From positions 3,162,001-3,226,000 of the forward strand of contig NZ_UGYM01000002.1 of the NCBI RefSeq assembly GCF_900456975.1: a stretch of DNA of 64,000 bases, written 5' to 3'. Below, in pieces: positions 1 through 64,000 of the stretch (position 1 is its first letter; the number at the start of each line of letters is the position of its first letter). Below the pieces are notes generated by a model. It saw only the letters and a program-made list of their open reading frames with translations. It was not told the DNA's origin and ran no database searches. The stretch comes from Shewanella baltica. Its GTDB lineage: Bacteria > Pseudomonadota > Gammaproteobacteria > Enterobacterales > Shewanellaceae. The position numbers and the translations under genes are program-made.

Positions 1-354
1 GGATTAGAAGCGTTATATCAAGAATACAAAGATCAAGGATTAGTAATTTTGGGCTTTCCTTGCAATCAATTTGGCGCCCAAGAAAAAGCCGATGAGCAAG
101 GTATTCAAGCCTTTTGTGAATTGAATTTTGGCGTGACGTTTCCGCTATTTTCTAAAATAGAAGTGAATGGCGAACATACCCATCCACTTTATCAATACCT
201 TAAGAAAGCTGCTCCCGGTGTATTAGGTACTCAAGGTATCAAATGGAATTTCACCAAATTTTTAGTTAATCGCCAAGGCGAAGCGATTGAACGATTTGCA
301 TCGACCACGAAACCCGAAGCATTAGAAAGTAAAATTGCCGCTTTACTAAAATAA
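1..354 (+). CDS. Glutathione peroxidase family protein (3' part only)
   Basis: The reading frame is open from the first base of the window, so the 5' end lies outside it. About 117 C-terminal residues are present. The family signature LGFPCNQF is at the start and the conserved tryptophan motif KWNFTKFLV follows about 60 residues later. Members reduce hydrogen peroxide or lipid peroxides using glutathione or thioredoxin. The catalytic Cys (or Sec) lies upstream and cannot be checked. The next 1 kb holds three copies of a putative small RNA rather than another gene of the same pathway. The family is clear; substrate preference is unknown. Confidence 0.9.
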
Positions 355-469
355 TTTACTCGCTATCTATTTGAAATTTTGCGTTTTATAAAAATTTAGA
401 TTTATTTTAACTTTTTTATGGAACTTTAACCGTACAAGCCCCCTCAAATGTATTGAACAGTGAATGTCT

Positions 470-559
470 TTTTCATGTTCATCATCTCCCTGGGGCTTCT
501 AGCGCGGCCCCCTTGACCTAGGAATAGGTCACTAGGCAACCATTGGGTTGCCTTTTTTT
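470..559 (+). ncRNA. Putative small RNA, copy 1 of a four-copy family
   Basis: The segment has GTTCATCATCTCCC (477-490), then a GGGGC/GCCCC stem enclosing TTCTAGCGCG, a perfect 6-bp hairpin (515-530) and a Rho-independent terminator: GGCAAC/GTTGCC (535-552) followed by seven T. The same order of elements recurs at 811-926, 1255-1369 and 3790-3886. No convincing reading frame is present. The 5' end is a guess. I do not recognise a named RNA family. This copy lacks the leading C of the 10-mer shared by the other three. Confidence 0.5.
535..559 (+). terminator. Rho-independent terminator of sRNA copy 1
   Basis: Six-base-pair stem GGCAAC/GTTGCC with a 6-nt loop, followed by TTTTTTT. Similar GCAACC/GGTTGC terminators end the other three copies. 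Confidence 0.75.
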
Positions 560-804
560 ATCACAATGATTTATATGTAAAATAAATGTAATGTCTCATT
601 TCAACTGCTTTTTATCTCTCAGAAATTCTTTTTTAAACTTTTTGGTGTTTTTTTGCGATATCGATGAACTTAATTAAAAATGGCGACTCTGAGTATAGGT
701 AAGGATTAACGGATAAGATTAAATGCACCTTGAGAATGAAATATGTGAAGACGCAGTTTCATCTACTCAAATGACACAGTTTCTGTTTTATCGCATTGAG
801 TCTA

Positions 805-926
805 ATTAGTTGGTCGTTCATCATCATCTCCCTTTTGGGACACAATAGAAAACACGCTAGCGCACTGAATTCTACTTGTATCCCGCACTGATTTCCTTGT
901 GGCAACCTTAGGTTGCCATTTTTTTT
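805..926 (+). ncRNA. Putative small RNA, copy 2
   Basis: The candidate contains CGTTCATCATCATCTCCC (815-832), then a GGGA...TCCC pairing that brackets an A-rich stretch with CTAGCGC, and a terminator GGCAACC-TTA-GGTTGCC (901-917) followed by A and eight T. A weak -10-like TCTAAT lies just upstream (near 801-806), which would place the 5' end near 810. The 10-mer CGTTCATCAT at 815-824 is exactly antisense to the start-codon region of the porin gene at 8390-8399. The unit is part of the 444-bp tandem duplication. No coding potential is evident. Confidence 0.55.
901..926 (+). terminator. Rho-independent terminator of sRNA copy 2
   Basis: Perfect 7-bp stem GGCAACC/GGTTGCC with loop TTA, then A and eight T. 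Confidence 0.85.
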
Positions 927-1248
927 GCTCAAATTTCAACAAGCGCTAACGCTAGCTCATAGATTAATAAACTGACACGCTTTTAATTTTTATCGCTATG
1001 ATTTTAATGTAAAACAAATGTAGCACTTAAGTGTGAGCACTCAATATTTACCAGAAAAATACCCCAGAAAATATTTTTAAACTTTTTGGGATTTTTTTCT
1101 GATATCGGTGAACTTAATTAAAAATGGCGACTCTGAGTATAGGTAAGGATTAACGGATAAGATTAAATGCACCTTGAGAATGAAATATGTGAAGTCGCAG
1201 TTTCATCTACTCAAATGACACAGTTTCTGTTTTATCGCATTGAGTCTA

Positions 1249-1369
1249 ATTAGTTGGTCGTTCATCATCATCTCCCTTTTGGGACACAATAGAAAACACG
1301 CTAGCGCACTGAGTTCTATTTGTATCCCGCACTGATTTCCTTGTGGCAACCTTAGGTTGCCATTTTTTT
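1249..1369 (+). ncRNA. Putative small RNA, copy 3
   Basis: Near-identical duplicate of copy 2, displaced by 444 bp. The CGTTCATCAT element is at 1259-1268 and the terminator stem at 1345-1361, followed by A and seven T. The few differences between copies 2 and 3 lie outside the putative pairing segment and the terminator, which suggests both copies are kept functional. It is unrelated to the convergent aminopeptidase gene, whose stop codon lies 46 bp downstream on the other strand. Confidence 0.55.
1345..1369 (+). terminator. Rho-independent terminator of sRNA copy 3
   Basis: Same 7-bp stem and TTA loop as copy 2, then A and seven T. Confidence 0.85.
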
Positions 1370-1415
1370 GCCTAAATTTCTATACGCACCTAAATCTCTA
1401 TAATCGCCTAAATAT

Positions 1416-3305
1416 CTATAATATTAGTGACTTGTCCAATTGAACTTGAATCGAAGGATGATAACCTGCGCGAGCCTTTGTATAGATATCTTTTAATTCA
1501 GCGTGATATCCCGCGATTTGCAGCTCAGCATAAAGTGGCCGCACAAATTTACCGCGGCCAATACGTACTAGATAAACACTTAATGCCGGCAACACAGGGT
1601 CGTAATGATTGCGAATCGCCACCCTGAACCAATCACAGGCAATTTCCGCATTGGTCGATTGGGTGAATTGGAACATTTCATCCAGATCCATCAGTTGCAC
1701 TTGGCTGACGACTTCAGGCAATTGGGTCAGAAAATACTGCCAATGATGTACTCGCCAATCTTTCACGCTTAATTGGCTCGCGGTCGTTCCCTGTAAAAAA
1801 CACGCCAACGCATCATCGACTTTATCTAAACTCATGGATGTTGGTCCGCAATATCCCTCGGGCAAACCTTCGCCATAAATCCACGTTAGCAGCTCGGCTT
1901 CGGTAATCTTATCTGAGTGTAATAGCAGTAAGGTTTGCTGCGCGTATTCGACAAACACTTCGGTGGTAATCGCCTTAAAGGCAAAATGATCCACATAGTT
2001 GCGTAAAAATTTATCGAACGCCACTCGCCCTAGCCTGCGCTCGAGATCATGGACAAACATCGAGGCTTTATCATAAGTAAAACGATTAAAGGCAAGGTTG
2101 GGATCGCCCTGCTGCACATTGGCGGGCAAGGTTTGTTTATCCTTAGGCAAAGACGCCATTTCTTCTGTTAAGCGACCAAACTCTATCACCCACTCCAACT
2201 CTGCCTGCTCTTTGCCGTAAACCGCTTCCACGATACGGTTAGTAAAGTAAGTAGTGAAACCCTCGTTTAACCAAAGATCTCGCCAGGTTGCATTACTGAC
2301 TAAATTGCCAGTCCACGAATGCGCTAACTCATGGGCAACGGTTGACACTAAGCTTTTATCGCCGGCGATGAGTGTGGGCGTTAAAAAGGCTAACCGCGGA
2401 TTTTCCATCCCGCCAAAAGGGAAACTCGGCGGCAAGATAATCATGTCATAACGGCCCCACACATAAGGACCTAACAATGACTCGGCAACCTCGAGCATAT
2501 GTTCGGTATCTTCAAACTCTTTTGCGGCGGCCGCCAACATACTTGGCTCAGTATAAACCCCGCATCTTGGGCCTATCGCTTGAAAGGCAATATCACCGAC
2601 GGCCAGCGCCATTAAATGGGTCGGGATAGGTCGTTCCATCTCGAAGTGAAACACACCATTAAGCGGTGTGTCGGGATGATTCATCGCACTCATCACTGCG
2701 CGCATGCCTTTGGGCACTTGCACTTTAGCATCAAAGATCACTCTCGCCTTAGGCGTATCCTGCAATGGGATCCAGCTGCGGGCATTGATCGGTTGCGATT
2801 GACTGAAGAGATAAGGTAACTGTTTACCTGCAGTTTGCTCAGGTGCTAGCCACTGTAATCCTTGGGCGGCGGGAGAGGTTTGATAGTGAATGCAAACCTG
2901 TTTGCAAGGTGACGTTGGTAAACTGATGCATAATTTTTGCCCGAGAATGGAATTGGCTTCACTCAGCACAAAATCGAGCGGCTCCTCATTTTCTGTTGTT
3001 AAAACACTCACTGTATCAGTGGCATTGACGCTATCTGCATCATTCACAAAAGTAACCGCGAGTATGGTTAGATCGCGGCTATCGAGCCAAAGCTCTGTTA
3101 CATCGGGCTCAAGGTATTCCAAGGACAGCGTCGCTTTACCGAAAAGACGCTGCGCGTCAAAATCCACCACTAAATCCAAAGAGACATGTCTCACTTGCAC
3201 TTGTTCGGTATTAGCAAAAGAATGGTAATCTCGGGTTAAATCCCAAGTCGTTGCATCCGCTAGCGTACTCTTAGTTGGTTGTAACACTGTCGCCTCGATA
3301 TTCAA
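1416..3305 (-). CDS. M1-family metallo-aminopeptidase (leukotriene A4 hydrolase-like)
   Basis: 629 residues. The zinc site HELAH (about residues 325-329) is followed 18 residues later by Glu348, the HExxH-x18-E pattern of M1 gluzincins. The exopeptidase motif GGMEN lies just upstream (FPFGGMENPRL). Length and layout fit bacterial homologues of leukotriene A4 hydrolase: an N-terminal beta domain, the catalytic domain, and a C-terminal helical domain beginning around residue 470. No clear signal peptide is visible. The start used is TTG at 3305; the frame stays open upstream without a good ribosome binding site, so the start is uncertain. The likely role is cleavage of N-terminal residues from peptides. 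It stands alone, downstream of sRNA copy 4 on the opposite strand. Confidence 0.92.
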   Translation of the reverse strand: MNIEATVLQPTKSTLADATTWDLTRDYHSFANTEQVQVRHVSLDLVVDFDAQRLFGKATLSLEYLEPDVTELWLDSRDLTILAVTFVNDADSVNATDTVSVLTTENEEPLDFVLSEANSILGQKLCISLPTSPCKQVCIHYQTSPAAQGLQWLAPEQTAGKQLPYLFSQSQPINARSWIPLQDTPKARVIFDAKVQVPKGMRAVMSAMNHPDTPLNGVFHFEMERPIPTHLMALAVGDIAFQAIGPRCGVYTEPSMLAAAAKEFEDTEHMLEVAESLLGPYVWGRYDMIILPPSFPFGGMENPRLAFLTPTLIAGDKSLVSTVAHELAHSWTGNLVSNATWRDLWLNEGFTTYFTNRIVEAVYGKEQAELEWVIEFGRLTEEMASLPKDKQTLPANVQQGDPNLAFNRFTYDKASMFVHDLERRLGRVAFDKFLRNYVDHFAFKAITTEVFVEYAQQTLLLLHSDKITEAELLTWIYGEGLPEGYCGPTSMSLDKVDDALACFLQGTTASQLSVKDWRVHHWQYFLTQLPEVVSQVQLMDLDEMFQFTQSTNAEIACDWFRVAIRNHYDPVLPALSVYLVRIGRGKFVRPLYAELQIAGYHAELKDIYTKARAGYHPSIQVQLDKSLIL

Positions 3306-3769
3306 GTTCTGGGCTCTGGGTTCAGGGCTCTGGGCGCTAGCCCTCTAAGCTCTGGCTCTTAATTGTTAGGGTAAGTTTGAATACTTAATCGTGAGTTGTA
3401 TGCCGCGCAGCTGTGGTGCAACGCTTCATGACTTGTCACGGTTATAACTTATCACGGATTGTTAGGCGTTATTATCGACTGCACATTTGCTCAGAGGCAA
3501 ATCGTAACTGAGCTTTAAGTCAGCTTATCGGCACGTTATAGGCGAGTTTTTTGTAACAGTTCATCTTTGGCGGCGATCACAGAACTGCAATCGGTTTTCT
3601 TTCGTGATGCAAGATTTGCCCGTTGCGACGGCCAATAGCGATGAGCAAACTGAAGAAACTGAGAAAAATAGAGGCTCGCGCTTCTAATAAAAACAAAGTG
3701 CAAAATTATTTAAAATATTTCGCACTTTCTCTGAACTAATTTAAGGATGCTGAGTCAGATATTATGAAC
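3306..3769. other. Intergenic region, no gene seen
   Basis: No supported reading frame. It begins with a short purine/pyrimidine-biased imperfect repeat of GGGCTCTGGG-type units (about 3310-3345), just upstream of the aminopeptidase start. The rest is leader sequence of the aminopeptidase gene and of sRNA copy 4. Confidence 0.5.
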
Positions 3770-3886
3770 CGAATCTTTGTAATGAGTTTCTTCGTTCATC
3801 ATCATTCTCCTTTAGATGGTTTCTAGCGCGACCGTCCCAAGATTCCGAATTGGAATTTACAGCAACCTATTTAGGTTGCTTTTTTT
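3770..3886 (+). ncRNA. Putative small RNA, copy 4
   Basis: This diverged copy keeps CGTTCATCATCATTCTCC (3793-3810), the TTCTAGCGCG element (3821-3830), a small ATTCC/GGAAT hairpin (about 3842-3856) and a GCAACC/GGTTGC terminator (3862-3879) with seven T. A possible -10 element TATTAT lies near 3760. It has the best complementarity of the four copies to the porin mRNA: ten contiguous pairs over the start codon and six over the ribosome binding site. Conservation of these blocks despite divergence elsewhere supports a functional RNA. Confidence 0.55.
3862..3886 (+). terminator. Rho-independent terminator of sRNA copy 4
   Basis: GCAACC/GGTTGC stem (extendable by two T-A pairs) followed by TTTTTTT. 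Confidence 0.8.
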
Positions 3887-3953
3887 ATGCCTTTTATTTG
3901 GCATCTACCAGACAGAATGACCAAACATCATCGCCCAGATAAAACCCCAGAAA

Positions 3954-3980
3954 CAAAAAAGGACCTCCGAGGAGGTCCTT
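3954..3980 (-). terminator. Terminator downstream of pstS
   Basis: On the minus strand AAGGACCTCC-TC-GGAGGTCCTT is followed by a T-rich run, about 20 bp after the pstS stop codon. Confidence 0.85.
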
Positions 3981-3999
3981 GATTAACAAGCCGTTTGGC

Positions 4000-4971
4000 T
4001 TACAAGCGGATACCCACTTGTTCTAAATCTTTAGCAACTACGCTCTTAGGCAGAGTCACATAGCCATCTTTCTCAACTACTTGCTGACCTTGCTTAGACA
4101 GCACATAACGTAGGAATTCTTTTTCCATTGGTGCTAAGTCTTTGTTTGGTTGCTTGTTCACGTAAACATATAGGTAACGTGATAGTGGGTAAGTACCGTT
4201 AGCTGCGTTTTCTGCAGTTGCTTCGATAAACTCTTCGCCTTTCTTAGCAATCGCAACTGCTTTAACACCAGCAGTTTTGTAACCGATACCTGAGTAACCA
4301 ATCGCGTTTAGAGATTGAGAAACAGATTGCACTACAGATGCAGAACCTGGTTGCTCGTTCACGTTCGCTTTGAAGTCGCCTTTACACAGTGCGTGCTCTT
4401 TAAAGTAACCGTAAGTACCAGATACAGAGTTACGACCGTAAAGTTGAACGTCTTTAGCAGACCAGTTACCGTCTAAGCCCAGCTCGCCCCAACGTTGGAT
4501 GTCGCTGCTACCACATTTGTGAGTAGAAGAGAAAATACCATCAACTTGTTCAACGCTTAAACCTTTGATTGGGTTGTCTTTATGTACGAATACAGCTAAA
4601 GCATCGATAGCTACGCGAACCGCAGTTGGCTTATAACCATAATGTTTTTCGAACGCTTCAATTTCGTTAGGCTTCATCTTGCGGCTCATAGGGCCGAACT
4701 GTGAAGTGCCTTCAGTCAACGCTGGTGGCGCAGTAGAAGAACCCGCCGCTTGGATCTGGATGTTGACGTTAGGGTACATTTGTTTAAATTCTTCGGCCCA
4801 AAGTGTCATCATGTTGGCTAACGTATCTGAACCTACAGATGATAAGTTGCCTGACACGCCACTCGCTTTTTCATAAGTTGGCAGAGATTGATCAATCGAT
4901 GCCATCGCAGTTGCAGAGAATACACCAGCGGCTGTTAGGGTAATCGCGCCGACAAGCTTTTTCAGTTTCAT
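4000..4971 (-). CDS. pstS: Periplasmic phosphate-binding protein PstS
   Basis: 323 residues with a typical signal peptide ([20 protein letters not shown], cleavage near residue 25). PstS-type phosphate-loop motifs are visible: [20 protein letters not shown] and [12 protein letters not shown]. It captures inorganic phosphate in the periplasm for the Pst ABC transporter. No pstC, pstA, pstB or phoU is adjacent, so this binding protein is either an orphan or serves a transporter encoded elsewhere. It follows phoB and phoR on the same strand but has its own leader with a good Pho box and its own terminator, so PhoB control under phosphate limitation is expected. Confidence 0.93.
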
Positions 4972-5045
4972 TATGTGCTCCAGTAGTAAGCTAACTAATT
5001 TGTAACTTAAGTTTCTTCAGACGCAGCCAGTATCAATCGCTACAA

Positions 5046-5084
5046 TGACAATTCTATGTCTGTGATGTGACACTTAGATGACAA
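5046..5084 (-). promoter_or_regulatory. Pho box cluster upstream of pstS
   Basis: On the minus strand TTGTCATCTAAGTGTCAC (5084-5067) is a direct repeat of TGTCA units with 11-bp spacing, matching the PhoB box layout. A third half-site AATTGTCA lies about two helical turns further toward the gene (5053-5046). It is about 100 bp upstream of the pstS start. Confidence 0.7.
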
Positions 5085-5140
5085 TGCGTTATTTATCGCT
5101 TTTTTCTGTCACTAATAAACAACTCTCTGAACCTAGAAAC

Positions 5141-5167
5141 AAAAACAGGCCATAATGGCCTGTTTTT
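5141..5167 (-). terminator. Bidirectional-type terminator after phoR
   Basis: AAAAACAGGCCA-TAA-TGGCCTGTTTTT, a 12-bp stem with T-runs on both strands, 33 bp beyond the phoR stop codon. Confidence 0.9.
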
Positions 5168-5199
5168 ATTATTAATTGCGAATATTTCACTTAAGCAAT

Positions 5200-6498
5200 T
5201 TATTTCTTACGCTCGATAAGATGTAAAGGAATAACAAAGCTAAACGTACTGCCTTTACCCACTTCACTGCTGATTTTAAGCTCACTGTGATGATGGTTAA
5301 GCGCATGCTTTACTATCGCAAGACCTAGACCACTGCCACCGGTTTGCCTTGAGCGCGCACTGTCTACCCGATAAAAACGTTCGGTTAATCGACCTATGTG
5401 CTGAGGTGCAATGCCTTCGCCCGTATCCGTTACGCTAAAGATGGCTCCCGTTGCCATACTGCGCCACTGCACTGTGATTTTACCGCCGGGTTCAGTGTAA
5501 CGAATCGCGTTAGAAATCAAGTTAGAACAAGCACTTCTTAGCTGCAATTCATTACCGTGGGAATCAAGCCCAGGTTCGCAATAGAAGCTCAGCTCGTATC
5601 TGTCTTGTGCCAGCGCTTTAGCTTCCTCCTTGAGCACTTCCATCAGCTGCGTCATGTTCACTGTATGTTCGAGGTTGATATCGGCCGCATCTTCAATCCG
5701 CGATAACATCAATAGCTGTTCGACCATAGATTGCATTCGCCGCGTCTGCTGCTGCATTAAAGCCAGCGGTTTGACGTTCATCGAATCGGGCTCGGCCATG
5801 CTTTGCATCATTTCGAGATAACCCTGCAACACAGTGAGCGGCGTTTTCAGCTCATGTGACACATTCGCGACAAACTCTTTACGCATGCCCTCGAGCTGAC
5901 GTATACGGGTGATATCCCGCGCAATTAACAGTAGCTGCCTGTCACCGTAGGCCATGATACGGATCTCAAGCAAACGCCTATCCGATACCGGCGAAGGTAA
6001 CTCCAGCGGCTCTTTGTATTGTGCAGATTTAATATAAGCGGAAAAATCAGGATGGCGGATCAAGTTATCAATACGCTGGCCATTATCCTGCGGCCAAACA
6101 AAGCCGAGAATAAGCTGCGCTAACTTGTTGCACCATAAAATATTATGCTCTGAATCGAGCACCACAGCGGCATCGGGTAACGCTTCTGCACCTTGGCGAA
6201 ATCGCGCCAGCAATGCGGCCAATTGACCGACACGTCGACGATTCTTACCTTGGAGGCGATAAATACCGTTAAACACCCCTTCCCAACTCCCACTGCCCTG
6301 CGGCGGCGTGAGTTTTCTATCGCGCCATAACCAAAAGTTAAGCCGTGATAATTGTCGGTAATGCCAGCAAACCAGGCCTAGCATGCCGAAAAAGAGTATC
6401 CAGAGAAGTTTCCCTACCAATAAACCTATTAGCGCGCAAAGCAGTAGATATAAGGCTAAGCGCGTAAACAACCGGTACCCTGAATAAGAGTCAGACAT
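5200..6498 (-). CDS. phoR: Phosphate regulon sensor histidine kinase PhoR
   Basis: About 432 residues. Order: N-terminal membrane segments (about residues 10-45), a linker, a PAS domain (about 95-190), a HisKA domain with FVANVSHELKTPL (phospho-accepting His near 215), and an ATPase domain with NLISNAIRYTEPGG, DTGEGI and GGSGLGLAIVKH boxes. It autophosphorylates and passes phosphate to PhoB, and dephosphorylates PhoB when phosphate is plentiful. I chose the ATG at 6498; a TTG at 6510 would add four residues, and neither has a strong ribosome binding site. It lies 80 bp after phoB on the same strand and is probably co-transcribed with it. Confidence 0.95.
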   Translation of the reverse strand: MSDSYSGYRLFTRLALYLLLCALIGLLVGKLLWILFFGMLGLVCWHYRQLSRLNFWLWRDRKLTPPQGSGSWEGVFNGIYRLQGKNRRRVGQLAALLARFRQGAEALPDAAVVLDSEHNILWCNKLAQLILGFVWPQDNGQRIDNLIRHPDFSAYIKSAQYKEPLELPSPVSDRRLLEIRIMAYGDRQLLLIARDITRIRQLEGMRKEFVANVSHELKTPLTVLQGYLEMMQSMAEPDSMNVKPLALMQQQTRRMQSMVEQLLMLSRIEDAADINLEHTVNMTQLMEVLKEEAKALAQDRYELSFYCEPGLDSHGNELQLRSACSNLISNAIRYTEPGGKITVQWRSMATGAIFSVTDTGEGIAPQHIGRLTERFYRVDSARSRQTGGSGLGLAIVKHALNHHHSELKISSEVGKGSTFSFVIPLHLIERKK

Positions 6499-6578
6499 AG
6501 ATAAACCCAAACATCAGGCTAAATAAGAGGAGCACAAGATAGCCTAAAAGCTAACTTGTGCCTAACACTTATTCGGCA

Positions 6579-7268
6579 CTAAATGCGTGTAGAGAAACGA
6601 TAACCTGCGCCACGAACCGTTTGGATCAAGCGGTCGTGACCAGACTCTTCAACGGCTTTACGAAGGCGTCTGATATGCACGTCAACGGTTCTGTCTTCAA
6701 CATACACATTGGTTCCCCACACATTGTCGAGCAGCTGTTCGCGGCTGTAGACACGTTCTGGGTGGGTCATGAAAAAGTGTAATAAACGAAATTCGGTTGG
6801 GCCCATATCTAATACAGTATCGCCTACGCTCACCCTGTGGCTCACAGGATCGAGCATTAAGCCCTGCACATCAATGGTTTCTTCTAAACGAGTCGGTGCA
6901 CTGCGACGCAATACGGCCTTAATACGTGCGACAAGTTCTTTAGGGGAGAAAGGTTTAGTGATGTAATCATCGGCGCCGACTTCGAGACCTTTGACTTTAT
7001 CTTCCTCTTCACCGCGGGCAGTTAACATGATGATCGGAATTTGGCGCGTGAACTCATCTTGCTTCAAGCGTTTCGCCAATTGAATACCACTTCCGCCAGG
7101 AAACATCCAATCCAATAAAATCAGATCGGGGTAAGGCTCCTTTAGCAGCGCAATGGCCGAATCAAAATCTTCCGCCGCAGAGGTCGTAAACCCATGCTGT
7201 TCCATTACAAAAGTCAGCATCTCGCGGATAGCTAACTCGTCTTCTACTATCAATATCCTTGCAGTCAT
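6579..7268 (-). CDS. phoB: Phosphate regulon response regulator PhoB
   Basis: 229 residues, the same length as E. coli PhoB. The receiver domain (1-120) has the acidic pair ED at 9-10, the phospho-acceptor Asp53 in LLDWMFPG, and a conserved Lys in TKPFSPKEL. The winged-helix domain (about 130-229) has the DNA-contact segment [12 protein letters not shown]. The start [10 protein letters not shown] at 7268 is chosen over an in-frame start 30 bp upstream because it matches the family N-terminus. Phosphorylated PhoB binds Pho boxes such as the one before pstS. A TTGTCATAAT half-site around 7370 in its leader may reflect autoregulation, but this is weak. Confidence 0.96.
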
Positions 7269-7410
7269 AAGTGATTTTCTGTCAGTGAATGTCAACACGG
7301 CTATTATTAGTCATTTTTATTACAGATTTATGAATTAGCACGCCGTTTGAGCCATATAGTAGTAATATTTGTCATAATAAGTTTATATAACTGTTTGTTT
7401 ATAGCAATAA

Positions 7411-7434
7411 AAAAGGAGGCAATATGCCTCCTTA
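7411..7434 (-). terminator. Terminator of the porin gene
   Basis: On the minus strand AAGGAGGC-ATATT-GCCTCCTT is followed by TTTTT, 20 bp after the porin stop codon and inside the phoB leader. Confidence 0.88.
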
Positions 7435-7454
7435 ATTGAATCTTAATACTGGAT

Positions 7455-8399
7455 TTAGAATTTGTGTTCTAAGCCAACACCGATATATTTGTCATCATCA
7501 GTAGACGCTTCTAACGAACGATTGGTGTAGAAAGCGAAGACTTTAGTGGGTTTAGCCAGTGCATAATCAGCACCTACTGACCATGAATCACCTTTGTCTT
7601 CCATGTCTTGATATTGTGCTTTCAAAGTAACAGCATCGATATCATAGGCAGCGCTGAACAGGTAACCGTTAACACTATCAGTCGTTACAGGTAGCGCGTT
7701 TTTATACGTCTCTTCCTGTTGTTGGTACATACCACCTAAGGTTAAATCAGCGATTTTACCTTGAACCGATGCACGTAGGATTTCATAACCTTTTACATCT
7801 GAGTCATAAGCAATAGCAGCATAGATAGGTGATTTTTTCAGTTTAGCGTCACCGTACATAGCGGCTAAGCTGAAACCGTCTTGACCTTGTTGGTCAGCAT
7901 CACCTTCAGCAGCATAAGTCGCACCGAATACGAAACCGCTGATTGATGGAGATAAGTAAGTCGCAGTTTGACCTAAACGGTTGTCGCCTTTGAACAGGCT
8001 TTTTAAGTCGCCAGATAAATCGTTAAATTGATCAACGTTACCTTGAGAGATTTTTAACAGCGTGTCGTTACGACCAACTGAGAACGAACCGAATGCGCCT
8101 TTTAGGCCAACAAATTGGTTACGTGCTTTAAAGTTGTCGCTAGTCGCAGCACCTGTATCAACTTCGTATTCAACTGTGTAGAACGCTTCCAGCGAGCTAG
8201 ACAGTTCGAAATTACCCTTCACACCAAAACGAGAAGCATTACTTTGAATAGTTGTTGTAGCATCACCTTTCTCATCATTTGATTGAGCAGTGACATTCAA
8301 CTTACCATAAACAGTCAGTGGCTCAGCGGCATAAGCTGAAGCCAGAGTTGCAGAAGCTAGCGCAGAAGCAAGTAGAGTTTTACAAAAAACGTTCATCAT
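7455..8399 (-). CDS. Outer-membrane porin (Gram-negative trimeric type)
   Basis: 314 residues with a signal peptide cleaved after SAYA (near residue 25), alternating beta-strand sequence (FGVKGNFELSSSLEAFYTVE, FVGLKGAFGSFSVGRND) and a C-terminal Phe (GVGLEHKF), the recognition signal for outer-membrane insertion by the BAM complex. It probably forms a trimeric diffusion pore; anion or phosphate selectivity is only suggested by its position upstream of phoB-phoR. The ribosome binding site AAAGGA and start region AUGAUGAACG are complementary to the putative sRNAs at 815-832, 1259-1276 and 3793-3813, which points to post-transcriptional repression. No convincing Pho box was seen upstream. Confidence 0.9.
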   Translation of the reverse strand: MMNVFCKTLLASALASATLASAYAAEPLTVYGKLNVTAQSNDEKGDATTTIQSNASRFGVKGNFELSSSLEAFYTVEYEVDTGAATSDNFKARNQFVGLKGAFGSFSVGRNDTLLKISQGNVDQFNDLSGDLKSLFKGDNRLGQTATYLSPSISGFVFGATYAAEGDADQQGQDGFSLAAMYGDAKLKKSPIYAAIAYDSDVKGYEILRASVQGKIADLTLGGMYQQQEETYKNALPVTTDSVNGYLFSAAYDIDAVTLKAQYQDMEDKGDSWSVGADYALAKPTKVFAFYTNRSLEASTDDDKYIGVGLEHKF

Positions 8400-8410
8400 T
8401 TAATCCTTTC
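8389..8410 (-). promoter_or_regulatory. Predicted sRNA pairing site on the porin mRNA
   Basis: The porin translation start (AAAGGA, UUAA, AUGAUGAACG) can pair with sRNA copy 4 through ten contiguous base pairs over the start codon and six over the ribosome binding site, with a 4/5-nt internal loop. Copies 2 and 3 form the same ten pairs plus a shorter block. This is inference from complementarity alone. Confidence 0.4.
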
Positions 8411-8690
8411 GACGTTATGTTCGTCTTGGTTATTGGTTTGGAACGACCGAAAGTGTGCAATGAATGTGTTTCAGTTTTATTTCAATTGTGACCGTTTAGT
8501 GCGCGAGGTAAAAAAACTGACGCTAAGCTTGGCAATAAACCCAGTAAAAATGCGGCCTGCAGCTGAGCTAATTCTTATGTTACAGTTTAATGAATTCTGA
8601 TCCGCCGCTAGAAATTAGCTATCGAACACAGGTTTACCCCGCACAAACTATGCCGTAAACTGCCACTTTAATTTTCAATGAGCGCCTCTT

Positions 8691-9605
8691 ATGTGGTTTA
8701 AAAATCTTACTCTTTATCGTTTCAATAAACCTTTTGCCGTCGAAACCGAAGCGCTAGAAACTGCGTTGGCCGATTTCACTTTCTCTCCGTGCTCAAGCCA
8801 AGATGTCAGTAAATTTGGTTTCTCTAATGCTTTAGGCAAGAAAGGCAGCTCCTTGGTACACAGTGCCGACAATCGCCATCTGATCTGTGTAACTAAAGAA
8901 GAGAAAATTCTCCCAGGCCAAGTCATCAAAGAAGCCTTAGAAGAAAAAGTCGCCCTCATTGAAGATGAAGAAAATCGTAAGATGGCGAAAAAAGAAAAAG
9001 ATGCGCTAAAAGATGAAATCATTACTAGCCTACTGCCACGCGCTTTTTCACGCCGCAGCCAAACCCATGCTTTGATTTTGCCAGAGCTGGAAATGATCCT
9101 TGTCGACAGTTCAAGTGCCACTAAAGCCGAAGAGCTGTTAGCGTTATTACGTAAAGCGCTCGGTAGTTTGCCGGTGATCCCATTGAGCTTTAAAGCGCCA
9201 GTCGAATCCAATTTAACCGAATGGTTAAAACTTGGCAGCGCGCCATTACCTTTTGAAATGCAAGATGAAGCAGAACTTAAATCCGAAGCGGATGAAGGCG
9301 GCATTGTGCGTTTCAAGCAACAGGATTTAAAAGAAGATGAAGTCTTAGCTCACCTCGCAACAGGTAAGCAAGTCCACAAGTTAGCACTGCATTTCGGCCA
9401 ATCGATTGCACTATTATTGCAATCGGATGCCAGCGTTAAACGCCTTAAATTCTCAGAAGAATTTAGAGCGGGTAACGATGAAGTGGGCACAGACGACCCT
9501 ATGGCACGTTTAGATGCAGACTTTGCCTTAATGGGCAGCGAGTTAGTCGCCTTGATGCATGCACTCGTTGCAGCACTAGGTGGACTCGAAGAAGCACAAG
9601 TTTAA
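8691..9605 (+). CDS. rdgC: Recombination-associated protein RdgC
   Basis: 304 residues, matching the usual length of about 303, starting with the family N-terminus [15 protein letters not shown]. RdgC forms a ring-shaped dimer that binds double-stranded DNA without sequence specificity and limits RecA access; it becomes essential in E. coli strains lacking recombination or replication-restart functions. It sits alone, with a strong terminator about 80 bp downstream. The upstream leader (8400-8690) is shared divergently with the porin gene. Confidence 0.96.
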
Positions 9606-9681
9606 GCCTCAGCGAGTTAGTTAAACTAAATCTGCGACTCACTCGTATTCTCGTATGAATGAGTTGAAATACAGAATAACA

Positions 9682-9717
9682 AAAGGCGCCCCCTCTAAAT
9701 GAGTGGGCGCCTTTTTT
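9682..9717 (+). terminator. Terminator between rdgC and the M61 peptidase gene
   Basis: GGCGCCC ... GGGCGCC stem preceded by AAAA and followed by TTTTTT; usable from both convergent genes. Confidence 0.88.
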
Positions 9718-9782
9718 ATGACAGTTAAACGCCTAAAGTTAAGATATTCGGCTTAATCGCATCAAGCCGAGTGCCACTTAAT

Positions 9783-11600
9783 TTAATCATTAGCTTTAGA
9801 CACTAGCTCGCCTTTATTATTAAACGGCCAATCAATGCCTAACCAAGCCTTGAAGAAGGCTTTTTGCTGTTTAGTCGCTTTCGCATCGCCCTTAAGCACT
9901 AACTTACCGCTTTGCTGCTCCCCAAGGATGAGCTTAACTTGTTTGATTTTATCGTTGCTGAATAATGTTACTTCGATGCTATCGCCAGTCTTAAAGTCTT
10001 TAATGCGCTTATCAAAACCCGCAACAGTCACCTTAAGACCATTAATCGCTAATACTTCATCCCCCGCGACGATACCCGCTCGCCACGCTGGGCCATTACG
10101 CAGTACTTGATCCAACACTAAAGAGCCATGGGCGCTGCTTAACGTCATGCCGGCAAATGCCTCGACTTTTGAATCTTTGCCATAGGACATTGCTAACCCA
10201 GCCTGCGATAACAACTCAGGGAAATCTAAGCTCATCGGGCTATTCACATTTGCCTGCCACCAAGGCGCATAATCTTTGCCGGATAAATCCTTAAGGATAT
10301 GCTGCACATCACTAACCCCATAGCCCTTTGGCACACGGTGATCTTGATATAAACGGCGATGCACATCGCGGTATGAATGCTTTAGCTTAGTATCTTGGAG
10401 CAGCGAGAAATCTAACGCTAAGGAGGTTAAGTAACCCTCAGAATAGATATTCACACTGTGATTAATCGCATAATCACCGCCCGTACTGCTCCACTCTCCT
10501 GCACTCGCCTCGGCAACAGATTGAGTTTCACGCCCAGGGTTGAGTTGGTTTTTCTCAACGCGTTTAGCTAAGTCTTCGAGGAATTCTTTAGGCGTCATCA
10601 CCCCAGCACGCAGCAGTAACTGGCCTTGAAAATAACTGGTAGAGCCTTCGGCCATCCACAGTAATTCCGTCATGTTTTCATGCTGATAATCATAGGGCAC
10701 AAGTCCCGCAGGACGATAGGCCTTTACGTTCCAGGTATGGATAAACTCATGGGATGCTGTGCTAATAAAGCGTAGGTAATCCTTGCGTTCACGGAAACTA
10801 AAACGCGGCAGTTGGATAACCGTAGAATTTAAATGTTCTGTCGCGCCACTGGCGCCGCTGGTGGCATGCACCATATACACATAACGATCAAAGGGATAAT
10901 CATCCCAAATCGCCTTTGCTTGACCACTTAATGCCGTTAAATCCTTAACGACTTTATCGGCGTCATAGTTACCCTCACCCCAAAATACCAACTCATAGTT
11001 TTTGCCATTAGCACTGAATGGCTTATGGGTGCTCACACCGGTTTCGATAGGGGAATCAATTAACACATCGTAATTTTGCGCGATAAAAGAATGCGCTGGC
11101 GTGCCTGAAGCCATACCCGAGTAACTTTGCCACGTTTCAGGAACGTTCAATTGAACCGATACAGGCTCAGAGCGAAATTGCGGGCTATACATGAACACGC
11201 CGCTGGCATCTAAATACGCGTGGCTCGCATCAATATGGCGAACCCTTTGGCCTAATTCATTAGCATACAACTGATAACTAACCGTCACGCTGGTTGGCTG
11301 CGTGAGCGCGACTTGCCATTCACCGCTCGCCGTACGTTTCCATGGGAGTTCATGACCTTGATTGTCTTTAGCGCTAAATAAACGCACACCGTCGGCCAAA
11401 GGCAATACTTGATATTTACCCGTGCGCCACACTGGCAGATTGACCGTAAAATCTGTGGTCTTCACTTCAGGAAAAGTTACACTCACTTGGGCGATATGAT
11501 GCTCGGGTTTAACGAGGTCGATTTGATATTTCACATCGGCCAATACTTGGCCCGAAAATAATACACTTAATATCAAGATTGATAATCTGTTGGGTTTCAC
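9783..11600 (-). CDS. Exported M61-family glycyl aminopeptidase-like protease
   Basis: 605 residues, beginning with GTG at 11600 behind a good ribosome binding site (GGAAG, 6-nt spacing). A signal peptide ends near residue 21 (GQVLA). Zinc motif HEFIHTWN (His284, His288) and a downstream MAEGSTSYFQG segment supply the metal ligands of M61 peptidases. A PDZ domain (about 490-560; VLRNGPAWRAGIVAGDEVLAINGLKV) follows the catalytic domain, as usual for the family. The characterised Sphingomonas homologue releases N-terminal Gly or Ala. Expected location is periplasm or outer face. Transcribed alone. Confidence 0.92.
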   Translation of the reverse strand: MKPNRLSILILSVLFSGQVLADVKYQIDLVKPEHHIAQVSVTFPEVKTTDFTVNLPVWRTGKYQVLPLADGVRLFSAKDNQGHELPWKRTASGEWQVALTQPTSVTVSYQLYANELGQRVRHIDASHAYLDASGVFMYSPQFRSEPVSVQLNVPETWQSYSGMASGTPAHSFIAQNYDVLIDSPIETGVSTHKPFSANGKNYELVFWGEGNYDADKVVKDLTALSGQAKAIWDDYPFDRYVYMVHATSGASGATEHLNSTVIQLPRFSFRERKDYLRFISTASHEFIHTWNVKAYRPAGLVPYDYQHENMTELLWMAEGSTSYFQGQLLLRAGVMTPKEFLEDLAKRVEKNQLNPGRETQSVAEASAGEWSSTGGDYAINHSVNIYSEGYLTSLALDFSLLQDTKLKHSYRDVHRRLYQDHRVPKGYGVSDVQHILKDLSGKDYAPWWQANVNSPMSLDFPELLSQAGLAMSYGKDSKVEAFAGMTLSSAHGSLVLDQVLRNGPAWRAGIVAGDEVLAINGLKVTVAGFDKRIKDFKTGDSIEVTLFSNDKIKQVKLILGEQQSGKLVLKGDAKATKQQKAFFKAWLGIDWPFNNKGELVSKAND

Positions 11601-11734
11601 TCTTGCTTCCTTCTGTTATTATGCTTCTTATGATTTTTCCAAGTATAACAAGTCGATGTAGCATCCTCATTAGGCGCTAACAAAAGCTAACAAAATAAGT
11701 TCCTTGACTTAAGGAATGAGGAATCACAGTTCAA

Positions 11735-13897
11735 ATGCAAAAACTCACGGTTATTTTATTTACTTTGTTGCTGTCACTGCCTTTTAGCGTTCAAAGCCGA
11801 GATCTCGAAGCTGATGAGGTGGAGTTAAGAGAATCGCCACAGCAAATGTATGATGTACTCAACAAATCCATTTCCTTCCCCCTTGCGTTCCAAAACCGTG
11901 ACCAATTTGAGCGTGCAGCCCAAGAACAAGGCTACAGCCCAATCGAATTTGAACAGATTTTGTATCTGCTGACTCGGCTGAATATGGAGCCGAACGTGAA
12001 AACTAAGGTCGGTTTTCAAGACGCAAAAAGCTTGATTGAACTCTTATCTACTGCAGCGCAATCGCCCTACGAACTTGCTATGGTCGCCATGTTGAATGGT
12101 CGTTACCTTGGCCGTACCGAACAGAAATATCAAGAAGCGATTGGCCTATATAACGAAGCGCTCACTCGCATCAACGACAGTTATGACATCGAAGCATTGA
12201 TTCTTAAGCACAATATTCATGAGCACTTAGGCGGCTTACATTTATTGATCCGCCAAGAAGTACCGGCGCTGATGCACTTCCATACATACCGCGACATTGC
12301 CTATAAGCTCAGAAACGATTACTTAATCGCGGCGGCTGAAGCAAGACTGGGGTTCTATTACAATTTTAATCAGCAGCTCACCAAATCATTGCAGCATTAC
12401 AGTGAAGCGATCAGGATCTCCAATCGCTCTAATTACCCGGCGATGAAAACCAATCTGCAATTGCAACTTTCTAAGGTATATCGCGATTTAAAGCAGTGGG
12501 ATGAAGCCCTTAAAAATGCCCACGAAGCCGCTGCCGGTTTTAAAAAAATGGGCAATGACACCTATCTTTCAAGCTGTATGACTGTGATCGCTATGGTCTA
12601 TGGCGAACAAGGGGATTGGAATAAAGCGATTGATTACTACCTTAATGCCCAGCAATTAGATGCCAAACGCGGTAACTATATTGCCCAAGGCCTTAATTTC
12701 CACAATCTTGGGCAAGCCTACTCAAATATTAATGACAATGTTAACGCCCTAAAATATTTACTGATGGCCAATCAAATATTCAAAGAAAAACAAAGCCATC
12801 ATTATCAGGTTTATAACGAACTCTTAATTGGCGAAATCGCGCAAACTAACCAAGATTGGCCGTTGATGATGACCCATGCCGATATCGCATTGGCATTGGC
12901 TATCGACTTAAAACTCGTCAATGAACAAAAAGCAGCCCTCACACTGATTGCCTCGGCGTCGCAAAAATTAGGGGAATTAACCAAAACCATCGATGCCCAA
13001 ACCCGTATCATAGAGCTAGGTAACACCCTTGCAGAGAAAGAGAAAGACTCACCAGTGCCGACCTCAGCCCTTGCGGAGCAACAGCTCAAACTTGAGCTCA
13101 ACATGGTTCAGGGAAAACTTGCCGAGACAGTGAAGGAAAGTAACAGCACCCACACGCTACTGCTTATCTGCTGCCTGATTGCCGGACTCTTGCTGCTGGT
13201 GATTGCGTATATGTTGCATCATCGCCGCAAAACCATGGCAAAAAACGCCGCATTAACCCAACTGAGCCTACAGGAGCCCTTCACCCATAACTTAGGCTAT
13301 GCGGCGCTATTAGCGCACTTAAGTTATAATCAAACTCAAGCGGCGACGACTGCCCTAGGGATTATCGCCTTCCCCGCCCAGCTCACGACCGATCTCGACT
13401 ATGGCCAATATTTTAGTGATGCAGTCACGGCGCAACTGGCCACTCATCTAACCGATGCGCTCACAGCACCTGTGTATGTGATACGCCAAGGGGTATTTGC
13501 AGTGCGTTTCACCCAAGCCGTTGAACCAACGCACGTGCTCAGCCAGATACGCCAAAAACTCGACCAACAGCACATCGTCCATCATTTCCGTCTTGGTTTT
13601 GCCAACTTGCCACTGTTAGCAAAATCAGAAATCAAAATGGCCGCGAAATTAAAGTTCGAAACCGTGCAGATGGCGCTCGCCTGTGCCCGCAGTTTAGAGG
13701 GCAATAACGATTATTTTGTCGCCCTCAGAGCACTCGACTTTGTCCCTCTAAGCTTATTTGCCAATCCGTTATTTTTACACCTTGAAAAAGGCATTGAGCG
13801 CGGGTTAATCAGATTAGATACCAACGGAAATAAAGAGGATGTTCGCTGGCCTTGCTGGGAAAATAACCAAGATAGGCAATTACTGGAAAATATTTGA
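11735..13897 (+). CDS. Exported TPR-repeat protein with one membrane span and a C-terminal cytoplasmic domain
   Basis: 720 residues. A signal peptide (to about residue 21) is followed by a large periplasmic part with TPR-type helix pairs (about 110-430; for example AIDYYLNAQQLDAKRGNYIAQ), a short coiled coil, a single membrane span (about 473-495) and a 220-residue cytoplasmic domain. This is the plan of TPR-GGDEF sensors, but no GG(D/E)EF motif is visible in the C-terminal part, so if it derives from GGDEF it is catalytically dead. It lies 150 bp upstream of a diguanylate cyclase gene on the same strand; a partnership is plausible but unproven. Confidence 0.75.
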   Translation: MQKLTVILFTLLLSLPFSVQSRDLEADEVELRESPQQMYDVLNKSISFPLAFQNRDQFERAAQEQGYSPIEFEQILYLLTRLNMEPNVKTKVGFQDAKSLIELLSTAAQSPYELAMVAMLNGRYLGRTEQKYQEAIGLYNEALTRINDSYDIEALILKHNIHEHLGGLHLLIRQEVPALMHFHTYRDIAYKLRNDYLIAAAEARLGFYYNFNQQLTKSLQHYSEAIRISNRSNYPAMKTNLQLQLSKVYRDLKQWDEALKNAHEAAAGFKKMGNDTYLSSCMTVIAMVYGEQGDWNKAIDYYLNAQQLDAKRGNYIAQGLNFHNLGQAYSNINDNVNALKYLLMANQIFKEKQSHHYQVYNELLIGEIAQTNQDWPLMMTHADIALALAIDLKLVNEQKAALTLIASASQKLGELTKTIDAQTRIIELGNTLAEKEKDSPVPTSALAEQQLKLELNMVQGKLAETVKESNSTHTLLLICCLIAGLLLLVIAYMLHHRRKTMAKNAALTQLSLQEPFTHNLGYAALLAHLSYNQTQAATTALGIIAFPAQLTTDLDYGQYFSDAVTAQLATHLTDALTAPVYVIRQGVFAVRFTQAVEPTHVLSQIRQKLDQQHIVHHFRLGFANLPLLAKSEIKMAAKLKFETVQMALACARSLEGNNDYFVALRALDFVPLSLFANPLFLHLEKGIERGLIRLDTNGNKEDVRWPCWENNQDRQLLENI

Positions 13898-14048
13898 TCA
13901 ATATCAGCAATTAATCACAGAGTCATAGGTAAATCGCATTTGCACTCTACGCCCAGTGTTATAACATTAGTATCATATGAGTTAACAGCTAATCTGGACA
14001 TAGGATCGTCATGTTTTTTAGCCTTGCAGAGTTAGGACAACACTCAGA

Positions 14049-15605
14049 ATGAAGGATTCGAGCGCTACCGTTTCACAACTTGCATTGCTGCAACAGAAAC
14101 TTCATTCGGCCAAACTTGCCCTCGATGAAGTAAATGAAGACAGAAACGCAAAGTTACAGACATTACTGCAATTTATTGGTCACTTAAGCCTCGCCTGTAA
14201 AGGGCAAAATCTTGAGCTAGATAATAAACTCGCCAAACTTCGCCATAACTTAAATACGTTTGAGCGAGTCGATGAGGCATTGCCAGAATTAGTCGATGTC
14301 GAGCGCCTACTAAAAGGCCAATATCACCATGTGATGGTACAACTCGAAGAGAGTCGTACGGGTTTGTCACAGGTGATCCGTCAGATCCAACGCGTTAACT
14401 CTGCACCTGAAAAACTCAAAAAAGAAGTCAATTACTTCAAACAAGATCTGGCTAAACCTTTTCACACAGTTTGGGAATATATTCCTAAAGTTAAGCAAAT
14501 CATCGGCTTCTACGAAACCATATTACAGCTACAATTTAACGAATCTGAAAAACTCGATGTCTTGCCAAAACACAGGCAGCTAGCCCATGAGCTGGCGCAG
14601 ATGATTTCGGAAATCGAGTTTCGTAAAGATCAGCGTGACCAAGTCTTAGTGATCAAAGAAGTGCTCTCTTCTGAGATTGAAGTTGATAGCTTGCTCGAAG
14701 CCTACCAAACCATTTTAGCGTTATTACTTGATAACATCGCCCGCGAGAAATCGGCATCGCAAGAGTTTTTGTTTGCTCTAAACGATGCCTTAGCCGCAGT
14801 GCGTGAAGTGGTCAGTGAATCTTACAACCACAATCAACGCAGCTTTCAACTCAAGACCCAGTTGAATCGTGAGATCAACACCCGCGTCGATAACGCCGGT
14901 GAAATCATTATCGATGTGGAAGATGTCGTCGATCTTAAAGCCCAATTGACTGAGCAACTTAACTCCATTCGTTCGGCATTGGCCCGAAAAGAAGCCTTAG
15001 AGCAAAGAGAACAAGCCTTACTGCGTAAATCGATGGAGACGATGCGCAAAGAGCTTAATGAATTAAGTAACGAGGCAAACACCTACAAAGAGCGTTTGTT
15101 TGAACAGCAAAAACTTAACTTGCTCGACAGCTTAACTCAATTGCCTAACCGTGCCGCGTTAGAAGAGCGCATGGAGCTTGAATACCGTAACTATCAACGG
15201 CATAAATCTCCCCTGTGGGTGGCGGTTGCCGATATCGACCATTTCAAAACTATCAACGACAGCTTTGGTCACAGCACGGGCGACAAAACCCTGCAGGTGA
15301 TTGCGATGGCATTGAAAAACTCGCTACGCGATACAGAGTTTGTTGCCCGTTATGGTGGCGAAGAATTTGTCCTGTTATTACCCGATGTAGCACCTGCCGA
15401 TATCGCTCAACTTTTAAACAGAGTGCGCGAGAAAGTAAAAAATATTCCATTTAAATTTAAAAATCAGAGAATTACAGTTACAGTATCTATAGGGGCTGCG
15501 CAAGTTATGGGAAGTGAGCTCATACATGAGACCTTCGAACGCGCCGATGCAGCACTCTACAAAGCGAAACACGAAAGCAGAGACAGGGTTGTGATTGACG
15601 TATAA
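14049..15605 (+). CDS. GGDEF-domain diguanylate cyclase
   Basis: 518 residues. A long helical N-terminal region with coiled-coil character (1-345) contains no transmembrane span, so the protein is probably cytoplasmic. The C-terminal GGDEF domain (about 352-518) has an intact active site, RYGGEEF (436-440). Five residues upstream, where the allosteric inhibition site normally reads RxxD, this protein has RDTE, so product inhibition may be weakened. The reaction is synthesis of cyclic di-GMP from two GTP. The N-terminal domain resembles regulatory halves found in marine gammaproteobacteria, with no known ligand. Confidence 0.93.
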   Translation: MKDSSATVSQLALLQQKLHSAKLALDEVNEDRNAKLQTLLQFIGHLSLACKGQNLELDNKLAKLRHNLNTFERVDEALPELVDVERLLKGQYHHVMVQLEESRTGLSQVIRQIQRVNSAPEKLKKEVNYFKQDLAKPFHTVWEYIPKVKQIIGFYETILQLQFNESEKLDVLPKHRQLAHELAQMISEIEFRKDQRDQVLVIKEVLSSEIEVDSLLEAYQTILALLLDNIAREKSASQEFLFALNDALAAVREVVSESYNHNQRSFQLKTQLNREINTRVDNAGEIIIDVEDVVDLKAQLTEQLNSIRSALARKEALEQREQALLRKSMETMRKELNELSNEANTYKERLFEQQKLNLLDSLTQLPNRAALEERMELEYRNYQRHKSPLWVAVADIDHFKTINDSFGHSTGDKTLQVIAMALKNSLRDTEFVARYGGEEFVLLLPDVAPADIAQLLNRVREKVKNIPFKFKNQRITVTVSIGAAQVMGSELIHETFERADAALYKAKHESRDRVVIDV

Positions 15606-15661
15606 TTGAGCCCCACTATACGCCTCCTCTAATCACTCCTGTCATGACGAAGGAGTGGTAA

Positions 15662-17017
15662 ATGATAGTAAAAGTCAGCCCTAAAGGCAGCATGGATCAG
15701 CTTTCGCAACTTGAAGTTGATCGTCTCAAAAAAAGTGCCAAAAGCACGCTATATCAACTGTACCGCAACTGCTCCTTAGCAGTACTTGCCGCGGGTTTAA
15801 AAACCGACAACTCTAAAGCCCTATTCGAGCAATACCATGATTTCGACATCCACGTCCTACAACGGGAACGCGGTGTTAAATTAGAACTGGTCAATCCCCC
15901 TGAACAAGCTTTTGTCGATGGCCAAATAATCACCGGCATTCAAGAACATCTGTTCTCAGTCTTACGCGACATCCTCTATATCAGCGACAGATACGACTCG
16001 CTCAAACACATTAATCTGACCAACGCCCACCATATCACCAATGTGGTGTTTGATATTTTACGTAACGCGCGGGCGATTGCCCCCATGAAAGACCCTAACG
16101 TCGTCGTCTGTTGGGGCGGGCACAGTATTAATGCCATCGAATACCAATATACCCGCGAGGTAGGTTATCAACTTGGCCTGAGGGAATTGGACATTTGTAC
16201 TGGCTGTGGTCCTGGCGCGATGGAAGGCCCGATGAAAGGTGCGGCCATAGGTCATGCCAAACAAAGGATGAAAAATGCCCGTTATATTGGTTTGACTGAG
16301 CCAAGTATTATTGCCGCCGAGCCACCGAATCAAATCGTCAATGAACTGGTGATCTTGCCCGATATTGAAAAACGCCTCGAAGCCTTCGTGCGTTTAGGTC
16401 ACGGCATTATTATCTTCCCAGGTGGTGCTGGCACGGCGGAAGAGTTGCTCTATATCTTAGGTATCTTACTCAACGAAGAAAACCAAGAAACCCCTTTCCC
16501 ACTGATCCTCACAGGCCCCACTGAAAGCGCCGATTACTTCATTAAGATTGATGAGTTTATCGCCTCAACCTTAGGCCCTGAAGCTCAGAAAAAGTATCAA
16601 ATCATCATAGATAATCCCACTGAAGTAGCGCGTATCATGAAGAAAAGCATGGAGCAGGTGAAAGCCTATCGCCGCTCAACGGGTGATGCTTACCAATATC
16701 AGTGGGCACTGAAGATTGAATCTGAATTCCAGTTACCTTTTGTCCCGAGCCACGAGGTGATGGCAAACTTGGACTTGCACTTCCAAACCAATAAAGCCGA
16801 GCTTGCCGCCAACCTGCGCAAAGCGTTTTCGGGTATAGTGGCGGGTAACGTCAAGTCGGAAACAATCAAGCACATAGAGCGCGATGGTCCCTTCCAATTG
16901 AAGGGCGATCCTAAACTCATGGATATGATGGATAAGCTCTTGAGTGCATTTGTGCAACAGCAGAGAATGAAGCTTCCCGGAAGCGCTTATATTCCTTGCT
17001 ACCAAATAGTGAAATAG
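15662..17017 (+). CDS. ppnN: Nucleotide 5'-monophosphate nucleosidase PpnN (YgdH)
   Basis: 451 residues against 454 in E. coli. The Rossmann-like LOG-family core carries the phosphoribose-binding motif [10 protein letters not shown] (about residues 253-262), preceded by [14 protein letters not shown], and is flanked by the N- and C-terminal extensions typical of PpnN. The enzyme splits purine and pyrimidine monophosphates into base and ribose 5-phosphate and is stimulated by (p)ppGpp in E. coli. It lies 21 bp before xni on the same strand, so the two may be co-transcribed; the same pairing is found in other gammaproteobacteria. Confidence 0.95.
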
Positions 17018-17038
17018 AGAGCGAAACAAAGACACCCC

Positions 17039-17827
17039 ATGAACAAGTTTTTAATCATCGATGGTCTCAACTTGGTTCGCCGCATTTACGCGGCGATCCC
17101 CGATGAAACAGATATGCAAAGCCTCACAGAGCGCGTCAGTTCGGCGTGCACTAAACTGCTGCGGGTGCATCGCCCTACCCATGTGGCTATTGTGTGGGAC
17201 GGTGATGAGATCTCATGGCGTAAACAGCTTTATCCCGATTACAAAAAAGGTCGTAAACCTATGCCAGAACCACTGGCGCAGGGTTTAGTTGCGCTGCAAG
17301 ACCACTTAACCGCAATGCACATTGGCTCTATTTATGCCGCCGCCGAGGCCGATGATGTGATTGCGACACTGGCGATAAAAACCGCCAAAGCGCAAGGTGA
17401 AGCCATAATTGTGTCCACCGACAAAGGTTTTAGTCAGCTTAATCATCGCCAAATTAGTCAATGGGATCACTTTAATCAGCAGTACCTCGATATTGCGGCA
17501 TTGGAACAAAAGCTTGGTGTTGAGCGCAGCCAATTTCTCGACTTGATGGCATTAGCGGGCGACAGCGGTAATAAAATTCCTGGTATTGCGGGCATAGGCC
17601 CTAAGTCGGCAGCCGAGTTATTGAAAACCTTTAGAAGCTTACCGACCTTGTTCTCCTCATTATCTAACCTAGGCGCTAAACAAGCGAAGAAGCTCGCCGA
17701 GGGCAAAGAGATGGCGAGGCTGAGTTATAAGCTGGCGCAGTTACAAACGGACCTACCACTCAATATCAACTTGAAAGACTTTCGCGTGATTGACTCCCCA
17801 CCTGAAAAAACCATCAATCAAGACTAA
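17039..17827 (+). CDS. xni: Flap endonuclease Xni (exonuclease IX-like)
   Basis: 262 residues, slightly longer than E. coli Xni. It is homologous to the 5'-nuclease domain of DNA polymerase I: FLIIDGLNLVRRIYAA at the N-terminus, the acidic cluster AAEADDVIATLA, STDKGFSQL, and a helix-hairpin-helix KIPGIAGIGPKSAAELL. It is expected to cleave branched or flap DNA. As in E. coli Xni, one of the three metal-binding aspartate clusters of the full family appears reduced (LMALAGDSGNKIPG is kept). Downstream of ppnN. Confidence 0.93.
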   Translation: MNKFLIIDGLNLVRRIYAAIPDETDMQSLTERVSSACTKLLRVHRPTHVAIVWDGDEISWRKQLYPDYKKGRKPMPEPLAQGLVALQDHLTAMHIGSIYAAAEADDVIATLAIKTAKAQGEAIIVSTDKGFSQLNHRQISQWDHFNQQYLDIAALEQKLGVERSQFLDLMALAGDSGNKIPGIAGIGPKSAAELLKTFRSLPTLFSSLSNLGAKQAKKLAEGKEMARLSYKLAQLQTDLPLNINLKDFRVIDSPPEKTINQD

Positions 17828-17937
17828 ACTTCTGTTAACACAAAGTTGCAATTAACGCATTTACCTTAGCGCAACAAAAGCGTATTTTATGGACGTGCTC
17901 AAGTGACTCATTTAATGAGGTAAAGGAATAACTATAA

Positions 17938-18360
17938 ATGAAATCAAAAGTTTCAGTAATTATTGGTAGTATTTTTGCCGCCTACGTCGCCTTTGTCGCT
18001 GTGGTTGTACTGGTTTATGAACCAACGCCAGAAGACATGAATTGGGAGGACCGACAGGCCTATAACAGCCAGAAGATGAACGATTTAACCTTAGGGCAAA
18101 ATATCGGTTCAGTAAAAGAATTGCTCGGTAAGGCCGACTTTTCAGAGGCAAAAGCCGTCAAGGAAGCCAAGTTACAGGTGCTTTTTTATCGCACTCACCA
18201 TGAGAAATCAGACGGTGTGACGACCAAAGAGGAATGTACCCCGCTTATTTTTGAAAATGATAAGTTGATTGCTTGGGGCCAAGATACCTATAAGCAATAC
18301 CTCGATGCGGGCACAGACACTGTGCTCACTTCCGCCCACGAGACATTGAGCAGTAAATAA
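17938..18360 (+). CDS. DUF3192 family membrane-anchored protein
   Basis: 140 residues. An N-terminal hydrophobic segment (about 5-27) looks like an uncleaved anchor or signal sequence. The conserved domain follows, with GQNIGSVKELLGKADFSEA, a run resembling SmpA/BamE-type folds, and ECTPLIFENDKLIAWG at its end. DUF3192 proteins are common in Shewanella and Vibrio and have no established function. Ribosome binding site AAGGAA precedes the ATG. Own terminator downstream. Confidence 0.85.
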   Translation: MKSKVSVIIGSIFAAYVAFVAVVVLVYEPTPEDMNWEDRQAYNSQKMNDLTLGQNIGSVKELLGKADFSEAKAVKEAKLQVLFYRTHHEKSDGVTTKEECTPLIFENDKLIAWGQDTYKQYLDAGTDTVLTSAHETLSSK

Positions 18361-18380
18361 ATACGACTGACATCTAAATA

Positions 18381-18408
18381 AAAACGCCACCTAATCGGTG
18401 GCGTTTTT
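18381..18408 (+). terminator. Bidirectional terminator (DUF3192 gene / S9 peptidase gene)
   Basis: AAAACGCCACC-TAATC-GGTGGCGTTTT with flanking A and T runs, between convergent genes. Confidence 0.9.
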
Positions 18409-18491
18409 GTTTTCATAATTAACCAACTGAACGTCTTAGTGATAGCATACCTAGGTCACTCAGTGCGATAGCAATAAGCTAAACCAGTCGC

Positions 18492-21326
18492 TTATTCATC
18501 ATCAGCCTTGTACTCGACATAGGCTTCGCCTTTGCTGAGCCATTCTGGCGCGGGTTTACCTTTCAGATAATGGTCGAAATACTGCATCATGCGAATGCTG
18601 TAATCGAGCTTATTCGGGTACTTTTTCAAGTGATGCGGCTCATCCTCATATTGTAAGAACACCACATCTTTACCCGCACGGCGCATGGCCAAGTACATTT
18701 CAACACCTTGTTCCCAAGGCACCGCATCGTCCTTATCACCAAACATGATCATCAAAGGCGTTTGAATACGGTCAGCGTAAAATACTGGTGAGTTTTCAAT
18801 GTATTTTTGTGGCGCGGCAAACAAACTCGCGCCAATACGGCTCTGTCCAGTTTCATACTGGAACTGACGCGCAATACCCGTACCATGGCGAATGCCACTG
18901 TAGGCGCTGGTCATGTTCGATACAGGCGCACCCGCGACCGCCGCCTTAAACATCTTAGTCTGAGTGATGGCAAACGCCGTTTGATAACCACTCCAAGAAT
19001 GACCTTGCAGACCAATAGCATCGGGATCGGCAATGCCCATCTCAATCAGCTTTTGCACGCCTGAGGTGAGCGCTTGCACCGAACTCGTACCAGGGTAACC
19101 AATTTCAAAGCGAATATCAGGCAGGAACACCGCATAGCCATTATTGATATACCAAGCAAAATTAGGTCTGTGGTTAATGTTCATCTGCGGGAAGGCATGC
19201 AGTCTATCCGTCATAAAACGATAGTAATAAACCAACACAGGAACACGCTGACCCGCTTGATAATTGGTCGGCTTGATCAGCACGCCATCTAACGGCTTAC
19301 CATCGCCATTCGTCCAGTGAACTAACTCGGCTTTGCTCCAGTTAAACGCTTGGCGTTGCTTATCTAAATCCGTTTGCTTAAGCGCATTTTGCGGGGCGCT
19401 ATAGTTAGCGGTATACAAGTCGGGGAATAAGTCGAAACGCTCCTTAGAAAACACGATAGTGTCTGCGTCTTTACTGCGTCCTAACACAGTCAACTTATAC
19501 TCGCCTTGCATCAGCGTTTTCACGCCCGCTGCGCCGAGCGTCGCTTGGTAGAAGCCATCGGCCTTAGTTTTATCGCTATAACCGTGGAGTAACACAGTGG
19601 CGTTATAGGCAAGCTCAGTCGGTTCATCGGGATTATCGACTAAGCCCTCAAGACGATATTGAATTTTCTGGGTGCGCCCTTTACCTGCGGTTAAGGCAAA
19701 ACCTGCCTTAGATTCAGTATTAAACTGCCAGACATCGTATTTATCGTAAACCAAGAACCCAGCGTCATCTTTCAGCCAAGGGCCAAAACCGTATCCCGGC
19801 GCGCTCGATGGATAGTCATGGTCTTCATCGGCAAAGCTGACCTTTAATGATCTTGTCAGGTTAGTGCGATGGGCCTCAGCAATATCATAAAGATACACAT
19901 TACCTTGCTGATAATAAGCCACATACTTACCGTTACCCGACAAACTTGGCTCGGCATCGCTCGGCTGCTGAGTCAAAAAAGGCACCTTACTGCCAGTGTT
20001 AATGTCGACCAGATAATAGTCTTGATAGAAGCCAGCCCACGTCGCCATCTTGCGATAGGGCAAATCTGAACTCGCCAACATAAAGCGCTTATGTTGTGAA
20101 ATGGTCACATCTGGCACGGTTTTATCGCCAAGCTGCACCACGTTATTTGAGCCTAAATGCAATACCGCAAGGTAAGTGCGTTTTTGCTCATCATCATATT
20201 GCTTGATTTCGTGGGGTTTAATCCGTGGGTCGTCACCATGCCACACCTTAAGACCGCGCTGTCCGGTAACAATATCGGCATCGAACAGGTCTTTTTCTTC
20301 GGAGATTTTCTGCAAACTAAGCTGCTGGCTCACCTCTGGCACGCGGCCGAAGAACAGCCGTTCGCTGTCCAATGAGAAGCTTAAACTTGTGTAGCGATTA
20401 AGTTTCCACTCGGGTGACTCAGGAGTTTTGCTGATTTTACCCGATTGCAAATCGACCAGCGATAACTGATAGCTTCGACCATAGGGCAACTCGCTATCTT
20501 TGCCCTGCGTAAACGCCAGCCAACGACCATTTTTAGCCAGCGCTAACGCACCAACCTGTTGGCTAGGCGAGTCAAAAGCGACGGTTTTTTGGTGGGTACG
20601 TAAATCCACTAACTGCAATTGATGCTGTTTATTGGCGATATCATTCACCGCCAATGCAAGTCGGCGGCTCGCCTTATCAAACACATAACCAGTCACTTGC
20701 TCAACATCGATGCGCTGGGTTTGATAGTCTAAACTAAGCAAAGTAAAACGGCGGCCTTGGTCAAACTTATCAACCTTTGGCTTATCGGCTTTCGCTGGGG
20801 TTTGTGTGCCTGCTTCAGCGAGTTTTTCGCTGGCTTTAGGCTCAGCATCTTTTTTAGACTCTTCATCGGCCTCAAACCACATTGCCAAATGCTTACCGTC
20901 ATCACTGAACACGAATTCCTTCACGCGCTCAAAGCGGGTTTGAGTGCCCGTTTGGGTATCAAGTAATACCATGTCAGATTTGAGTTTTTTCTTCGCCTTG
21001 GCATCACTCGTTTCACGCGTAAGCAAACTCGGTTTGACCACCACAGCCACAAAGCGGCCATCGTGACTCACTAAAGGATCTGACCCACCCGCGATTTGAT
21101 AACTTTGCTGCGACAGCACATTTTTCACAATGACGTGACTATCCCCGCGATCGGGCGCAGACTCGACCGCGATGACTTGGCCCTTATCTGCGATAACCGG
21201 CTTTTCAAGGGATTCAAAGTGCATGATGTCTGTGAGGGTGAGCGGTTTAGTGCTGGTTTCAGCCTGCACTGCTGGCAATATTCCAAGGGATAACAGCACC
21301 AGAGATGTGATAGGGATTAACTTCAA
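18492..21326 (-). CDS. Exported S9-family (prolyl oligopeptidase-type) serine peptidase
   Basis: 944 residues starting at TTG 21326 behind AGAGGAAG. Signal peptide to about residue 22 (PAVQA). A long N-terminal beta-propeller-like region with WD40/PD40-type repeats (for example SLSGNGKYVAYYQQGNVYLYD) precedes the alpha/beta-hydrolase domain (about 680-930). The likely nucleophile is Ser777 in GLQGHSWSGYQ; the usual G-x-S-x-G has Ser in place of the last Gly. Candidate Asp and His lie in FGDKDDAVPW and EDEPHHLKK. Probably a periplasmic or surface dipeptidyl- or oligopeptidase. A charged, Lys/Glu-rich insert at about residues 155-190 is unusual. Single-gene unit. Confidence 0.9.
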   Translation of the reverse strand: MKLIPITSLVLLSLGILPAVQAETSTKPLTLTDIMHFESLEKPVIADKGQVIAVESAPDRGDSHVIVKNVLSQQSYQIAGGSDPLVSHDGRFVAVVVKPSLLTRETSDAKAKKKLKSDMVLLDTQTGTQTRFERVKEFVFSDDGKHLAMWFEADEESKKDAEPKASEKLAEAGTQTPAKADKPKVDKFDQGRRFTLLSLDYQTQRIDVEQVTGYVFDKASRRLALAVNDIANKQHQLQLVDLRTHQKTVAFDSPSQQVGALALAKNGRWLAFTQGKDSELPYGRSYQLSLVDLQSGKISKTPESPEWKLNRYTSLSFSLDSERLFFGRVPEVSQQLSLQKISEEKDLFDADIVTGQRGLKVWHGDDPRIKPHEIKQYDDEQKRTYLAVLHLGSNNVVQLGDKTVPDVTISQHKRFMLASSDLPYRKMATWAGFYQDYYLVDINTGSKVPFLTQQPSDAEPSLSGNGKYVAYYQQGNVYLYDIAEAHRTNLTRSLKVSFADEDHDYPSSAPGYGFGPWLKDDAGFLVYDKYDVWQFNTESKAGFALTAGKGRTQKIQYRLEGLVDNPDEPTELAYNATVLLHGYSDKTKADGFYQATLGAAGVKTLMQGEYKLTVLGRSKDADTIVFSKERFDLFPDLYTANYSAPQNALKQTDLDKQRQAFNWSKAELVHWTNGDGKPLDGVLIKPTNYQAGQRVPVLVYYYRFMTDRLHAFPQMNINHRPNFAWYINNGYAVFLPDIRFEIGYPGTSSVQALTSGVQKLIEMGIADPDAIGLQGHSWSGYQTAFAITQTKMFKAAVAGAPVSNMTSAYSGIRHGTGIARQFQYETGQSRIGASLFAAPQKYIENSPVFYADRIQTPLMIMFGDKDDAVPWEQGVEMYLAMRRAGKDVVFLQYEDEPHHLKKYPNKLDYSIRMMQYFDHYLKGKPAPEWLSKGEAYVEYKADDE

Positions 21327-21580
21327 TGTCTTCCTCTTTTATATATTTGTTAGACTAAAGTAGACTTTTTTAACCATTGACTCTCCATCATGGTGAGAAC
21401 CCAGTATTTTTACAAGTTATACCACATAAAAAATCGTGATATTGCTCACTATTTCCTGTGAAGTTTGACCAAAGATGGTTAAAATAATAGGCAGAAAAAA
21501 TACCAAATTCATAGTCCTGCTATCCAGTTAACGCTGGGGCAGACAATTGCAGTAACGACGAACCGTGGAAGGACTTCTCC

Positions 21581-22588
21581 ATGTCAAAAAGAACGATAAC
21601 CGTAATTCCAGGTGATGGAATTGGCCCAAGTATTATTGATTCAGCCTTAAAAATTCTCGATAAAGCGGGCTGTGATTTTGAATATGAATTTGCCGATGCC
21701 GGCCTGACTGCACTCGAAAAGCAAGGCGAGTTACTCCCACCGCGCACCTTAGAATTAATCGAAAAAAACCGTATCACACTGAAAGGTCCACTGACGACGC
21801 CAGTAGGTGAAGGCTTTACCTCTATCAACGTGACTTTACGTAAAAAATTCGGCCTGTACGCTAACGTACGCCCAGTGATTTCGTTCAAAGGCACTCAAGC
21901 TCGTTACGAAAATATCGATATCATCACTGTGCGCGAAAACACTGAAGGCATGTATTCTGGCTATGGCCAAAAAGTGTCTGAAGATGGTTTAACGGCAGAA
22001 GCGACCAGTATCGTGACTCGCCAAGGTGCCGAGCAAATCGCCACTTTTGCCTACGAACTAGCTCGCAAAGAAAACCGTAAGAAAGTCACTATCGTGCACA
22101 AAGCCAACATCATGAAGTCAACATCAGGCCTGTTCCTGAAAGTGGCCCGTGAAGTGAGCCTACGTTACCCAGACATCAAGACTGAAGAAATGATCGTCGA
22201 TGCAACGTGCATGAAGTTAGTGATGAACCCAGAAAACTTCGATGTGATCGTAACGACCAACCTGTTCGGTGATATTTTATCGGATCTGTGTGCTGGTTTA
22301 GTCGGTGGTTTAGGTATGGCACCAGGGGCAAACATTGGCCGTGATGCAGCGATTTTCGAAGCCGTTCACGGTAGTGCACCGGATATCGCTGGTAAAAACC
22401 TTGCAAACCCAACCTCAGTAATTTTAGCCTCTATCCAGATGCTCGAATATTTAGGTATGGCTGACAAAGCTGAGCAAATCCGTAAAGCGGTATCTGCAGT
22501 GATCGAAGAAGGCGACCGTACCACTCGCGATTTAGGCGGCACTCACGGCACGACTGACTTCACTCAAGCGGTTCTTGAGCGTCTGTGA
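21581..22588 (+). CDS. NAD-dependent isocitrate dehydrogenase
   Basis: 335 residues, the short form typical of NAD-dependent isocitrate/isopropylmalate dehydrogenases. Substrate motif ENTEGMYSGYGQ, catalytic Tyr/Lys region TIVHKANIMKSTSGLF, metal-binding LFGDILSDLCAGLVGG, and a dinucleotide-binding HGSAPDIAGKNLANPTS segment are present. It converts isocitrate to 2-oxoglutarate and CO2 in the TCA cycle. The family is clear; assignment to isocitrate rather than isopropylmalate rests on overall resemblance, including the ITLKGPLTTPVGEGFTSIN motif. Single gene with its own terminator. Confidence 0.92.
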   Translation: MSKRTITVIPGDGIGPSIIDSALKILDKAGCDFEYEFADAGLTALEKQGELLPPRTLELIEKNRITLKGPLTTPVGEGFTSINVTLRKKFGLYANVRPVISFKGTQARYENIDIITVRENTEGMYSGYGQKVSEDGLTAEATSIVTRQGAEQIATFAYELARKENRKKVTIVHKANIMKSTSGLFLKVAREVSLRYPDIKTEEMIVDATCMKLVMNPENFDVIVTTNLFGDILSDLCAGLVGGLGMAPGANIGRDAAIFEAVHGSAPDIAGKNLANPTSVILASIQMLEYLGMADKAEQIRKAVSAVIEEGDRTTRDLGGTHGTTDFTQAVLERL

Positions 22589-22686
22589 TCGCAATGCTGA
22601 GCGCGTTTAAGACGAGTCTATAACGCGCTTGTTCAAGCTTAAGCTTCATAAGAAGTAAGCGCTTGAAACTCAAATGAGTAAACATG

Positions 22687-22718
22687 AAAAAGCCCCGAAG
22701 TCTCCTTTGGGGCTTTTT
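22687..22718 (+). terminator. Terminator after isocitrate dehydrogenase
   Basis: AAAAAGCCCC ... GGGGCTTTTT stem-loop about 100 bp after the stop codon. Confidence 0.88.
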
Positions 22719-22724
22719 GTTATC

Positions 22725-22773
22725 TGGCTTTTAAACCTGCATGGCTTTAAAACTGCGTGGCTTTTAAACCCGC
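22725..22773. repeat. Imperfect 16-17 bp repeat, three units
   Basis: Three consecutive variants of TGGCTTTTAAACCTGC lie between the terminator and the octamer array. Confidence 0.6.
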
Positions 22774-22785
22774 CTGACGATTACC

Positions 22786-22841
22786 GTATTAGCGTATTAG
22801 CGTATTAGCGTATTAGCGTATTAGCGTATTAGCGTATTAGC
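22786..22841. repeat. Seven perfect tandem copies of an octamer
   Basis: GTATTAGC is repeated seven times without error (56 bp), followed by a partial unit (GTACC). It lies between convergent genes, 60 bp beyond the rlmM stop codon. Confidence 0.97.
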
Positions 22842-22900
22842 GTACCTAAGTAACGTACGCGAGTAACGACGTCAATATCACTGCAGAGTTATCGCAGGAA

Positions 22901-23986
22901 TTAATTCCACGCGGTATTAGGACGCAGCCATAAATGCACTGTCACTTCATCACGATCGTGATAAAGATGCTTACACTGCACTTTAAAATCGGTCACGCCG
23001 TTCTCTTTAAGAATGGTCTGCATGGTCTCAAGAATGGCAGTGACTTCTTTATAGCGGCTCTTCATCGGTAATTTAAGGTTGAAAATCGCTTCCTTAAACC
23101 AACCGTTAATCGCCCAAGCTTCAATCAGTTCAGCAACACGCGCTGGTTTCTCAACCATGTCGCACACTAGCCAATAGATATTTTTGCGCTGTGGCTCGAA
23201 ACGGAAACCGTCTTCACGGTAATGTTTCACTTGGCCCGTTTCCATGAGTTTCTCATCCATGGGGCCATTGTCGACAGCCGAGACAAACATGCCACGACGC
23301 ACCAGTTGATAAGTCCAGCCACCAGGGCAAGCGCCCAAATCCACTGAGTTCATGCCACTGCGAATACGCTCTTCTTGCTCTTCCTTCGGCACGAACTGGC
23401 CAAAGGCCTCATCGAGTTTTAGGCTAGAACGACTCGGAGCATCCGCCGCCATTTTCAGACGTGGAATCCCCATAAAGTGTGGCGAGCTGTTATTACTGTA
23501 GGAATAACCCACATAGGCACGCCCGGGTCCGATAAAACACACGTGGATAATCGGACGTTTTGGATTTTCCTGCGCGAGCAAACTGCCGGATTTTTTCAAA
23601 TGCTGGCGTAAAGGCACAGTGAACTTACGGCAAAAAGCCGAGAGCTCTTTCGCTTCGTTAGTGTCTGGCGTTTCAACCCGCACTTCGCCCGCTTTGCTGA
23701 CGTCACTGAGTGCCGCCACGATTGGGCTAATTCTGTCGTTTTCAGGCAAGTCGACTAATAAGTCGCTGGCAGCAAACATCTGGCGAGCGAAAATGAGCGA
23801 ATCTAAAGGCAGTTGTTTCACTAACGTATCTGCGGCGTCATCCTCAAAACATTGGTACACGACATAGGCGTCGTTATTATTGGCCTTAACAAAGCCACCC
23901 ACATTGAGCTCACCGGCTCGCTGTTGGATTTCTGCAGCGCATTCTTTTTCAAAGCCTGCGCGGCAAAATAAAAATAGGTTTTTCAT
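22901..23986 (-). CDS. rlmM: 23S rRNA 2'-O-ribose methyltransferase RlmM
   Basis: 361 residues from the ATG at 23986 ([20 protein letters not shown]), which matches the family start; a start 78 bp upstream would add unrelated residues. An N-terminal THUMP-like region precedes a Rossmann methyltransferase with SAM-binding [17 protein letters not shown]. Catalytic lysines of the K-D-K type are consistent with [12 protein letters not shown] and [12 protein letters not shown]. RlmM methylates C2498 of 23S rRNA in E. coli. Ribosome binding site AGGGA just upstream. Confidence 0.95.
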
Positions 23987-24110
23987 GGGGATCCCTGAGA
24001 AATCCAAGCCAAAGCATTGGCTGACTATCGATTTGGGCGTCAGTATACCAATTTCAATCCACAAATGCCCTATTTGCCTACTGCGGAACCTTGAATTGCG
24101 ATTGGAGAAA

Positions 24111-24139
24111 TAAAAAAGGCTTAGGTGCGCCCTAAGCCT
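24111..24139 (-). terminator. Terminator after the DUF423 gene
   Basis: On the minus strand AGGCTTAGG-GCGCA-CCTAAGCCT is followed by TTTTT. Confidence 0.9.
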
Positions 24140-24164
24140 GTTAACTCACACTTAACGTTCGAGA

Positions 24165-24557
24165 TTAAGACTCGTGACCGTCAATCACTTTATGGCGCCA
24201 TACCGCGGCAGCAAATAATAACCAGCCGAGTAAGAAACACCCACCGCCCATTGGCGTGACAGGGCCAAGCCACTTAGTGCCGAACAATGCCAGTCCGTAT
24301 AATGAGCCAGAAAATAGCACTATGCCTGCAATAAACAAATACGCCGACCAGTCCAATAAACGTGAGGTTAACCATTGGCCCGAAAAGGCAACCATGATTA
24401 AGGCGAAGGTATGGTAGAAATGGTATTGCACCCCAAGATTAAACACGTCAATCAAATCCGGTGGTGCGACTGCTTTTAAACCATGGGCACCAAAAGCCCC
24501 TAAGGCGACGGCTAAAAATCCGCTCACGGCGGCGAGTAACAATAGACCTTTACGCAT
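24165..24557 (-). CDS. DUF423 (YgdD-like) inner-membrane protein
   Basis: 130 residues with four hydrophobic segments and the family signature GAFGAHGLK (residues 20-28). A strong ribosome binding site (AGGAG) precedes the ATG. YgdD/DUF423 proteins are small inner-membrane proteins of unknown function; in many gammaproteobacteria they lie beside rlmM and gcvA, as here, and this conserved neighbourhood supports the assignment. Probably transcribed with the hydrolase gene 58 bp upstream. Confidence 0.92.
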   Translation of the reverse strand: MRKGLLLLAAVSGFLAVALGAFGAHGLKAVAPPDLIDVFNLGVQYHFYHTFALIMVAFSGQWLTSRLLDWSAYLFIAGIVLFSGSLYGLALFGTKWLGPVTPMGGGCFLLGWLLFAAAVWRHKVIDGHES

Positions 24558-24615
24558 TTAACTCTCCTGCTGGAATGGGCTTAACTCATTCAACATTCAT
24601 TCGCTCAACATTAAG

Positions 24616-25260
24616 CTAACCAATAAAATCGCTAGATAAATCAATGGCACGTGCAAGGTTAGCCGCTTCAGTGGTGCCTGACGACTTTCTTGGGACAAAA
24701 CTATGATCACCGTCGGTTATCCAAGCCAATCCTATCTCTGCCTTCAAGGGCCAATTTGGGATCTGCTCTTTGCCACCAAACTTATCACGCTCGCCCTGTA
24801 CGACTAATACTGGGACTTGGCATTCATTCAAAGGTTCCAATCTAGGCTCGCCGCCTTTAAGTGGCACAAAGGGGTAACCTAAACAAATGACTCTATCGAT
24901 GTGCGCCGCTAATGCAGGATCGCAGGCTAATAACGCTGCCATACGTCCGCCCATAGATTTGCCCATCAGTACGACACGCTCGACCTTAGGTTGTGAATGA
25001 GCGATATCGAGCATCTGTGTAAAACACGCGAGCAATTTAGGCGCGCGGTCCGGTGGACGCCGTTTGCCATCGACGGCATTAGCCTGCATATAGGGAAAAT
25101 TAAAGCGCATCACTTGGTAGCCCTTAGCCACAAGCCCCGCCGACATGGCCTGCATAAACTCTGAGTCCATGTTAGCGCCCGCGCCGTGGGCTAATAAAAT
25201 CATTGTGCTCGCAGGCTCACCCTCTAATACATAACTTGGCTTATCCGGGCAACAACTCAC
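24616..25260 (-). CDS. Alpha/beta-hydrolase (KANL3/Tex30-like)
   Basis: 214 residues. An alpha/beta-hydrolase fold with LLAHGAGANMDSEFM near the N-terminus, nucleophile motif MGKSMGGRMA (Gly-Lys-Ser-Met-Gly), an acid in VQGERDKFG and a histidine in WITDGDHSF. The substrate is unknown. I chose GTG at 25260 because AGGAG sits 7 nt upstream; this start overlaps the end of the gcvA-like gene by about 20 bp, implying translational coupling. A TTG 18 bp earlier is also possible but has no binding site. Confidence 0.85.
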   Translation of the reverse strand: MSCCPDKPSYVLEGEPASTMILLAHGAGANMDSEFMQAMSAGLVAKGYQVMRFNFPYMQANAVDGKRRPPDRAPKLLACFTQMLDIAHSQPKVERVVLMGKSMGGRMAALLACDPALAAHIDRVICLGYPFVPLKGGEPRLEPLNECQVPVLVVQGERDKFGGKEQIPNWPLKAEIGLAWITDGDHSFVPRKSSGTTEAANLARAIDLSSDFIG

Positions 25261-26152
25261 TACGCGACTCCTCAGCAAACATATCTAACATCCATTCGCG
25301 AAATGCGACGACCTTACCAAGTTCAGCGTGATTCTGCTGGCAAACCAAGTAGTAAGCATCTTTACTGACCAAGACTTCTTGGAATGGGCACACAAGACGC
25401 CCCGCTTTTATATCGGGACGCGCCAGTACGCTGTAACCTAAAGCCACGCCTTGACCATGGGCCGCCGCCTGCAATACCAAGGACGAATGACTGAAGATGG
25501 GGCCTTGGTTCACATTAATATCGTTAATCCCACATTGTCTAAACCACGCCTGCCAATCGTGACGATTCATATCATGTAATAGCGTGTGATATTTTAAATC
25601 GCTCGGTTTTGACAACGGCTTAGGACCGTTGAGCAACATGGGCGAACACACAGGAATGAGCACTTCGTTTCTGAGCTTATCGGCGCGCAGACCAGGCCAA
25701 TTGCCTAGACCATAATAAATGGCGACATCCACATCATCGGTTAATGAGCTCGCTTCGGTATCGACGGCTTTAATACGCACGTCGATATCGGGATTTTTCT
25801 CACTGAACTTTGCCAAACGCGGCACTAACCATTGAATTGCAAAACTGGGCGACATACTGACCGTCAGAGAACCAATCGCACTGCGGGCGAGTAATCGGTC
25901 GGTAGCATCGGCGAGTTGAATAAAGATGTCTTTGATGTCGAGGAAGTAGCTCTGCCCTTCTTCGGTTAAAAGCAAAGAACGGTTCTTTCGGCGAAATAAT
26001 TTTAATCCGAGGAAATCTTCTAATGCCTTTATTTGATGGCTCACCGCAGCTTGTGTAACAAACAATTCTTCTGCTGCGCGCGTAAAGCTCAAATGCCGCG
26101 CGGCTGCCTCAAATGCTTTAACCGCATTAAGCGGTGGTAATCGTCTGGACAT
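25241..26152 (-). CDS. gcvA: LysR-type transcriptional regulator, GcvA-like
   Basis: 303 residues. N-terminal winged helix-turn-helix (about 15-65; FTRAAEELFVTQAAVSHQIKAL) in the form typical of GcvA (MSRRLPPLNAVKAFEAAARHLSF), then a periplasmic-binding-protein-like effector domain (about 95-295). GcvA controls the glycine cleavage operon in E. coli. No gcv operon is adjacent here, so the name rests on similarity and on the conserved neighbourhood with DUF423 and rlmM. The hydrolase gene overlaps its 3' end. Confidence 0.85.
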   Translation of the reverse strand: MSRRLPPLNAVKAFEAAARHLSFTRAAEELFVTQAAVSHQIKALEDFLGLKLFRRKNRSLLLTEEGQSYFLDIKDIFIQLADATDRLLARSAIGSLTVSMSPSFAIQWLVPRLAKFSEKNPDIDVRIKAVDTEASSLTDDVDVAIYYGLGNWPGLRADKLRNEVLIPVCSPMLLNGPKPLSKPSDLKYHTLLHDMNRHDWQAWFRQCGINDINVNQGPIFSHSSLVLQAAAHGQGVALGYSVLARPDIKAGRLVCPFQEVLVSKDAYYLVCQQNHAELGKVVAFREWMLDMFAEESRSELLPG

Positions 26153-26363
26153 AGTGATCTCAGTCTCGTTTTTTAATTAGTTTTTCTAATCCGTATTGTT
26201 ACATTTAATCGTTTGTAAAGGCCAGTGATTTTGGTTAAATTTTGCGCCATTGAAACAGCGGTATCCACGAAACACTTATATCTATGAAACACCCTAGTTG
26301 GACAATCTCAAAGTTGGTGATGGGAATGTCTGACAGCGTTACTTTGTCAGCCCGGAGGCGACT

Positions 26364-26606
26364 ATGTTTAATTTAAAATCAGCGTTTGCGTTAGCGATAA
26401 TTTCAGCACTCAGCTTAAATGCCAGTGCTAATGTACTCGTTGACGAAATCGTCATCGATACTAGCGACTTACAAGCCAGTATCACTGCAGATTTAACCGC
26501 TGCAATGAATAAAATGCACCAAGAAGTGCTGCAAGAAGCCACGCTATTGATTGCCACAGATGATGTCGCATCAAATCAGCAGATCGTTAAGCCTAATAGC
26601 TTATAA
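26364..26606 (+). CDS. Small exported protein of unknown function
   Basis: 80 residues with a strong ribosome binding site (CGGAGG, 6-nt spacing), a signal peptide ending at NASA (about residue 22), and a mature part of about 58 residues rich in Asp, Ala and Thr (DLQASITADLTAAMNKMHQE), probably helical. A terminator follows 40 bp after the stop. I do not recognise the family. Translation and export signals are good, so I believe it is a real gene. Confidence 0.8.
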   Translation: MFNLKSAFALAIISALSLNASANVLVDEIVIDTSDLQASITADLTAAMNKMHQEVLQEATLLIATDDVASNQQIVKPNSL

Positions 26607-26643
26607 GACAACACTAATTCAGGTTTTCAACCCAAGACCTAAC

Positions 26644-26672
26644 AAAAAGCCGCATTAATATGCGGCTTTTTT
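26644..26672 (+). terminator. Terminator of the small exported protein gene
   Basis: AAAAAGCCGCAT-TAAT-ATGCGGCTTTTTT, a long stem with a T-run; may also serve the convergent thiI gene. Confidence 0.9.
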
Positions 26673-26734
26673 GTATCCTAGACCTATGGCACTTCCCACT
26701 GACAAGACGTGTCAGTGGGCAAGTTTGCCTGGAT

Positions 26735-28189
26735 TTATGGGCGATACACTTTGACGTTCGTGTAGCCTTGCTCGATTAAGTACAATGCCTGCAATTTACT
26801 CATCACCCCACGCTCACAATACAGCAAATAAGTCTTTTGCTTATCGAGATCGGCAAATTGAGTCGCTAACTTGAAGAATGGGATACGTTTGATCTCAATG
26901 CCTTCAATTTGCAACGGTTTGCTTTCCTCTTCTTCTGGGGCGCGAATATCAATGACCACTTGGTTGGTATCAATACTGGCGACCGTTTCAGTCTCAGTAA
27001 TCCGAGTATCCATTTGTTCTGCGATCTCCCTGATATCAATAGTGACAGACTGAGCGATGATTTTATCAATCAAATCTTCAGAGAACTTCTTCTCTTCCGC
27101 TTCAACTTTCGCTAATACCGCTTTAACCGTTGGCTTTTGCGAAATCACGCCGCAATATTCTGGCATAGACTTGGCAAAATCTTCGGTGCCGATTTTACGA
27201 CTCTCGTTGATAATGTCTTGTTTATCCATGGCGATCAGCGGACGTAAAATCAGCAGCTCAGTACAGCGGTCAATCACGTTTAAATTGGTCAGCGTTTGGC
27301 TAGATACTTGACCTAAACTTTCACCGGTTACCAAGGCTTGAATACCCATACGTTCTGCAATGCGCGCCGCAGTGCGCATCATCATACGCTTCAGCACTAC
27401 GCCCATTTGGCCATTATCAATACGCTCTAAAATCTCAGCAACCACAGGCTCAAAAGGCACAGAGATAAACTTCACCTTGTGGGATTCGCCGTAGGTTTTC
27501 CACAAATGGTAGGCCACTTGTTTAACGCCAATTTCGTGCTGCGCGCCGCCCAGATTAAAGAAGCAATAATGGGTACGCGCGCCCTTTTTGATAAACTGAT
27601 AGCTTGACACACCTGAGTCAAAACCACCTGAAATCAAAGACAACACATCTTCCTGCGTCGCCATCGGGAAGCCACCTAAGCCTTCAATACGCTTAGTGAC
27701 CATGTAAAGATTATCGCGTTCAATTTCAAGGTTAACGGTAATATCTGGATTCTTTAAACGCACACCTAAAGCATCGGTAAACTGATTTAAGCCGCCGCCG
27801 ACGTAACGCTCCACTTCGATAGAATTAAAATCGTGATCGCCAGTGCGCTTCACTCGCACGCAGAAGGTTTTACCCGCGAGTTGGTCACGGTAAACAGGCA
27901 AGACTTGCTGATAAATATCGTCCACAGATTCAAAGCTGTACTCATCCACTTGCACTACGTGTGCAATGCCAGGAATACACGCCAGACGCTCACCGAAGGC
28001 TTGGGCCAATTCAGGCTTATCCTTTGGCACCATTACCATAATGCGGTCCCACTGACGTTGAACTTTAGCGTCTTCGTCGACTTTTTTGAGTACATTACGT
28101 ATGTTGGTTTCGAGCATTTTGGTGAAGCGCATCCTTACGGGTTTGCTCTTCATCATGATTTCTGGGTACAGCTTTACAATAAACTTCAT
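26735..28189 (-). CDS. thiI: tRNA 4-thiouridine synthetase / thiamine thiazole sulfur carrier ThiI
   Basis: 484 residues against 482 in E. coli. Order: N-terminal ferredoxin-like domain, THUMP domain (about 60-165), PP-loop ATPase domain with [13 protein letters not shown] (about 183-195), conserved Cys in [12 protein letters not shown] (near 344), and a C-terminal rhodanese domain (about 400-484) whose active Cys is in [11 protein letters not shown]. Both cysteines needed for sulfur transfer are present. It makes s4U8 in tRNA and, where the rhodanese domain is present, supports thiazole synthesis. Confidence 0.97.
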
Positions 28190-28600
28190 GGGATTTCCGC
28201 GGGCAATTTTAAAACAGCAAAATTGGTTAAAAGAATAATCGGGGGATTATATACCCAAGCGACCTAAAAATGCGAGTTTCAGCGCGCATCGCAAACAGCC
28301 ACACAAGCCACATTCATGGCGGATTAATGGCGTATTAGTGATTAAGTCACGGCGGGATTTTTAAGCGAATTCGGTTGGAATAATGTCACTAAACCTATCC
28401 ACTTAGTTTGAATTGCCCTGATTAAAATGAGTGGTTTGAAATGAATTATGTGAGATAAGTCGTTGAGGTAAGGTTGAAGGAAGCTTAGGGATAACACACT
28501 CTCTGCGATTGGCGTAAGGCCCAAATAGATTCAAATCAACCACAGCGCTTTGATGCACAAAGCGTTAGCAAAAAAAGGGAAAGTCCACATTCGCCCAATA
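28190..28600. other. Intergenic region, no gene seen
   Basis: Leader of thiI and the gap to the pomB terminator. A 60-codon minus-strand frame (28342-28524) has neither ribosome binding site nor recognisable sequence. No RNA gene was recognised. Confidence 0.5.
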
Positions 28601-28627
28601 AAAAAGCCGCAACAGGATTGCGGCTTT
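28601..28627 (-). terminator. Terminator of pomAB
   Basis: On the minus strand AAAGCCGCAA-TCC-TGTTGCGGCTTTTTT, 25 bp after the pomB stop. Confidence 0.9.
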
Positions 28628-28650
28628 AGATGCAGTGAGTACCAAGCTAC

Positions 28651-29583
28651 CTAAGGCGAATTACCGACCTGAATCTCATCAGATTCCTTCGCTTTACCTT
28701 GCTCAATGGCAATTTCCACCCTGCGGTTACGGGCACGATTCTCCGGTGAATCATTTGGCACTATCGGATTGTTAGACGCCATGCCAACCACTTTCATCCG
28801 TTTAGAATCAAAGCCTTTGACTTGCACCAACTCGTGAGCCACAGCCACAGCGCGTTTACTGGATAAATCCCAGTTAGAGCTATAAAGCTCATCGCTGATT
28901 TGCATGTCATCCGTGTAACCCGATACCGTAATAATCCCCGGCACATCTTTTAGCAGTTCGCCAACAGAGCGCACCACAGGCTTAAATCGTGGTTGAAGGA
29001 AGCCCGAACCAGAGGCAAATGCGCCCTTCTCACGGATACGGATAATAATCTGCTGACCTAAGGACTCAATTTCAATCGCACCATCGGTGATCTCTTTATT
29101 GAGCTCCTGCGCCATCTTCTTCACTTCTTGATTGATCTTATCCTGCGCCGCTGCCGCTTCGGCTTTAACCGCATCGGCCACTTCCTGCGCCGTTGCAGTG
29201 GCTTCACCACCACGCTGAGAACCACTTTGCTGCTGAACGCCGCCAGCACTGTCGTCTTCACCCGCTTGGTAATCCAATACAGGTTCCGTCATTTCATTGG
29301 TTTGCTGGTTGATAATTTCAATCGGCGTGGGATCGGGACGTCCTGGTCTAAATTCTAAGGCAATAACAGACGTCCCTTTCGGGATATCTTTGACTTCCAC
29401 CTTATTTTGCACACCAAAGGCATACTTCATTGAGCCCGCGATCTGCTTAAACTTCATTACGTCCATTTCGGAAAATGACAATAACAACACGAAGAAACAC
29501 ATCAACAGCGACATCAAGTCAGCAAAGGTCGCCAACCACATCGGTGCTCCGGCCGGTGGACAGTTGCACTTAGCCTTAGCCAT
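28651..29583 (-). CDS. pomB: Flagellar stator protein PomB (MotB family)
   Basis: 310 residues. A short cytoplasmic N-terminus, one membrane span (about 17-40) with the ion-binding Asp22 in FADLMSLLMCFF, a plug/linker region rich in Ala, Glu and Gln (about 60-165), and an OmpA-like peptidoglycan-binding domain (about 165-300; VSGYTDDMQ, NRAR/RNRRVEIAIE). With PomA it forms the Na+-driven stator of the polar flagellum; the sodium specificity is inferred from similarity to Vibrio PomB. It starts 3 bp after pomA. Confidence 0.94.
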   Translation of the reverse strand: MAKAKCNCPPAGAPMWLATFADLMSLLMCFFVLLLSFSEMDVMKFKQIAGSMKYAFGVQNKVEVKDIPKGTSVIALEFRPGRPDPTPIEIINQQTNEMTEPVLDYQAGEDDSAGGVQQQSGSQRGGEATATAQEVADAVKAEAAAAQDKINQEVKKMAQELNKEITDGAIEIESLGQQIIIRIREKGAFASGSGFLQPRFKPVVRSVGELLKDVPGIITVSGYTDDMQISDELYSSNWDLSSKRAVAVAHELVQVKGFDSKRMKVVGMASNNPIVPNDSPENRARNRRVEIAIEQGKAKESDEIQVGNSP

Positions 29584-29586
29584 GGG

Positions 29587-30354
29587 CTACTCTCCGTCCG
29601 TTGTATCTATTTTGCGATTTTTCTCAGCCAGATAATTTTTCAAGAAGCCTTCAATCACCCGTGGGTTTTGTCCGTCTTGAATCGCCAATACCGCATCCAT
29701 AATCAAGTTACGGTTCAGCATTTCTTCACCCATCCTAAGCGTTAACTTATCCGCGATAGGAAGACAAACCATGTTAGCAACCATAGCGCCGTATAAGGTG
29801 GTTAACAAGGCCACCGCCATCGAGGGGCCGATGGATTTAGGATCTGACATGTTTGACAGCATGGCCACAAGACCCACCAGCGTACCAATCATGCCCATTG
29901 CCGGACCTACGTCACCAAACGCTCTAAAAATGCCGATCCCTGTACGATGGCGCTCTTCGGTCAGGGCGATATCCTTCTCTAAGGCAGCGCGCACCACTTC
30001 ACCATCGTGACCATCAACAAGCATGTCGACGGCTTTTTGCATAAAGCTGTTGGTAATTTGCGCTTCTTCTAAAGCTAAAAAACCGCCTTTACGGGCGGCA
30101 TCAGCCATAGTCACGGACTGTTCAATCAAATCTTCTGGCTTATCAATCTTAAAAATAAACGCTTTGGCGGCGATTTTTACCGCACTAAAAAACTGTTTAA
30201 GATTGAACTTCATCATCACCACGAAGAAGGACCCACCGAAAACAATAAGAATCGAGGGTACATCAACGAAAATCATTAAACCGCCGCTGGTGGCCATTGC
30301 CCCGAGGATAAAACCAAAGGCACCCACAATTCCAATTACTGTTGCTAAATCCAC
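29587..30354 (-). CDS. pomA: Flagellar stator protein PomA (MotA family)
   Basis: 255 residues with four membrane spans. GTG start at 30354 behind GAGGAG (5-nt spacing). Family features include MIFVDVPSILIVFGGSF near the N-terminus, the large cytoplasmic loop with charged residues for FliG contact (about 60-140; ALEEAQ, VVRAALEKDIALTEERHRTG), and a third span FGDVGPAMGMIGTLVGLVAML. It pairs with PomB as the ion channel of the motor. The mRNA leader contains a small hairpin (30413-30432). Confidence 0.95.
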   Translation of the reverse strand: MDLATVIGIVGAFGFILGAMATSGGLMIFVDVPSILIVFGGSFFVVMMKFNLKQFFSAVKIAAKAFIFKIDKPEDLIEQSVTMADAARKGGFLALEEAQITNSFMQKAVDMLVDGHDGEVVRAALEKDIALTEERHRTGIGIFRAFGDVGPAMGMIGTLVGLVAMLSNMSDPKSIGPSMAVALLTTLYGAMVANMVCLPIADKLTLRMGEEMLNRNLIMDAVLAIQDGQNPRVIEGFLKNYLAEKNRKIDTTDGE

Positions 30355-30412
30355 AACGGCTCCTCAATTTTCGTAATAAACGACATAATACTTACCCTAA
30401 GTAAGCAATAAC

Positions 30413-30432
30413 ACTCAGTTGTTCCACTGAGT
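30413..30432 (-). other. Hairpin in the pomAB leader
   Basis: ACTCAGT/ACTGAGT inverted repeat with a 6-nt loop, about 60 bp upstream of the pomA start. The rest of the divergent region 30355-30668 shows no gene and no motif I trust. Confidence 0.45.
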
Positions 30433-30668
30433 AAGATAATCCCACCGACATACATGCGAGCCTTGTCTATCCAGTTAAAAATTACCATACAAATGATGAT
30501 ACTATTGTCAGTTATCGGACACACACTAAGCAAGTTTAGCGACAATTTATATTTTCTGAAAAAATTTCAGTAACAAAGCGTGCTATTGAGCAAATATCTT
30601 TAGTCTGAATTTGACCCTAAAGCCGCCCTGATATACCTTGTGTCCGCTAAATCAAAGGAAGCATAAAC

Positions 30669-30908
30669 GTGGCGAAGAAACCCGAAAATCTCAGTTTTGA
30701 AGAATCCCTTGGCGAACTCGAGCGCATTGTTGCCGATCTAGAACAAGGCGATATCTCCATCGATGACGCGTTAAAACAATTTGAACGTGGCATCAATCTG
30801 GTTCGAAATAGCCAAGCAAAACTCGAACAAGCCCAACAAAAAGTGGCCATTTTACTGAAACAAGATGAAAATGCGCCCCTATCCCCCTATGCCGTTGAGG
30901 GCGAATAA
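30669..30908 (+). CDS. xseB: Exodeoxyribonuclease VII small subunit XseB
   Basis: 79 residues; GTG start behind AAAGGAAG. The helical family sequence FEESLGELERIVADLEQGD and LDDALKQFERG-type heptads are clear. It binds the large subunit XseA to form the single-strand-specific nuclease ExoVII. First gene of the xseB-ispA-dxs operon; ispA starts 2 bp after its stop codon. Confidence 0.96.
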   Translation: MAKKPENLSFEESLGELERIVADLEQGDISIDDALKQFERGINLVRNSQAKLEQAQQKVAILLKQDENAPLSPYAVEGE

Positions 30909-30910
30909 GC

Positions 30911-31792
30911 GTGTTAGTCAGTGCCATTCAAGAATATCAACAACGGGTTGATAATCAATTAAAACAGCGTTTTAGTACGCTTGAAGATACTGCTCCCCAA
31001 TTAAAAGCCGCCATGACTTACGGCGCCTTATTGGGTGGCAAACGCATTCGACCTTTCCTTGTCTACAGTGTCGGACGCATGTTTGGGGTCGAGCTCGAAA
31101 AATTAGATGCTTGCGCCGCAGCCATTGAATGTATCCATGCTTATTCATTGATCCACGACGATTTACCCGCCATGGATGATGATGAACTGCGCCGTGGTCA
31201 GCCCACAGTGCATATCGCTTTTGATGAAGCGACCGCCATTTTAGCGGGGGATGCACTGCAGACCTTAGCCTTTGAAATTGTCACCGAAGCGGTCCCTGGG
31301 ATCAGCAGCGAGCAACATATCGCTATGGTCAGAGTATTGGCAAAAGCCTCAGGTTATCGTGGCATGTGTGGCGGCCAAGCGATAGACTTAGCCTCAACAG
31401 ATAAACATATTGATCTTAAAGCATTAACTCAGTTACATAATATGAAAACGGGCGCCCTTATCAGCTGCGCCGTTGAGTTAGCGTTAATCGCCGCAAACGC
31501 GCCAAAAAATCAGTATGCTGCTATGATGGATTTTGCCCATGCGGTCGGACTCGCCTTTCAAGTACAAGACGATATCCTTGACATCGTAGCCACCACCGAA
31601 GAACTCGGTAAGCCGCAAGGCTCTGATACTGAATCGAATAAGAGTACGTTTCCACAACTACTTGGACTACAAGGTGCACAAGACACCGCCAAACAACTGA
31701 TCCAAGAGGCACTATCAGCGCTGGCTAAATTGCCATACAATAGCCAGTTAATTGCAGACTTCGCCCGCTATATCATTGAGCGAAGAATATAA
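30911..31792 (+). CDS. ispA: Farnesyl diphosphate synthase IspA
   Basis: 293 residues. GTG start 2 bp after xseB. First Asp-rich motif DDLPAMDDDELRRG and second Asp-rich motif QDDILD are intact, as is GGKRIRP near the N-terminus. It condenses IPP with DMAPP and geranyl diphosphate to give farnesyl diphosphate for ubiquinone, menaquinone and undecaprenol. Operon with dxs, the first enzyme of the MEP pathway, 21 bp downstream. Confidence 0.96.
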   Translation: MLVSAIQEYQQRVDNQLKQRFSTLEDTAPQLKAAMTYGALLGGKRIRPFLVYSVGRMFGVELEKLDACAAAIECIHAYSLIHDDLPAMDDDELRRGQPTVHIAFDEATAILAGDALQTLAFEIVTEAVPGISSEQHIAMVRVLAKASGYRGMCGGQAIDLASTDKHIDLKALTQLHNMKTGALISCAVELALIAANAPKNQYAAMMDFAHAVGLAFQVQDDILDIVATTEELGKPQGSDTESNKSTFPQLLGLQGAQDTAKQLIQEALSALAKLPYNSQLIADFARYIIERRI

Positions 31793-31813
31793 TAAGAGTC
31801 GAAGTATCTCGCT

Positions 31814-33682
31814 ATGAGTTTGGACATTTCTCAGTTTCCCGTGTTGGCGCAGGCCAACACCCCTAATGAACTCCGCCAGCTTCCTCAGGCACTTTTACCA
31901 CAAGTAGCCGACGAACTGCGCGAGTTCCTTCTTAAGTCTGTTGGCATATCCAGCGGACATTTTGCCTCTGGGCTCGGCACAGTGGAACTCACTGTTGCGT
32001 TGCACTATGTCTACAACACCCCTTTTGATCGGCTAATTTGGGATGTGGGCCATCAGGCTTATCCCCACAAAATTCTCACGGGTCGTCGCGACAAGATGCA
32101 CACCATTCGCCAAAAAGATGGCTTGCATCCTTTCCCATGGCGTGAAGAAAGTGAATACGACACTTTCAGCGTTGGGCATTCAGGCACGTCTATCAGCGCC
32201 GCACTGGCGATGGCTATTGCCGCAGAAAAAGAGCAAGCGGGTCGTAAAGTCGTTGCCGTGATCGGCGATGGCGCTATGACAGGCGGCATGGTGTTTGAAG
32301 CCATGAACCACGCTGGCGACTTGCACAATGACATGCTCGTGGTGTTGAACGACAACGAAATGTCGATCTCTGAAAATGTCGGCGCCCTCAATAACCATTT
32401 AGCACAACTGATGTCAGGCCGTTTTTACACTACGCTGCGCGAAGGCGGCAAGAAAGTGTTGAAAGGCATGCCCGTCATCAAAGAAATGGCCAAGCGCACT
32501 GAGGAACACCTCAAAGGCATGGTCGTTCCTGGCACCCTGTTTGAAGAGTTAGGTTTCAACTATATCGGTCCTATCGACGGCCACGATGTTGATGCTCTGG
32601 TCGAGACCATGCGTAATATGCGCAATCTTAAAGGTCCACAGGTGCTGCACATCATGACGAAGAAAGGTCGTGGTTATGAACCTGCTGAAAAAGATCCTAT
32701 CGGTTGGCATGCGGTGCCTAAGTTTGACCCGTCGCTGTTTAAAAAGCCGGCCACCAAACCCGGTTTGCCGACCTTTTCTCAAGTCTTTGGTAAATGGTTA
32801 TGCGACATAGCCGAGCAAGATGAGAAAGTGTTAGCGATTACGCCTGCGATGCGCGAAGGCTCTGGCATGGTAGAGTTTTCCCAGCGTTTTCCTAAACAAT
32901 ATTTCGATGCGGCGATTGCCGAGCAGCATGCTGTCACCCTATCAGCAGGTTTTGCCTGTGAAGGCTTTAAGCCTGTGGTGGCAATTTACTCGACCTTCCT
33001 GCAACGCGCCTACGATCAGCTTATTCATGATGTAGCGCTGCAACAATTACCGGTATTGTTTGCTATTGACCGTGGCGGTATTGTCGGTGCCGATGGTCCA
33101 ACTCACCAAGGTGCATTCGATTTAAGCTTTATGCGCTGCATCCCCAACATGGTGATCATGGCGCCGTCGGACGAAAATGAATGTCGTCAAATGCTCTACA
33201 CTGGCTATTGCTATGATGCAGGCCCAAGTGCAGTGCGTTATCCAAGGGGCTGTGCCACGGGAGCGACGCAAGTCGAAGCGATGACGGCATTACCGATTGG
33301 TAAAGGCGTGATCAAACGTGTGGGTAAGCGCATTGCCATACTCAACTTTGGCACCTTGTTAGCGTCGGCGTTAACCGCTGCCGAAAGCTTAGATGCAACG
33401 GTTGTCGATATGCGCTTTGTGAAACCACTTGATGTTGATTTGGTCAAAGAGATGGCGCAAACCCACGAAGTACTCGTCACAGTGGAAGAAAACGCCATTA
33501 TGGGCGGCGCAGGTGCTGGCGTGCTTGAGCAGCTTCAAAAGCTGCGAATGCCTAAAGCCGTGCTTCAAATTGGTTTGCCAGATGAATTCATCAAACATGG
33601 CTCGCCAGAGGAAGTTACCCATGATTTGCAACTGGATGCCGAAGGTATACTGGCGCAAATCAATGCTTATCTAGCACAATAA
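31814..33682 (+). CDS. dxs: 1-deoxy-D-xylulose-5-phosphate synthase
   Basis: 622 residues against 620 in E. coli. Thiamine-diphosphate motif [10 protein letters not shown]...[10 protein letters not shown], catalytic histidines in [10 protein letters not shown] and VGHSGTS, and the pyrimidine-domain Glu in [13 protein letters not shown] are present. It makes DXP from pyruvate and glyceraldehyde 3-phosphate, the entry step to isoprenoids and also a precursor for thiamine and pyridoxal. Last gene of the xseB-ispA-dxs operon, ending at a strong terminator. Confidence 0.98.
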
Positions 33683-33774
33683 ATAGCTCAATAGTTGGCG
33701 TAATAGTTAGAACTTACTTATCTCGGTAAGGTGCTCAGTCCTACCAATACAAATTCTGCACATATCACCGCCCA

Positions 33775-33806
33775 TAAAAAAAGGACTGCAATTGCAGTCC
33801 TTTTTT
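33775..33806 (+). terminator. Bidirectional terminator (dxs / grpE)
   Basis: AAAAGGACTGCA/TGCAGTCCTTTT palindrome with T-runs on both strands between convergent genes. Confidence 0.92.
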
Positions 33807-33844
33807 GTTGCTGTCTGTTATAACAGCGGCTGATCCAATAAAGC

Positions 33845-34465
33845 TTAAGCTTCGATATCTATCGTTGCGCTTTCTTGGTTAGGGCCACCCTGTGACACCA
33901 TTACCATAGCAGGGCGCAGCAAGCGACTGTTCAGCTCATAACCCTTTTGCATCACCAACATCACAGTGTTCGCAGGGAACTCAGCACTTGGCTGCATGCC
34001 AATCGCTTGATGTTGATCTGGGTTAAATGACTGACCTTGTGGATCAATTTGCTTAACACCAAATTTAGCCACCGCAGTGAGTAAGCTTTTTTGAGTTAAC
34101 TCAACACCTTGATAAATCGATTTAGTCGCTTCATCTTCTGGGTTAGTCCCCATCAATGCGCGCTCCATGTTATCAAGTACTGGCAACAGTTCATTGGCAA
34201 ACTTTTCCAAGGCAAACTTGTTCGCCTTTTCCACATCCATTGCGGCACGACGACGAATATTATCGACTTCGGCTGCAGCGCGGATGACTGAATCCTTCTG
34301 CTCTTCAACTTTCGCCAAAGCTTCAGCGAGTAACTGTTCCAGCTCTTCAATACGGAAATTGGCCTGGGTAAGCTCATCGATCAGACTTGCTTCTGCGGTA
34401 GATACTTCAGACTCTACACCCTCTTGGATCAGATCCTGTTCTGCTTTAATCGATTCGTTGCTCAT
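33845..34465 (-). CDS. grpE: Nucleotide exchange factor GrpE
   Basis: 206 residues from the ATG at 34465 ([12 protein letters not shown]), preceded by CTGGAG. Longer upstream in-frame starts would run through the promoter and are rejected. A long N-terminal coiled coil (about 30-85) is followed by the C-terminal beta domain with [22 protein letters not shown]. GrpE releases ADP from DnaK. A textbook sigma-32 promoter lies upstream. dnaK and dnaJ are not adjacent. Confidence 0.96.
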
Positions 34466-34512
34466 TTTCACTCCAGCTAAAAATGCTTTGTTTCTGAAAT
34501 ACTCTGGGCATA

Positions 34513-34540
34513 TTATGGGGATCAATTTTGACGTTTCAAG
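34513..34540 (-). promoter_or_regulatory. Heat-shock (sigma-32) promoter of grpE
   Basis: On the minus strand CTTGAAA (34540-34534) and CCCCATAA (34520-34513) are separated by 13 bp, matching the RpoH consensus. It is about 50 bp upstream of the grpE start and also lies 26 bp before nadK on the other strand. Confidence 0.85.
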
Positions 34541-34565
34541 GCCTAAGGCCAGATCTAGCATAAAT

Positions 34566-35444
34566 ATGACCACAAAGTTTCATACTATCGGCCTTATCGG
34601 CAAACCTCATCACCAAGGGACCAACCAAACCTTAAAACGTCTGCATCATTGGCTGACAATGCAAGGCTTTGAAGTCTTAGTGGAAGAGCGTGTTGCTGCC
34701 GAACTAGGGCCCAATATCGAGGCGGTCGATTTACTAGAAATTGGCGCGCGCTGCGACTTAGCCATAGTCGTCGGTGGTGACGGTAACATGCTTGGTGCTG
34801 CTAGGGTATTAGCCCGCTTCGATTTAGGCGTGATTGGCGTTAACCGCGGTAATTTGGGCTTCTTAACCGACCTGCCGCCCGATGCCTTTGAAGAAGCGCT
34901 CGCCAAAGTCCTCGACGGTGAGTTTGATACCGAGCACAGATTCTTACTTGAAGCCGAAGTCTATCGCCACGGTATGCTCAAGGCGAGCAATACCGCCGTC
35001 AACGAAGCCGTACTCCATCCGGGTAAAATTGCCCACATGATTGAGTTTGAGGTCTATATTGACGATCAGTTCATGTACAGCCAGCGTGCCGACGGCATGA
35101 TAGTGTCAACGCCAACGGGTTCAACGGCTTATGCCCTCTCCGCTGGCGGCGCTATCCTGACGCCTAATCTGCAGGCTTTGATCTTAGTGCCTATGTTCCC
35201 GCACACTTTGTCGTGCCGCCCGATTGTCGTCGATGCCTGCAGCACCATTAAAATGGTGGTGTCACCGGACAATGGCGAGAACCTCGAAGTCAGCTGTGAT
35301 GGCCACGTGCATTTAGCCGTGTTACCGGGCGATGAAATCATAGTGCGCCGCAGCTCAGAACGATTACGCTTAATTCATCCTAAAGGGCACAATTATTTCC
35401 ACGTGCTACGGACTAAATTAGGCTGGGGCAGCAAGTTGTTTTAA
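34566..35444 (+). CDS. nadK: NAD kinase
   Basis: 292 residues, exactly the E. coli length, from the ATG at 34566 ([18 protein letters not shown]). The frame is open far upstream, antisense to grpE, but that extension is not homologous and is rejected. ATP/NAD site [11 protein letters not shown], then [10 protein letters not shown], and [14 protein letters not shown] are conserved. It phosphorylates NAD to NADP. It is divergent from grpE, a frequent arrangement in gammaproteobacteria. Confidence 0.97.
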
Positions 35445-35491
35445 GCCAGCGCATATTTGTCCTATTACCATAATTTACCCAAGTTCCCATA

Positions 35492-35517
35492 AAAGAGACG
35501 TATCCCGTCTCTTTTTT
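35492..35517 (+). terminator. Terminator of nadK
   Basis: AAAAGAGACG-TATC-CGTCTCTTTT followed by TT. Confidence 0.9.
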
Positions 35518-36481
35518 ATTCCTTCTATATCCCCAGAAAAAACGGCGGCTAAATACGAGAAGATCTCATTAAGATAATAGTGAGTGAACTACCCACTCGA
35601 TTAAATAAACGAGCTGACATTCTCATCCATCGCATTTGCGAATTAATATCACTAACCAGTCTGATAAAAGTTCGCACAGCATTCTTTCGCTTTATTACGT
35701 AAACTTTTCGCCTCAATTTAGCCCTGTACTCTCAATAATTCAGCTTAAACTATTAGAAGCGGTGACTTTTAATTTCAACATTTGCGTTAGCCGCTCAATA
35801 TCATCGACATTTATGGCGCGCTATTGGCTCAAATAAACTGAAAGTAACTTAAATAACGGTTATTTAATTTCATATTAAAGTAAAATTAATTAAGTGACAT
35901 GCATCACAAGAAAACTCCACCATTTAAAAAAGTGATCTGGAACACTATAAAAAAACACCTACCAACTGCAACATTAGTCAACTATAACAATATCTTGAAA
36001 TATGCCAGCGTAACATTGCCAATTCAGCGGCATCACCCTATGCGACCTTAATCACACCTTAAAAATGTCTGAAAAAACCAATAACAACCTATTAATGAAA
36101 TAAATGGATCAGTTAATTGCAATAATGACCATCAACTTGAGTGATAACTCTAGTTTTAATAACTAAAATACCGATAACTTAAATTTAATATAATCGAAAT
36201 AGATATACGCCTAGCCGTCTAAGTGATCACTGTCACAGATAGATAAATCCCCTGAGAGAAGTGTCCCGCAGCACTGTAAATTAGCATTTCATATAGCAGC
36301 CAAGATGATCTAGATCATATTAGTCAAGCCCACAATAGCGTCTAGTACACAACACAGAATGTCGAGACCATAACTCGTTGCAGTATTAACTGCTGATTTA
36401 TCGGTCTGGGAAGTCGACATGAAGGCAGATGAAAAATTCTAATATCAATAATAAGACAGACCACTTTATGAAGAGGCAAGC
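35518..36481 (+). promoter_or_regulatory. Long leader of the lactate locus with three CRP-like sites
   Basis: A 1-kb AT-rich region without a supported gene. Three palindromes fit the CRP pattern GTGA-N6-TCAC: 35894-35907 (GTGACATGCATCAC, exact), 36223-36236 (GTGATCACTGTCAC, exact) and 36305-36318 (ATGATCTAGATCAT, whose core equals the consensus core). A weaker half-match lies at 35932-35945. They suggest catabolite or redox control by CRP of lactate uptake and oxidation; in Shewanella CRP also governs anaerobic respiration. A 66-codon frame at 35636 has no translation signal. Confidence 0.6.
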
Positions 36482-38125
36482 ATGACAATACTTCAACTCC
36501 TCGCCAGCTTGACGCCTGTGCTCAGTGTAATGCTATTCCTAGTATTACTCAGAATGCCCGCATCAAAGGCTATGCCCATTTCCATGCTAGTCACTGCGCT
36601 CGCCGCTGTGTTTATTTGGCAAATGGATACCACATTACTGGCGGCATCGGTCCTCGAAGGACTGCTCTCAGCCATTACACCTTTAACCATCATTTTTGGT
36701 GCTGTGTTCCTACTGAATACCCTGAAATATTCAGGTGCGATGGACACTATCCGCGCAGGTTTCACTAACATCAGCGCCGATGCCCGTGTGCAAGTGATCA
36801 TCATCTGTTGGTTATTTGGTGCCTTTATCGAAGGCAGTGCTGGCTTTGGTACGCCCGCCGCGATTGGCGCACCACTGCTCGTACTGCTTGGCGTGCCACC
36901 GGTTGCCGCAGCAGTTGTTGCTTTGATTGCCGACTCTGCCTGTGTGTCCTTCGGCGCGATTGGTCTACCTGTACTCTTTGGTATGGAGCAAGGCTTGACC
37001 CAAGGCGGCGTAAGCATGGCTGCGGCGCAAATTGCTGAACATGGCGGCACCTATGCTGACTTTGCGCAGTTTATTGCAATGCACATGATCACTATCGATT
37101 TAATCACAGGTTCGTTAATTCCATTAGTGATGGTGTCGATTCTGACAGGCTTCTTTGGTCGCAATAAATCCTTCAAAGAAGGCTTAGCGATTTGGAAATT
37201 TGCGATTTTTGCAGGTCTTTCGTTTACAGTTCCAGCGTGGATCATCAACTATGTTGCTGGCCCAGAATTCCCATCGGTTATCGGTTCTTTAATCGGTATG
37301 GCGATGGTTATCCCAGTCGCTCGCAAAGGCTACTTGCTGCCTAAAGCCGCTTGGAATGATTTTGCCGAGAATGACAACCAAGAAACCGCCAAAGTGGAAA
37401 CCACAGCTAAATTTTCCCAAATCGCCGCTTGGACACCTTACATCATCATGGCTGCGCTGTTAGTGCTGTCACGTACCGTTGCACCGTTAAAAGCCTGGTT
37501 ATCTGGCTTTAACATCAGCTGGACTGGCTTGATGGGCACTGAACTTAAGGCGAGCTTTGCGACACTATATGCGCCTGGCGCCTTCTTCGTTGCCGTGTGT
37601 ATCTTAGGTTTCTTCCTATTCAAAATGAAAAGCCCTGCGATTAAGCAAACGGTCGGTGTGTCATGTAAATCCATGTTACCTACCATTATTTCATTAGGGG
37701 CTTCCGTGCCTATGGTGAAAATCTTCTTAAACTCAGGTGTGAATGGTGCAGGCTTAGCCTCTATGCCTGTCGCATTAGCAGATATGCTGGCAGGTTCCAT
37801 GGGCGCTGTGTGGGCTTGGATGGCGCCTATCGTCGGTATATTTGGTGCTTTCCTATCGGGTTCAGCAACCTTCTCCAACATGATGTTCTCAGGCCTACAG
37901 TACAGTGTGGCTGACAATATCGGCATGAACCACGCTCTCGTCCTTGCCCTTCAAGGCATAGGTGCGAACGCAGGTAACATGATGTGTGTAATGAACGTGG
38001 TTGCGGCTGCGACTGTGGTAGGTATGGCGGGTAGAGAGTCAGAAATCATCCGTAAAACCATGCCCGTCGCCATTGGTTATGCATTACTTGCGGGCACTAT
38101 TGCAACCCTGTGGGGTGGCTTCTAA
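36482..38125 (+). CDS. lctP: L-lactate permease (LctP family)
   Basis: 547 residues and about 13-14 membrane spans. Family sequences include [38 protein letters not shown] and [17 protein letters not shown]. It imports lactate with protons across the inner membrane. It is the first gene of the lactate locus, 64 bp before the D-lactate dehydrogenase gene. Ribosome binding site AGAGGC before ATG. The upstream CRP-like sites probably control it. Confidence 0.95.
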
Positions 38126-38189
38126 GCCCATTGAAAACTAAGGTCGCTGCGGCGGCCTTGGTCATTTTTAGCGTTAAGAGAGTAGCCTT

Positions 38190-40994
38190 ATGTCAATTAA
38201 CTATGACGTTGTATATAAAGACTTAATTAAACTGCTCGGCGAATCTGCAGTATCCAATGATCCTGTCCGCCGCTTCGCTTGGTCTACCGACGCGAGTTAT
38301 TTTCGCATAGTGCCAGAAATTGTTGTGCATGCCGATAATCTCGAACAAGCAAAACACACACTGGCCATTGCTCGCACTCACAAAGTACCAGTAACCTTTC
38401 GCGCCGCAGGCACCAGTTTATCGGGCCAAGCCATTGGCGAAGGCATTTTACTGATTTTGGGCCATGATGGTTTTAGAACCATAGAAGTCAGTCCAGACAG
38501 TAATAAGATCACCTTAGGTGCAGCCGTTATTGGCTCCGATGCCAACGTAGTACTCAAGCCTCTGAATAAGAAGATAGGCCCGGATCCCGCCACTCTGACC
38601 TCGGCCATGGTGGGCGGTATTGTGTCCAACAACGCTTCAGGCATGTGCTGCGGCACGGCTCAAAACAGCTATCAAACCATCGCATCAGTCAAACTCTTGT
38701 TTGCCGATGGCACTGAATTAGATACCGGCTGTGACAAATCCAAAGCCGCCTTTACCCAATCCCATGGCGAACTGTTAGATTCATTGACGGCGTTAGCCAA
38801 ACTCACCCGAGGTAATGAAGTCCTCGCCCAACGCATTCGTAAAAAGTATTCCATCAAAAATACGACAGGTTACAGCATCAACTCCCTTGTGGATTTTGAA
38901 GATCCCTTCGAGCTGATTAACCACTTGATTGTCGGCGCAGAAGGCACGCTAGCTTTTGTTGAAGAAGTGACTTACCACACAGTCGATGAGGCCAAATTTA
39001 AAGCCTCAGCCATGGCGGTATTCTTCAATATGGTGGATGCAGCCAGCGCGATTCCGCCCATTACGGGTGACAGCGTTGCCGCGGCCGAATTGCTCGACTG
39101 GGCATCCATCAAAGCCGTTACTGGCAAAAAAGGCATGCCAGATTGGTTAAGCACACTGCCTGACGGCTCTGCGATTCTACTGATTGAATCCCGCGCTAAT
39201 GATGCTCAAACCTTAGAAACCTACACCCAAGATGTGATTGCTAAACTGTCACACCTTAAAACGGAACGTCCCATTACCTTCAGTAGCGATGCCAGCGTTT
39301 ACAGCCAATACTGGGCAATGCGCTCAGGCCTGTTCCCTATTATTGGTGGCGAACGTCCAAAGGGCAGCTCAGTTATTATCGAAGACGTGGCCTTTAACGT
39401 TGAACATTTAGCCGAAGCAGCGGCGGATTTAACCGCATTATTTAACAAACATGGTTACCCAGAAGGGGTGATCTACGGCCATGCATTAGCGGGTAACTTC
39501 CACTTTATCATCACGCCGACCTTTGCATCGCAAGCCGATATCGAGCGTTTCCAAGGCTTTATGCAAGATGTCGCCGAAATGGTAATCCACAAGTACGACG
39601 GTTCGATGAAAGCCGAACACGGCACGGGCCGCGCGGTAGCGCCTTTTGTTGAAATGGAATGGGGCGCCGATGCCTACACCTTGATGAAACGCATCAAGCA
39701 TATTTTCGATCCCGAAGGCATGCTTAACCCCGGCGTTATCTTGAACGATGACAGCACAGTGCATGTGAAAAACATTAAGCCCTGCCCTGTGGTCGATGAT
39801 TTTGTCGATAAGTGTATCGAATGCGGATTCTGCGAAAAAACCTGTCCAACATCGGCACTTAACTTCTCGCCGCGCCAACGTATTGCCACTTTGCGTGAAA
39901 TCGAGCGCTTAGAGCAGTCCGGTGATAAAGCCGCCGCAGCCGAAATGCGCGCCGCCGCTAAATACGATGTGGTTGATACTTGCGCCGCGTGTCAGCTTTG
40001 TACCATTGCGTGTCCAGTGGATAACAGCATGGGCCAACTGGTGCGTAAACTGCGTACACCGTACATCAGCACGACTGAACAAAAAGTATTAGATTTCCAA
40101 GCCAAACATTTTGGCGCAGTTAACCAAGTGATCAGCTCAGGTTTTGACATGCTCGGCGTGATCCACAAAATCACCGGCGATAGCATCACCAGTGCGCTGA
40201 TGAAAACCGGCCGCCTGATTTCTAAAGAAGTGCCGTATTGGAATCCTGATTTCCCGAAAGGCGGCAAACTGCCAAAACCATCACCTGCAAAAATGGGCCA
40301 AGAAACGGTGGTCTACTTCCCTGCCTGTGGCGGCAGAACTTTTGGTCCGACACCAAAAGATCCCGACAACCGCACCTTGCCAGAAGTGGTCGTGACGCTA
40401 CTGGAACGCGCGGGCTATAACGTGATTACCCCTGAGAAAACCCGCGACTTATGTTGCGGCCAGATGTGGGAATCGAAGGGCGACTTTAAAAACGCCGATG
40501 CCAAACGCCAAGAACTTATCGATGCAGTGAGCAAAATGACCAATGGTGGCAAGCTGCCTGTGGTCGTCGATGCGCTGTCTTGTACCTACCGGACTTTGTC
40601 GGGTAATCCAAAAGTGCAGATTATCGACTTAGTTGAATTTATGCACGACAACCTGCTGACTAAGCTGAACATCAGTAAAAAAGTCAATGTAGCACTGCAC
40701 TTAGGTTGTAGCGCACGCAAGATGAAACTTGAGCCTAAGATGCAAGCGATTGCCGATGCCTGCTCTACGCAAGTGCTCAAACCTGCGGGAATTGACTGCT
40801 GTGGTTACGCGGGTGAAAAAGGCTTGTACAAGCCTGAAATCAACGCCAGCGCACTGCGTAATATCAAAAAGCTCATTCCTGTCGAGATTAAGGAAGGCTA
40901 TTACGCCAACCGCATGTGTGAGGTTGGACTCACTCAGCACAGTGGCATTTCCTATCGCCACTTGGCTTATCTACTCGAAGAGTGCAGTCGCTAA
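38190..40994 (+). CDS. dld: FAD/Fe-S D-lactate dehydrogenase (Dld-II type)
   Basis: 934 residues. N-terminal FAD-binding domain (about 35-215; FRAAGTSLSGQAIG, VGGIVSNNASGMCCG), FAD-linked oxidase C-terminal domain (about 270-530), two ferredoxin-type clusters CIECGFCEKTCP (about 542-553) and CAACQLCTIACP (about 597-608), and two cysteine-rich CCG domains near the C-terminus (DLCCGQMW; GIDCCGYAGEKG). This is the plan of Dld-II, the respiratory D-lactate dehydrogenase of Shewanella oneidensis, which feeds electrons to quinone. It follows lactate permease, and a hairpin (about 41029-41053) separates it from lldE. Confidence 0.95.
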   Translation: MSINYDVVYKDLIKLLGESAVSNDPVRRFAWSTDASYFRIVPEIVVHADNLEQAKHTLAIARTHKVPVTFRAAGTSLSGQAIGEGILLILGHDGFRTIEVSPDSNKITLGAAVIGSDANVVLKPLNKKIGPDPATLTSAMVGGIVSNNASGMCCGTAQNSYQTIASVKLLFADGTELDTGCDKSKAAFTQSHGELLDSLTALAKLTRGNEVLAQRIRKKYSIKNTTGYSINSLVDFEDPFELINHLIVGAEGTLAFVEEVTYHTVDEAKFKASAMAVFFNMVDAASAIPPITGDSVAAAELLDWASIKAVTGKKGMPDWLSTLPDGSAILLIESRANDAQTLETYTQDVIAKLSHLKTERPITFSSDASVYSQYWAMRSGLFPIIGGERPKGSSVIIEDVAFNVEHLAEAAADLTALFNKHGYPEGVIYGHALAGNFHFIITPTFASQADIERFQGFMQDVAEMVIHKYDGSMKAEHGTGRAVAPFVEMEWGADAYTLMKRIKHIFDPEGMLNPGVILNDDSTVHVKNIKPCPVVDDFVDKCIECGFCEKTCPTSALNFSPRQRIATLREIERLEQSGDKAAAAEMRAAAKYDVVDTCAACQLCTIACPVDNSMGQLVRKLRTPYISTTEQKVLDFQAKHFGAVNQVISSGFDMLGVIHKITGDSITSALMKTGRLISKEVPYWNPDFPKGGKLPKPSPAKMGQETVVYFPACGGRTFGPTPKDPDNRTLPEVVVTLLERAGYNVITPEKTRDLCCGQMWESKGDFKNADAKRQELIDAVSKMTNGGKLPVVVDALSCTYRTLSGNPKVQIIDLVEFMHDNLLTKLNISKKVNVALHLGCSARKMKLEPKMQAIADACSTQVLKPAGIDCCGYAGEKGLYKPEINASALRNIKKLIPVEIKEGYYANRMCEVGLTQHSGISYRHLAYLLEECSR

Positions 40995-41028
40995 ACTGGG
41001 ATAATTAGACGAGGAAAATCATAGTAGA

Positions 41029-41053
41029 AAACGGGGCGATTTTTAGCCCCGTT
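41029..41053 (+). terminator. Possible terminator or attenuating hairpin between dld and lldE
   Basis: AAACGGGGC-GATTTTTA-GCCCCGTTT, followed by only a broken T-run. It may stop part of the transcription. The remaining 265 bp to lldE are AT-rich, with no further feature seen. Confidence 0.6.
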
Positions 41054-41318
41054 TATTTATATAAGCGAACTATTCTCACTTATTCATTTTTTAATATTAT
41101 TGATAAATCTAAAGCTGAATAAATACATTTTTAAAGCAACATAATCAGCAAGTTAAAATATTCTCATTTTTGCAAAAATCCGCAAGTTCATTTACTAAAT
41201 TAGGGCTACTTATTCCGCAAGGATGGGCCTATATTAGTTAAAATACCTTAGCATTTGTGTGGACTTTGGGGTCACACCGCAAGGCAATGTCGTTCACTAA
41301 CAAGAAAGAGAAAACACA

Positions 41319-42062
41319 ATGAAAATCGCCCTTTTCATCCCGTGTCTAGTCAATCAAATGATGCCAGAGGTGGCCATTGCCACCTTGGAATTATTAGAGA
41401 AACTCGGGCACCAAGTGATTCTACCCGCGGGTCAAACATGCTGTGGCCAGCCGATGACAAACTCAGGTTGTTTCGATGCAGCGCGCAGTACCACCCTTAA
41501 ATTGCTCAACGCCTTTAAGGGAGTGGAATGCGATGCGATTGTTTGCCCTGCCGCCTCTTGCTTAGTAGCCGCCAAAGAAAACTTCCACGAGTTTGATAGC
41601 AGCCCAGAAGCACAAGCTGTGATCAACAAACTCTATGAACTGACTGAGTTTTTACACGATATCGCGCCGATCCCCGCCTTTACCAAGCCCTTCGCGCACA
41701 AGGTAAGCCTGCAACTGAGTTGCCATGGCATCCGCATGCTAAACCTCGCCACCCCGAGTGAGCAAATGGGGCCAAGATTCAACAAAGTCGAAGCCGTACT
41801 CGCTAATATAGCGGGTTTAGACATAGTGTATCCCGACCGCCGTGACGAATGCTGCGGCTTTGGTGGCACCTTCGCCGTCGATGAAGGCGCAGTATCGGCT
41901 AAAATGGGAAAAGACAAGGCCCAAGCCCACGCTGCAACGGGTGCTGAGTATGTGGTGGGTTTTGATCCCTCATGCCTATTGCACCTTGATGGCATGATCC
42001 GCAGACAGCAATTGCCGATTGAAATTCGCCACATAGCGCAAGTGCTGAACGCCGCGATCTAG
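41319..42062 (+). CDS. lldE: L-lactate dehydrogenase complex protein LldE
   Basis: 247 residues with two CCG cysteine-rich domains: LPAGQTCCGQPMTNSGC and DRRDECCGFGGTFAVD. It is the Fe-S subunit of the LldEFG complex that oxidises L-lactate to pyruvate and passes electrons to the respiratory chain. Order lldE-lldF-lldG with gaps of 10 and 1 bp shows an operon. Ribosome binding site in AAGAAAGAG upstream. Confidence 0.95.
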   Translation: MKIALFIPCLVNQMMPEVAIATLELLEKLGHQVILPAGQTCCGQPMTNSGCFDAARSTTLKLLNAFKGVECDAIVCPAASCLVAAKENFHEFDSSPEAQAVINKLYELTEFLHDIAPIPAFTKPFAHKVSLQLSCHGIRMLNLATPSEQMGPRFNKVEAVLANIAGLDIVYPDRRDECCGFGGTFAVDEGAVSAKMGKDKAQAHAATGAEYVVGFDPSCLLHLDGMIRRQQLPIEIRHIAQVLNAAI

Positions 42063-42072
42063 GAGACTCACC

Positions 42073-43470
42073 ATGGCTTACAATCATAATCACGAGGCTA
42101 GTCAAGGCTCACAGGTCCATGCCCATAAAGCCGATATTTTTTGCCGCGACGAAACGCGTGTCGACTGGCATTCAAAAGCCCTGTGGATGCTCAGAGAAAA
42201 ACGCGACCGCGCCGCGGGTAGCATCCCAGAGTGGGAACAACTGCGTCAGTTAGGCTCAGAAATTAAGCTGCACACGCTAACCCATCTTGCTCAATATCTT
42301 GAAACCTTTGAACAAAACTGTATCGCCAACGGCATACAAGTCCATTGGGCCAAAGACGGCGCCGAGCACAATCGCATCGTGCATGACATTTTATCTCGCC
42401 ATAACGTCAAAAAATTAGTGAAGTCGAAGTCAATGCTGACCGAGGAATGTCACCTCAATCCGTACTTAGAACAACATGGTATTGAAGTCATCGATACCGA
42501 CTTAGGTGAGCGGATTATTCAGCTCGCCAAAATGCCGCCATCACACATAGTGGTGCCCGCAATTCACATGAAAAAAGAAGAAGTCGGCGACCTCTTCCAT
42601 GAACAACTCGGCACTAAAGCGGGCGAATCCGATCCCTTGTATTTGACCCGCGCCGCCCGCGCGCATTTGCGTGAAAAGTTCCTCACCGCAGATGCGGCAA
42701 TGACAGGCGTGAACATGGCGATTGCCGATAAAGGCGCCGTAGTGGTCTGTACCAACGAAGGCAACGCCGACATGGGCACTAACTTGCCTAAGTTACAGTT
42801 GCATTCAATGGGGATCGATAAAGTGGTGCCCGATGTAGACAGCGCCGCCGTCTTGCTACGCACACTGGCACGTAACGCCACAGGTCAACCTGTTACAACT
42901 TACAGCGCCTTTTACCGTGGCCCACAGCCCGAAGGTGAGATGCACATTATTATCGTCGACAATGGCCGCACTGAGATGCTCAAGGATAAAATCCTAGCAG
43001 AATCATTGAAGTGTATTCGTTGTGGTGGCTGCCTCAATACCTGCCCTGTGTATCGTCGCTCTGGCGGTTACAGCTACAACTACACCATTCCGGGCCCAAT
43101 TGGTATCGCAGTGGGCGCTAAGATTGATGACACAAACTCGATTGCTTGGGCCTGTACCTTGTGTGGCAGCTGTACCTATATCTGCCCGACTAAGGTGCCG
43201 CTCGATAAGATTATTTTCCACCACAGACGCCTTAAGGCAGAAGCAGGAAAACTCCCATACGGCAAAAACAGTTACATGCCATTAGTGGGTAAATTTATGG
43301 CAAGCGAAACCATGCTGAACTGCTCGATGAGTGTGGCGAGAACCGCACTGCGCATTCTACCGGGTAGCCTATTGAAACCCTTTAGCGGTGCATGGGGCAA
43401 ATACCGTGAACTGCCCGTCGCCCCGAACTCCAGCTTTGAAGCTTGGTTTAAGAAACACAGGAGCCTATAA
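42073..43470 (+). CDS. lldF: L-lactate dehydrogenase iron-sulfur protein LldF
   Basis: 465 residues. An LutB/LldF domain with two ferredoxin-like cysteine sets, CIRCGGCLNTCPVYRRSGG (about 314-332) and CTLCGSCTYICP (about 358-369). The region FLTADAAMTGVNMAIADKGA matches the LUD domain family. It carries electrons within LldEFG. It is 10 bp after lldE, and lldG begins 1 bp after its stop. Confidence 0.95.
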   Translation: MAYNHNHEASQGSQVHAHKADIFCRDETRVDWHSKALWMLREKRDRAAGSIPEWEQLRQLGSEIKLHTLTHLAQYLETFEQNCIANGIQVHWAKDGAEHNRIVHDILSRHNVKKLVKSKSMLTEECHLNPYLEQHGIEVIDTDLGERIIQLAKMPPSHIVVPAIHMKKEEVGDLFHEQLGTKAGESDPLYLTRAARAHLREKFLTADAAMTGVNMAIADKGAVVVCTNEGNADMGTNLPKLQLHSMGIDKVVPDVDSAAVLLRTLARNATGQPVTTYSAFYRGPQPEGEMHIIIVDNGRTEMLKDKILAESLKCIRCGGCLNTCPVYRRSGGYSYNYTIPGPIGIAVGAKIDDTNSIAWACTLCGSCTYICPTKVPLDKIIFHHRRLKAEAGKLPYGKNSYMPLVGKFMASETMLNCSMSVARTALRILPGSLLKPFSGAWGKYRELPVAPNSSFEAWFKKHRSL

Positions 43471-43471
43471 G

Positions 43472-44041
43472 ATGTCTAGTAAACTTGAAATTCTCAATGC
43501 GCTCAAACTGTCGGCCTTAACAAATCATCCTATGCCGAGCATAGATGTGACGCCAAGAGTCGAAAACCTTGTCGGCCAGTTCGAGACCAACCTCAATACT
43601 GTCGCAGGTACACTACACAAAGAAGGTGGCATCGTTGCCTTGCAAGCCAAAGTCGATGAACTTATCGTCCAAGGGTTACAGGTGATCTCGTTAGTTGATG
43701 GAGTACAGGCCAACCGCGAAGTGCCCCCCACCGCCCATGAGCTAAAAGACATAGATTATGCGGTGATCCCAGGGGACATTGGCGTTGCCGAAAACGGCGC
43801 AATTTGGGTAAACAATAAAAATTTAGGCCACAGAGTCACGCCGTTTATCTGTGAAAACCTGATCTTAGCCCTACCCACCAATAAAATTGTGCCGAACATG
43901 CATCAAGCGGCAAAAGAAATCACCTTAGATGTCGGTGAGTTCGGGGTGTTTATCGCGGGTCCATCAAAAACCGCCGATATCGAACAAGCCCTCGTCGTCG
44001 GTGCCCACGGCGCCTGCAGCTTGAACGTGTATTTGCTCTAA
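43472..44041 (+). CDS. lldG: L-lactate dehydrogenase complex protein LldG
   Basis: 189 residues from the ATG at 43472 (MSSKLEILNALKLS), preceded by AGGAG. An in-frame start 84 bp earlier lies inside lldF and is rejected. It belongs to the LutC/YkgG (LUD) family, with DYAVIPGDIGVAENGAIWV and the C-terminal AHGACSLNVYLL. It is required for L-lactate oxidation in S. oneidensis together with LldE and LldF. Last gene of the operon; terminator 60 bp downstream. The accessory island begins just after it. Confidence 0.94.
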   Translation: MSSKLEILNALKLSALTNHPMPSIDVTPRVENLVGQFETNLNTVAGTLHKEGGIVALQAKVDELIVQGLQVISLVDGVQANREVPPTAHELKDIDYAVIPGDIGVAENGAIWVNNKNLGHRVTPFICENLILALPTNKIVPNMHQAAKEITLDVGEFGVFIAGPSKTADIEQALVVGAHGACSLNVYLL

Positions 44042-44098
44042 TGCCTCGAGATTTAATGTAACCAAGAAAATACAGAGGTTACAGGACAATCGAAACAC

Positions 44099-44124
44099 AA
44101 AAGCCGCCTTCATTGGCGGCTTTC
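44099..44124 (+). terminator. Terminator of the lldEFG operon
   Basis: AAAGCCGCC-TTCATT-GGCGGCTTT followed by CTT. Confidence 0.8.
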
Positions 44125-44141
44125 TTATCGAGACTTTACGG

Positions 44142-44390
44142 TTTCTATAGGGGTTGTCCACTCACACAGGCTTGCCATGGCATTCACTCGACGACTCGCA
44201 GCCAGTCCATCCGTGGATGCTCGACCGCCCCGTCCATGGGGTGGACGGTCGTCTCGCGAATCACCATGGCTCACCTTTTTAGCATTAGCGGAACCTGTGG
44301 ATTGAAAAAATTACGCAACATACTTTTGGACAAAAGCGTGTTAGGTCATCAGCTATAACAGGTGAATTTCTCATAAAAATTTCTATAGGG
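44142..44390. repeat. Segment bounded by 11-bp direct repeats, holding a long imperfect palindrome
   Basis: TTTCTATAGGG occurs at 44142-44152 and again at 44380-44390. Between them, 44174-44270 is a 97-bp imperfect palindrome: GCCATGG..ATTC..GACGAC pairs with GTCGTC..GAAT..CCATGGC, and a nested GACCG...CGGTC arm surrounds a CCATGG centre. TTTTT follows it. No gene is present. It may be a small non-autonomous insertion (MITE-like) with a target-site duplication, or a terminator-like repeat; I do not recognise it. Confidence 0.6.
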
Positions 44391-44463
44391 TAACGTTTTG
44401 TTAAGGGGCGGGCTTTAGCCCATCCCAGTGAGCGAAGCGAACGGTTTGAACCATTTGTTATGC
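44388..44463 (-). other. attC-like site at the end of the DinB-family cassette
   Basis: Read on the minus strand: R'' box GCATAAC overlapping the gene's stop codon, a 5-nt spacer, a short L'' box GTTCAA, a palindromic centre with GGGC-TAAA-GCCC, an L' box TTAAC, a 5-nt spacer and an R' box GTTACCC. Length is 76 bp. GCATAAC is the exact complement of the cassette's start GTTATGC at 45025-45019, as expected for a gene cassette. The R' box fits the GTTRRRY consensus only partly. Confidence 0.5.
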
Positions 44464-45000
44464 ATGATGGTTGTCAGGGATAAGTGCTAATAGATCTGTA
44501 ACGCCTACGTCTTGGCCTGCTTGGGCCAATAGCGTAGTCACTTGGCCTCGGTGATGTGTTTGATGATTAAAAAAATGTAGCATTAAACTAGAATATTGGC
44601 GGCAAGCTGGTATGCCTTTCATGTTTTTGTAGCTTAGTGTGTAGGAAAGATCCTGCTCTTTTAAGCTAGAAACCCATGTGACAACTAATTTATCAAGCCA
44701 TTGACGAAAGTCATAAAGCTGTGTGAGGTCGGAGAATAATAAGCTATCTAAATTCGTTGGTTTGGGGGTTTCAATAATTGGCTTTAGAGTGAGTTTACAA
44801 GACGGGTGTTCAGCAAACCGTTGAAGCCAAATAGTATCGGCTACTGCAATGTGGTTAAGAGTTCCTAAGATTGACTTGAAGAAGGCGCCTCGGTCGCAGA
44901 TTAGTTCTGGCGCTGACAGAGCTGCGGATGCATCGTATATCTTGAGGTTCATCCATTCATTGTAGTTTGCGAGTAATTCGAAGTGTTCTTGAAGACTCAT
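44458..45000 (-). CDS. DinB-family (DUF664-like) putative metalloenzyme, cassette gene
   Basis: 180 residues from the ATG at 45000 (MSLQEHFELLANYNEWMN); an ATG 15 bp upstream is also possible. A four-helix bundle of the DinB/YfiT type is indicated by its metal-ligand positions: His in LNHIAVADTIWLQRF and the pair HFFNHQTHHRGQVTTLL. DinB-family proteins include thiol transferases and damage-inducible proteins of unknown substrate. The gene starts directly after a GTTATGC box and ends in an attC-like site, the layout of an integron cassette, where DinB-family genes are common. Orientation is opposite to lldEFG. Confidence 0.8.
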   Translation of the reverse strand: MSLQEHFELLANYNEWMNLKIYDASAALSAPELICDRGAFFKSILGTLNHIAVADTIWLQRFAEHPSCKLTLKPIIETPKPTNLDSLLFSDLTQLYDFRQWLDKLVVTWVSSLKEQDLSYTLSYKNMKGIPACRQYSSLMLHFFNHQTHHRGQVTTLLAQAGQDVGVTDLLALIPDNHHA

Positions 45001-45018
45001 CGGATTCTGTTCCATTAT

Positions 45019-45025
45019 GCATAAC
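45019..45025 (-). other. Cassette start (R' box) of the DinB-family cassette
   Basis: GTTATGC on the minus strand just upstream of the coding region, complementary to the R'' box at 44457-44463. The rest of the preceding attC is not clear; a GAATCCC/GGGATTC hairpin (about 45039-45066) precedes the IS remnant that may have truncated it. Confidence 0.4.
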
Positions 45026-45077
45026 GCATTAATCTAGCGAATCCCCAGATAAATTCGATGGGATTCAAATAAGTAGA

Positions 45078-45250
45078 CACGCATGATGCTGTTTGATCTA
45101 ATCAATTTCGCCAAAAACCTACTAGATCCAACATCATGCGTGATATCGACATATTACACGATTAGCAAAAAAATCAGGCCATCCATTTTAGATCAACAAC
45201 ATAATGCACTTTTGGTTTGTCTACAACGTGTACGAGCTAACATTGCTTAA
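45078..45250 (+). pseudogene. Remnant of an IS4-type transposase gene (N-terminus)
   Basis: An imperfect inverted repeat (45078-45100 and 45123-45142, sharing CACGCATGATG) precedes ATG 45136. From there MRDIDILHD, AKK, QAIHF, RSTT and HNALLVCLQRVRANIA can be read, but only by changing frame, and the sequence then stops. The segments resemble the N-terminus of IS4-family transposases. Catalytic regions are absent. The identification rests on short segments and is tentative. Confidence 0.45.
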
Positions 45251-45512
45251 AGTAGAGTCATAAAAAGTTGAAGGGCTAAAGTTGAGGCATAAAAATGAGC
45301 TAACTCATTAAAATATAGTGTATTTAAGACATGCTAACCCACCCAATAAAACAAATGGGCAGTGATTAGTTTGGTTAAGCAGGATTGCAGTTAGTTGCTG
45401 TGAAAGTGCTGACAGCTTGCCGCAAAGTGCCGTCGTCGCTTTTCTAAATGTTCGCAGTAATCGGTCAGTTCTGCGAGGACGCGGCATACAAACCTCCTTG
45501 TTTAATGCTTAA

Positions 45513-45561
45513 CCCAAGCATAGTCGGAGGTTAACAACTGCGCTATTAAGGCTGGGTGTCT
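45513..45561. repeat. Direct repeat, copy A (left of helicase gene)
   Basis: About 49 bp, from CCCAAGCATAGTCGG to GGCTGGGTGTCT, matches 48647-48695 with four mismatches. The two copies bracket the helicase gene. Confidence 0.85.
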
Positions 45562-45712
45562 TTATATTCCTGTTTATATTCCCCTTATATTCACCCTCTT
45601 TTAGGCTTATTGCGATTATGGATAAACCATCCACAGACGGTACAAACCTTGTTCGACTTATGCGATTAGGTTACTCTCGCATCGCCAATTAAACCTTTGG
45701 GATGGATAGGAT

Positions 45713-46135
45713 TTGCAAGGGATTCTCAACTACTACAAACAATGTTTTCAACATGATAGTGCCGAAATCAACCTCTGGTCTTGCCACAAGCTTGCCGAGC
45801 AAGATCAGCTATTACTCCAACATGAAGACGAGTTAAGCAGTGGCTTCCTACCCCGCTTACCAGTACCATTTGCTCCCGCCTCCGTATTATTGACCCGTAG
45901 CGCTTTGTATTTACGTGAAAAGGTATTATTGCACTGTTGTTTATTTTTCTGCGGCACAGTCGAACTTAATGGCGAAAAACGTAAAGTCGTGACACCACTC
46001 CTTTACCGCGAATGCCAATTACACACTGATGGCGATAACATTTACCTGCAAGGCAATGACACATTTCCTGGCCAAGGGCCATTCACCATCAATGAAGCAC
46101 TATTAGAAAAATTAGTCGTTGAAGGTCACAGCTAA
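45713..46135 (+). CDS. N-terminal part of an Upf1-like helicase, probably cut off by a frameshift
   Basis: 140 codons from a TTG (45713), with only a poorly placed ribosome binding site. There is no known domain; the sequence has features of an N-terminal region (INLWSCHKLAEQDQLLL, VTPLLYRECQLHTDGDNIYLQGND). It ends at TAA 46133. In the -1 frame the sequence continues without interruption into the helicase frame (SQLSQELRDNPTDVSAWISW), and the downstream GTG has no ribosome binding site. I therefore think the two frames are one gene of about 900 codons with a single frameshift, although two separate genes cannot be excluded. Confidence 0.6.
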   Translation: MQGILNYYKQCFQHDSAEINLWSCHKLAEQDQLLLQHEDELSSGFLPRLPVPFAPASVLLTRSALYLREKVLLHCCLFFCGTVELNGEKRKVVTPLLYRECQLHTDGDNIYLQGNDTFPGQGPFTINEALLEKLVVEGHS

Positions 46136-48426
46136 GTCAAGAGTTACGCGACAATCCAACAGACGTGAGCGCTTGGATATCTTGGCTGCGTGCAGGCCAA
46201 GCCGATGTAGACCCGAGTCATTTACTGCATTTTCCACAACTGATCGATGAAGCTGAATTCACTGGCTTATGCCGTAAACGTGGGCACTTTTTTGTCAGTC
46301 GAAGCCAAATCATACTTGCAGAGCGTTCACTCGCTAGTCGTGGCATTTTGCACGAACTCGACAAGCTAATAACAGCGCCTGAACTATCTGCGCCGCTTAA
46401 AGCGCTATTCGCAGAAACTCAACAAACAAGATCAACAAGCGACAATGTAGACACGCAAGAAGATTATCTTCCTGGGCTGTTAAGCCGCGCCCAAATTCAG
46501 GCGTTAAAGATAGCGGCCAGTAGCACATTAGGGCAGATTTCAGGTCCGCCTGGGACAGGTAAGAGTTACACAATCGCCACCGTTGCAGCGGAGCAGGTAC
46601 TAAGGGGAAAATCTGTCCTCATCGTCGCCCACACAGATGTTGCTGTTGATGTGATTGCCGATAAGTTACAACAACAATTCCAGCTAGGTAGCAGTCTTAT
46701 CCGAGCGGGTTCTCCGCAGTTTATTAAAATACTGAAAACTCAAATTGATGAAATGCTCCATGGTCAGCACCCTTCGGTTGACCAAGCTGTGACTGAAATT
46801 TTACTACGCCATGCAAAACAGCAACTTAATACTGTGATCCGTGAGCAAGCCAATATGGAAACAGGCTTTATACGCCATTGCCGACATGCTATACGTCGCG
46901 GCCAAAAACTGGCGACCTTACAACAAGGGCAATCGCGTTGGCGCTTAGGATTTTACAATTGGGCATACCGTGCGGGGATCAAACAGTTTGCACAACAATG
47001 GAATGTGCTCGATAAATTAACGACACTGATCGCGCAAAAAGAAAGCTTAAGCCTCAAATATCTACAATTGGCAACCAGCTATCGATTAAACCAATTACTC
47101 AAAAATAAACGCAATACCCTCGTGAGCTTCGCCACCGCGTTACGCGCACGGCAGTCCGCTAAGCAACTTGAAGGTTTCTACAAAACAGATTTTGATGCCT
47201 TAAAACAAACATTTCCTATTTGGCTATCTAGCCTTACCAGCTTACATAAAGTGCTTCCTATGGAGCTGCAAATGTTTGATTTGGTGATTATTGATGAAGC
47301 AACTCAAGCCAATATTGCCGAATGTTTACCTGCATTGCAGCGGGCAAAGGCGGCACTGGTTGTTGGTGATAACAAACAATTACGACATTTCTCGTTTTTA
47401 TCCCGCGCGAAGCAAACCCAAATCCACACTCAGTTAGGACTCGCACAGGATTGTCGCGGGTTAATGAGCTATCGTGATGCGAGCATGCTCGACTTAGTAT
47501 CGCAATCCCTCACGAGCCAGTCTCAAGTGGTATTTTTAAATGAGCATTTCCGTAGCAAACCTGAGCTGATCCAATTTAGTAATCAGCAATTTTACCAAGG
47601 CATGCTTAAGATTATGCAGCACAGACCCTGCACGAGTTCAGGGCACTTACATAGAATACAAGTAACAGGCGCGCGCGATAGCAAGGGAGTTAACAGACTA
47701 GAAGCGGAGGCTTTAATTCAAAAGTTATCACAACTGATTGATGACCAAATGAATACATTAGTGCCTTCCAGCATCGGCATTCTTTCTTGTTTCCGCAATC
47801 AAACAGAGTATTTATCCCAGCAAATCATGGTGCGTTTTAGTGCACAGCAAATAGAACGTCACCAATTGAGGATTGCTACGCCCTTTGGTTTTCAAGGGGA
47901 AGAGCGCGATATTATGCTGATCTCTTTTAGCATTACGGCCAACGACGGCCGCGCCGCCGTGTATTTAAATCGCGCCGATATGTTCAATGTCGCGATTACC
48001 CGAGCCAAACAGGCGCAATGGCTATTCTTATCCGTGCAAGAGCATGAACTGGCAAAGCACAGTTTACTGGCAAAGTACTTAGAGTCGGCAGGTCAATTTC
48101 AAGCAGCACATAATTATGTCGATACACTCGATACCTTTGGGCAGTCGGTGGCACAAGAGATTGAAAAAAAAGGGATTACAGTATGGCGCGCCTACCATAT
48201 GGCGGGGCTCGAACTAGACATATTATGCCGTTATGGTAACCAATATTTAGCGATAGACTTAATCGGCTACCCAGGACCTTGGGCGGACTTTTTCGATATT
48301 GATATGTATAAACTCTTACAGCGTGCCGGGATTAAACTCATCCCCGTGAGCTATGGGCTTTGGTGTCAGCAGCGGGAACTTTGTATCCAACATATTTGCC
48401 AGCAATTAGGTATAACGCCCGCCTAA
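46123..48426 (+). CDS. Superfamily 1 (Upf1-like) DNA/RNA helicase with a C-terminal nuclease-like domain
   Basis: About 767 codons open from 46123; a GTG at 46165 is the first plausible start but lacks a ribosome binding site. Counting from that GTG: Walker A GPPGTGKSYT (about 127), motif II VIIDEATQAN (about 375-384), motif III VVGDNKQLRHFSF, motif IV region VFLNEHFRSKPELI, motif V/VI TPFGFQGEERDIMLISF and FNVAITRAKQ (about 610). The last 80 residues (LELDILCRYGNQYLAIDLIG ... DIDMYKLLQRAGIKLIPV) resemble the Vsr-like nuclease domain often fused to such helicases, although the usual acidic/lysine residues are only partly evident. Such proteins occur in phage-defence settings. Flanked by direct repeats. 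Confidence 0.85.
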   Translation, partial: RSQLSQELRDNPTDVSAWISWLRAGQADVDPSHLLHFPQLIDEAEFTGLCRKRGHFFVSRSQIILAERSLASRGILHELDKLITAPELSAPLKALFAETQQTRSTSDNVDTQEDYLPGLLSRAQIQALKIAASSTLGQISGPPGTGKSYTIATVAAEQVLRGKSVLIVAHTDVAVDVIADKLQQQFQLGSSLIRAGSPQFIKILKTQIDEMLHGQHPSVDQAVTEILLRHAKQQLNTVIREQANMETGFIRHCRHAIRRGQKLATLQQGQSRWRLGFYNWAYRAGIKQFAQQWNVLDKLTTLIAQKESLSLKYLQLATSYRLNQLLKNKRNTLVSFATALRARQSAKQLEGFYKTDFDALKQTFPIWLSSLTSLHKVLPMELQMFDLVIIDEATQANIAECLPALQRAKAALVVGDNKQLRHFSFLSRAKQTQIHTQLGLAQDCRGLMSYRDASMLDLVSQSLTSQSQVVFLNEHFRSKPELIQFSNQQFYQGMLKIMQHRPCTSSGHLHRIQVTGARDSKGVNRLEAEALIQKLSQLIDDQMNTLVPSSIGILSCFRNQTEYLSQQIMVRFSAQQIERHQLRIATPFGFQGEERDIMLISFSITANDGRAAVYLNRADMFNVAITRAKQAQWLFLSVQEHELAKHSLLAKYLESAGQFQAAHNYVDTLDTFGQSVAQEIEKKGITVWRAYHMAGLELDILCRYGNQYLAIDLIGYPGPWADFFDIDMYKLLQRAGIKLIPVSYGLWCQQRELCIQHICQQLGITPA

Positions 48427-48646
48427 GCGGTATACAACGCTACTACCCAACTCAATCACAATAGCCTTAACCACCGCGGTTCAATGGGTCTGGAAACGCC
48501 ACGCGTTAACAGTCCCTTATGAGACATTTGTTAAGCTTCATGAACTAAACATTTACAGTAAAGCTCATTTCCCTTGCCTGTGACGTAGATGACAGCTTGG
48601 TTGCGGGAGTTAACTAACTAATTTAAAAGGATTGTATTGTACTTAT
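48427..48646. other. Gap after helicase gene, nothing recognised
   Basis: No gene, terminator or repeat recognised before direct repeat copy B. Confidence 0.5.
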
Positions 48647-48695
48647 CCCAAGCATAATCGGAAGTTAACAACTGCGCTATTAAAGCTGGGTGTCT
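48647..48695. repeat. Direct repeat, copy B (right of helicase gene)
   Basis: Matches 45513-45561. It overlaps the last codons of the broken membrane-protein gene on the minus strand. In copy A the equivalent minus-strand codons read EYKDTQP-stop against EYRDTQL-stop here, so the repeat may include the 3' end of a gene that exists in two copies. Confidence 0.85.
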
Positions 48696-49126
48696 CTGTA
48701 TTCTAGCTCTGAAATAATTTCTTTTTGTTGTTCTTTATTGAAAACATGAAGATCAAAAGATATATTTTTATTTTTACCGTATATTATTAATTTTTTTAAA
48801 AATATACCCAGTATTTTAAAACGCTTAAAATCACTCCATGAAATAGATTCAAGTGTTGTCATATTTATATAGCGCACTTCTTTATCAGTAAATTAAATAG
48901 CGTATTCGTCAACTTTAGATTTACCGGAGTTAAATATTGCAAGCCATAATGTAAGTAGTAGTGAAATTACTATTAAGCCAAGCAAGTAGACCTCAATAAA
49001 ATACTCTCCCGGAGAGTAACCAAAATAAGAAGTAAGCAAAAAAAATAACAACAGAGAAATTACCGACGCTAGCGTATTTATTGATCGATATATAATGCTT
49101 TGTATTCTACCTTGCGAGTACTTCAA
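48680..49126 (-). pseudogene. Small membrane-protein gene split by an in-frame stop codon
   Basis: From TTG 49126 the frame encodes 77 residues with two membrane spans (about 18-35 and 47-66), then a TAA at 48895-48893, then continues in the same frame without shift (FTDKEVRYINMTTLESISW ... EYRDTQL) to 48680. Together they form one coherent protein of about 148 residues: two spans followed by a cytoplasmic domain, resembling YcxB-like proteins. A single base change (TAA) explains the split. Low G+C relative to the core genes and its place in the island suggest a transferred cassette-type gene. Confidence 0.6.
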
Positions 49127-49254
49127 TTTCAGGATTCCTTTTTTGGTACTTACGCCTTAATAACTGGCATGTAGGTTGGTGTTATTTTTTCGGCTTTTTA
49201 TTTTGCAAAAATGATGACAACCGTAATACGTCCAGTTGATTAAATTTTTATTTT

Positions 49255-50313
49255 TTAGTACAGATACAGGCAGCCTTCTTGCTCTAATTGCATTGCAAGT
49301 TCAGAAGACCAAGTAAGTTCTGGATATTTCGATGCAATGGATTTTAACATACCAATACCAGATTCTTGTTGGTAATATGCAAACAAAATAACAGCAGCTT
49401 CCCTCATATAATCAGGATATCCCAAGTTATTGATTATAGATAAAAGTTTTATTTCTTTATTATCAATTAATGAAATTATTGCCTCAATATTTTGCCCTAG
49501 TGTTCCTCGTTCGAAAGAAAGTTCATCTTCATCAATTAAGGAGAATAATTTAACTACATTGGATTCAGAAAAATTAGAGATCTGGTTCCGTAATTCACTT
49601 CGCAAAATAGGTGGTATGCCTTTACCATTGAACCAATAAATATCAGGATGCCCAGGGATATGCGCCAAAACGTAAACAATTGTAGGATCTAAATCATTTA
49701 TATCTCGACTTATAAAAGAATCAAAGACCGCTTGCCAAGCTATTGAATTATTACAATACAAATCCAATAAAACATGTAAACCCAAGCTATGCTCAGCATT
49801 GTTTTTAGATGACAAATAACTAATTGATTTATTTAGTGAAAGTTGAATTTGTTTTTTTAAGTGAATGGGTTTGAAAATTGTTTCAAAATTATCCGCAGTG
49901 AAACGTGAAAAATCCGCTTTGTTAAATGTTATTGAGTATGGTCCATTCACAATAGCATCAGGCTTGCTTTCTATATGATCTTTAATGTTTGTCCAATATG
50001 CTATTTTTTCATTCGGATCGTAAACAATGCCAATAATAGGTAGTGAGTGAGATTTCCAATATTCAAAATGTTGTTTCGATGCAGGGATACTACAAGAACT
50101 TTTAGTACAGAAAGATGCTCCAGATTTCACCTGAACAGCTAGAGTAATTCCTCTAACGTCTTCACCTTCGACAAGCTCTATAAAAGCATCATTACCATAA
50201 TCATTCTCTTGATGAACTTCGTGAAAAATACTATTAGACGATTCAATTATGTCTCTTACATAATTAACCCCCTTTTTTGCCATCGCAGAACTTTTTAACT
50301 TCGTAGTACCCAT
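49255..50313 (-). CDS. DUF4365 domain protein (PD-(D/E)xK nuclease-like), cassette gene
   Basis: 352 residues, ribosome binding site GAGG. The N-terminal DUF4365 domain (about 1-155) shows the nuclease-fold pattern Glu...YGNDAFIEL (Asp42) and AVQVKSG (Gln61-Val-Lys63), typical of restriction-endonuclease-like proteins. The C-terminal 200 residues are helical, with HEAT/ARM-like character. Such proteins often appear in defence islands, but no function is established for this one. The coding region starts 21 bp after an attC R' box (GTTATAT), so the gene sits in an integron-cassette position. A+T content is clearly above that of flanking chromosome. Confidence 0.8.
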   Translation of the reverse strand: MGTTKLKSSAMAKKGVNYVRDIIESSNSIFHEVHQENDYGNDAFIELVEGEDVRGITLAVQVKSGASFCTKSSCSIPASKQHFEYWKSHSLPIIGIVYDPNEKIAYWTNIKDHIESKPDAIVNGPYSITFNKADFSRFTADNFETIFKPIHLKKQIQLSLNKSISYLSSKNNAEHSLGLHVLLDLYCNNSIAWQAVFDSFISRDINDLDPTIVYVLAHIPGHPDIYWFNGKGIPPILRSELRNQISNFSESNVVKLFSLIDEDELSFERGTLGQNIEAIISLIDNKEIKLLSIINNLGYPDYMREAAVILFAYYQQESGIGMLKSIASKYPELTWSSELAMQLEQEGCLYLY

Positions 50314-50327
50314 ATTACCTCAATAAA

Positions 50328-50426
50328 ATATAACGCTTTGCTAATTGGCTGCCGCAGCGTAGCGTAGGCAGTCCAGTGGAGGCCACGCTGTTTGTGGCCG
50401 GAACGAAATTAAGCAACTTGTTGAAC
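50328..50426 (-). other. Integron attC site upstream of the DUF4365 cassette
   Basis: Read on the minus strand: R'' GTTCAAC (50426-50420, exact RYYYAAC), 5-nt spacer, L'' GCTTAATT (8 nt), a GC-rich imperfect palindrome including GGCCAC...GTGGCC, L' AATTAGC (7 nt), 5-nt spacer, R' GTTATAT (50334-50328). L'' differs from the complement of L' by one extra base, the extrahelical base characteristic of attC. Length is 99 bp. Confidence 0.7.
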
Positions 50427-50530
50427 GAAGCCGCTTTGCGGCAGGAACAAGATAAAGCCATCCTTTTGCCCCTCATCCTAAATACTTGCTAGACGCGACC
50501 TGCTTCGGTCGCAAACCTAGGAGTATCATC

Positions 50531-51421
50531 ATGGACATTCACGAACAACAACGCTTTGATTTACTTTATGAACAACATCTTACCAACTTAACCTTGCAAG
50601 GCAAGCGGCCTGCAACCATTGATGCCTATAGCCGAGCTATACGCCGTATTGCGGCATATTTTGACTGCTGCCCCGATACCCTGACCACCGATGATTTAAA
50701 ACGCTATTTTGCTGATTTGATTGCCTCACATTCATGGAGCACCGTCAAACTCGATCGCAACGGTTTGCAGTTTTTCTACTTTCACGTCCTCAATAAATCT
50801 TGGCAGTGGCTTAATATTGTTAAGCCACCACAGGTGAAACACCTGCCCGATATCCTGACGCCCTGCGAGGTCGCGATGGTTATCAGCCTCACGCGTCAAC
50901 TGCGTTATCAGGTTTGTTTCTTAACCCTGTACAGCATGGGATTGCGCCTTGGTGAAGCGATTTCATTGCAGGTCGGGGATATTGATGCAGGACTCATGCA
51001 GGTGCATATCCGTGATGCTAAAGGTGGCAAGGATAGACTGGTGCCGTTACCTCAACGCACCTTGTTAGCTTTACGCTATTATTGGCGCACCCACCGTCAT
51101 CCTCGTTTGTTGTTTCCGGGTAAAGATAATCAACCTGATTCACTCATGGACAGAGGCGGGCTCCAAAAAGCCATGAAGCAAGTCATTTCCGAGTGCAACA
51201 TTCATAAAGCCATCAGCCCGCACAGTCTACGCCACAGTTATGCCACCCATTTACTGGAGCAAGGACTCGATTTGCGCTCAGTGCAAACACTGCTTGGCCA
51301 TCACAGCCTGAATACCACCGCCCGTTACACGCGGCTCACTGATATCACCCGTAAAAATACCTGTGAGGCAATTAACCAACTGACCAACGACTTAGCTTTG
51401 AGGTGGGAGTGTGGGTTATGA
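50531..51421 (+). CDS. Tyrosine recombinase of the IS91-type element
   Basis: 296 residues from the ATG at 50531 (MDIHEQQRFDLLYEQH), with a binding site in CTAGGAGT. An N-terminal SAM-like core-binding domain (about 10-90) precedes the catalytic domain with Arg in GLRLGEAISL, HSLRHSYATHLLEQG, GHHSLNTTARYTRL (final Tyr), so the R-H-R-H-Y set is complete. Its stop codon overlaps the transposase start (ATGA), so the two are translationally coupled. It is not an integron integrase: the extra IntI-specific helix region was not seen. Confidence 0.9.
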   Translation: MDIHEQQRFDLLYEQHLTNLTLQGKRPATIDAYSRAIRRIAAYFDCCPDTLTTDDLKRYFADLIASHSWSTVKLDRNGLQFFYFHVLNKSWQWLNIVKPPQVKHLPDILTPCEVAMVISLTRQLRYQVCFLTLYSMGLRLGEAISLQVGDIDAGLMQVHIRDAKGGKDRLVPLPQRTLLALRYYWRTHRHPRLLFPGKDNQPDSLMDRGGLQKAMKQVISECNIHKAISPHSLRHSYATHLLEQGLDLRSVQTLLGHHSLNTTARYTRLTDITRKNTCEAINQLTNDLALRWECGL

Positions 51422-52503
51422 GCCAGTTTATCGATATTTTACGCCAACATCTGGCGGATTTTCGGCGGCGTTATGCCCATCAAATCACCCCAGAAATACA
51501 TGCTGCTATCCATGCCATGCTCAGCTGTCGTTGCAACACGGCGAGGGTGAGTTGCTGGGATTGTCAAACCTGCGAGCAACAGCTTGAGTTTCCGCTCTCT
51601 TGTGGTCATCGTAGTTGCCCACAGTGCCAACACGGCACCACATGTGACTGGCTGAGTAAACAACAAGCCAAGTTATTACCGGTGAATTATTTTATGGTGA
51701 CCTTTACCTTGCCGTTTGAATTAAGAGCCATAGCGAAGTCGCAACCCGAGCCGTTCTATCACGCCATGTTTACCGTGGCAGCGAGTGTACTCAAAGACTT
51801 TGCCGCACGCTCCCCTAAGCTCAGTGGTGACATCGGCTTCACCGGCGTACTGCATACTCACAGTCGGCGCAGAGACTACCATCCACATCTGCACTTCATT
51901 ATCCCAGCAGGGAGCTACCACTCAGGCAAGCGGCAATGGCGCAAGTGTCAAACCCATTACTTATTTAACGCCTTTAATCTTGCCAAGGTGTGGCGAGCAC
52001 GTTTACTGGCTTATCTGAGTGACACGCTTCAGCTTAAACTGCCACATCAATCCCAGTCGAAATGGGTGGTCGATTGTCAGTTCGTCGGTAAAGGTGCTCC
52101 TGCACTGCAATATCTGTCGCGCTACCTTTATCGGGGCGTTTTACCCGACAGCAGTATTTGTCGTCATGTCGATAATCAGGTGAGCTTTACCTATCAAGAC
52201 AGTCAGACTCGCTGCCAACAAGTACGCAGCTTGCCCGCGGTCGAATTTCTGTGGTTGATATTACAACATGTGTTACCCAAAGGATTACGGCGAGTACGAG
52301 ACTATGGCTTACTGCGAGGCAATGCCAAAAAGCTACGGCAACAAATCCAACTAATGTTGGCTGTCGCAGGTGCAGTGTTCCCCATGTTACCTGAGGTCAA
52401 ACGTACCTTAGCCGTGCGCTATTGCCCTTGCTGCCATCAAGCTATGCATTTTATGGGTGTTCATATGCGTCATCGACCGACAGGCGCTAATATCACCGCT
52501 TAA
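51418..52503 (+). CDS. IS91-family transposase (HUH, Y2 type)
   Basis: 361 residues from ATG 51418 (MSQFIDILRQHLADFRRRYA). N-terminal zinc-binding cysteines CWDCQTCEQQ and CGHRSCPQCQ, the HUH motif HPHLHF (after HTHSRRRDY), and the tyrosine pair region LQYLSRYLYRG. It nicks DNA at one IS end and drives rolling-circle transposition. The gene looks intact. Overlaps the recombinase gene by 4 bp. Confidence 0.93.
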   Translation: MSQFIDILRQHLADFRRRYAHQITPEIHAAIHAMLSCRCNTARVSCWDCQTCEQQLEFPLSCGHRSCPQCQHGTTCDWLSKQQAKLLPVNYFMVTFTLPFELRAIAKSQPEPFYHAMFTVAASVLKDFAARSPKLSGDIGFTGVLHTHSRRRDYHPHLHFIIPAGSYHSGKRQWRKCQTHYLFNAFNLAKVWRARLLAYLSDTLQLKLPHQSQSKWVVDCQFVGKGAPALQYLSRYLYRGVLPDSSICRHVDNQVSFTYQDSQTRCQQVRSLPAVEFLWLILQHVLPKGLRRVRDYGLLRGNAKKLRQQIQLMLAVAGAVFPMLPEVKRTLAVRYCPCCHQAMHFMGVHMRHRPTGANITA

Positions 52504-52706
52504 GGCGAGAAGTATAAGGATAACGGGTTAACCAAACAGAATGAGGACTCGATAACAGCTTGATGAACAAGTGATAAAAATATTAGCTCGTTCGCTAAGG
52601 GCGGGTCATGTCTGCAAAAAAGTCTCTTTCAAAGTACGACCTTAGCACCCTCAAATTCTCAATCAGCTATTTGCATAATAAAGTGTCAACAACCAGCATC
52701 GGGCTT

Positions 52707-52762
52707 GTTCAACACTTGGGATAAGGTCGCGGCTACGCGCGGCCTATCCTTATTTGTTATGT
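52707..52762 (-). other. Short integron attC site
   Basis: 56 bp. On the minus strand: R'' ACATAAC (52762-52756) containing the stop codon of the adjacent gene, 6-nt spacer, GGATAGG, a CGCG-centred palindrome, CCTTATCC, 5-nt spacer, R' GTTGAAC (exact GTTRRRY). The two L boxes are complementary except for one extra base. On attC convention the extra base would fit the opposite polarity, so orientation rests on gene position and on the matching cassette-end boxes. Confidence 0.65.
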
Positions 52763-53035
52763 GACATTTACAGGCCCAGCCTTAAAGATTGCAATTGCGG
52801 AAGCTACGCAACCTAAAATAATCATAGCTGCCGTTAAATCTGGAGTTCGCTCCCATACCACAAGGTATTCACTTAACCATGCAGGGAATAAAATTGAGTA
52901 TGGAATATATAGAATGATAAACACTAACCACGCGATATATTCTAAAACGACTTTCCCTTTTATTTTGCCTCGGACTGCAACATTCGCTTTCGCTATATAA
53001 ATGCACGAAAGAAAATAAATACTTAAACCGAACAT
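52757..53035 (-). CDS. Small membrane protein of unknown function, cassette gene
   Basis: 92 residues with three hydrophobic segments (about 4-20, 30-50 and 68-88). No family recognised. The stop codon lies inside an attC R'' box (ACATAAC), and an identical-complement box GTTATGT lies 29 bp upstream of the start (53070-53064), so the coding region almost fills a cassette of about 360 bp. This one-gene-one-attC layout is typical of integron cassettes. Confidence 0.7.
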   Translation of the reverse strand: MFGLSIYFLSCIYIAKANVAVRGKIKGKVVLEYIAWLVFIILYIPYSILFPAWLSEYLVVWERTPDLTAAMIILGCVASAIAIFKAGPVNVT

Positions 53036-53063
53036 GAAGAGTAAAATGCTGCCCCCTTATGAC

Positions 53064-53070
53064 ACATAAC
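53064..53070 (-). other. Cassette start (R' box) upstream of the small membrane-protein gene
   Basis: GTTATGT on the minus strand, exact complement of the R'' box at 52756-52762. An ATGCGC/GCGCAT pair further upstream (about 53085-53135) may be the rest of a degenerate attC. Confidence 0.45.
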
Positions 53071-53656
53071 GTCTTAGTATTTATGCGCTGCGCTGTTTAC
53101 CTCATTAGACCAGTAAAAACGCGCATTGTTAACTAGTTGTATTGCAAAGAACTTATCAGCTTTCTATCAAATAAAAAAGCCCTGAAAACGCGCATGCGCG
53201 TTTTCCAAACCTATTAACTAATTTGGCAAAAACATATCTCAATGATTTTAATAGACTTTGTTAATTTAAGGCTGGAAAAACACGCAAACGAATAAGCCTG
53301 GAAACACTCAAAACCCATTCGTTTTTAATACGACTGTATGCCTATCGAGTTTTGAACATTCAAATAATCAAATAAAGCGCTAAGAGCAGGGTTTATATAT
53401 GATATTTTGTAGGGCAACTCATTCGTCAGTTTGCGATGGTTTAAATGTGTTGTAACAAGCTTTGAGGCAAAGCTGAACGAACAGGTAGAGGGTCAGTGAG
53501 GATTGGCATTGTTGTAACAGTGACCGTTGGCGACATGGATGTCGCCGTCGAGCCTATAGGGATACTTCTTATGAAATAAAGAGACGGCGAGTCACTGGGG
53601 AAACAATGACAATGAATGCCGCGTAACTCAGTTATCTTGCTTTGGGTACTTTCCAT
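53071..53656. other. Island edge, no gene; two perfect palindromes
   Basis: No supported reading frame in about 590 bp. A perfect 22-bp palindrome centred on GCGCATGCGC lies at 53184-53205. A hairpin GGCGACAT-GG-ATGTCGCC lies at 53529-53546. The rest is AT-rich with short repeats around AAACGAATAAGCCTGG (about 53270-53330). Confidence 0.6.
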
Positions 53657-53695
53657 TTAAAATGGCAGCGTTGAGATACCTACGCTGCCATTTTA
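53657..53695 (-). terminator. Stem-loop beyond the 53.8-kb gene
   Basis: AAAATGGCAGCG ... CGCTGCCATTTT, 12-bp stem, about 100 bp after the stop codon of the minus-strand gene; T-run short on both strands. Confidence 0.65.
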
Positions 53696-53793
53696 GTGTG
53701 ATGCTTTATTCGAGGCTTTACCTATTTCAGCATCAGACTAAGTACGCAGTAATAGATCCACTCTCAAACACCACCAATCTCTTGCGAGATAAA

Positions 53794-55305
53794 CTACATA
53801 AAGGCTTTGGTGAAGGCTTCCTTCGACTGGCGAATATAGTTACGGGCGCTTTGGGCGTGTTGCTCCCATACGGCGCGATCGCTTGGGTCAGTGAAGGGGT
53901 TTTGTTCAGTAGCAATCGAACGTTCAAACTTATCGTAGAAGGTCAGCATGGCAGAAGTGATCTGGTTAAAACGCTCCTTAAACTCTTGAAATTCATCAAT
54001 CTTCTCAGTGGTTTTAATCATGTACTGCACCAGTTCAGCATTGCTATTCGAAGCCAATAAAGCTTCGGCTTTCGCACTGATATTGGCACTGGCCTCAGTA
54101 ATCACAAGTGCTCGGGTCTGCTCGTCTTTACTCATCACTCGGCTGTAGTTTTCAGGCGTGCGGACAATGCCGGCATGCTGCAAATAACCACGCAGATGCT
54201 TATCGAGATCCTTACGGAAAGTGTCTAAGTTCTTCTGCATGCTGACTAAATCATTATCTAGTGCTGTGACTTGTTGCAGCTCTTTTTCGATTTCAGACAT
54301 AAAGCGTTCGGCCTGCTGATAAATTTTCAGGCCATTTTCTTCGGCAAACTTTTTATCGCTACGACTCAAGTCGCTGTTGTCATAATTAGAGCGATCGAAG
54401 GTCGCGGCCAAGAATGATTTAAAGGGTTCGGCAAAGGCGGAATAAGCACCGGCACTGACCACATTTAAGGTCGCGGTGGCTAAATCGCCAAAGGGTTTCA
54501 CCATAGAACCCAAGCGTGCCTGCTGGATAGGTGATGCCACACGTTTAGTGTCGGATAGCACCGACCTAAAGGTGTTATATCCCATAGGGTTAGACATCTT
54601 GTTGCGCTCAGAGGTTGCCAACACAAAGGTGATACTGGAATAGATGGCATTCGAGTATTCGAGGTATTGTCTTTGGCTCTCAAGCTGGGCGGCGTAATTT
54701 TTACCTAAGGTGCGGAACGACTCAGACTGCACTTCGTAGTTCTTGTCAGCTTTAAGCTTATCTAAAATCCCGCCGATAATTTTCTGCTCATTTTTTTGCA
54801 GGGCCATATCGAGGCGAATTTTATCTAAACTCAAATCATCCAGACTGATGGGGCCATTAATGGACTCAATGTCGAGGCGAATATACTGGCGGCTCGGATC
54901 GTCGATAGAGACTCTGTGCGCCAAATACTCGTTCGCACCCGGAGTGATATCGATTAAGGCAACATGCTGCCACTGGGCATCGAGCTTTAATACTGGTGAG
55001 GTTAATACATTGATTCGATACTGGGTTTGAGTATTTTGGGTTTTAACCCAAAACTCCAACAGACCCGCTTCAGAAATGGGGTACTTGCTGACTATGCTGC
55101 TATTGCCTTCGGCACATAACAGCGCACTTTCACCACTGTGGGGTTCTGCGCCTTCAAATTGACAACCCATGATCCACGACCAAGGTTGAGATAAACGATT
55201 GCCTTCAAAGTCGCTGGCAAACACTAACTCATTCTCTTTGGCACTGGCATTAACTGTGGTTAACACGCCAAGCAACAGCATAGAAATGACTGCAGTGGTG
55301 CGCAT
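53794..55305 (-). CDS. Exported protein of unknown function
   Basis: 503 residues from the ATG at 55305 (MRTTAVISMLLLGVL), with AGG 7 nt upstream; an earlier in-frame start is less likely. Signal peptide to about residue 22. Residues about 25-170 look like a beta-sandwich (LVFASDFEGNRLSQPWSW ... YIRLDIESINGPISLDDLSLDKIRLD), similar in style to carbohydrate-binding or laminin-G-like modules. Residues about 180-500 are almost wholly helical with coiled-coil character. No enzyme motif seen. Probably periplasmic or surface. I cannot assign a function. Confidence 0.8.
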   Translation of the reverse strand: MRTTAVISMLLLGVLTTVNASAKENELVFASDFEGNRLSQPWSWIMGCQFEGAEPHSGESALLCAEGNSSIVSKYPISEAGLLEFWVKTQNTQTQYRINVLTSPVLKLDAQWQHVALIDITPGANEYLAHRVSIDDPSRQYIRLDIESINGPISLDDLSLDKIRLDMALQKNEQKIIGGILDKLKADKNYEVQSESFRTLGKNYAAQLESQRQYLEYSNAIYSSITFVLATSERNKMSNPMGYNTFRSVLSDTKRVASPIQQARLGSMVKPFGDLATATLNVVSAGAYSAFAEPFKSFLAATFDRSNYDNSDLSRSDKKFAEENGLKIYQQAERFMSEIEKELQQVTALDNDLVSMQKNLDTFRKDLDKHLRGYLQHAGIVRTPENYSRVMSKDEQTRALVITEASANISAKAEALLASNSNAELVQYMIKTTEKIDEFQEFKERFNQITSAMLTFYDKFERSIATEQNPFTDPSDRAVWEQHAQSARNYIRQSKEAFTKAFM

Positions 55306-55765
55306 AAGGGCCTCATAAAACATAAATTACTAAAATCAACGAGCGAGTCATTCGGCTCAATACCCAGTTATATCGACGATCAACTGACCCAAATTTCAAA
55401 GCGAATCTAGCTGGTTTTCTGAGGGTTATGACCTCGAAAAAACCACCCGCTTGAAGGCGTCATTTTTGATAGCAGATTAAACCAGCGAAATGTATCAGAG
55501 GCCATCATCCCACGCTAGCCCTAAGTCATGTTTGGCGCAGAAAGATAGCAGTTGAATAGCAATCGGGGCCATGAATCGCCCCGATACTGAAAACAATAGT
55601 GAACTTAATGGTGAAATCGGTTATGAAACTCAGCGAAAACTAACCACTTATGTCCGCTATTCTGGTTCTGTTCTTCCCGCTTGTCTGGCCGCTTATTTTG
55701 CCCTCTTCCCTCATCATCAGCGCACGCAAAAAAACAGCCAAAACCAAGATCCAAGCAAAACAGGA
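55306..55765. other. Intergenic region, no gene seen
   Basis: Leader of the exported-protein gene and the gap after the MATE gene. A plus-strand frame starting at 55571 runs antisense into the MATE gene and is not supported. Confidence 0.5.
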
Positions 55766-57121
55766 TTATTGCAGCCGCGCCTCGACTCGCTTCATGGCGT
55801 AGAACATCCATATCGTCAGAATAGTGCTACAGGTTGCGAGCGATACCCACACACCAATCACGCCAAACATCCAAGCGAAGCAGTAGATAATCGCCGCGAT
55901 CAGGATAAGTTTCGCGCCAGTCAGCATAGAGGCTTGTTTCGAGCAATTAATCGCTTGGAAGAAACTCGCACCGACTAAGATTAAGCCTTCCATCGGTAAG
56001 CCCCAGAAATACCAGCGCATCCCTTCAATCGCCACGGGCGTTAGGTTCTGATTATCGCCAGCAAACAAATACACTAGCCATTCAGGGCGAGAATAAATCA
56101 GCGCTAAGCCCAAGGCTGCGGTGAGCAGCGTCATGCCAAAGGCAATATTACGTGCCTGCTTAACCCTATCGAAACGCCCAGCGCCCGCATTAAAGCTATA
56201 AATTGGCTGCGTGCCGAGGGCAATACCTTCAAAAATCAAATAGAAGAATGCTTCTGTGTAACTGACTACGCCATAGGCTGCCACGTGTAAGGGGCCGCCC
56301 ACCCACAAAAAAGCTGTGTTATGCAGGGTTAACACTATCGATAAATAAAGGTTCATCAAAAAGCTGGGTAAACCCACGCGGGCTATGTTCAAGCAATTGT
56401 CGAGCTTAAGCTTCATCTGCTCAAGGTCGATCCTCAACTGAGTCCGAGGACTGAAAAAGTGCTGCAAACACAAAAGCCCCGTCACCGCCTGCGACATCAT
56501 GGTCGCAATCGCAGCGCCCGCTAAACCAAAGGGGAAGACCACAATAAATAGCCAATCTAAGAAAGTGTTTAATACGCCGCCCAAGATCAACACCCAAGTC
56601 ACCATAGATGGCCGACCGTCATTACGCAGCAATGTGGTGAAGGTCATTGAAATAATGGGGAAATGACACAGGGCAAAATACCAGAACAGGTATTCGTTGG
56701 CATTTTCGAGAATGTCCCCCTGCGCCCCGAGGGCGATCAAAATATCCCGCGAGAATATCCCACCAATGAGGGCAAAAATGGCCCCCGCCAATAAACACAA
56801 ACTAAAGGCATTACCAAGTAATTTACGGGCCTTAGCCACATTGCCTTGACCAAGGTTGATCGACACTAATGCCGCGCTGCCCATGCCTATCATGGCGCCA
56901 ATCGCATACAAAATAGCGCCGACTGGATAGGCTAACATCATCCCCGCCAGCCCAGTTTCACCCAAATAGTGGCCAACGAAGATGCCATCAATCGTCACAT
57001 AGACGCCCGTCACCAACATAGAGGCGATGGTGGGTATGGTATAGCGCCAAAAAAGCTTCGCAATCGGCTCCTCGAGCAGGCTCATATCCGCAGAAATGTG
57101 ATTAGATGTTGTTGCAGTCAT
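55766..57121 (-). CDS. MATE-family multidrug/Na+ antiporter
   Basis: 451 residues and 12 predicted spans. Typical MATE sequences: PIAKLFWRYTIPTIASMLVTGVY at the N-terminus, GSAALVSINLGQGNVAKARKLLGNAF, and the second-half repeat GIALGTQPIYSFNAGAGRFDRVKQ. It would expel cationic drugs or metabolites in exchange for Na+ or H+; substrate unknown. Single gene. Start at ATG 57121. Confidence 0.92.
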   Translation of the reverse strand: MTATTSNHISADMSLLEEPIAKLFWRYTIPTIASMLVTGVYVTIDGIFVGHYLGETGLAGMMLAYPVGAILYAIGAMIGMGSAALVSINLGQGNVAKARKLLGNAFSLCLLAGAIFALIGGIFSRDILIALGAQGDILENANEYLFWYFALCHFPIISMTFTTLLRNDGRPSMVTWVLILGGVLNTFLDWLFIVVFPFGLAGAAIATMMSQAVTGLLCLQHFFSPRTQLRIDLEQMKLKLDNCLNIARVGLPSFLMNLYLSIVLTLHNTAFLWVGGPLHVAAYGVVSYTEAFFYLIFEGIALGTQPIYSFNAGAGRFDRVKQARNIAFGMTLLTAALGLALIYSRPEWLVYLFAGDNQNLTPVAIEGMRWYFWGLPMEGLILVGASFFQAINCSKQASMLTGAKLILIAAIIYCFAWMFGVIGVWVSLATCSTILTIWMFYAMKRVEARLQ

Positions 57122-57517
57122 TCGCGTATCTCATAGAAAGGAGCAAGGCCATATAAATATAGAAAAAATATGTGTGTGAACAAAAATACGGCGGTGTATT
57201 GTACCTAAAACAAGTCAGAACACAAAGTGTGATATAAGCTTGAAATCGGAACAAATATCAATAATAACAATTTGATATGGTGAATAAAAAAGACTAGTCA
57301 AATCGAAAAATAAATAAAGTCTACTCACTCCCTCTCACTTACTGATCAATTTTTACTACTTTTTTGGTATTTTAGGCCGAATTAGGTAAAGTATCAGCTT
57401 GAACAAGACCATTACGCGTATTTTAACGAAGTAAAATCAATAAAGATTAAAACTTAAGATACTAATAATTAATGGATTAATGTAAAAAACACTGAATAAA
57501 AACAATAAGGGAAGGAC
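57122..57517. other. AT-rich divergent intergenic region
   Basis: Leaders of the MATE and POT-type transporter genes. No operator or RNA element I can support. Confidence 0.5.
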
Positions 57518-59059
57518 ATGAGTCAGAATCGTCCAAATGCAGGTAACGACCTGCGGGAAGTCAAACAGCTCGGAATGTGGGCCTCCATTACTAGCTTAGG
57601 TTATATATTTTGGCTGGTCGGCGGTATGGAGTTAGTCGAGCGTATCGCTTACTACGGCGTAAAAGCCAGTGCGGGGCTGTACGCTAAAGCGCCTGAGTCT
57701 GCTGGCGGCCTAGGGATCAGCCTAAGCGACTACGGCATTATTATTTCCCTCTGGGCGATCATGCAAACCTTTGTGCCCGTGTTCACCGGTGGCATGTCTG
57801 ACCGCGTCGGCTACAAAGAAACCATCTTTGGCTCCACCATTATTAAAATCTTTGGCTATCTGGTGATGGCATTCTTCCCCAGTTTTTGGGGCTTCCTTGC
57901 TGGCGCATTACTCCTCGCCATCGGTACAGGGATATTTAAACCGGGCATTCAAGGCACCTTAGTGCTGTCCACCAATCGTAATAATACCTCGATGGCTTGG
58001 GGCATTTTTTACCAAGTCGTCAACATTGGCGGCTTCCTCGGGCCGTTAGTGGCCGTACATATGCGCCAATTGTCGTGGGACAATGTGTTTTTCGCCTGCG
58101 CCGCAATTATCTCACTCAACTTCTTATTTTTATTGACCTATACAGAACCAGGCAAAGCCGAGCGACTCGCACGTAACAAACAAATCAAGTCGGGTGAAGT
58201 CAAACAAGAAGCCCTGTGGCGCGATGCTTGGCGTGAACTGAAAAAGCCGATTGTGATCTACTACATGCTGGTATTTGCAGGCTTTTGGTTCTTGTACAAT
58301 GCCCTATTCGATGTGTTGCCTATCCATATTTCCGAATGGGTCGATACCAGCGTAATCGTCACATCCCTCTTTGGCAGCGAAGGCACCAGTAACGGCATTC
58401 TACAATTCTGGCTTGGCCTCAATAACGAAGGCACTAAGGTGATGCCCGAAGGCATGCTCAACCTTAATGCAGGCCTTATCATGACTTGCTGCTTTATCGT
58501 CGCCGCGCTGACGGCTAAATACCGCATCACTACCGCCATGTTTATTGGTTGTTTGCTGAGTATTTTGGCTTTTGTGTTTATCGGCGCCTTCCATGCGGCT
58601 TGGTTTATCGTGCTCGCGATCGCTATGTTCTCCATTGGCGAAATGATGATTAGCCCGAAGAAAAATGAGTTTATGGGCAACATAGCGCCCGAAGGTAAAA
58701 AAGCCATGTACTTGGGCTTTGTGATGTTACCCCAAGGGATCGGCTGGGGATTAGAAGGCTACTTTGGCCCTAAACTCTATGAAATTTATGCATCGAAGGA
58801 ATTGTTTTCGCGGGATTTATTGTTAGAGCGCGGCATGAACAGTACTGAGGTTAGCGCCATTCCCCAAGGTGAAGCCTTTACTACCTTGGTGAGCTACACA
58901 GGTGAAAGCGCCCAGGATCTCACCCAGTTGCTGTACCACAGCCATAACATTGGCATGGCGTGGTATATCATCGCCGCCATAGGGACTATCTCAGCGGTGG
59001 GGATTTTTATCTATGGTAAGTGGTTACTCACACTGCAAAGAGCCCAACAAGCCGCCTAA
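57518..59059 (+). CDS. POT/PTR-type major facilitator transporter
   Basis: 513 residues, at least 12 spans. ELVERIAYYG (near residue 35) matches the ExxER-Y-YG motif of proton-coupled oligopeptide transporters, and FYQVVNIGGFLGP matches the POT signature FYxxINxG. GGMSDRVGYKETI is the MFS motif A. It probably imports di- or tripeptides with protons; substrate is not certain because the family also includes nitrate and other carriers. Ribosome binding site GGAAGG before ATG. Single gene. Confidence 0.88.
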   Translation: MSQNRPNAGNDLREVKQLGMWASITSLGYIFWLVGGMELVERIAYYGVKASAGLYAKAPESAGGLGISLSDYGIIISLWAIMQTFVPVFTGGMSDRVGYKETIFGSTIIKIFGYLVMAFFPSFWGFLAGALLLAIGTGIFKPGIQGTLVLSTNRNNTSMAWGIFYQVVNIGGFLGPLVAVHMRQLSWDNVFFACAAIISLNFLFLLTYTEPGKAERLARNKQIKSGEVKQEALWRDAWRELKKPIVIYYMLVFAGFWFLYNALFDVLPIHISEWVDTSVIVTSLFGSEGTSNGILQFWLGLNNEGTKVMPEGMLNLNAGLIMTCCFIVAALTAKYRITTAMFIGCLLSILAFVFIGAFHAAWFIVLAIAMFSIGEMMISPKKNEFMGNIAPEGKKAMYLGFVMLPQGIGWGLEGYFGPKLYEIYASKELFSRDLLLERGMNSTEVSAIPQGEAFTTLVSYTGESAQDLTQLLYHSHNIGMAWYIIAAIGTISAVGIFIYGKWLLTLQRAQQAA

Positions 59060-59160
59060 GCGGGACTCGCTAACCTCATTCGAGGTAAGGGCGATAAAGA
59101 CAATATAAGGGCTAAATAAAGGGCAAGGTGAGGAGCGATCTTCATCTTGCCTTATCAGTA

Positions 59161-59685
59161 TCAAAAAGGACGCGTCAGCAGCTCAGGCGTAAATTGTTCA
59201 GGCGACAGCAATAAACCTAAGCTCTCGATTTGTGCATTCAAACGATTGAGATCTTGAGTCAGCGCAGGCAAGGTCAGGGTATTGTCATCGAGCTCATACA
59301 CTTGCCTTAAACTCGTGTAATAAAACAGCAGTATAATCAAAGCATTCACATCATTTTGCGCCGCAGCGGCTTTAATCTTTATCAACTTGCGATAGATACG
59401 ATTATGGAGCTGCTTTAATTGCCACACATAATAAATTTCGCTGAAGAAGGGTTTGTCCTTCAAGTTATAAATCACTGCGCTACACAGACCCAGACTGAAA
59501 ATCACCCCTAAGAGATTCAAATGGAAATTACCTGTAGGCTCGCCCGGCACAGGCGTTGCCCCAAACAGCGCAATCAGCCCTGCACCCAAAAGCAATGACA
59601 GCACTACTAAGCTAACAACTAAAATTACGATGAATAAATTCATGTTTTTACGATACAAGGTTTTATCTATTTCCTGCAGCTTCAT
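59161..59685 (-). CDS. DUF3087 family inner-membrane protein
   Basis: 174 residues from ATG 59685 (MKLQEIDKTLYRKNMN), preceded by GGGAT; a longer start 45 bp upstream is less likely. Two spans (about 18-40 and 55-73) are followed by a helical cytoplasmic region (VWQLKQLHNRIYRKLIKIKAA). Matches the uncharacterised DUF3087 family of Shewanella and Vibrio. No function is known. Confidence 0.8.
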   Translation of the reverse strand: MKLQEIDKTLYRKNMNLFIVILVVSLVVLSLLLGAGLIALFGATPVPGEPTGNFHLNLLGVIFSLGLCSAVIYNLKDKPFFSEIYYVWQLKQLHNRIYRKLIKIKAAAAQNDVNALIILLFYYTSLRQVYELDDNTLTLPALTQDLNRLNAQIESLGLLLSPEQFTPELLTRPF

Positions 59686-60076
59686 AACATCCCGCTCAAA
59701 TAGGCCGCCTAGCGTTGGCGTATCAATCAATTAGTGGCAGAGCATACCCCAATCCCCTTTATTCGGCCTTAACTGATTTAAACGCATAACTAAAATACAT
59801 TTCTCATCCTCACCCGCAAGCGATACAAATTGACACCTTTAGGTATCATTAAACGATCTGAGGGATAGGATGATGTATCAATTGAAGATCAACGGCTTAA
59901 TACCCTTACGATTCTCACTAATCTCACGTTTATCTCAAAACATAAAAATGTTAACGTGCGCCCCAATCAAGGTAAAATTTGCTAACCTTAATCTCAGTGA
60001 ATTTCATCATGGTATCGCCACCTTTTACGAGATACCTAGCCTTAAGCCCCCGCATTCAAACCACACAAGGAATGCC

Positions 60077-60838
60077 ATGATACTCAGCAAAGCCTTTGCA
60101 CAAGTCGTCCTTTTGGCGTTCAGCAGCCTTTGCTTGACTGCGCAGGCCAAAGACCTGCTCGCGGTGGGTGCGAGCTTCAGCCAAATTTTCGAACTACAGC
60201 CCAATGGCGAATATACCGGCTTAGGTGTCGATATTTTAAATCGCTTCGCCCAGCAGCAAAGTGTGAACATTCACTATCAAATTACCCCTTGGCGCCGCGC
60301 CATTTCTATGGTCGAACGTGGCCAAGCGGATATTCTTATTGGTCCCTACGATACCCCAGAGCGTGAAGCGAACTTGGCTTTTGCGACGAAAGCCTTTTAC
60401 CGCGATAACATGGTGTTCTATGCACGTGTAGGCAATGAAATAGTATGGAATGGCGACTATGCCAGCATTAAAGGTCAACGGATTGGTAAGATGCAGGGTT
60501 GGAGTTATGGCCCGACGTTTAATGAACAAACTAAATCATTGAACATCAATGAATTTGTCGATATTAAAAGCGGGATAGAACGCCTCTCTCGGGGTGATTT
60601 AGATTTACTCGCCACAAACAGCCGTAATACCGATGCTGTGCTCGCCCAAATCAAAATCCCTAAGGCAATTACCCCGATCACGCCGATAATCGATGTTCAA
60701 GACGGTTTTATGGCGTTTCCGAAACAGGCGAAATTTGATCCCTTAAGACATAGGTTTGACAGTTTTTTCGATGAGATGATCCAAAATGGCACCTTTACGA
60801 CACTCGGCCAAAAATATCACGTAACCTTGCCTTACTGA
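60077..60838 (+). CDS. Periplasmic solute-binding protein, family 3 (amino-acid type)
   Basis: 253 residues from ATG 60077 (MILSKAFAQVVLLAF) behind AAGGAA; the frame is open further upstream but lacks a signal there. Signal peptide to about residue 24 (LTAQA). Features of SBP family 3: GLGVDILNRFAQQQ, WRRAISMVERGQADILIGPYDTPER and GIERLSRGDLDLLATN. No ABC permease or ATPase gene adjoins it, which is common in Shewanella for stand-alone binding proteins. Ligand unknown. Confidence 0.88.
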   Translation: MILSKAFAQVVLLAFSSLCLTAQAKDLLAVGASFSQIFELQPNGEYTGLGVDILNRFAQQQSVNIHYQITPWRRAISMVERGQADILIGPYDTPEREANLAFATKAFYRDNMVFYARVGNEIVWNGDYASIKGQRIGKMQGWSYGPTFNEQTKSLNINEFVDIKSGIERLSRGDLDLLATNSRNTDAVLAQIKIPKAITPITPIIDVQDGFMAFPKQAKFDPLRHRFDSFFDEMIQNGTFTTLGQKYHVTLPY

Positions 60839-60963
60839 GCCTGCGCGATTGATCATGCACGACTGTTCCTTCATGTACGACCGCTGCAACCGTATTCGCC
60901 CCCGCCTGACCTATGCTCACATGTGTAATAAAGGGCGATGGGAAGCCAGTGAGCAGCTAATCG

Positions 60964-62070
60964 TTAGCAAAGACAGGCGAGCAACTGCTGCTCTATCTCG
61001 TCCCAATTGACTTCGTCCACGGTAATCATTTCTAGTCTGGAATCTAAGGTGTCATCGAGTTCAACCACAGTAAACTCATGATCAATCCAGTTAAATCCGG
61101 CGATGCCCTCAGAGGTGATCATCACGGCCTTTAATCTCAGCAATACTTGCCCGACGTCTGATAACTGAGTGTGGCGTTGAATAAACGCCATTAATTTATC
61201 GAAATCAAACTCTTGCCTTGGATCAAACACCCAGCCACAGCTAAAACAGCCTTCGCCTTGATTCTGCTTGCGCACTATGCCGCGTGCATCAAATTCGAGT
61301 GCGACTTCGATTGCACCTTCGGCAAAGAGGCTTAGCTCACTCAAACGCGAACCACCCGTGCGGAACAAGCTAGGAGCAGTCGTTGTAAGATTACCTAGCT
61401 TAGGGACTATGCCACCATTACTGCTCATATTGAGTGACACGCGCCTTGGTTGGTTTAAATAATACAGCAGCGCGCTAGGTAAAGGTTGCTGGTTAGTGTG
61501 GCTCACAACAGGAATATCAGTGCGCTCGATATGACTTAAATAGGTCTGTAACTCATAGAGTAACTTAGTATTTTCAGCGTCATATAAATCCGACTTAGTC
61601 GCGATAATCACATCGGCCACTTGCAGCTGTTGGATGAAGTTTGCATGTTCGCGATAGCGGGGATCGTGGATTTTACGCGCGTCCACCAAACATAAAGTAC
61701 TGCGCAGTGAAATCACATTCTGATAATGGGGTGCACTCAATACTTTAATGATTTCATTAGGATGCCCAAGCCCAGTCGGTTCAATCAATAAGCGATCAGG
61801 TTTTGCTTTCGCAATCAACTGATTGATCGCCACTTGCGTCGGCACGCCCGCGGCGCAGCACATACAGCCACCCGCTACCTCACGAATTTGTATGCCGTTA
61901 TCGGAGGAGTTCAGTAATCCCGCATCAATGCCAACCTCACCAAACTCATTGACCAGCACAGCCCAAGTCTCATCCGCGGGTTTAGTCGCCAGCAATTGTT
62001 TAATCAGAGAGGTTTTACCTACGCCTAAAAAACCTGTGATGATATTGGTGGGAATCGCTTTGATAATCAT
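60964..62070 (-). CDS. COG0523 (CobW/YjiA-type) GTPase, putative metal chaperone
   Basis: 368 residues. Walker A GFLGVGKT (13-20), metal-binding CMCC (69-72), EPTGLGHPNEII, the guanine-specificity TKSD motif, and a C-terminal CobW_C domain (about 265-360) are present. COG0523 GTPases deliver or insert metals such as Zn2+ or Co2+. No Zur box or cobalamin gene was seen nearby, so the metal is not indicated. Single gene downstream of rhlE on the same strand but separated by a terminator. Confidence 0.9.
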   Translation of the reverse strand: MIIKAIPTNIITGFLGVGKTSLIKQLLATKPADETWAVLVNEFGEVGIDAGLLNSSDNGIQIREVAGGCMCCAAGVPTQVAINQLIAKAKPDRLLIEPTGLGHPNEIIKVLSAPHYQNVISLRSTLCLVDARKIHDPRYREHANFIQQLQVADVIIATKSDLYDAENTKLLYELQTYLSHIERTDIPVVSHTNQQPLPSALLYYLNQPRRVSLNMSSNGGIVPKLGNLTTTAPSLFRTGGSRLSELSLFAEGAIEVALEFDARGIVRKQNQGEGCFSCGWVFDPRQEFDFDKLMAFIQRHTQLSDVGQVLLRLKAVMITSEGIAGFNWIDHEFTVVELDDTLDSRLEMITVDEVNWDEIEQQLLACLC

Positions 62071-62135
62071 AAGGAAACTCGCTCGAATAGAAAGCTTGGC
62101 GCTCGAGTGTAGAAGTATTGGCTTTGAAGCTCAAC

Positions 62136-62164
62136 AAAAAGCGCATCGATGAGGATGCGCTTTT
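62136..62164 (-). terminator. Terminator of rhlE
   Basis: On the minus strand AAAAGCGCATC ... GATGCGCTTTT followed by TG; about 125 bp after the rhlE stop. Confidence 0.85.
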
Positions 62165-62250
62165 AGAATGGCGACGAGCTCTTTAACCAACTAGGCAACC
62201 GTCAAACTGCGAGGCTAACAGGCGCTTGGCGCTTATTAGCCTTGATTGTT

Positions 62251-62301
62251 AGACTTAGCTTATTTTGACTTAGCTTATTTAGACTTAACTTATTTTGACT
62301 T
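62251..62301 (-). repeat. 15-bp tandem repeat spanning the rhlE stop codon
   Basis: On the minus strand, units of (A/G)CT/GTT-AAG-TC(A/T)-AAA-TAA are repeated about 3.4 times, starting inside the last codons of rhlE. Each unit carries an in-frame TAA, so three successive stops are separated by VKSK and AKSK codons. Confidence 0.9.
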
Positions 62302-63708
62302 ATTGGTGCGAGAACCAAAACCTGACTTATTGCTCACCAAATTAGACTTAGGTTTAGTCGCGTTAAACGGCTTACCTGAGCCAGAAGCAGGTTTGGCACG
62401 GCTAGAGGATTTATCGCCAGCAGTTTTGCTGTCCTGCGCTTTACCTTTAGCGTACTTGCCCTGACGGGACTGACCAATAGTGCGATCCTGCGGCGCCTTA
62501 TGGCTCCACTTTCCAATCGGCTTAATCGGTGCCGCAGGCGCATCACGGTAGCGGGCAGGTAAAGGCGAGCCTTCTTCATAACCCGGTTGTACCGACACGG
62601 GCAGTTTTTGCTCAATCAAGGCTTCAATTTCAGCGAGCATTTCATCGTCAGAAGGTGACACGAACGAAATCGCGCGACCAGTTAATCCAGCACGGCCTGT
62701 ACGACCAATACGATGGATATAATCTTCGGCGAGGAAAGGTAATTCAAGGTTGATCACCATAGGCAAGGCATGAATGTCTAACCCACGTGCAGCCACATCG
62801 GTTGCTACCAGCACCCGTAATTTACTGGCTTTAAACTCTTCTAACACCCGATTACGGGCGCCTTGTGTTTTATCGCCGTGGAACACGCCTGCGGCTATAC
62901 CATCCAGCTTTAATTCTTGCAATAAATGCTCGGCGCTTTCTTTTGTGCTAGCAAAAACCAGTACTTGGCGCCAATTGTTGCGGCCAACGAGTTCTGACAG
63001 CAGCTCGGCTTTGCGACGTTTATCAACGCGATACACTTCCTGCACTACTGTAGAAGCCGTTGTCGTGTCAGCAACATTCACCCACTGAGGTTCATTCAGC
63101 ATTTTCTCGGCGAGTTGTTTGACTGCATCGCTATATGTGGCTGAAAACAACATGGTTTGATGCTGCGGCGCAATTAAGCGTTTCACTTTTTCAATGTCGC
63201 GCACAAAGCCCATGTCTAACATGCGGTCGGCTTCGTCGATCACTAAGGTCGTGACGCTCGACAAATCTAACTGGAATTGGCCGATAATATCGAATAAGCG
63301 ACCAGGAGTTGCCACCAAAATATCAACGCCCTGCTCTACCCCTTTACGCTGGGGATTCATGTTGGCGCCGCCGTAAACCGCTAAGGTTTTCAGTGGCAGG
63401 AACTGGCTGTATTTCTGGATGTTTTCGCAGACTTGAATCGCAAGTTCGCGGGTGGGCGTCATCACCAACGCGCGTAAAATCGGTTTATCATTGCTGTCGC
63501 TTGTTAAAGACTCAGCCGCCAACTTTTCAAGTACAGGCAGAGCAAAGGAAGCCGTCTTACCTGTACCCGTTTGGGCGCAGGCCATAATGTCTTTGCCTTC
63601 AAAGGCAAGCGGGATCACTTTCTCTTGCACTTGAGTGAGTTGCTGATAGCCACACTCAGTTATCGCATTCAAAATAGGAGAAGATAAACCGAGTGTTTCA
63701 AATTTCAT
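62290..63708 (-). CDS. rhlE: DEAD-box ATP-dependent RNA helicase RhlE
   Basis: 472 residues. Q motif (TQVQEKVIPLAFEGKDIMACAQTGTGKT), PTRELA, DEAD in VIDEADRMLDMGF, SAT and HRIGRTGRAG are intact. The basic, low-complexity C-terminal tail (about 385-472; rich in Lys, Ser, Gly) fits RhlE proteins, which act in ribosome assembly and RNA turnover. The last codons fall in a tandem repeat that repeats the stop. The 5' leader has strong hairpins (63759-63798). Single gene. Confidence 0.94.
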   Translation of the reverse strand: MKFETLGLSSPILNAITECGYQQLTQVQEKVIPLAFEGKDIMACAQTGTGKTASFALPVLEKLAAESLTSDSNDKPILRALVMTPTRELAIQVCENIQKYSQFLPLKTLAVYGGANMNPQRKGVEQGVDILVATPGRLFDIIGQFQLDLSSVTTLVIDEADRMLDMGFVRDIEKVKRLIAPQHQTMLFSATYSDAVKQLAEKMLNEPQWVNVADTTTASTVVQEVYRVDKRRKAELLSELVGRNNWRQVLVFASTKESAEHLLQELKLDGIAAGVFHGDKTQGARNRVLEEFKASKLRVLVATDVAARGLDIHALPMVINLELPFLAEDYIHRIGRTGRAGLTGRAISFVSPSDDEMLAEIEALIEQKLPVSVQPGYEEGSPLPARYRDAPAAPIKPIGKWSHKAPQDRTIGQSRQGKYAKGKAQDSKTAGDKSSSRAKPASGSGKPFNATKPKSNLVSNKSGFGSRTNKSK

Positions 63709-63758
63709 AGGGACTCTTTAGCTAAGTAGTAAAACTTTGATGCGAGGTGATACTCAAT

Positions 63759-63798
63759 GCCCCAACGCGGGGCCGCGGAGTCTAGCAAAATCCGCGGC
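63759..63798 (-). promoter_or_regulatory. Double hairpin in the rhlE leader
   Basis: GCCCC-AACGC-GGGGC (63759-63773) and GCCGCGGA ... TCCGCGGC (63772-63798, 11-nt loop) lie 50-90 bp upstream of the rhlE start. The second could also act as a plus-strand terminator (GTTTTT follows), but no plus-strand gene ends here. It may be a structured 5' UTR or the end signal of the upstream EAL gene. Confidence 0.45.
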
Positions 63799-63837
63799 GT
63801 TTTTATAGGCAATTATCATGTCTCAGTTAATATCCCC

Positions 63838-64000
63838 TCAGACACGGGAGACTAACGGCGGATCCTGCAGGTATTTTTGGGTAAATTCAGCAGCAGGCAC
63901 AGGTCTTGAAAACAAGTAACCTTGGCCGTAGTCACAACCTGCTGCCAACAACACTTGGCGCTGCACCTCGGTTTCGACACCTTCAGCAATCACTTTCATC
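63838..64000 (-). CDS. EAL-domain c-di-GMP phosphodiesterase (3' end only)
   Basis: The frame enters from the right edge of the window and stops at TGA 63838. The 54 visible residues match the end of an EAL domain: [20 protein letters not shown] then [21 protein letters not shown] domains hydrolyse cyclic di-GMP; the catalytic signature lies outside the window, so activity cannot be judged. Upstream domains are unknown. Confidence 0.88.

Follow-up and report, generated by a model that had tools for sequence, protein, structure and literature searches.

The 64,000-nucleotide stretch of the Shewanella baltica genome analysed here (the window) contains four copies of a sequence family that probably represents sigma-E-controlled small RNAs (sRNAs) acting on the mRNAs of outer membrane proteins (OMPs), including that of a nearby porin (Table 1). 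The family itself, its structure, its promoter motif and its conserved complementarity to translation starts are computational observations. Judging from the sequence, the four copies look like a stress-switched set that would shut down OMP translation, that of the porin included.

Table 1. Features of the sRNA array, its predicted targets and the neighbouring genes. Positions are those of the window unless a genome locus is given.
Feature	Position	Strand	Details
Sigma-E-like promoter, copy 1	420..448	+	GGAACTT (420-426), N17, TCAAA (444-448)
Putative sRNA copy 1	454..560	+	5' end predicted from the -10; seed GTTCATCATCTCCC 477-490; CTAGCGC 499-505; terminator 534-553
Sigma-E-like promoter, copy 2	666..692	+	GAACTT, N16, TCTGA
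Putative sRNA copy 2	698..927	+	5' end predicted; seed 816-831 (10-mer 815-824); CTAGCGC 857-863; terminator 899-919
Sigma-E-like promoter, copy 3	1110..1136	+	GAACTT, N16, TCTGA
Putative sRNA copy 3	1142..1371	+	Tandem duplicate of copy 2; seed 1260-1275 (10-mer 1259-1268); CTAGCGC 1301-1307; terminator 1343-1363
Sigma-E-like promoter, copy 4	3733..3759	+	GAACTA, N16, TCAGA
Putative sRNA copy 4	3765..3887	+	5' end predicted; seed 3794-3810 (10-mer 3793-3802); CTAGCGC 3823-3829; terminator 3861-3880
pstS	4000-4971		Neighbour
phoR	5200-6510		Neighbour
phoB	6579-7298		Neighbour
Porin gene (Porin_4 PF13609), predicted target	7455..8399	-	Match in 128 of 129 genus genomes
Porin mRNA target site	8390..8409	-	AAAGGA (8404-8409), spacer UUAA, AUGAUGAACG (8390-8399)
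28-aa ORF (MMNTELKMALGTTLVIALFFSAFFVSIF)	L172/L338, G000:C2:2238028-2238045	-	Strong Shine-Dalgarno (SD) sequence

The earlier note on this DNA had described a 10-mer in copies 2, 3 and 4 as exactly antisense to the porin start, which was confirmed: CGTTCATCAT has four sites in the window, against 0.09 expected from shuffles, three of them on the plus strand in these copies and one on the minus strand at 8390-8399, as the complement of the porin start. Copy 1 has only the 9-mer GTTCATCAT, at 477-485. The six-base pairing proposed between copy 4 and the ribosome binding site AAAGGA was also found, as UCCUUU at 3808-3813 can pair with that site, leaving a 5x4 internal loop, and in copies 2 and 3 CCUUU is available for the same pairing. 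The 9-mer alone is not rare, since ATGATGAAC occurs 114 times in the genome versus 20 for the reversed pattern. When combined with the C/U tract (pattern GTTCATCATN{0,6}CTCC) it has six genome sites, four of them in the sRNAs and the other two, on the opposite strand, at the starts of ompW and of a 28-aa ORF.

The distribution of the family was addressed by blastn of 129 genus genomes with one copy as query, not selected on the motif, and matches were found in 60 of them. Many of the weaker matches start at query position 140-146, which corresponds to the seed, and extend to the terminator; other weaker ones cover the terminator end only (query 178 or later). From the 128 porin-bearing genomes 80 porin neighbourhoods were fetched, making 81 with the window, and 72 of these contained a total of 234 sRNA copies, a count that rests, wherever it is used, on a filter composed of TTCATCAT, a C/U tract and a terminator. 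Neighbourhoods with copies carry one to six, on the strand opposite to the porin and 4.5-13.7 kb from its start (median 7.6 kb). The other nine neighbourhoods have none, and at least three of these genomes (G009, G127 and G011) carry copies elsewhere. Within the window, copies 2 and 3 (630-1373) form a tandem duplication with 97% identity over 300 nt and a spacing of 444, promoter included.

The conserved core of the family is GUUCAUCAU plus the C/U tract. The G of GTTC is kept in 219 of the 234 copies, and the base before GTTC is T in 161, C in 64, G in 7 and A in 2. The pairing segment had been called the most conserved part outside the terminator, and this stood for the segment but not for the 10-mer as a unit, whose preceding C is found in only those 64 copies. 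A covariance model (R1) retrieved exactly the four window copies in the S. baltica genome and matched 30 of 394 sampled genomes of the order, all from one genus of 114; no family match outside Shewanella was found in this sample, searched with stricter Infernal filters that lose weak matches. Part of copy 4 has exact matches in ten named Shewanella records. Rfam 15 at gathering score gave no match for the copies over the whole window, and at E up to 5 gave four hits in positions 355-3960 (best E 0.14), none of them to the MicA, RybB, VrrA, MicV, MicF or OmrA families. The family was not found in the openly accessible literature covered, which included PMC3160321, PMC3575234, PMC5471319, PMC4336711, PMC8552667, PMC7602753, PMC2659441 and PMC5826389.

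Sigma-E-like promoters, overlooked in the earlier note, were found within 200 nt upstream of 231 of the 234 copies, versus 277 of 2340 order-1 Markov controls. The rule used was a GAACTT-like box, 15-18 nt and TCNNA, in a scan that requires TC..A and favours GAAC. The spacer is 16 nt in 222 of the 231, and the distance to the seed is very different among copies. In 68 non-redundant promoters the G, A, A and C are present at 99, 100, 100 and 100%, and both GAAC and the -10 are nearly invariant with a more variable spacer, a pattern partly forced by the scan rule. Inspection by eye located GAACTT-N16-TCTAC upstream of rpoE in the same genome, with the -35 and spacing of the sRNA promoters; it was missed by the TCNNA rule because TCTAC ends in C. 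This rpoE motif is described for 17 Shewanella strains, with RpoE autoregulated, in PMC4336711. The sRNA promoters and the motif upstream of rpoE point to RpoE rather than PhoB as the probable regulator, and the presence of such promoters in nearly all copies makes envelope stress a likelier trigger than phosphate.

Evidence for a structured RNA came from copies picked for diversity (16 + 38 + 21), of which 46 entered alignment A1 and 28 alignment A2, with L131:5271-5356 in neither. A1 consists mostly of the two shorter types. Covariation was seen in it for a hairpin of 6 bp and a terminator stem of 7 bp: compensatory changes occur in 11 of 13 pairs, and the covariation score of 0.559 exceeds those of the shuffles (0.269; 0/500 reach 0.559) and of the slid controls (no more than 0.161). 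RNAalifold gave little structure for the long type besides the terminator and a 2-bp stem. A Rho-independent terminator with a U tail is present, the terminator being also part of the rule by which the 234 copies were selected. The motif CUAGCGC occurs in 212 of the 234 copies (type A 40/40, where the type rule demands it; type C 48/67; type B 124/127), and six neighbourhoods have no copy carrying it. It usually lies in the hairpin loop of the short types, on the stem that covaries, with mean predicted unpaired probabilities of 0.86 (A), 0.76 (C) and 0.54 (B), so that a loop position holds for the short types only. No partner was found for this motif, which may be a second pairing site or a protein site of the sRNAs. 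Several long copies in other genomes also bear UUCAUCA and CUAACCGAAUUAG motifs.

Folds were predicted for 218 distinct transcripts, with the 5' end assumed 6 nt past the -10. The AUCAUCAUC part of the seed has a mean predicted unpaired probability of 0.88, versus 0.71 with shuffled leaders, and the seed GUUC is mostly paired within the sRNA (0.27 unpaired versus 0.46 with shuffled leaders), its value falling below the mean of its own shuffles in 158 of the 218. The predicted partner is the first 15 nt of the transcript, with a pairing probability of 0.62 on average, 1.0 in copy 1, 0.93 in copy 4 and about half in copies 2 and 3; the predicted unpaired probability of GUUC is about 0.5 for copies 2 and 3 but close to 0 for copies 1 and 4. 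In 154 of 231 copies UGAAC appears no more than 15 nt past the -10. Since GUUC is predicted to be paired, only part of the 10-mer would be freely available to start pairing, a limit that is most marked in copies 1 and 4. A recurrent 5' block directly past the -10 (e.g. window 3760-3775) reads AUGAACCGAAUU or GUAACAGAUU/GUAAGGAUU.

Targets were ranked among 661 start regions, taken from the window, from a set of named candidates and from 15% of the genome, where ORFs of 100 aa or more were used; row L164 was excluded for its wrong orientation, and what is apparently the same gene enters the background from L196. With seed-only sRNA segments, the porin came 13th for copy 1 and 5th for both copy 2 and copy 4 by gapless helix; by duplex energy it came 34th, 53rd and 8th for these three copies. 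These segments replaced 50-60-nt ones, a change by which the porin ranks rose, as the longer segments had placed it 395th, 103rd, 103rd and 30th (copies 1-4) with long, doubtful duplexes. With the seed-only segments, the helix ranks of OmpW for copies 1, 2 and 4 were 3, 2 and 1 and its energy ranks 14, 2 and 2; the 28-aa ORF headed the duplex-energy list for copies 2 and 4. As the background amounts to roughly 16% of the genome, between about 12 and 60 sites in the whole genome may equal or exceed the porin in pairing, depending on the copy.

In each of the 72 genomes whose fetched stretch includes both partners, the porin start region (anywhere in -25..+20) is predicted to form 8 or more contiguous pairs with the sRNAs of the same genome, so the loss of pairing where both partners are conserved, named in the earlier note as counting against the idea, was not seen. 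Against a background of 650 starts, taken from the S. baltica genome only with simple ORF calls, the porin has a median helix rank of 6 and a median duplex rank of 25, and is in the top 5% by duplex energy in 42 of the 72 genomes; the corresponding values for OmpW in 63 genomes are 7, 28 and 34 of 63. Porin start and seed do not covary, the genome G092 apart, because both are nearly invariant, and coding and ribosome binding act as further constraints on the porin start. In the predicted fold of the porin mRNA AUGAUG and much of the SD are paired, which counts against easy access. An A/C-rich porin 5' UTR (AACCAAUAACCAAGACG...CGUC) lies just upstream of the SD at window 8400-8440 (minus strand) and is recognisable in most of the 81 neighbourhoods; we assume that it could be an Hfq-binding (ARN) stretch.

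More generally, the genome has SD plus AUGAUGAA in 25 different sequence contexts, of which two are antisense to the sRNAs. An export signal was recognised by eye in 13 of the 18 ORFs of at least 100 aa at these sites, porin and OmpW included, and among the others are ORFs that we take to be OmpA-like, NrfA-like and lipoproteins. As a pointer to a wider target set this is suggestive only, because AUGAA starts are typical of exported proteins.

These target data bear on an alternative that we regard as possible but rather unlikely, in which the same sigma-E sRNA family exists but the adjacent porin is not a physiological target, its match simply following from its SD-AUGAUGAAC start, and OmpW and other exported proteins are the main targets. 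In its favour, OmpW outranks the porin in helix length with copies 1, 2 and 4, a result by which a privileged place of the porin among the targets is not supported; the 28-aa ORF takes first place by duplex energy; and such starts are common among exported proteins. Yet the porin pairing is kept more widely than that of OmpW, which reaches at least 8 bp in 52 of 63 genomes and has 6 bp or fewer in the remaining 11. In G092, where the porin start is altered, 10 pairs are retained in a shifted register (duplex-energy rank 93), and porin codon 3 is biased to AAC, used in 75 of 79 Asn cases versus 648 of 1105 elsewhere in the same genes, although the species compared are related and not independent.

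Two further readings concern the nature of the array itself. Because the array and the porin flank pstS and phoB/phoR, they could belong to the Pho regulon, with phosphate-responsive sRNAs; we consider this very improbable in view of the sigma-E-like promoters. A scan of window positions 1-9000 with a Pho-box consensus and a threshold of at least 14/18 gave four weak Pho-box-like matches, upstream of pstS (5062, 5084), upstream of phoB (7336) and inside the porin (8060), and none at the sRNA promoters, and Pho regulon membership was set aside. Of the phosphate- or envelope-stress circuit suggested in the earlier note, the envelope half fits the sigma-E-like promoters and the phosphate half is not supported; as a whole, that interpretation was partly supported, in the sRNA family, the porin complementarity and the envelope stress. 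Still less credible is a coding function of the conserved segments, for leader peptides or small proteins. Some copies do have a frame running from a 5' AUGAAC through the seed (by eye), and the seed is in frame 0 of an AUGAAC start in 79 of 160 copies, 55 of which are open through it. But the other 81 copies carry the seed in frame 1 or 2, the total with a frame that stays open across the seed is 75 of 160 versus 1316 of 3200 for shuffled leaders, and the hairpin covaries in the manner of an RNA; this reading was also set aside.

Under the preferred reading, a sigma-E sRNA family with the porin among its targets, the four copies would be Shewanella-specific, multicopy, trans-acting sRNAs transcribed via RpoE (sigma-E), the envelope-stress sigma factor. 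Each would consist of a leader, in many copies folding back on the seed GUUC; the seed AUCAUC(AUC)UCC, for the most part single-stranded; a middle region in which CUAGCGC is usually present, within a hairpin loop where the RNA is of one of the two shorter types; and a Rho-independent terminator. Upon envelope stress the seed would pair with the SD-AUGAUGAA(C) starts of OMP mRNAs, namely those of the linked porin, OmpW and probably others, and keep ribosomes from loading, probably with the help of Hfq. From these features we infer that the loci are transcribed, that they depend on sigma-E in vivo, that Hfq takes part and that the targets are repressed.

Several known sRNAs offer comparisons. 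MicF and OmrA act on porin and OMP mRNAs near the start, under other regulators, and the Shewanella copies have no Rfam match to them. With MicA and RybB of E. coli and Salmonella they share, as far as sequence can tell, a sigma-E-like promoter and a region antisense to OMP translation starts; unlike these, they have no Rfam match, an internal seed (that of RybB is at the 5' end) and several tandem copies. MicA and RybB are described as repressing major OMPs (PMC7602753), and for E. coli OmpA or OmpW is listed among the proteins under micA and rybB control (PMC2659441). According to the same 2009 study, micA and rybB were not found in S. oneidensis, where porin control may work differently (PMC2659441). 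VrrA and MicV of Vibrio cholerae are described as a sigma-E-dependent pair with one common seed that represses OmpA and OmpT (PMC7602753); the Shewanella sRNAs likewise have sigma-E-like promoters and a common seed, but have no Rfam match and number up to six per neighbourhood. LhrC of Listeria monocytogenes, according to PMC4132741, is a multicopy sRNA induced by cell-envelope stress under control of the LisRK two-component system. It resembles the Shewanella array in being multicopy and, if the predicted stress link holds, related to envelope stress; it differs in its Gram-positive host and in depending on LisRK rather than sigma-E, the sequence relation having been compared via Rfam only. 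The best reading is that the Shewanella family would function like MicA, RybB and VrrA, yet is a separate family with a different copy number and architecture.

The four copies may thus fill in Shewanella the place that MicA and RybB have in E. coli. A broader proposal, tentative when its three parts are taken jointly, is that the MicA/RybB arm was replaced by an expandable sRNA array of the genus's own, with one to six copies per neighbourhood; that the seed recognises the SD-AUGAUGAA signature at starts of exported proteins, with gating by the 5' end of the sRNA itself, which imitates the target (UGAAC, two thirds of copies); and that envelope stress is tied in this way to porins, OmpW and respiratory exported proteins such as an NrfA-like cytochrome, with CUAGCGC as a second interaction site. 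The family thereby offers a specific candidate for the RNA arm that the sigma-E response has seemed to lack in Shewanella, a genus used for extracellular electron transfer that has respiratory machinery in its outer membrane, and the array of one to six diverging copies is a good system for the multiplication and specialisation of sRNA copies.
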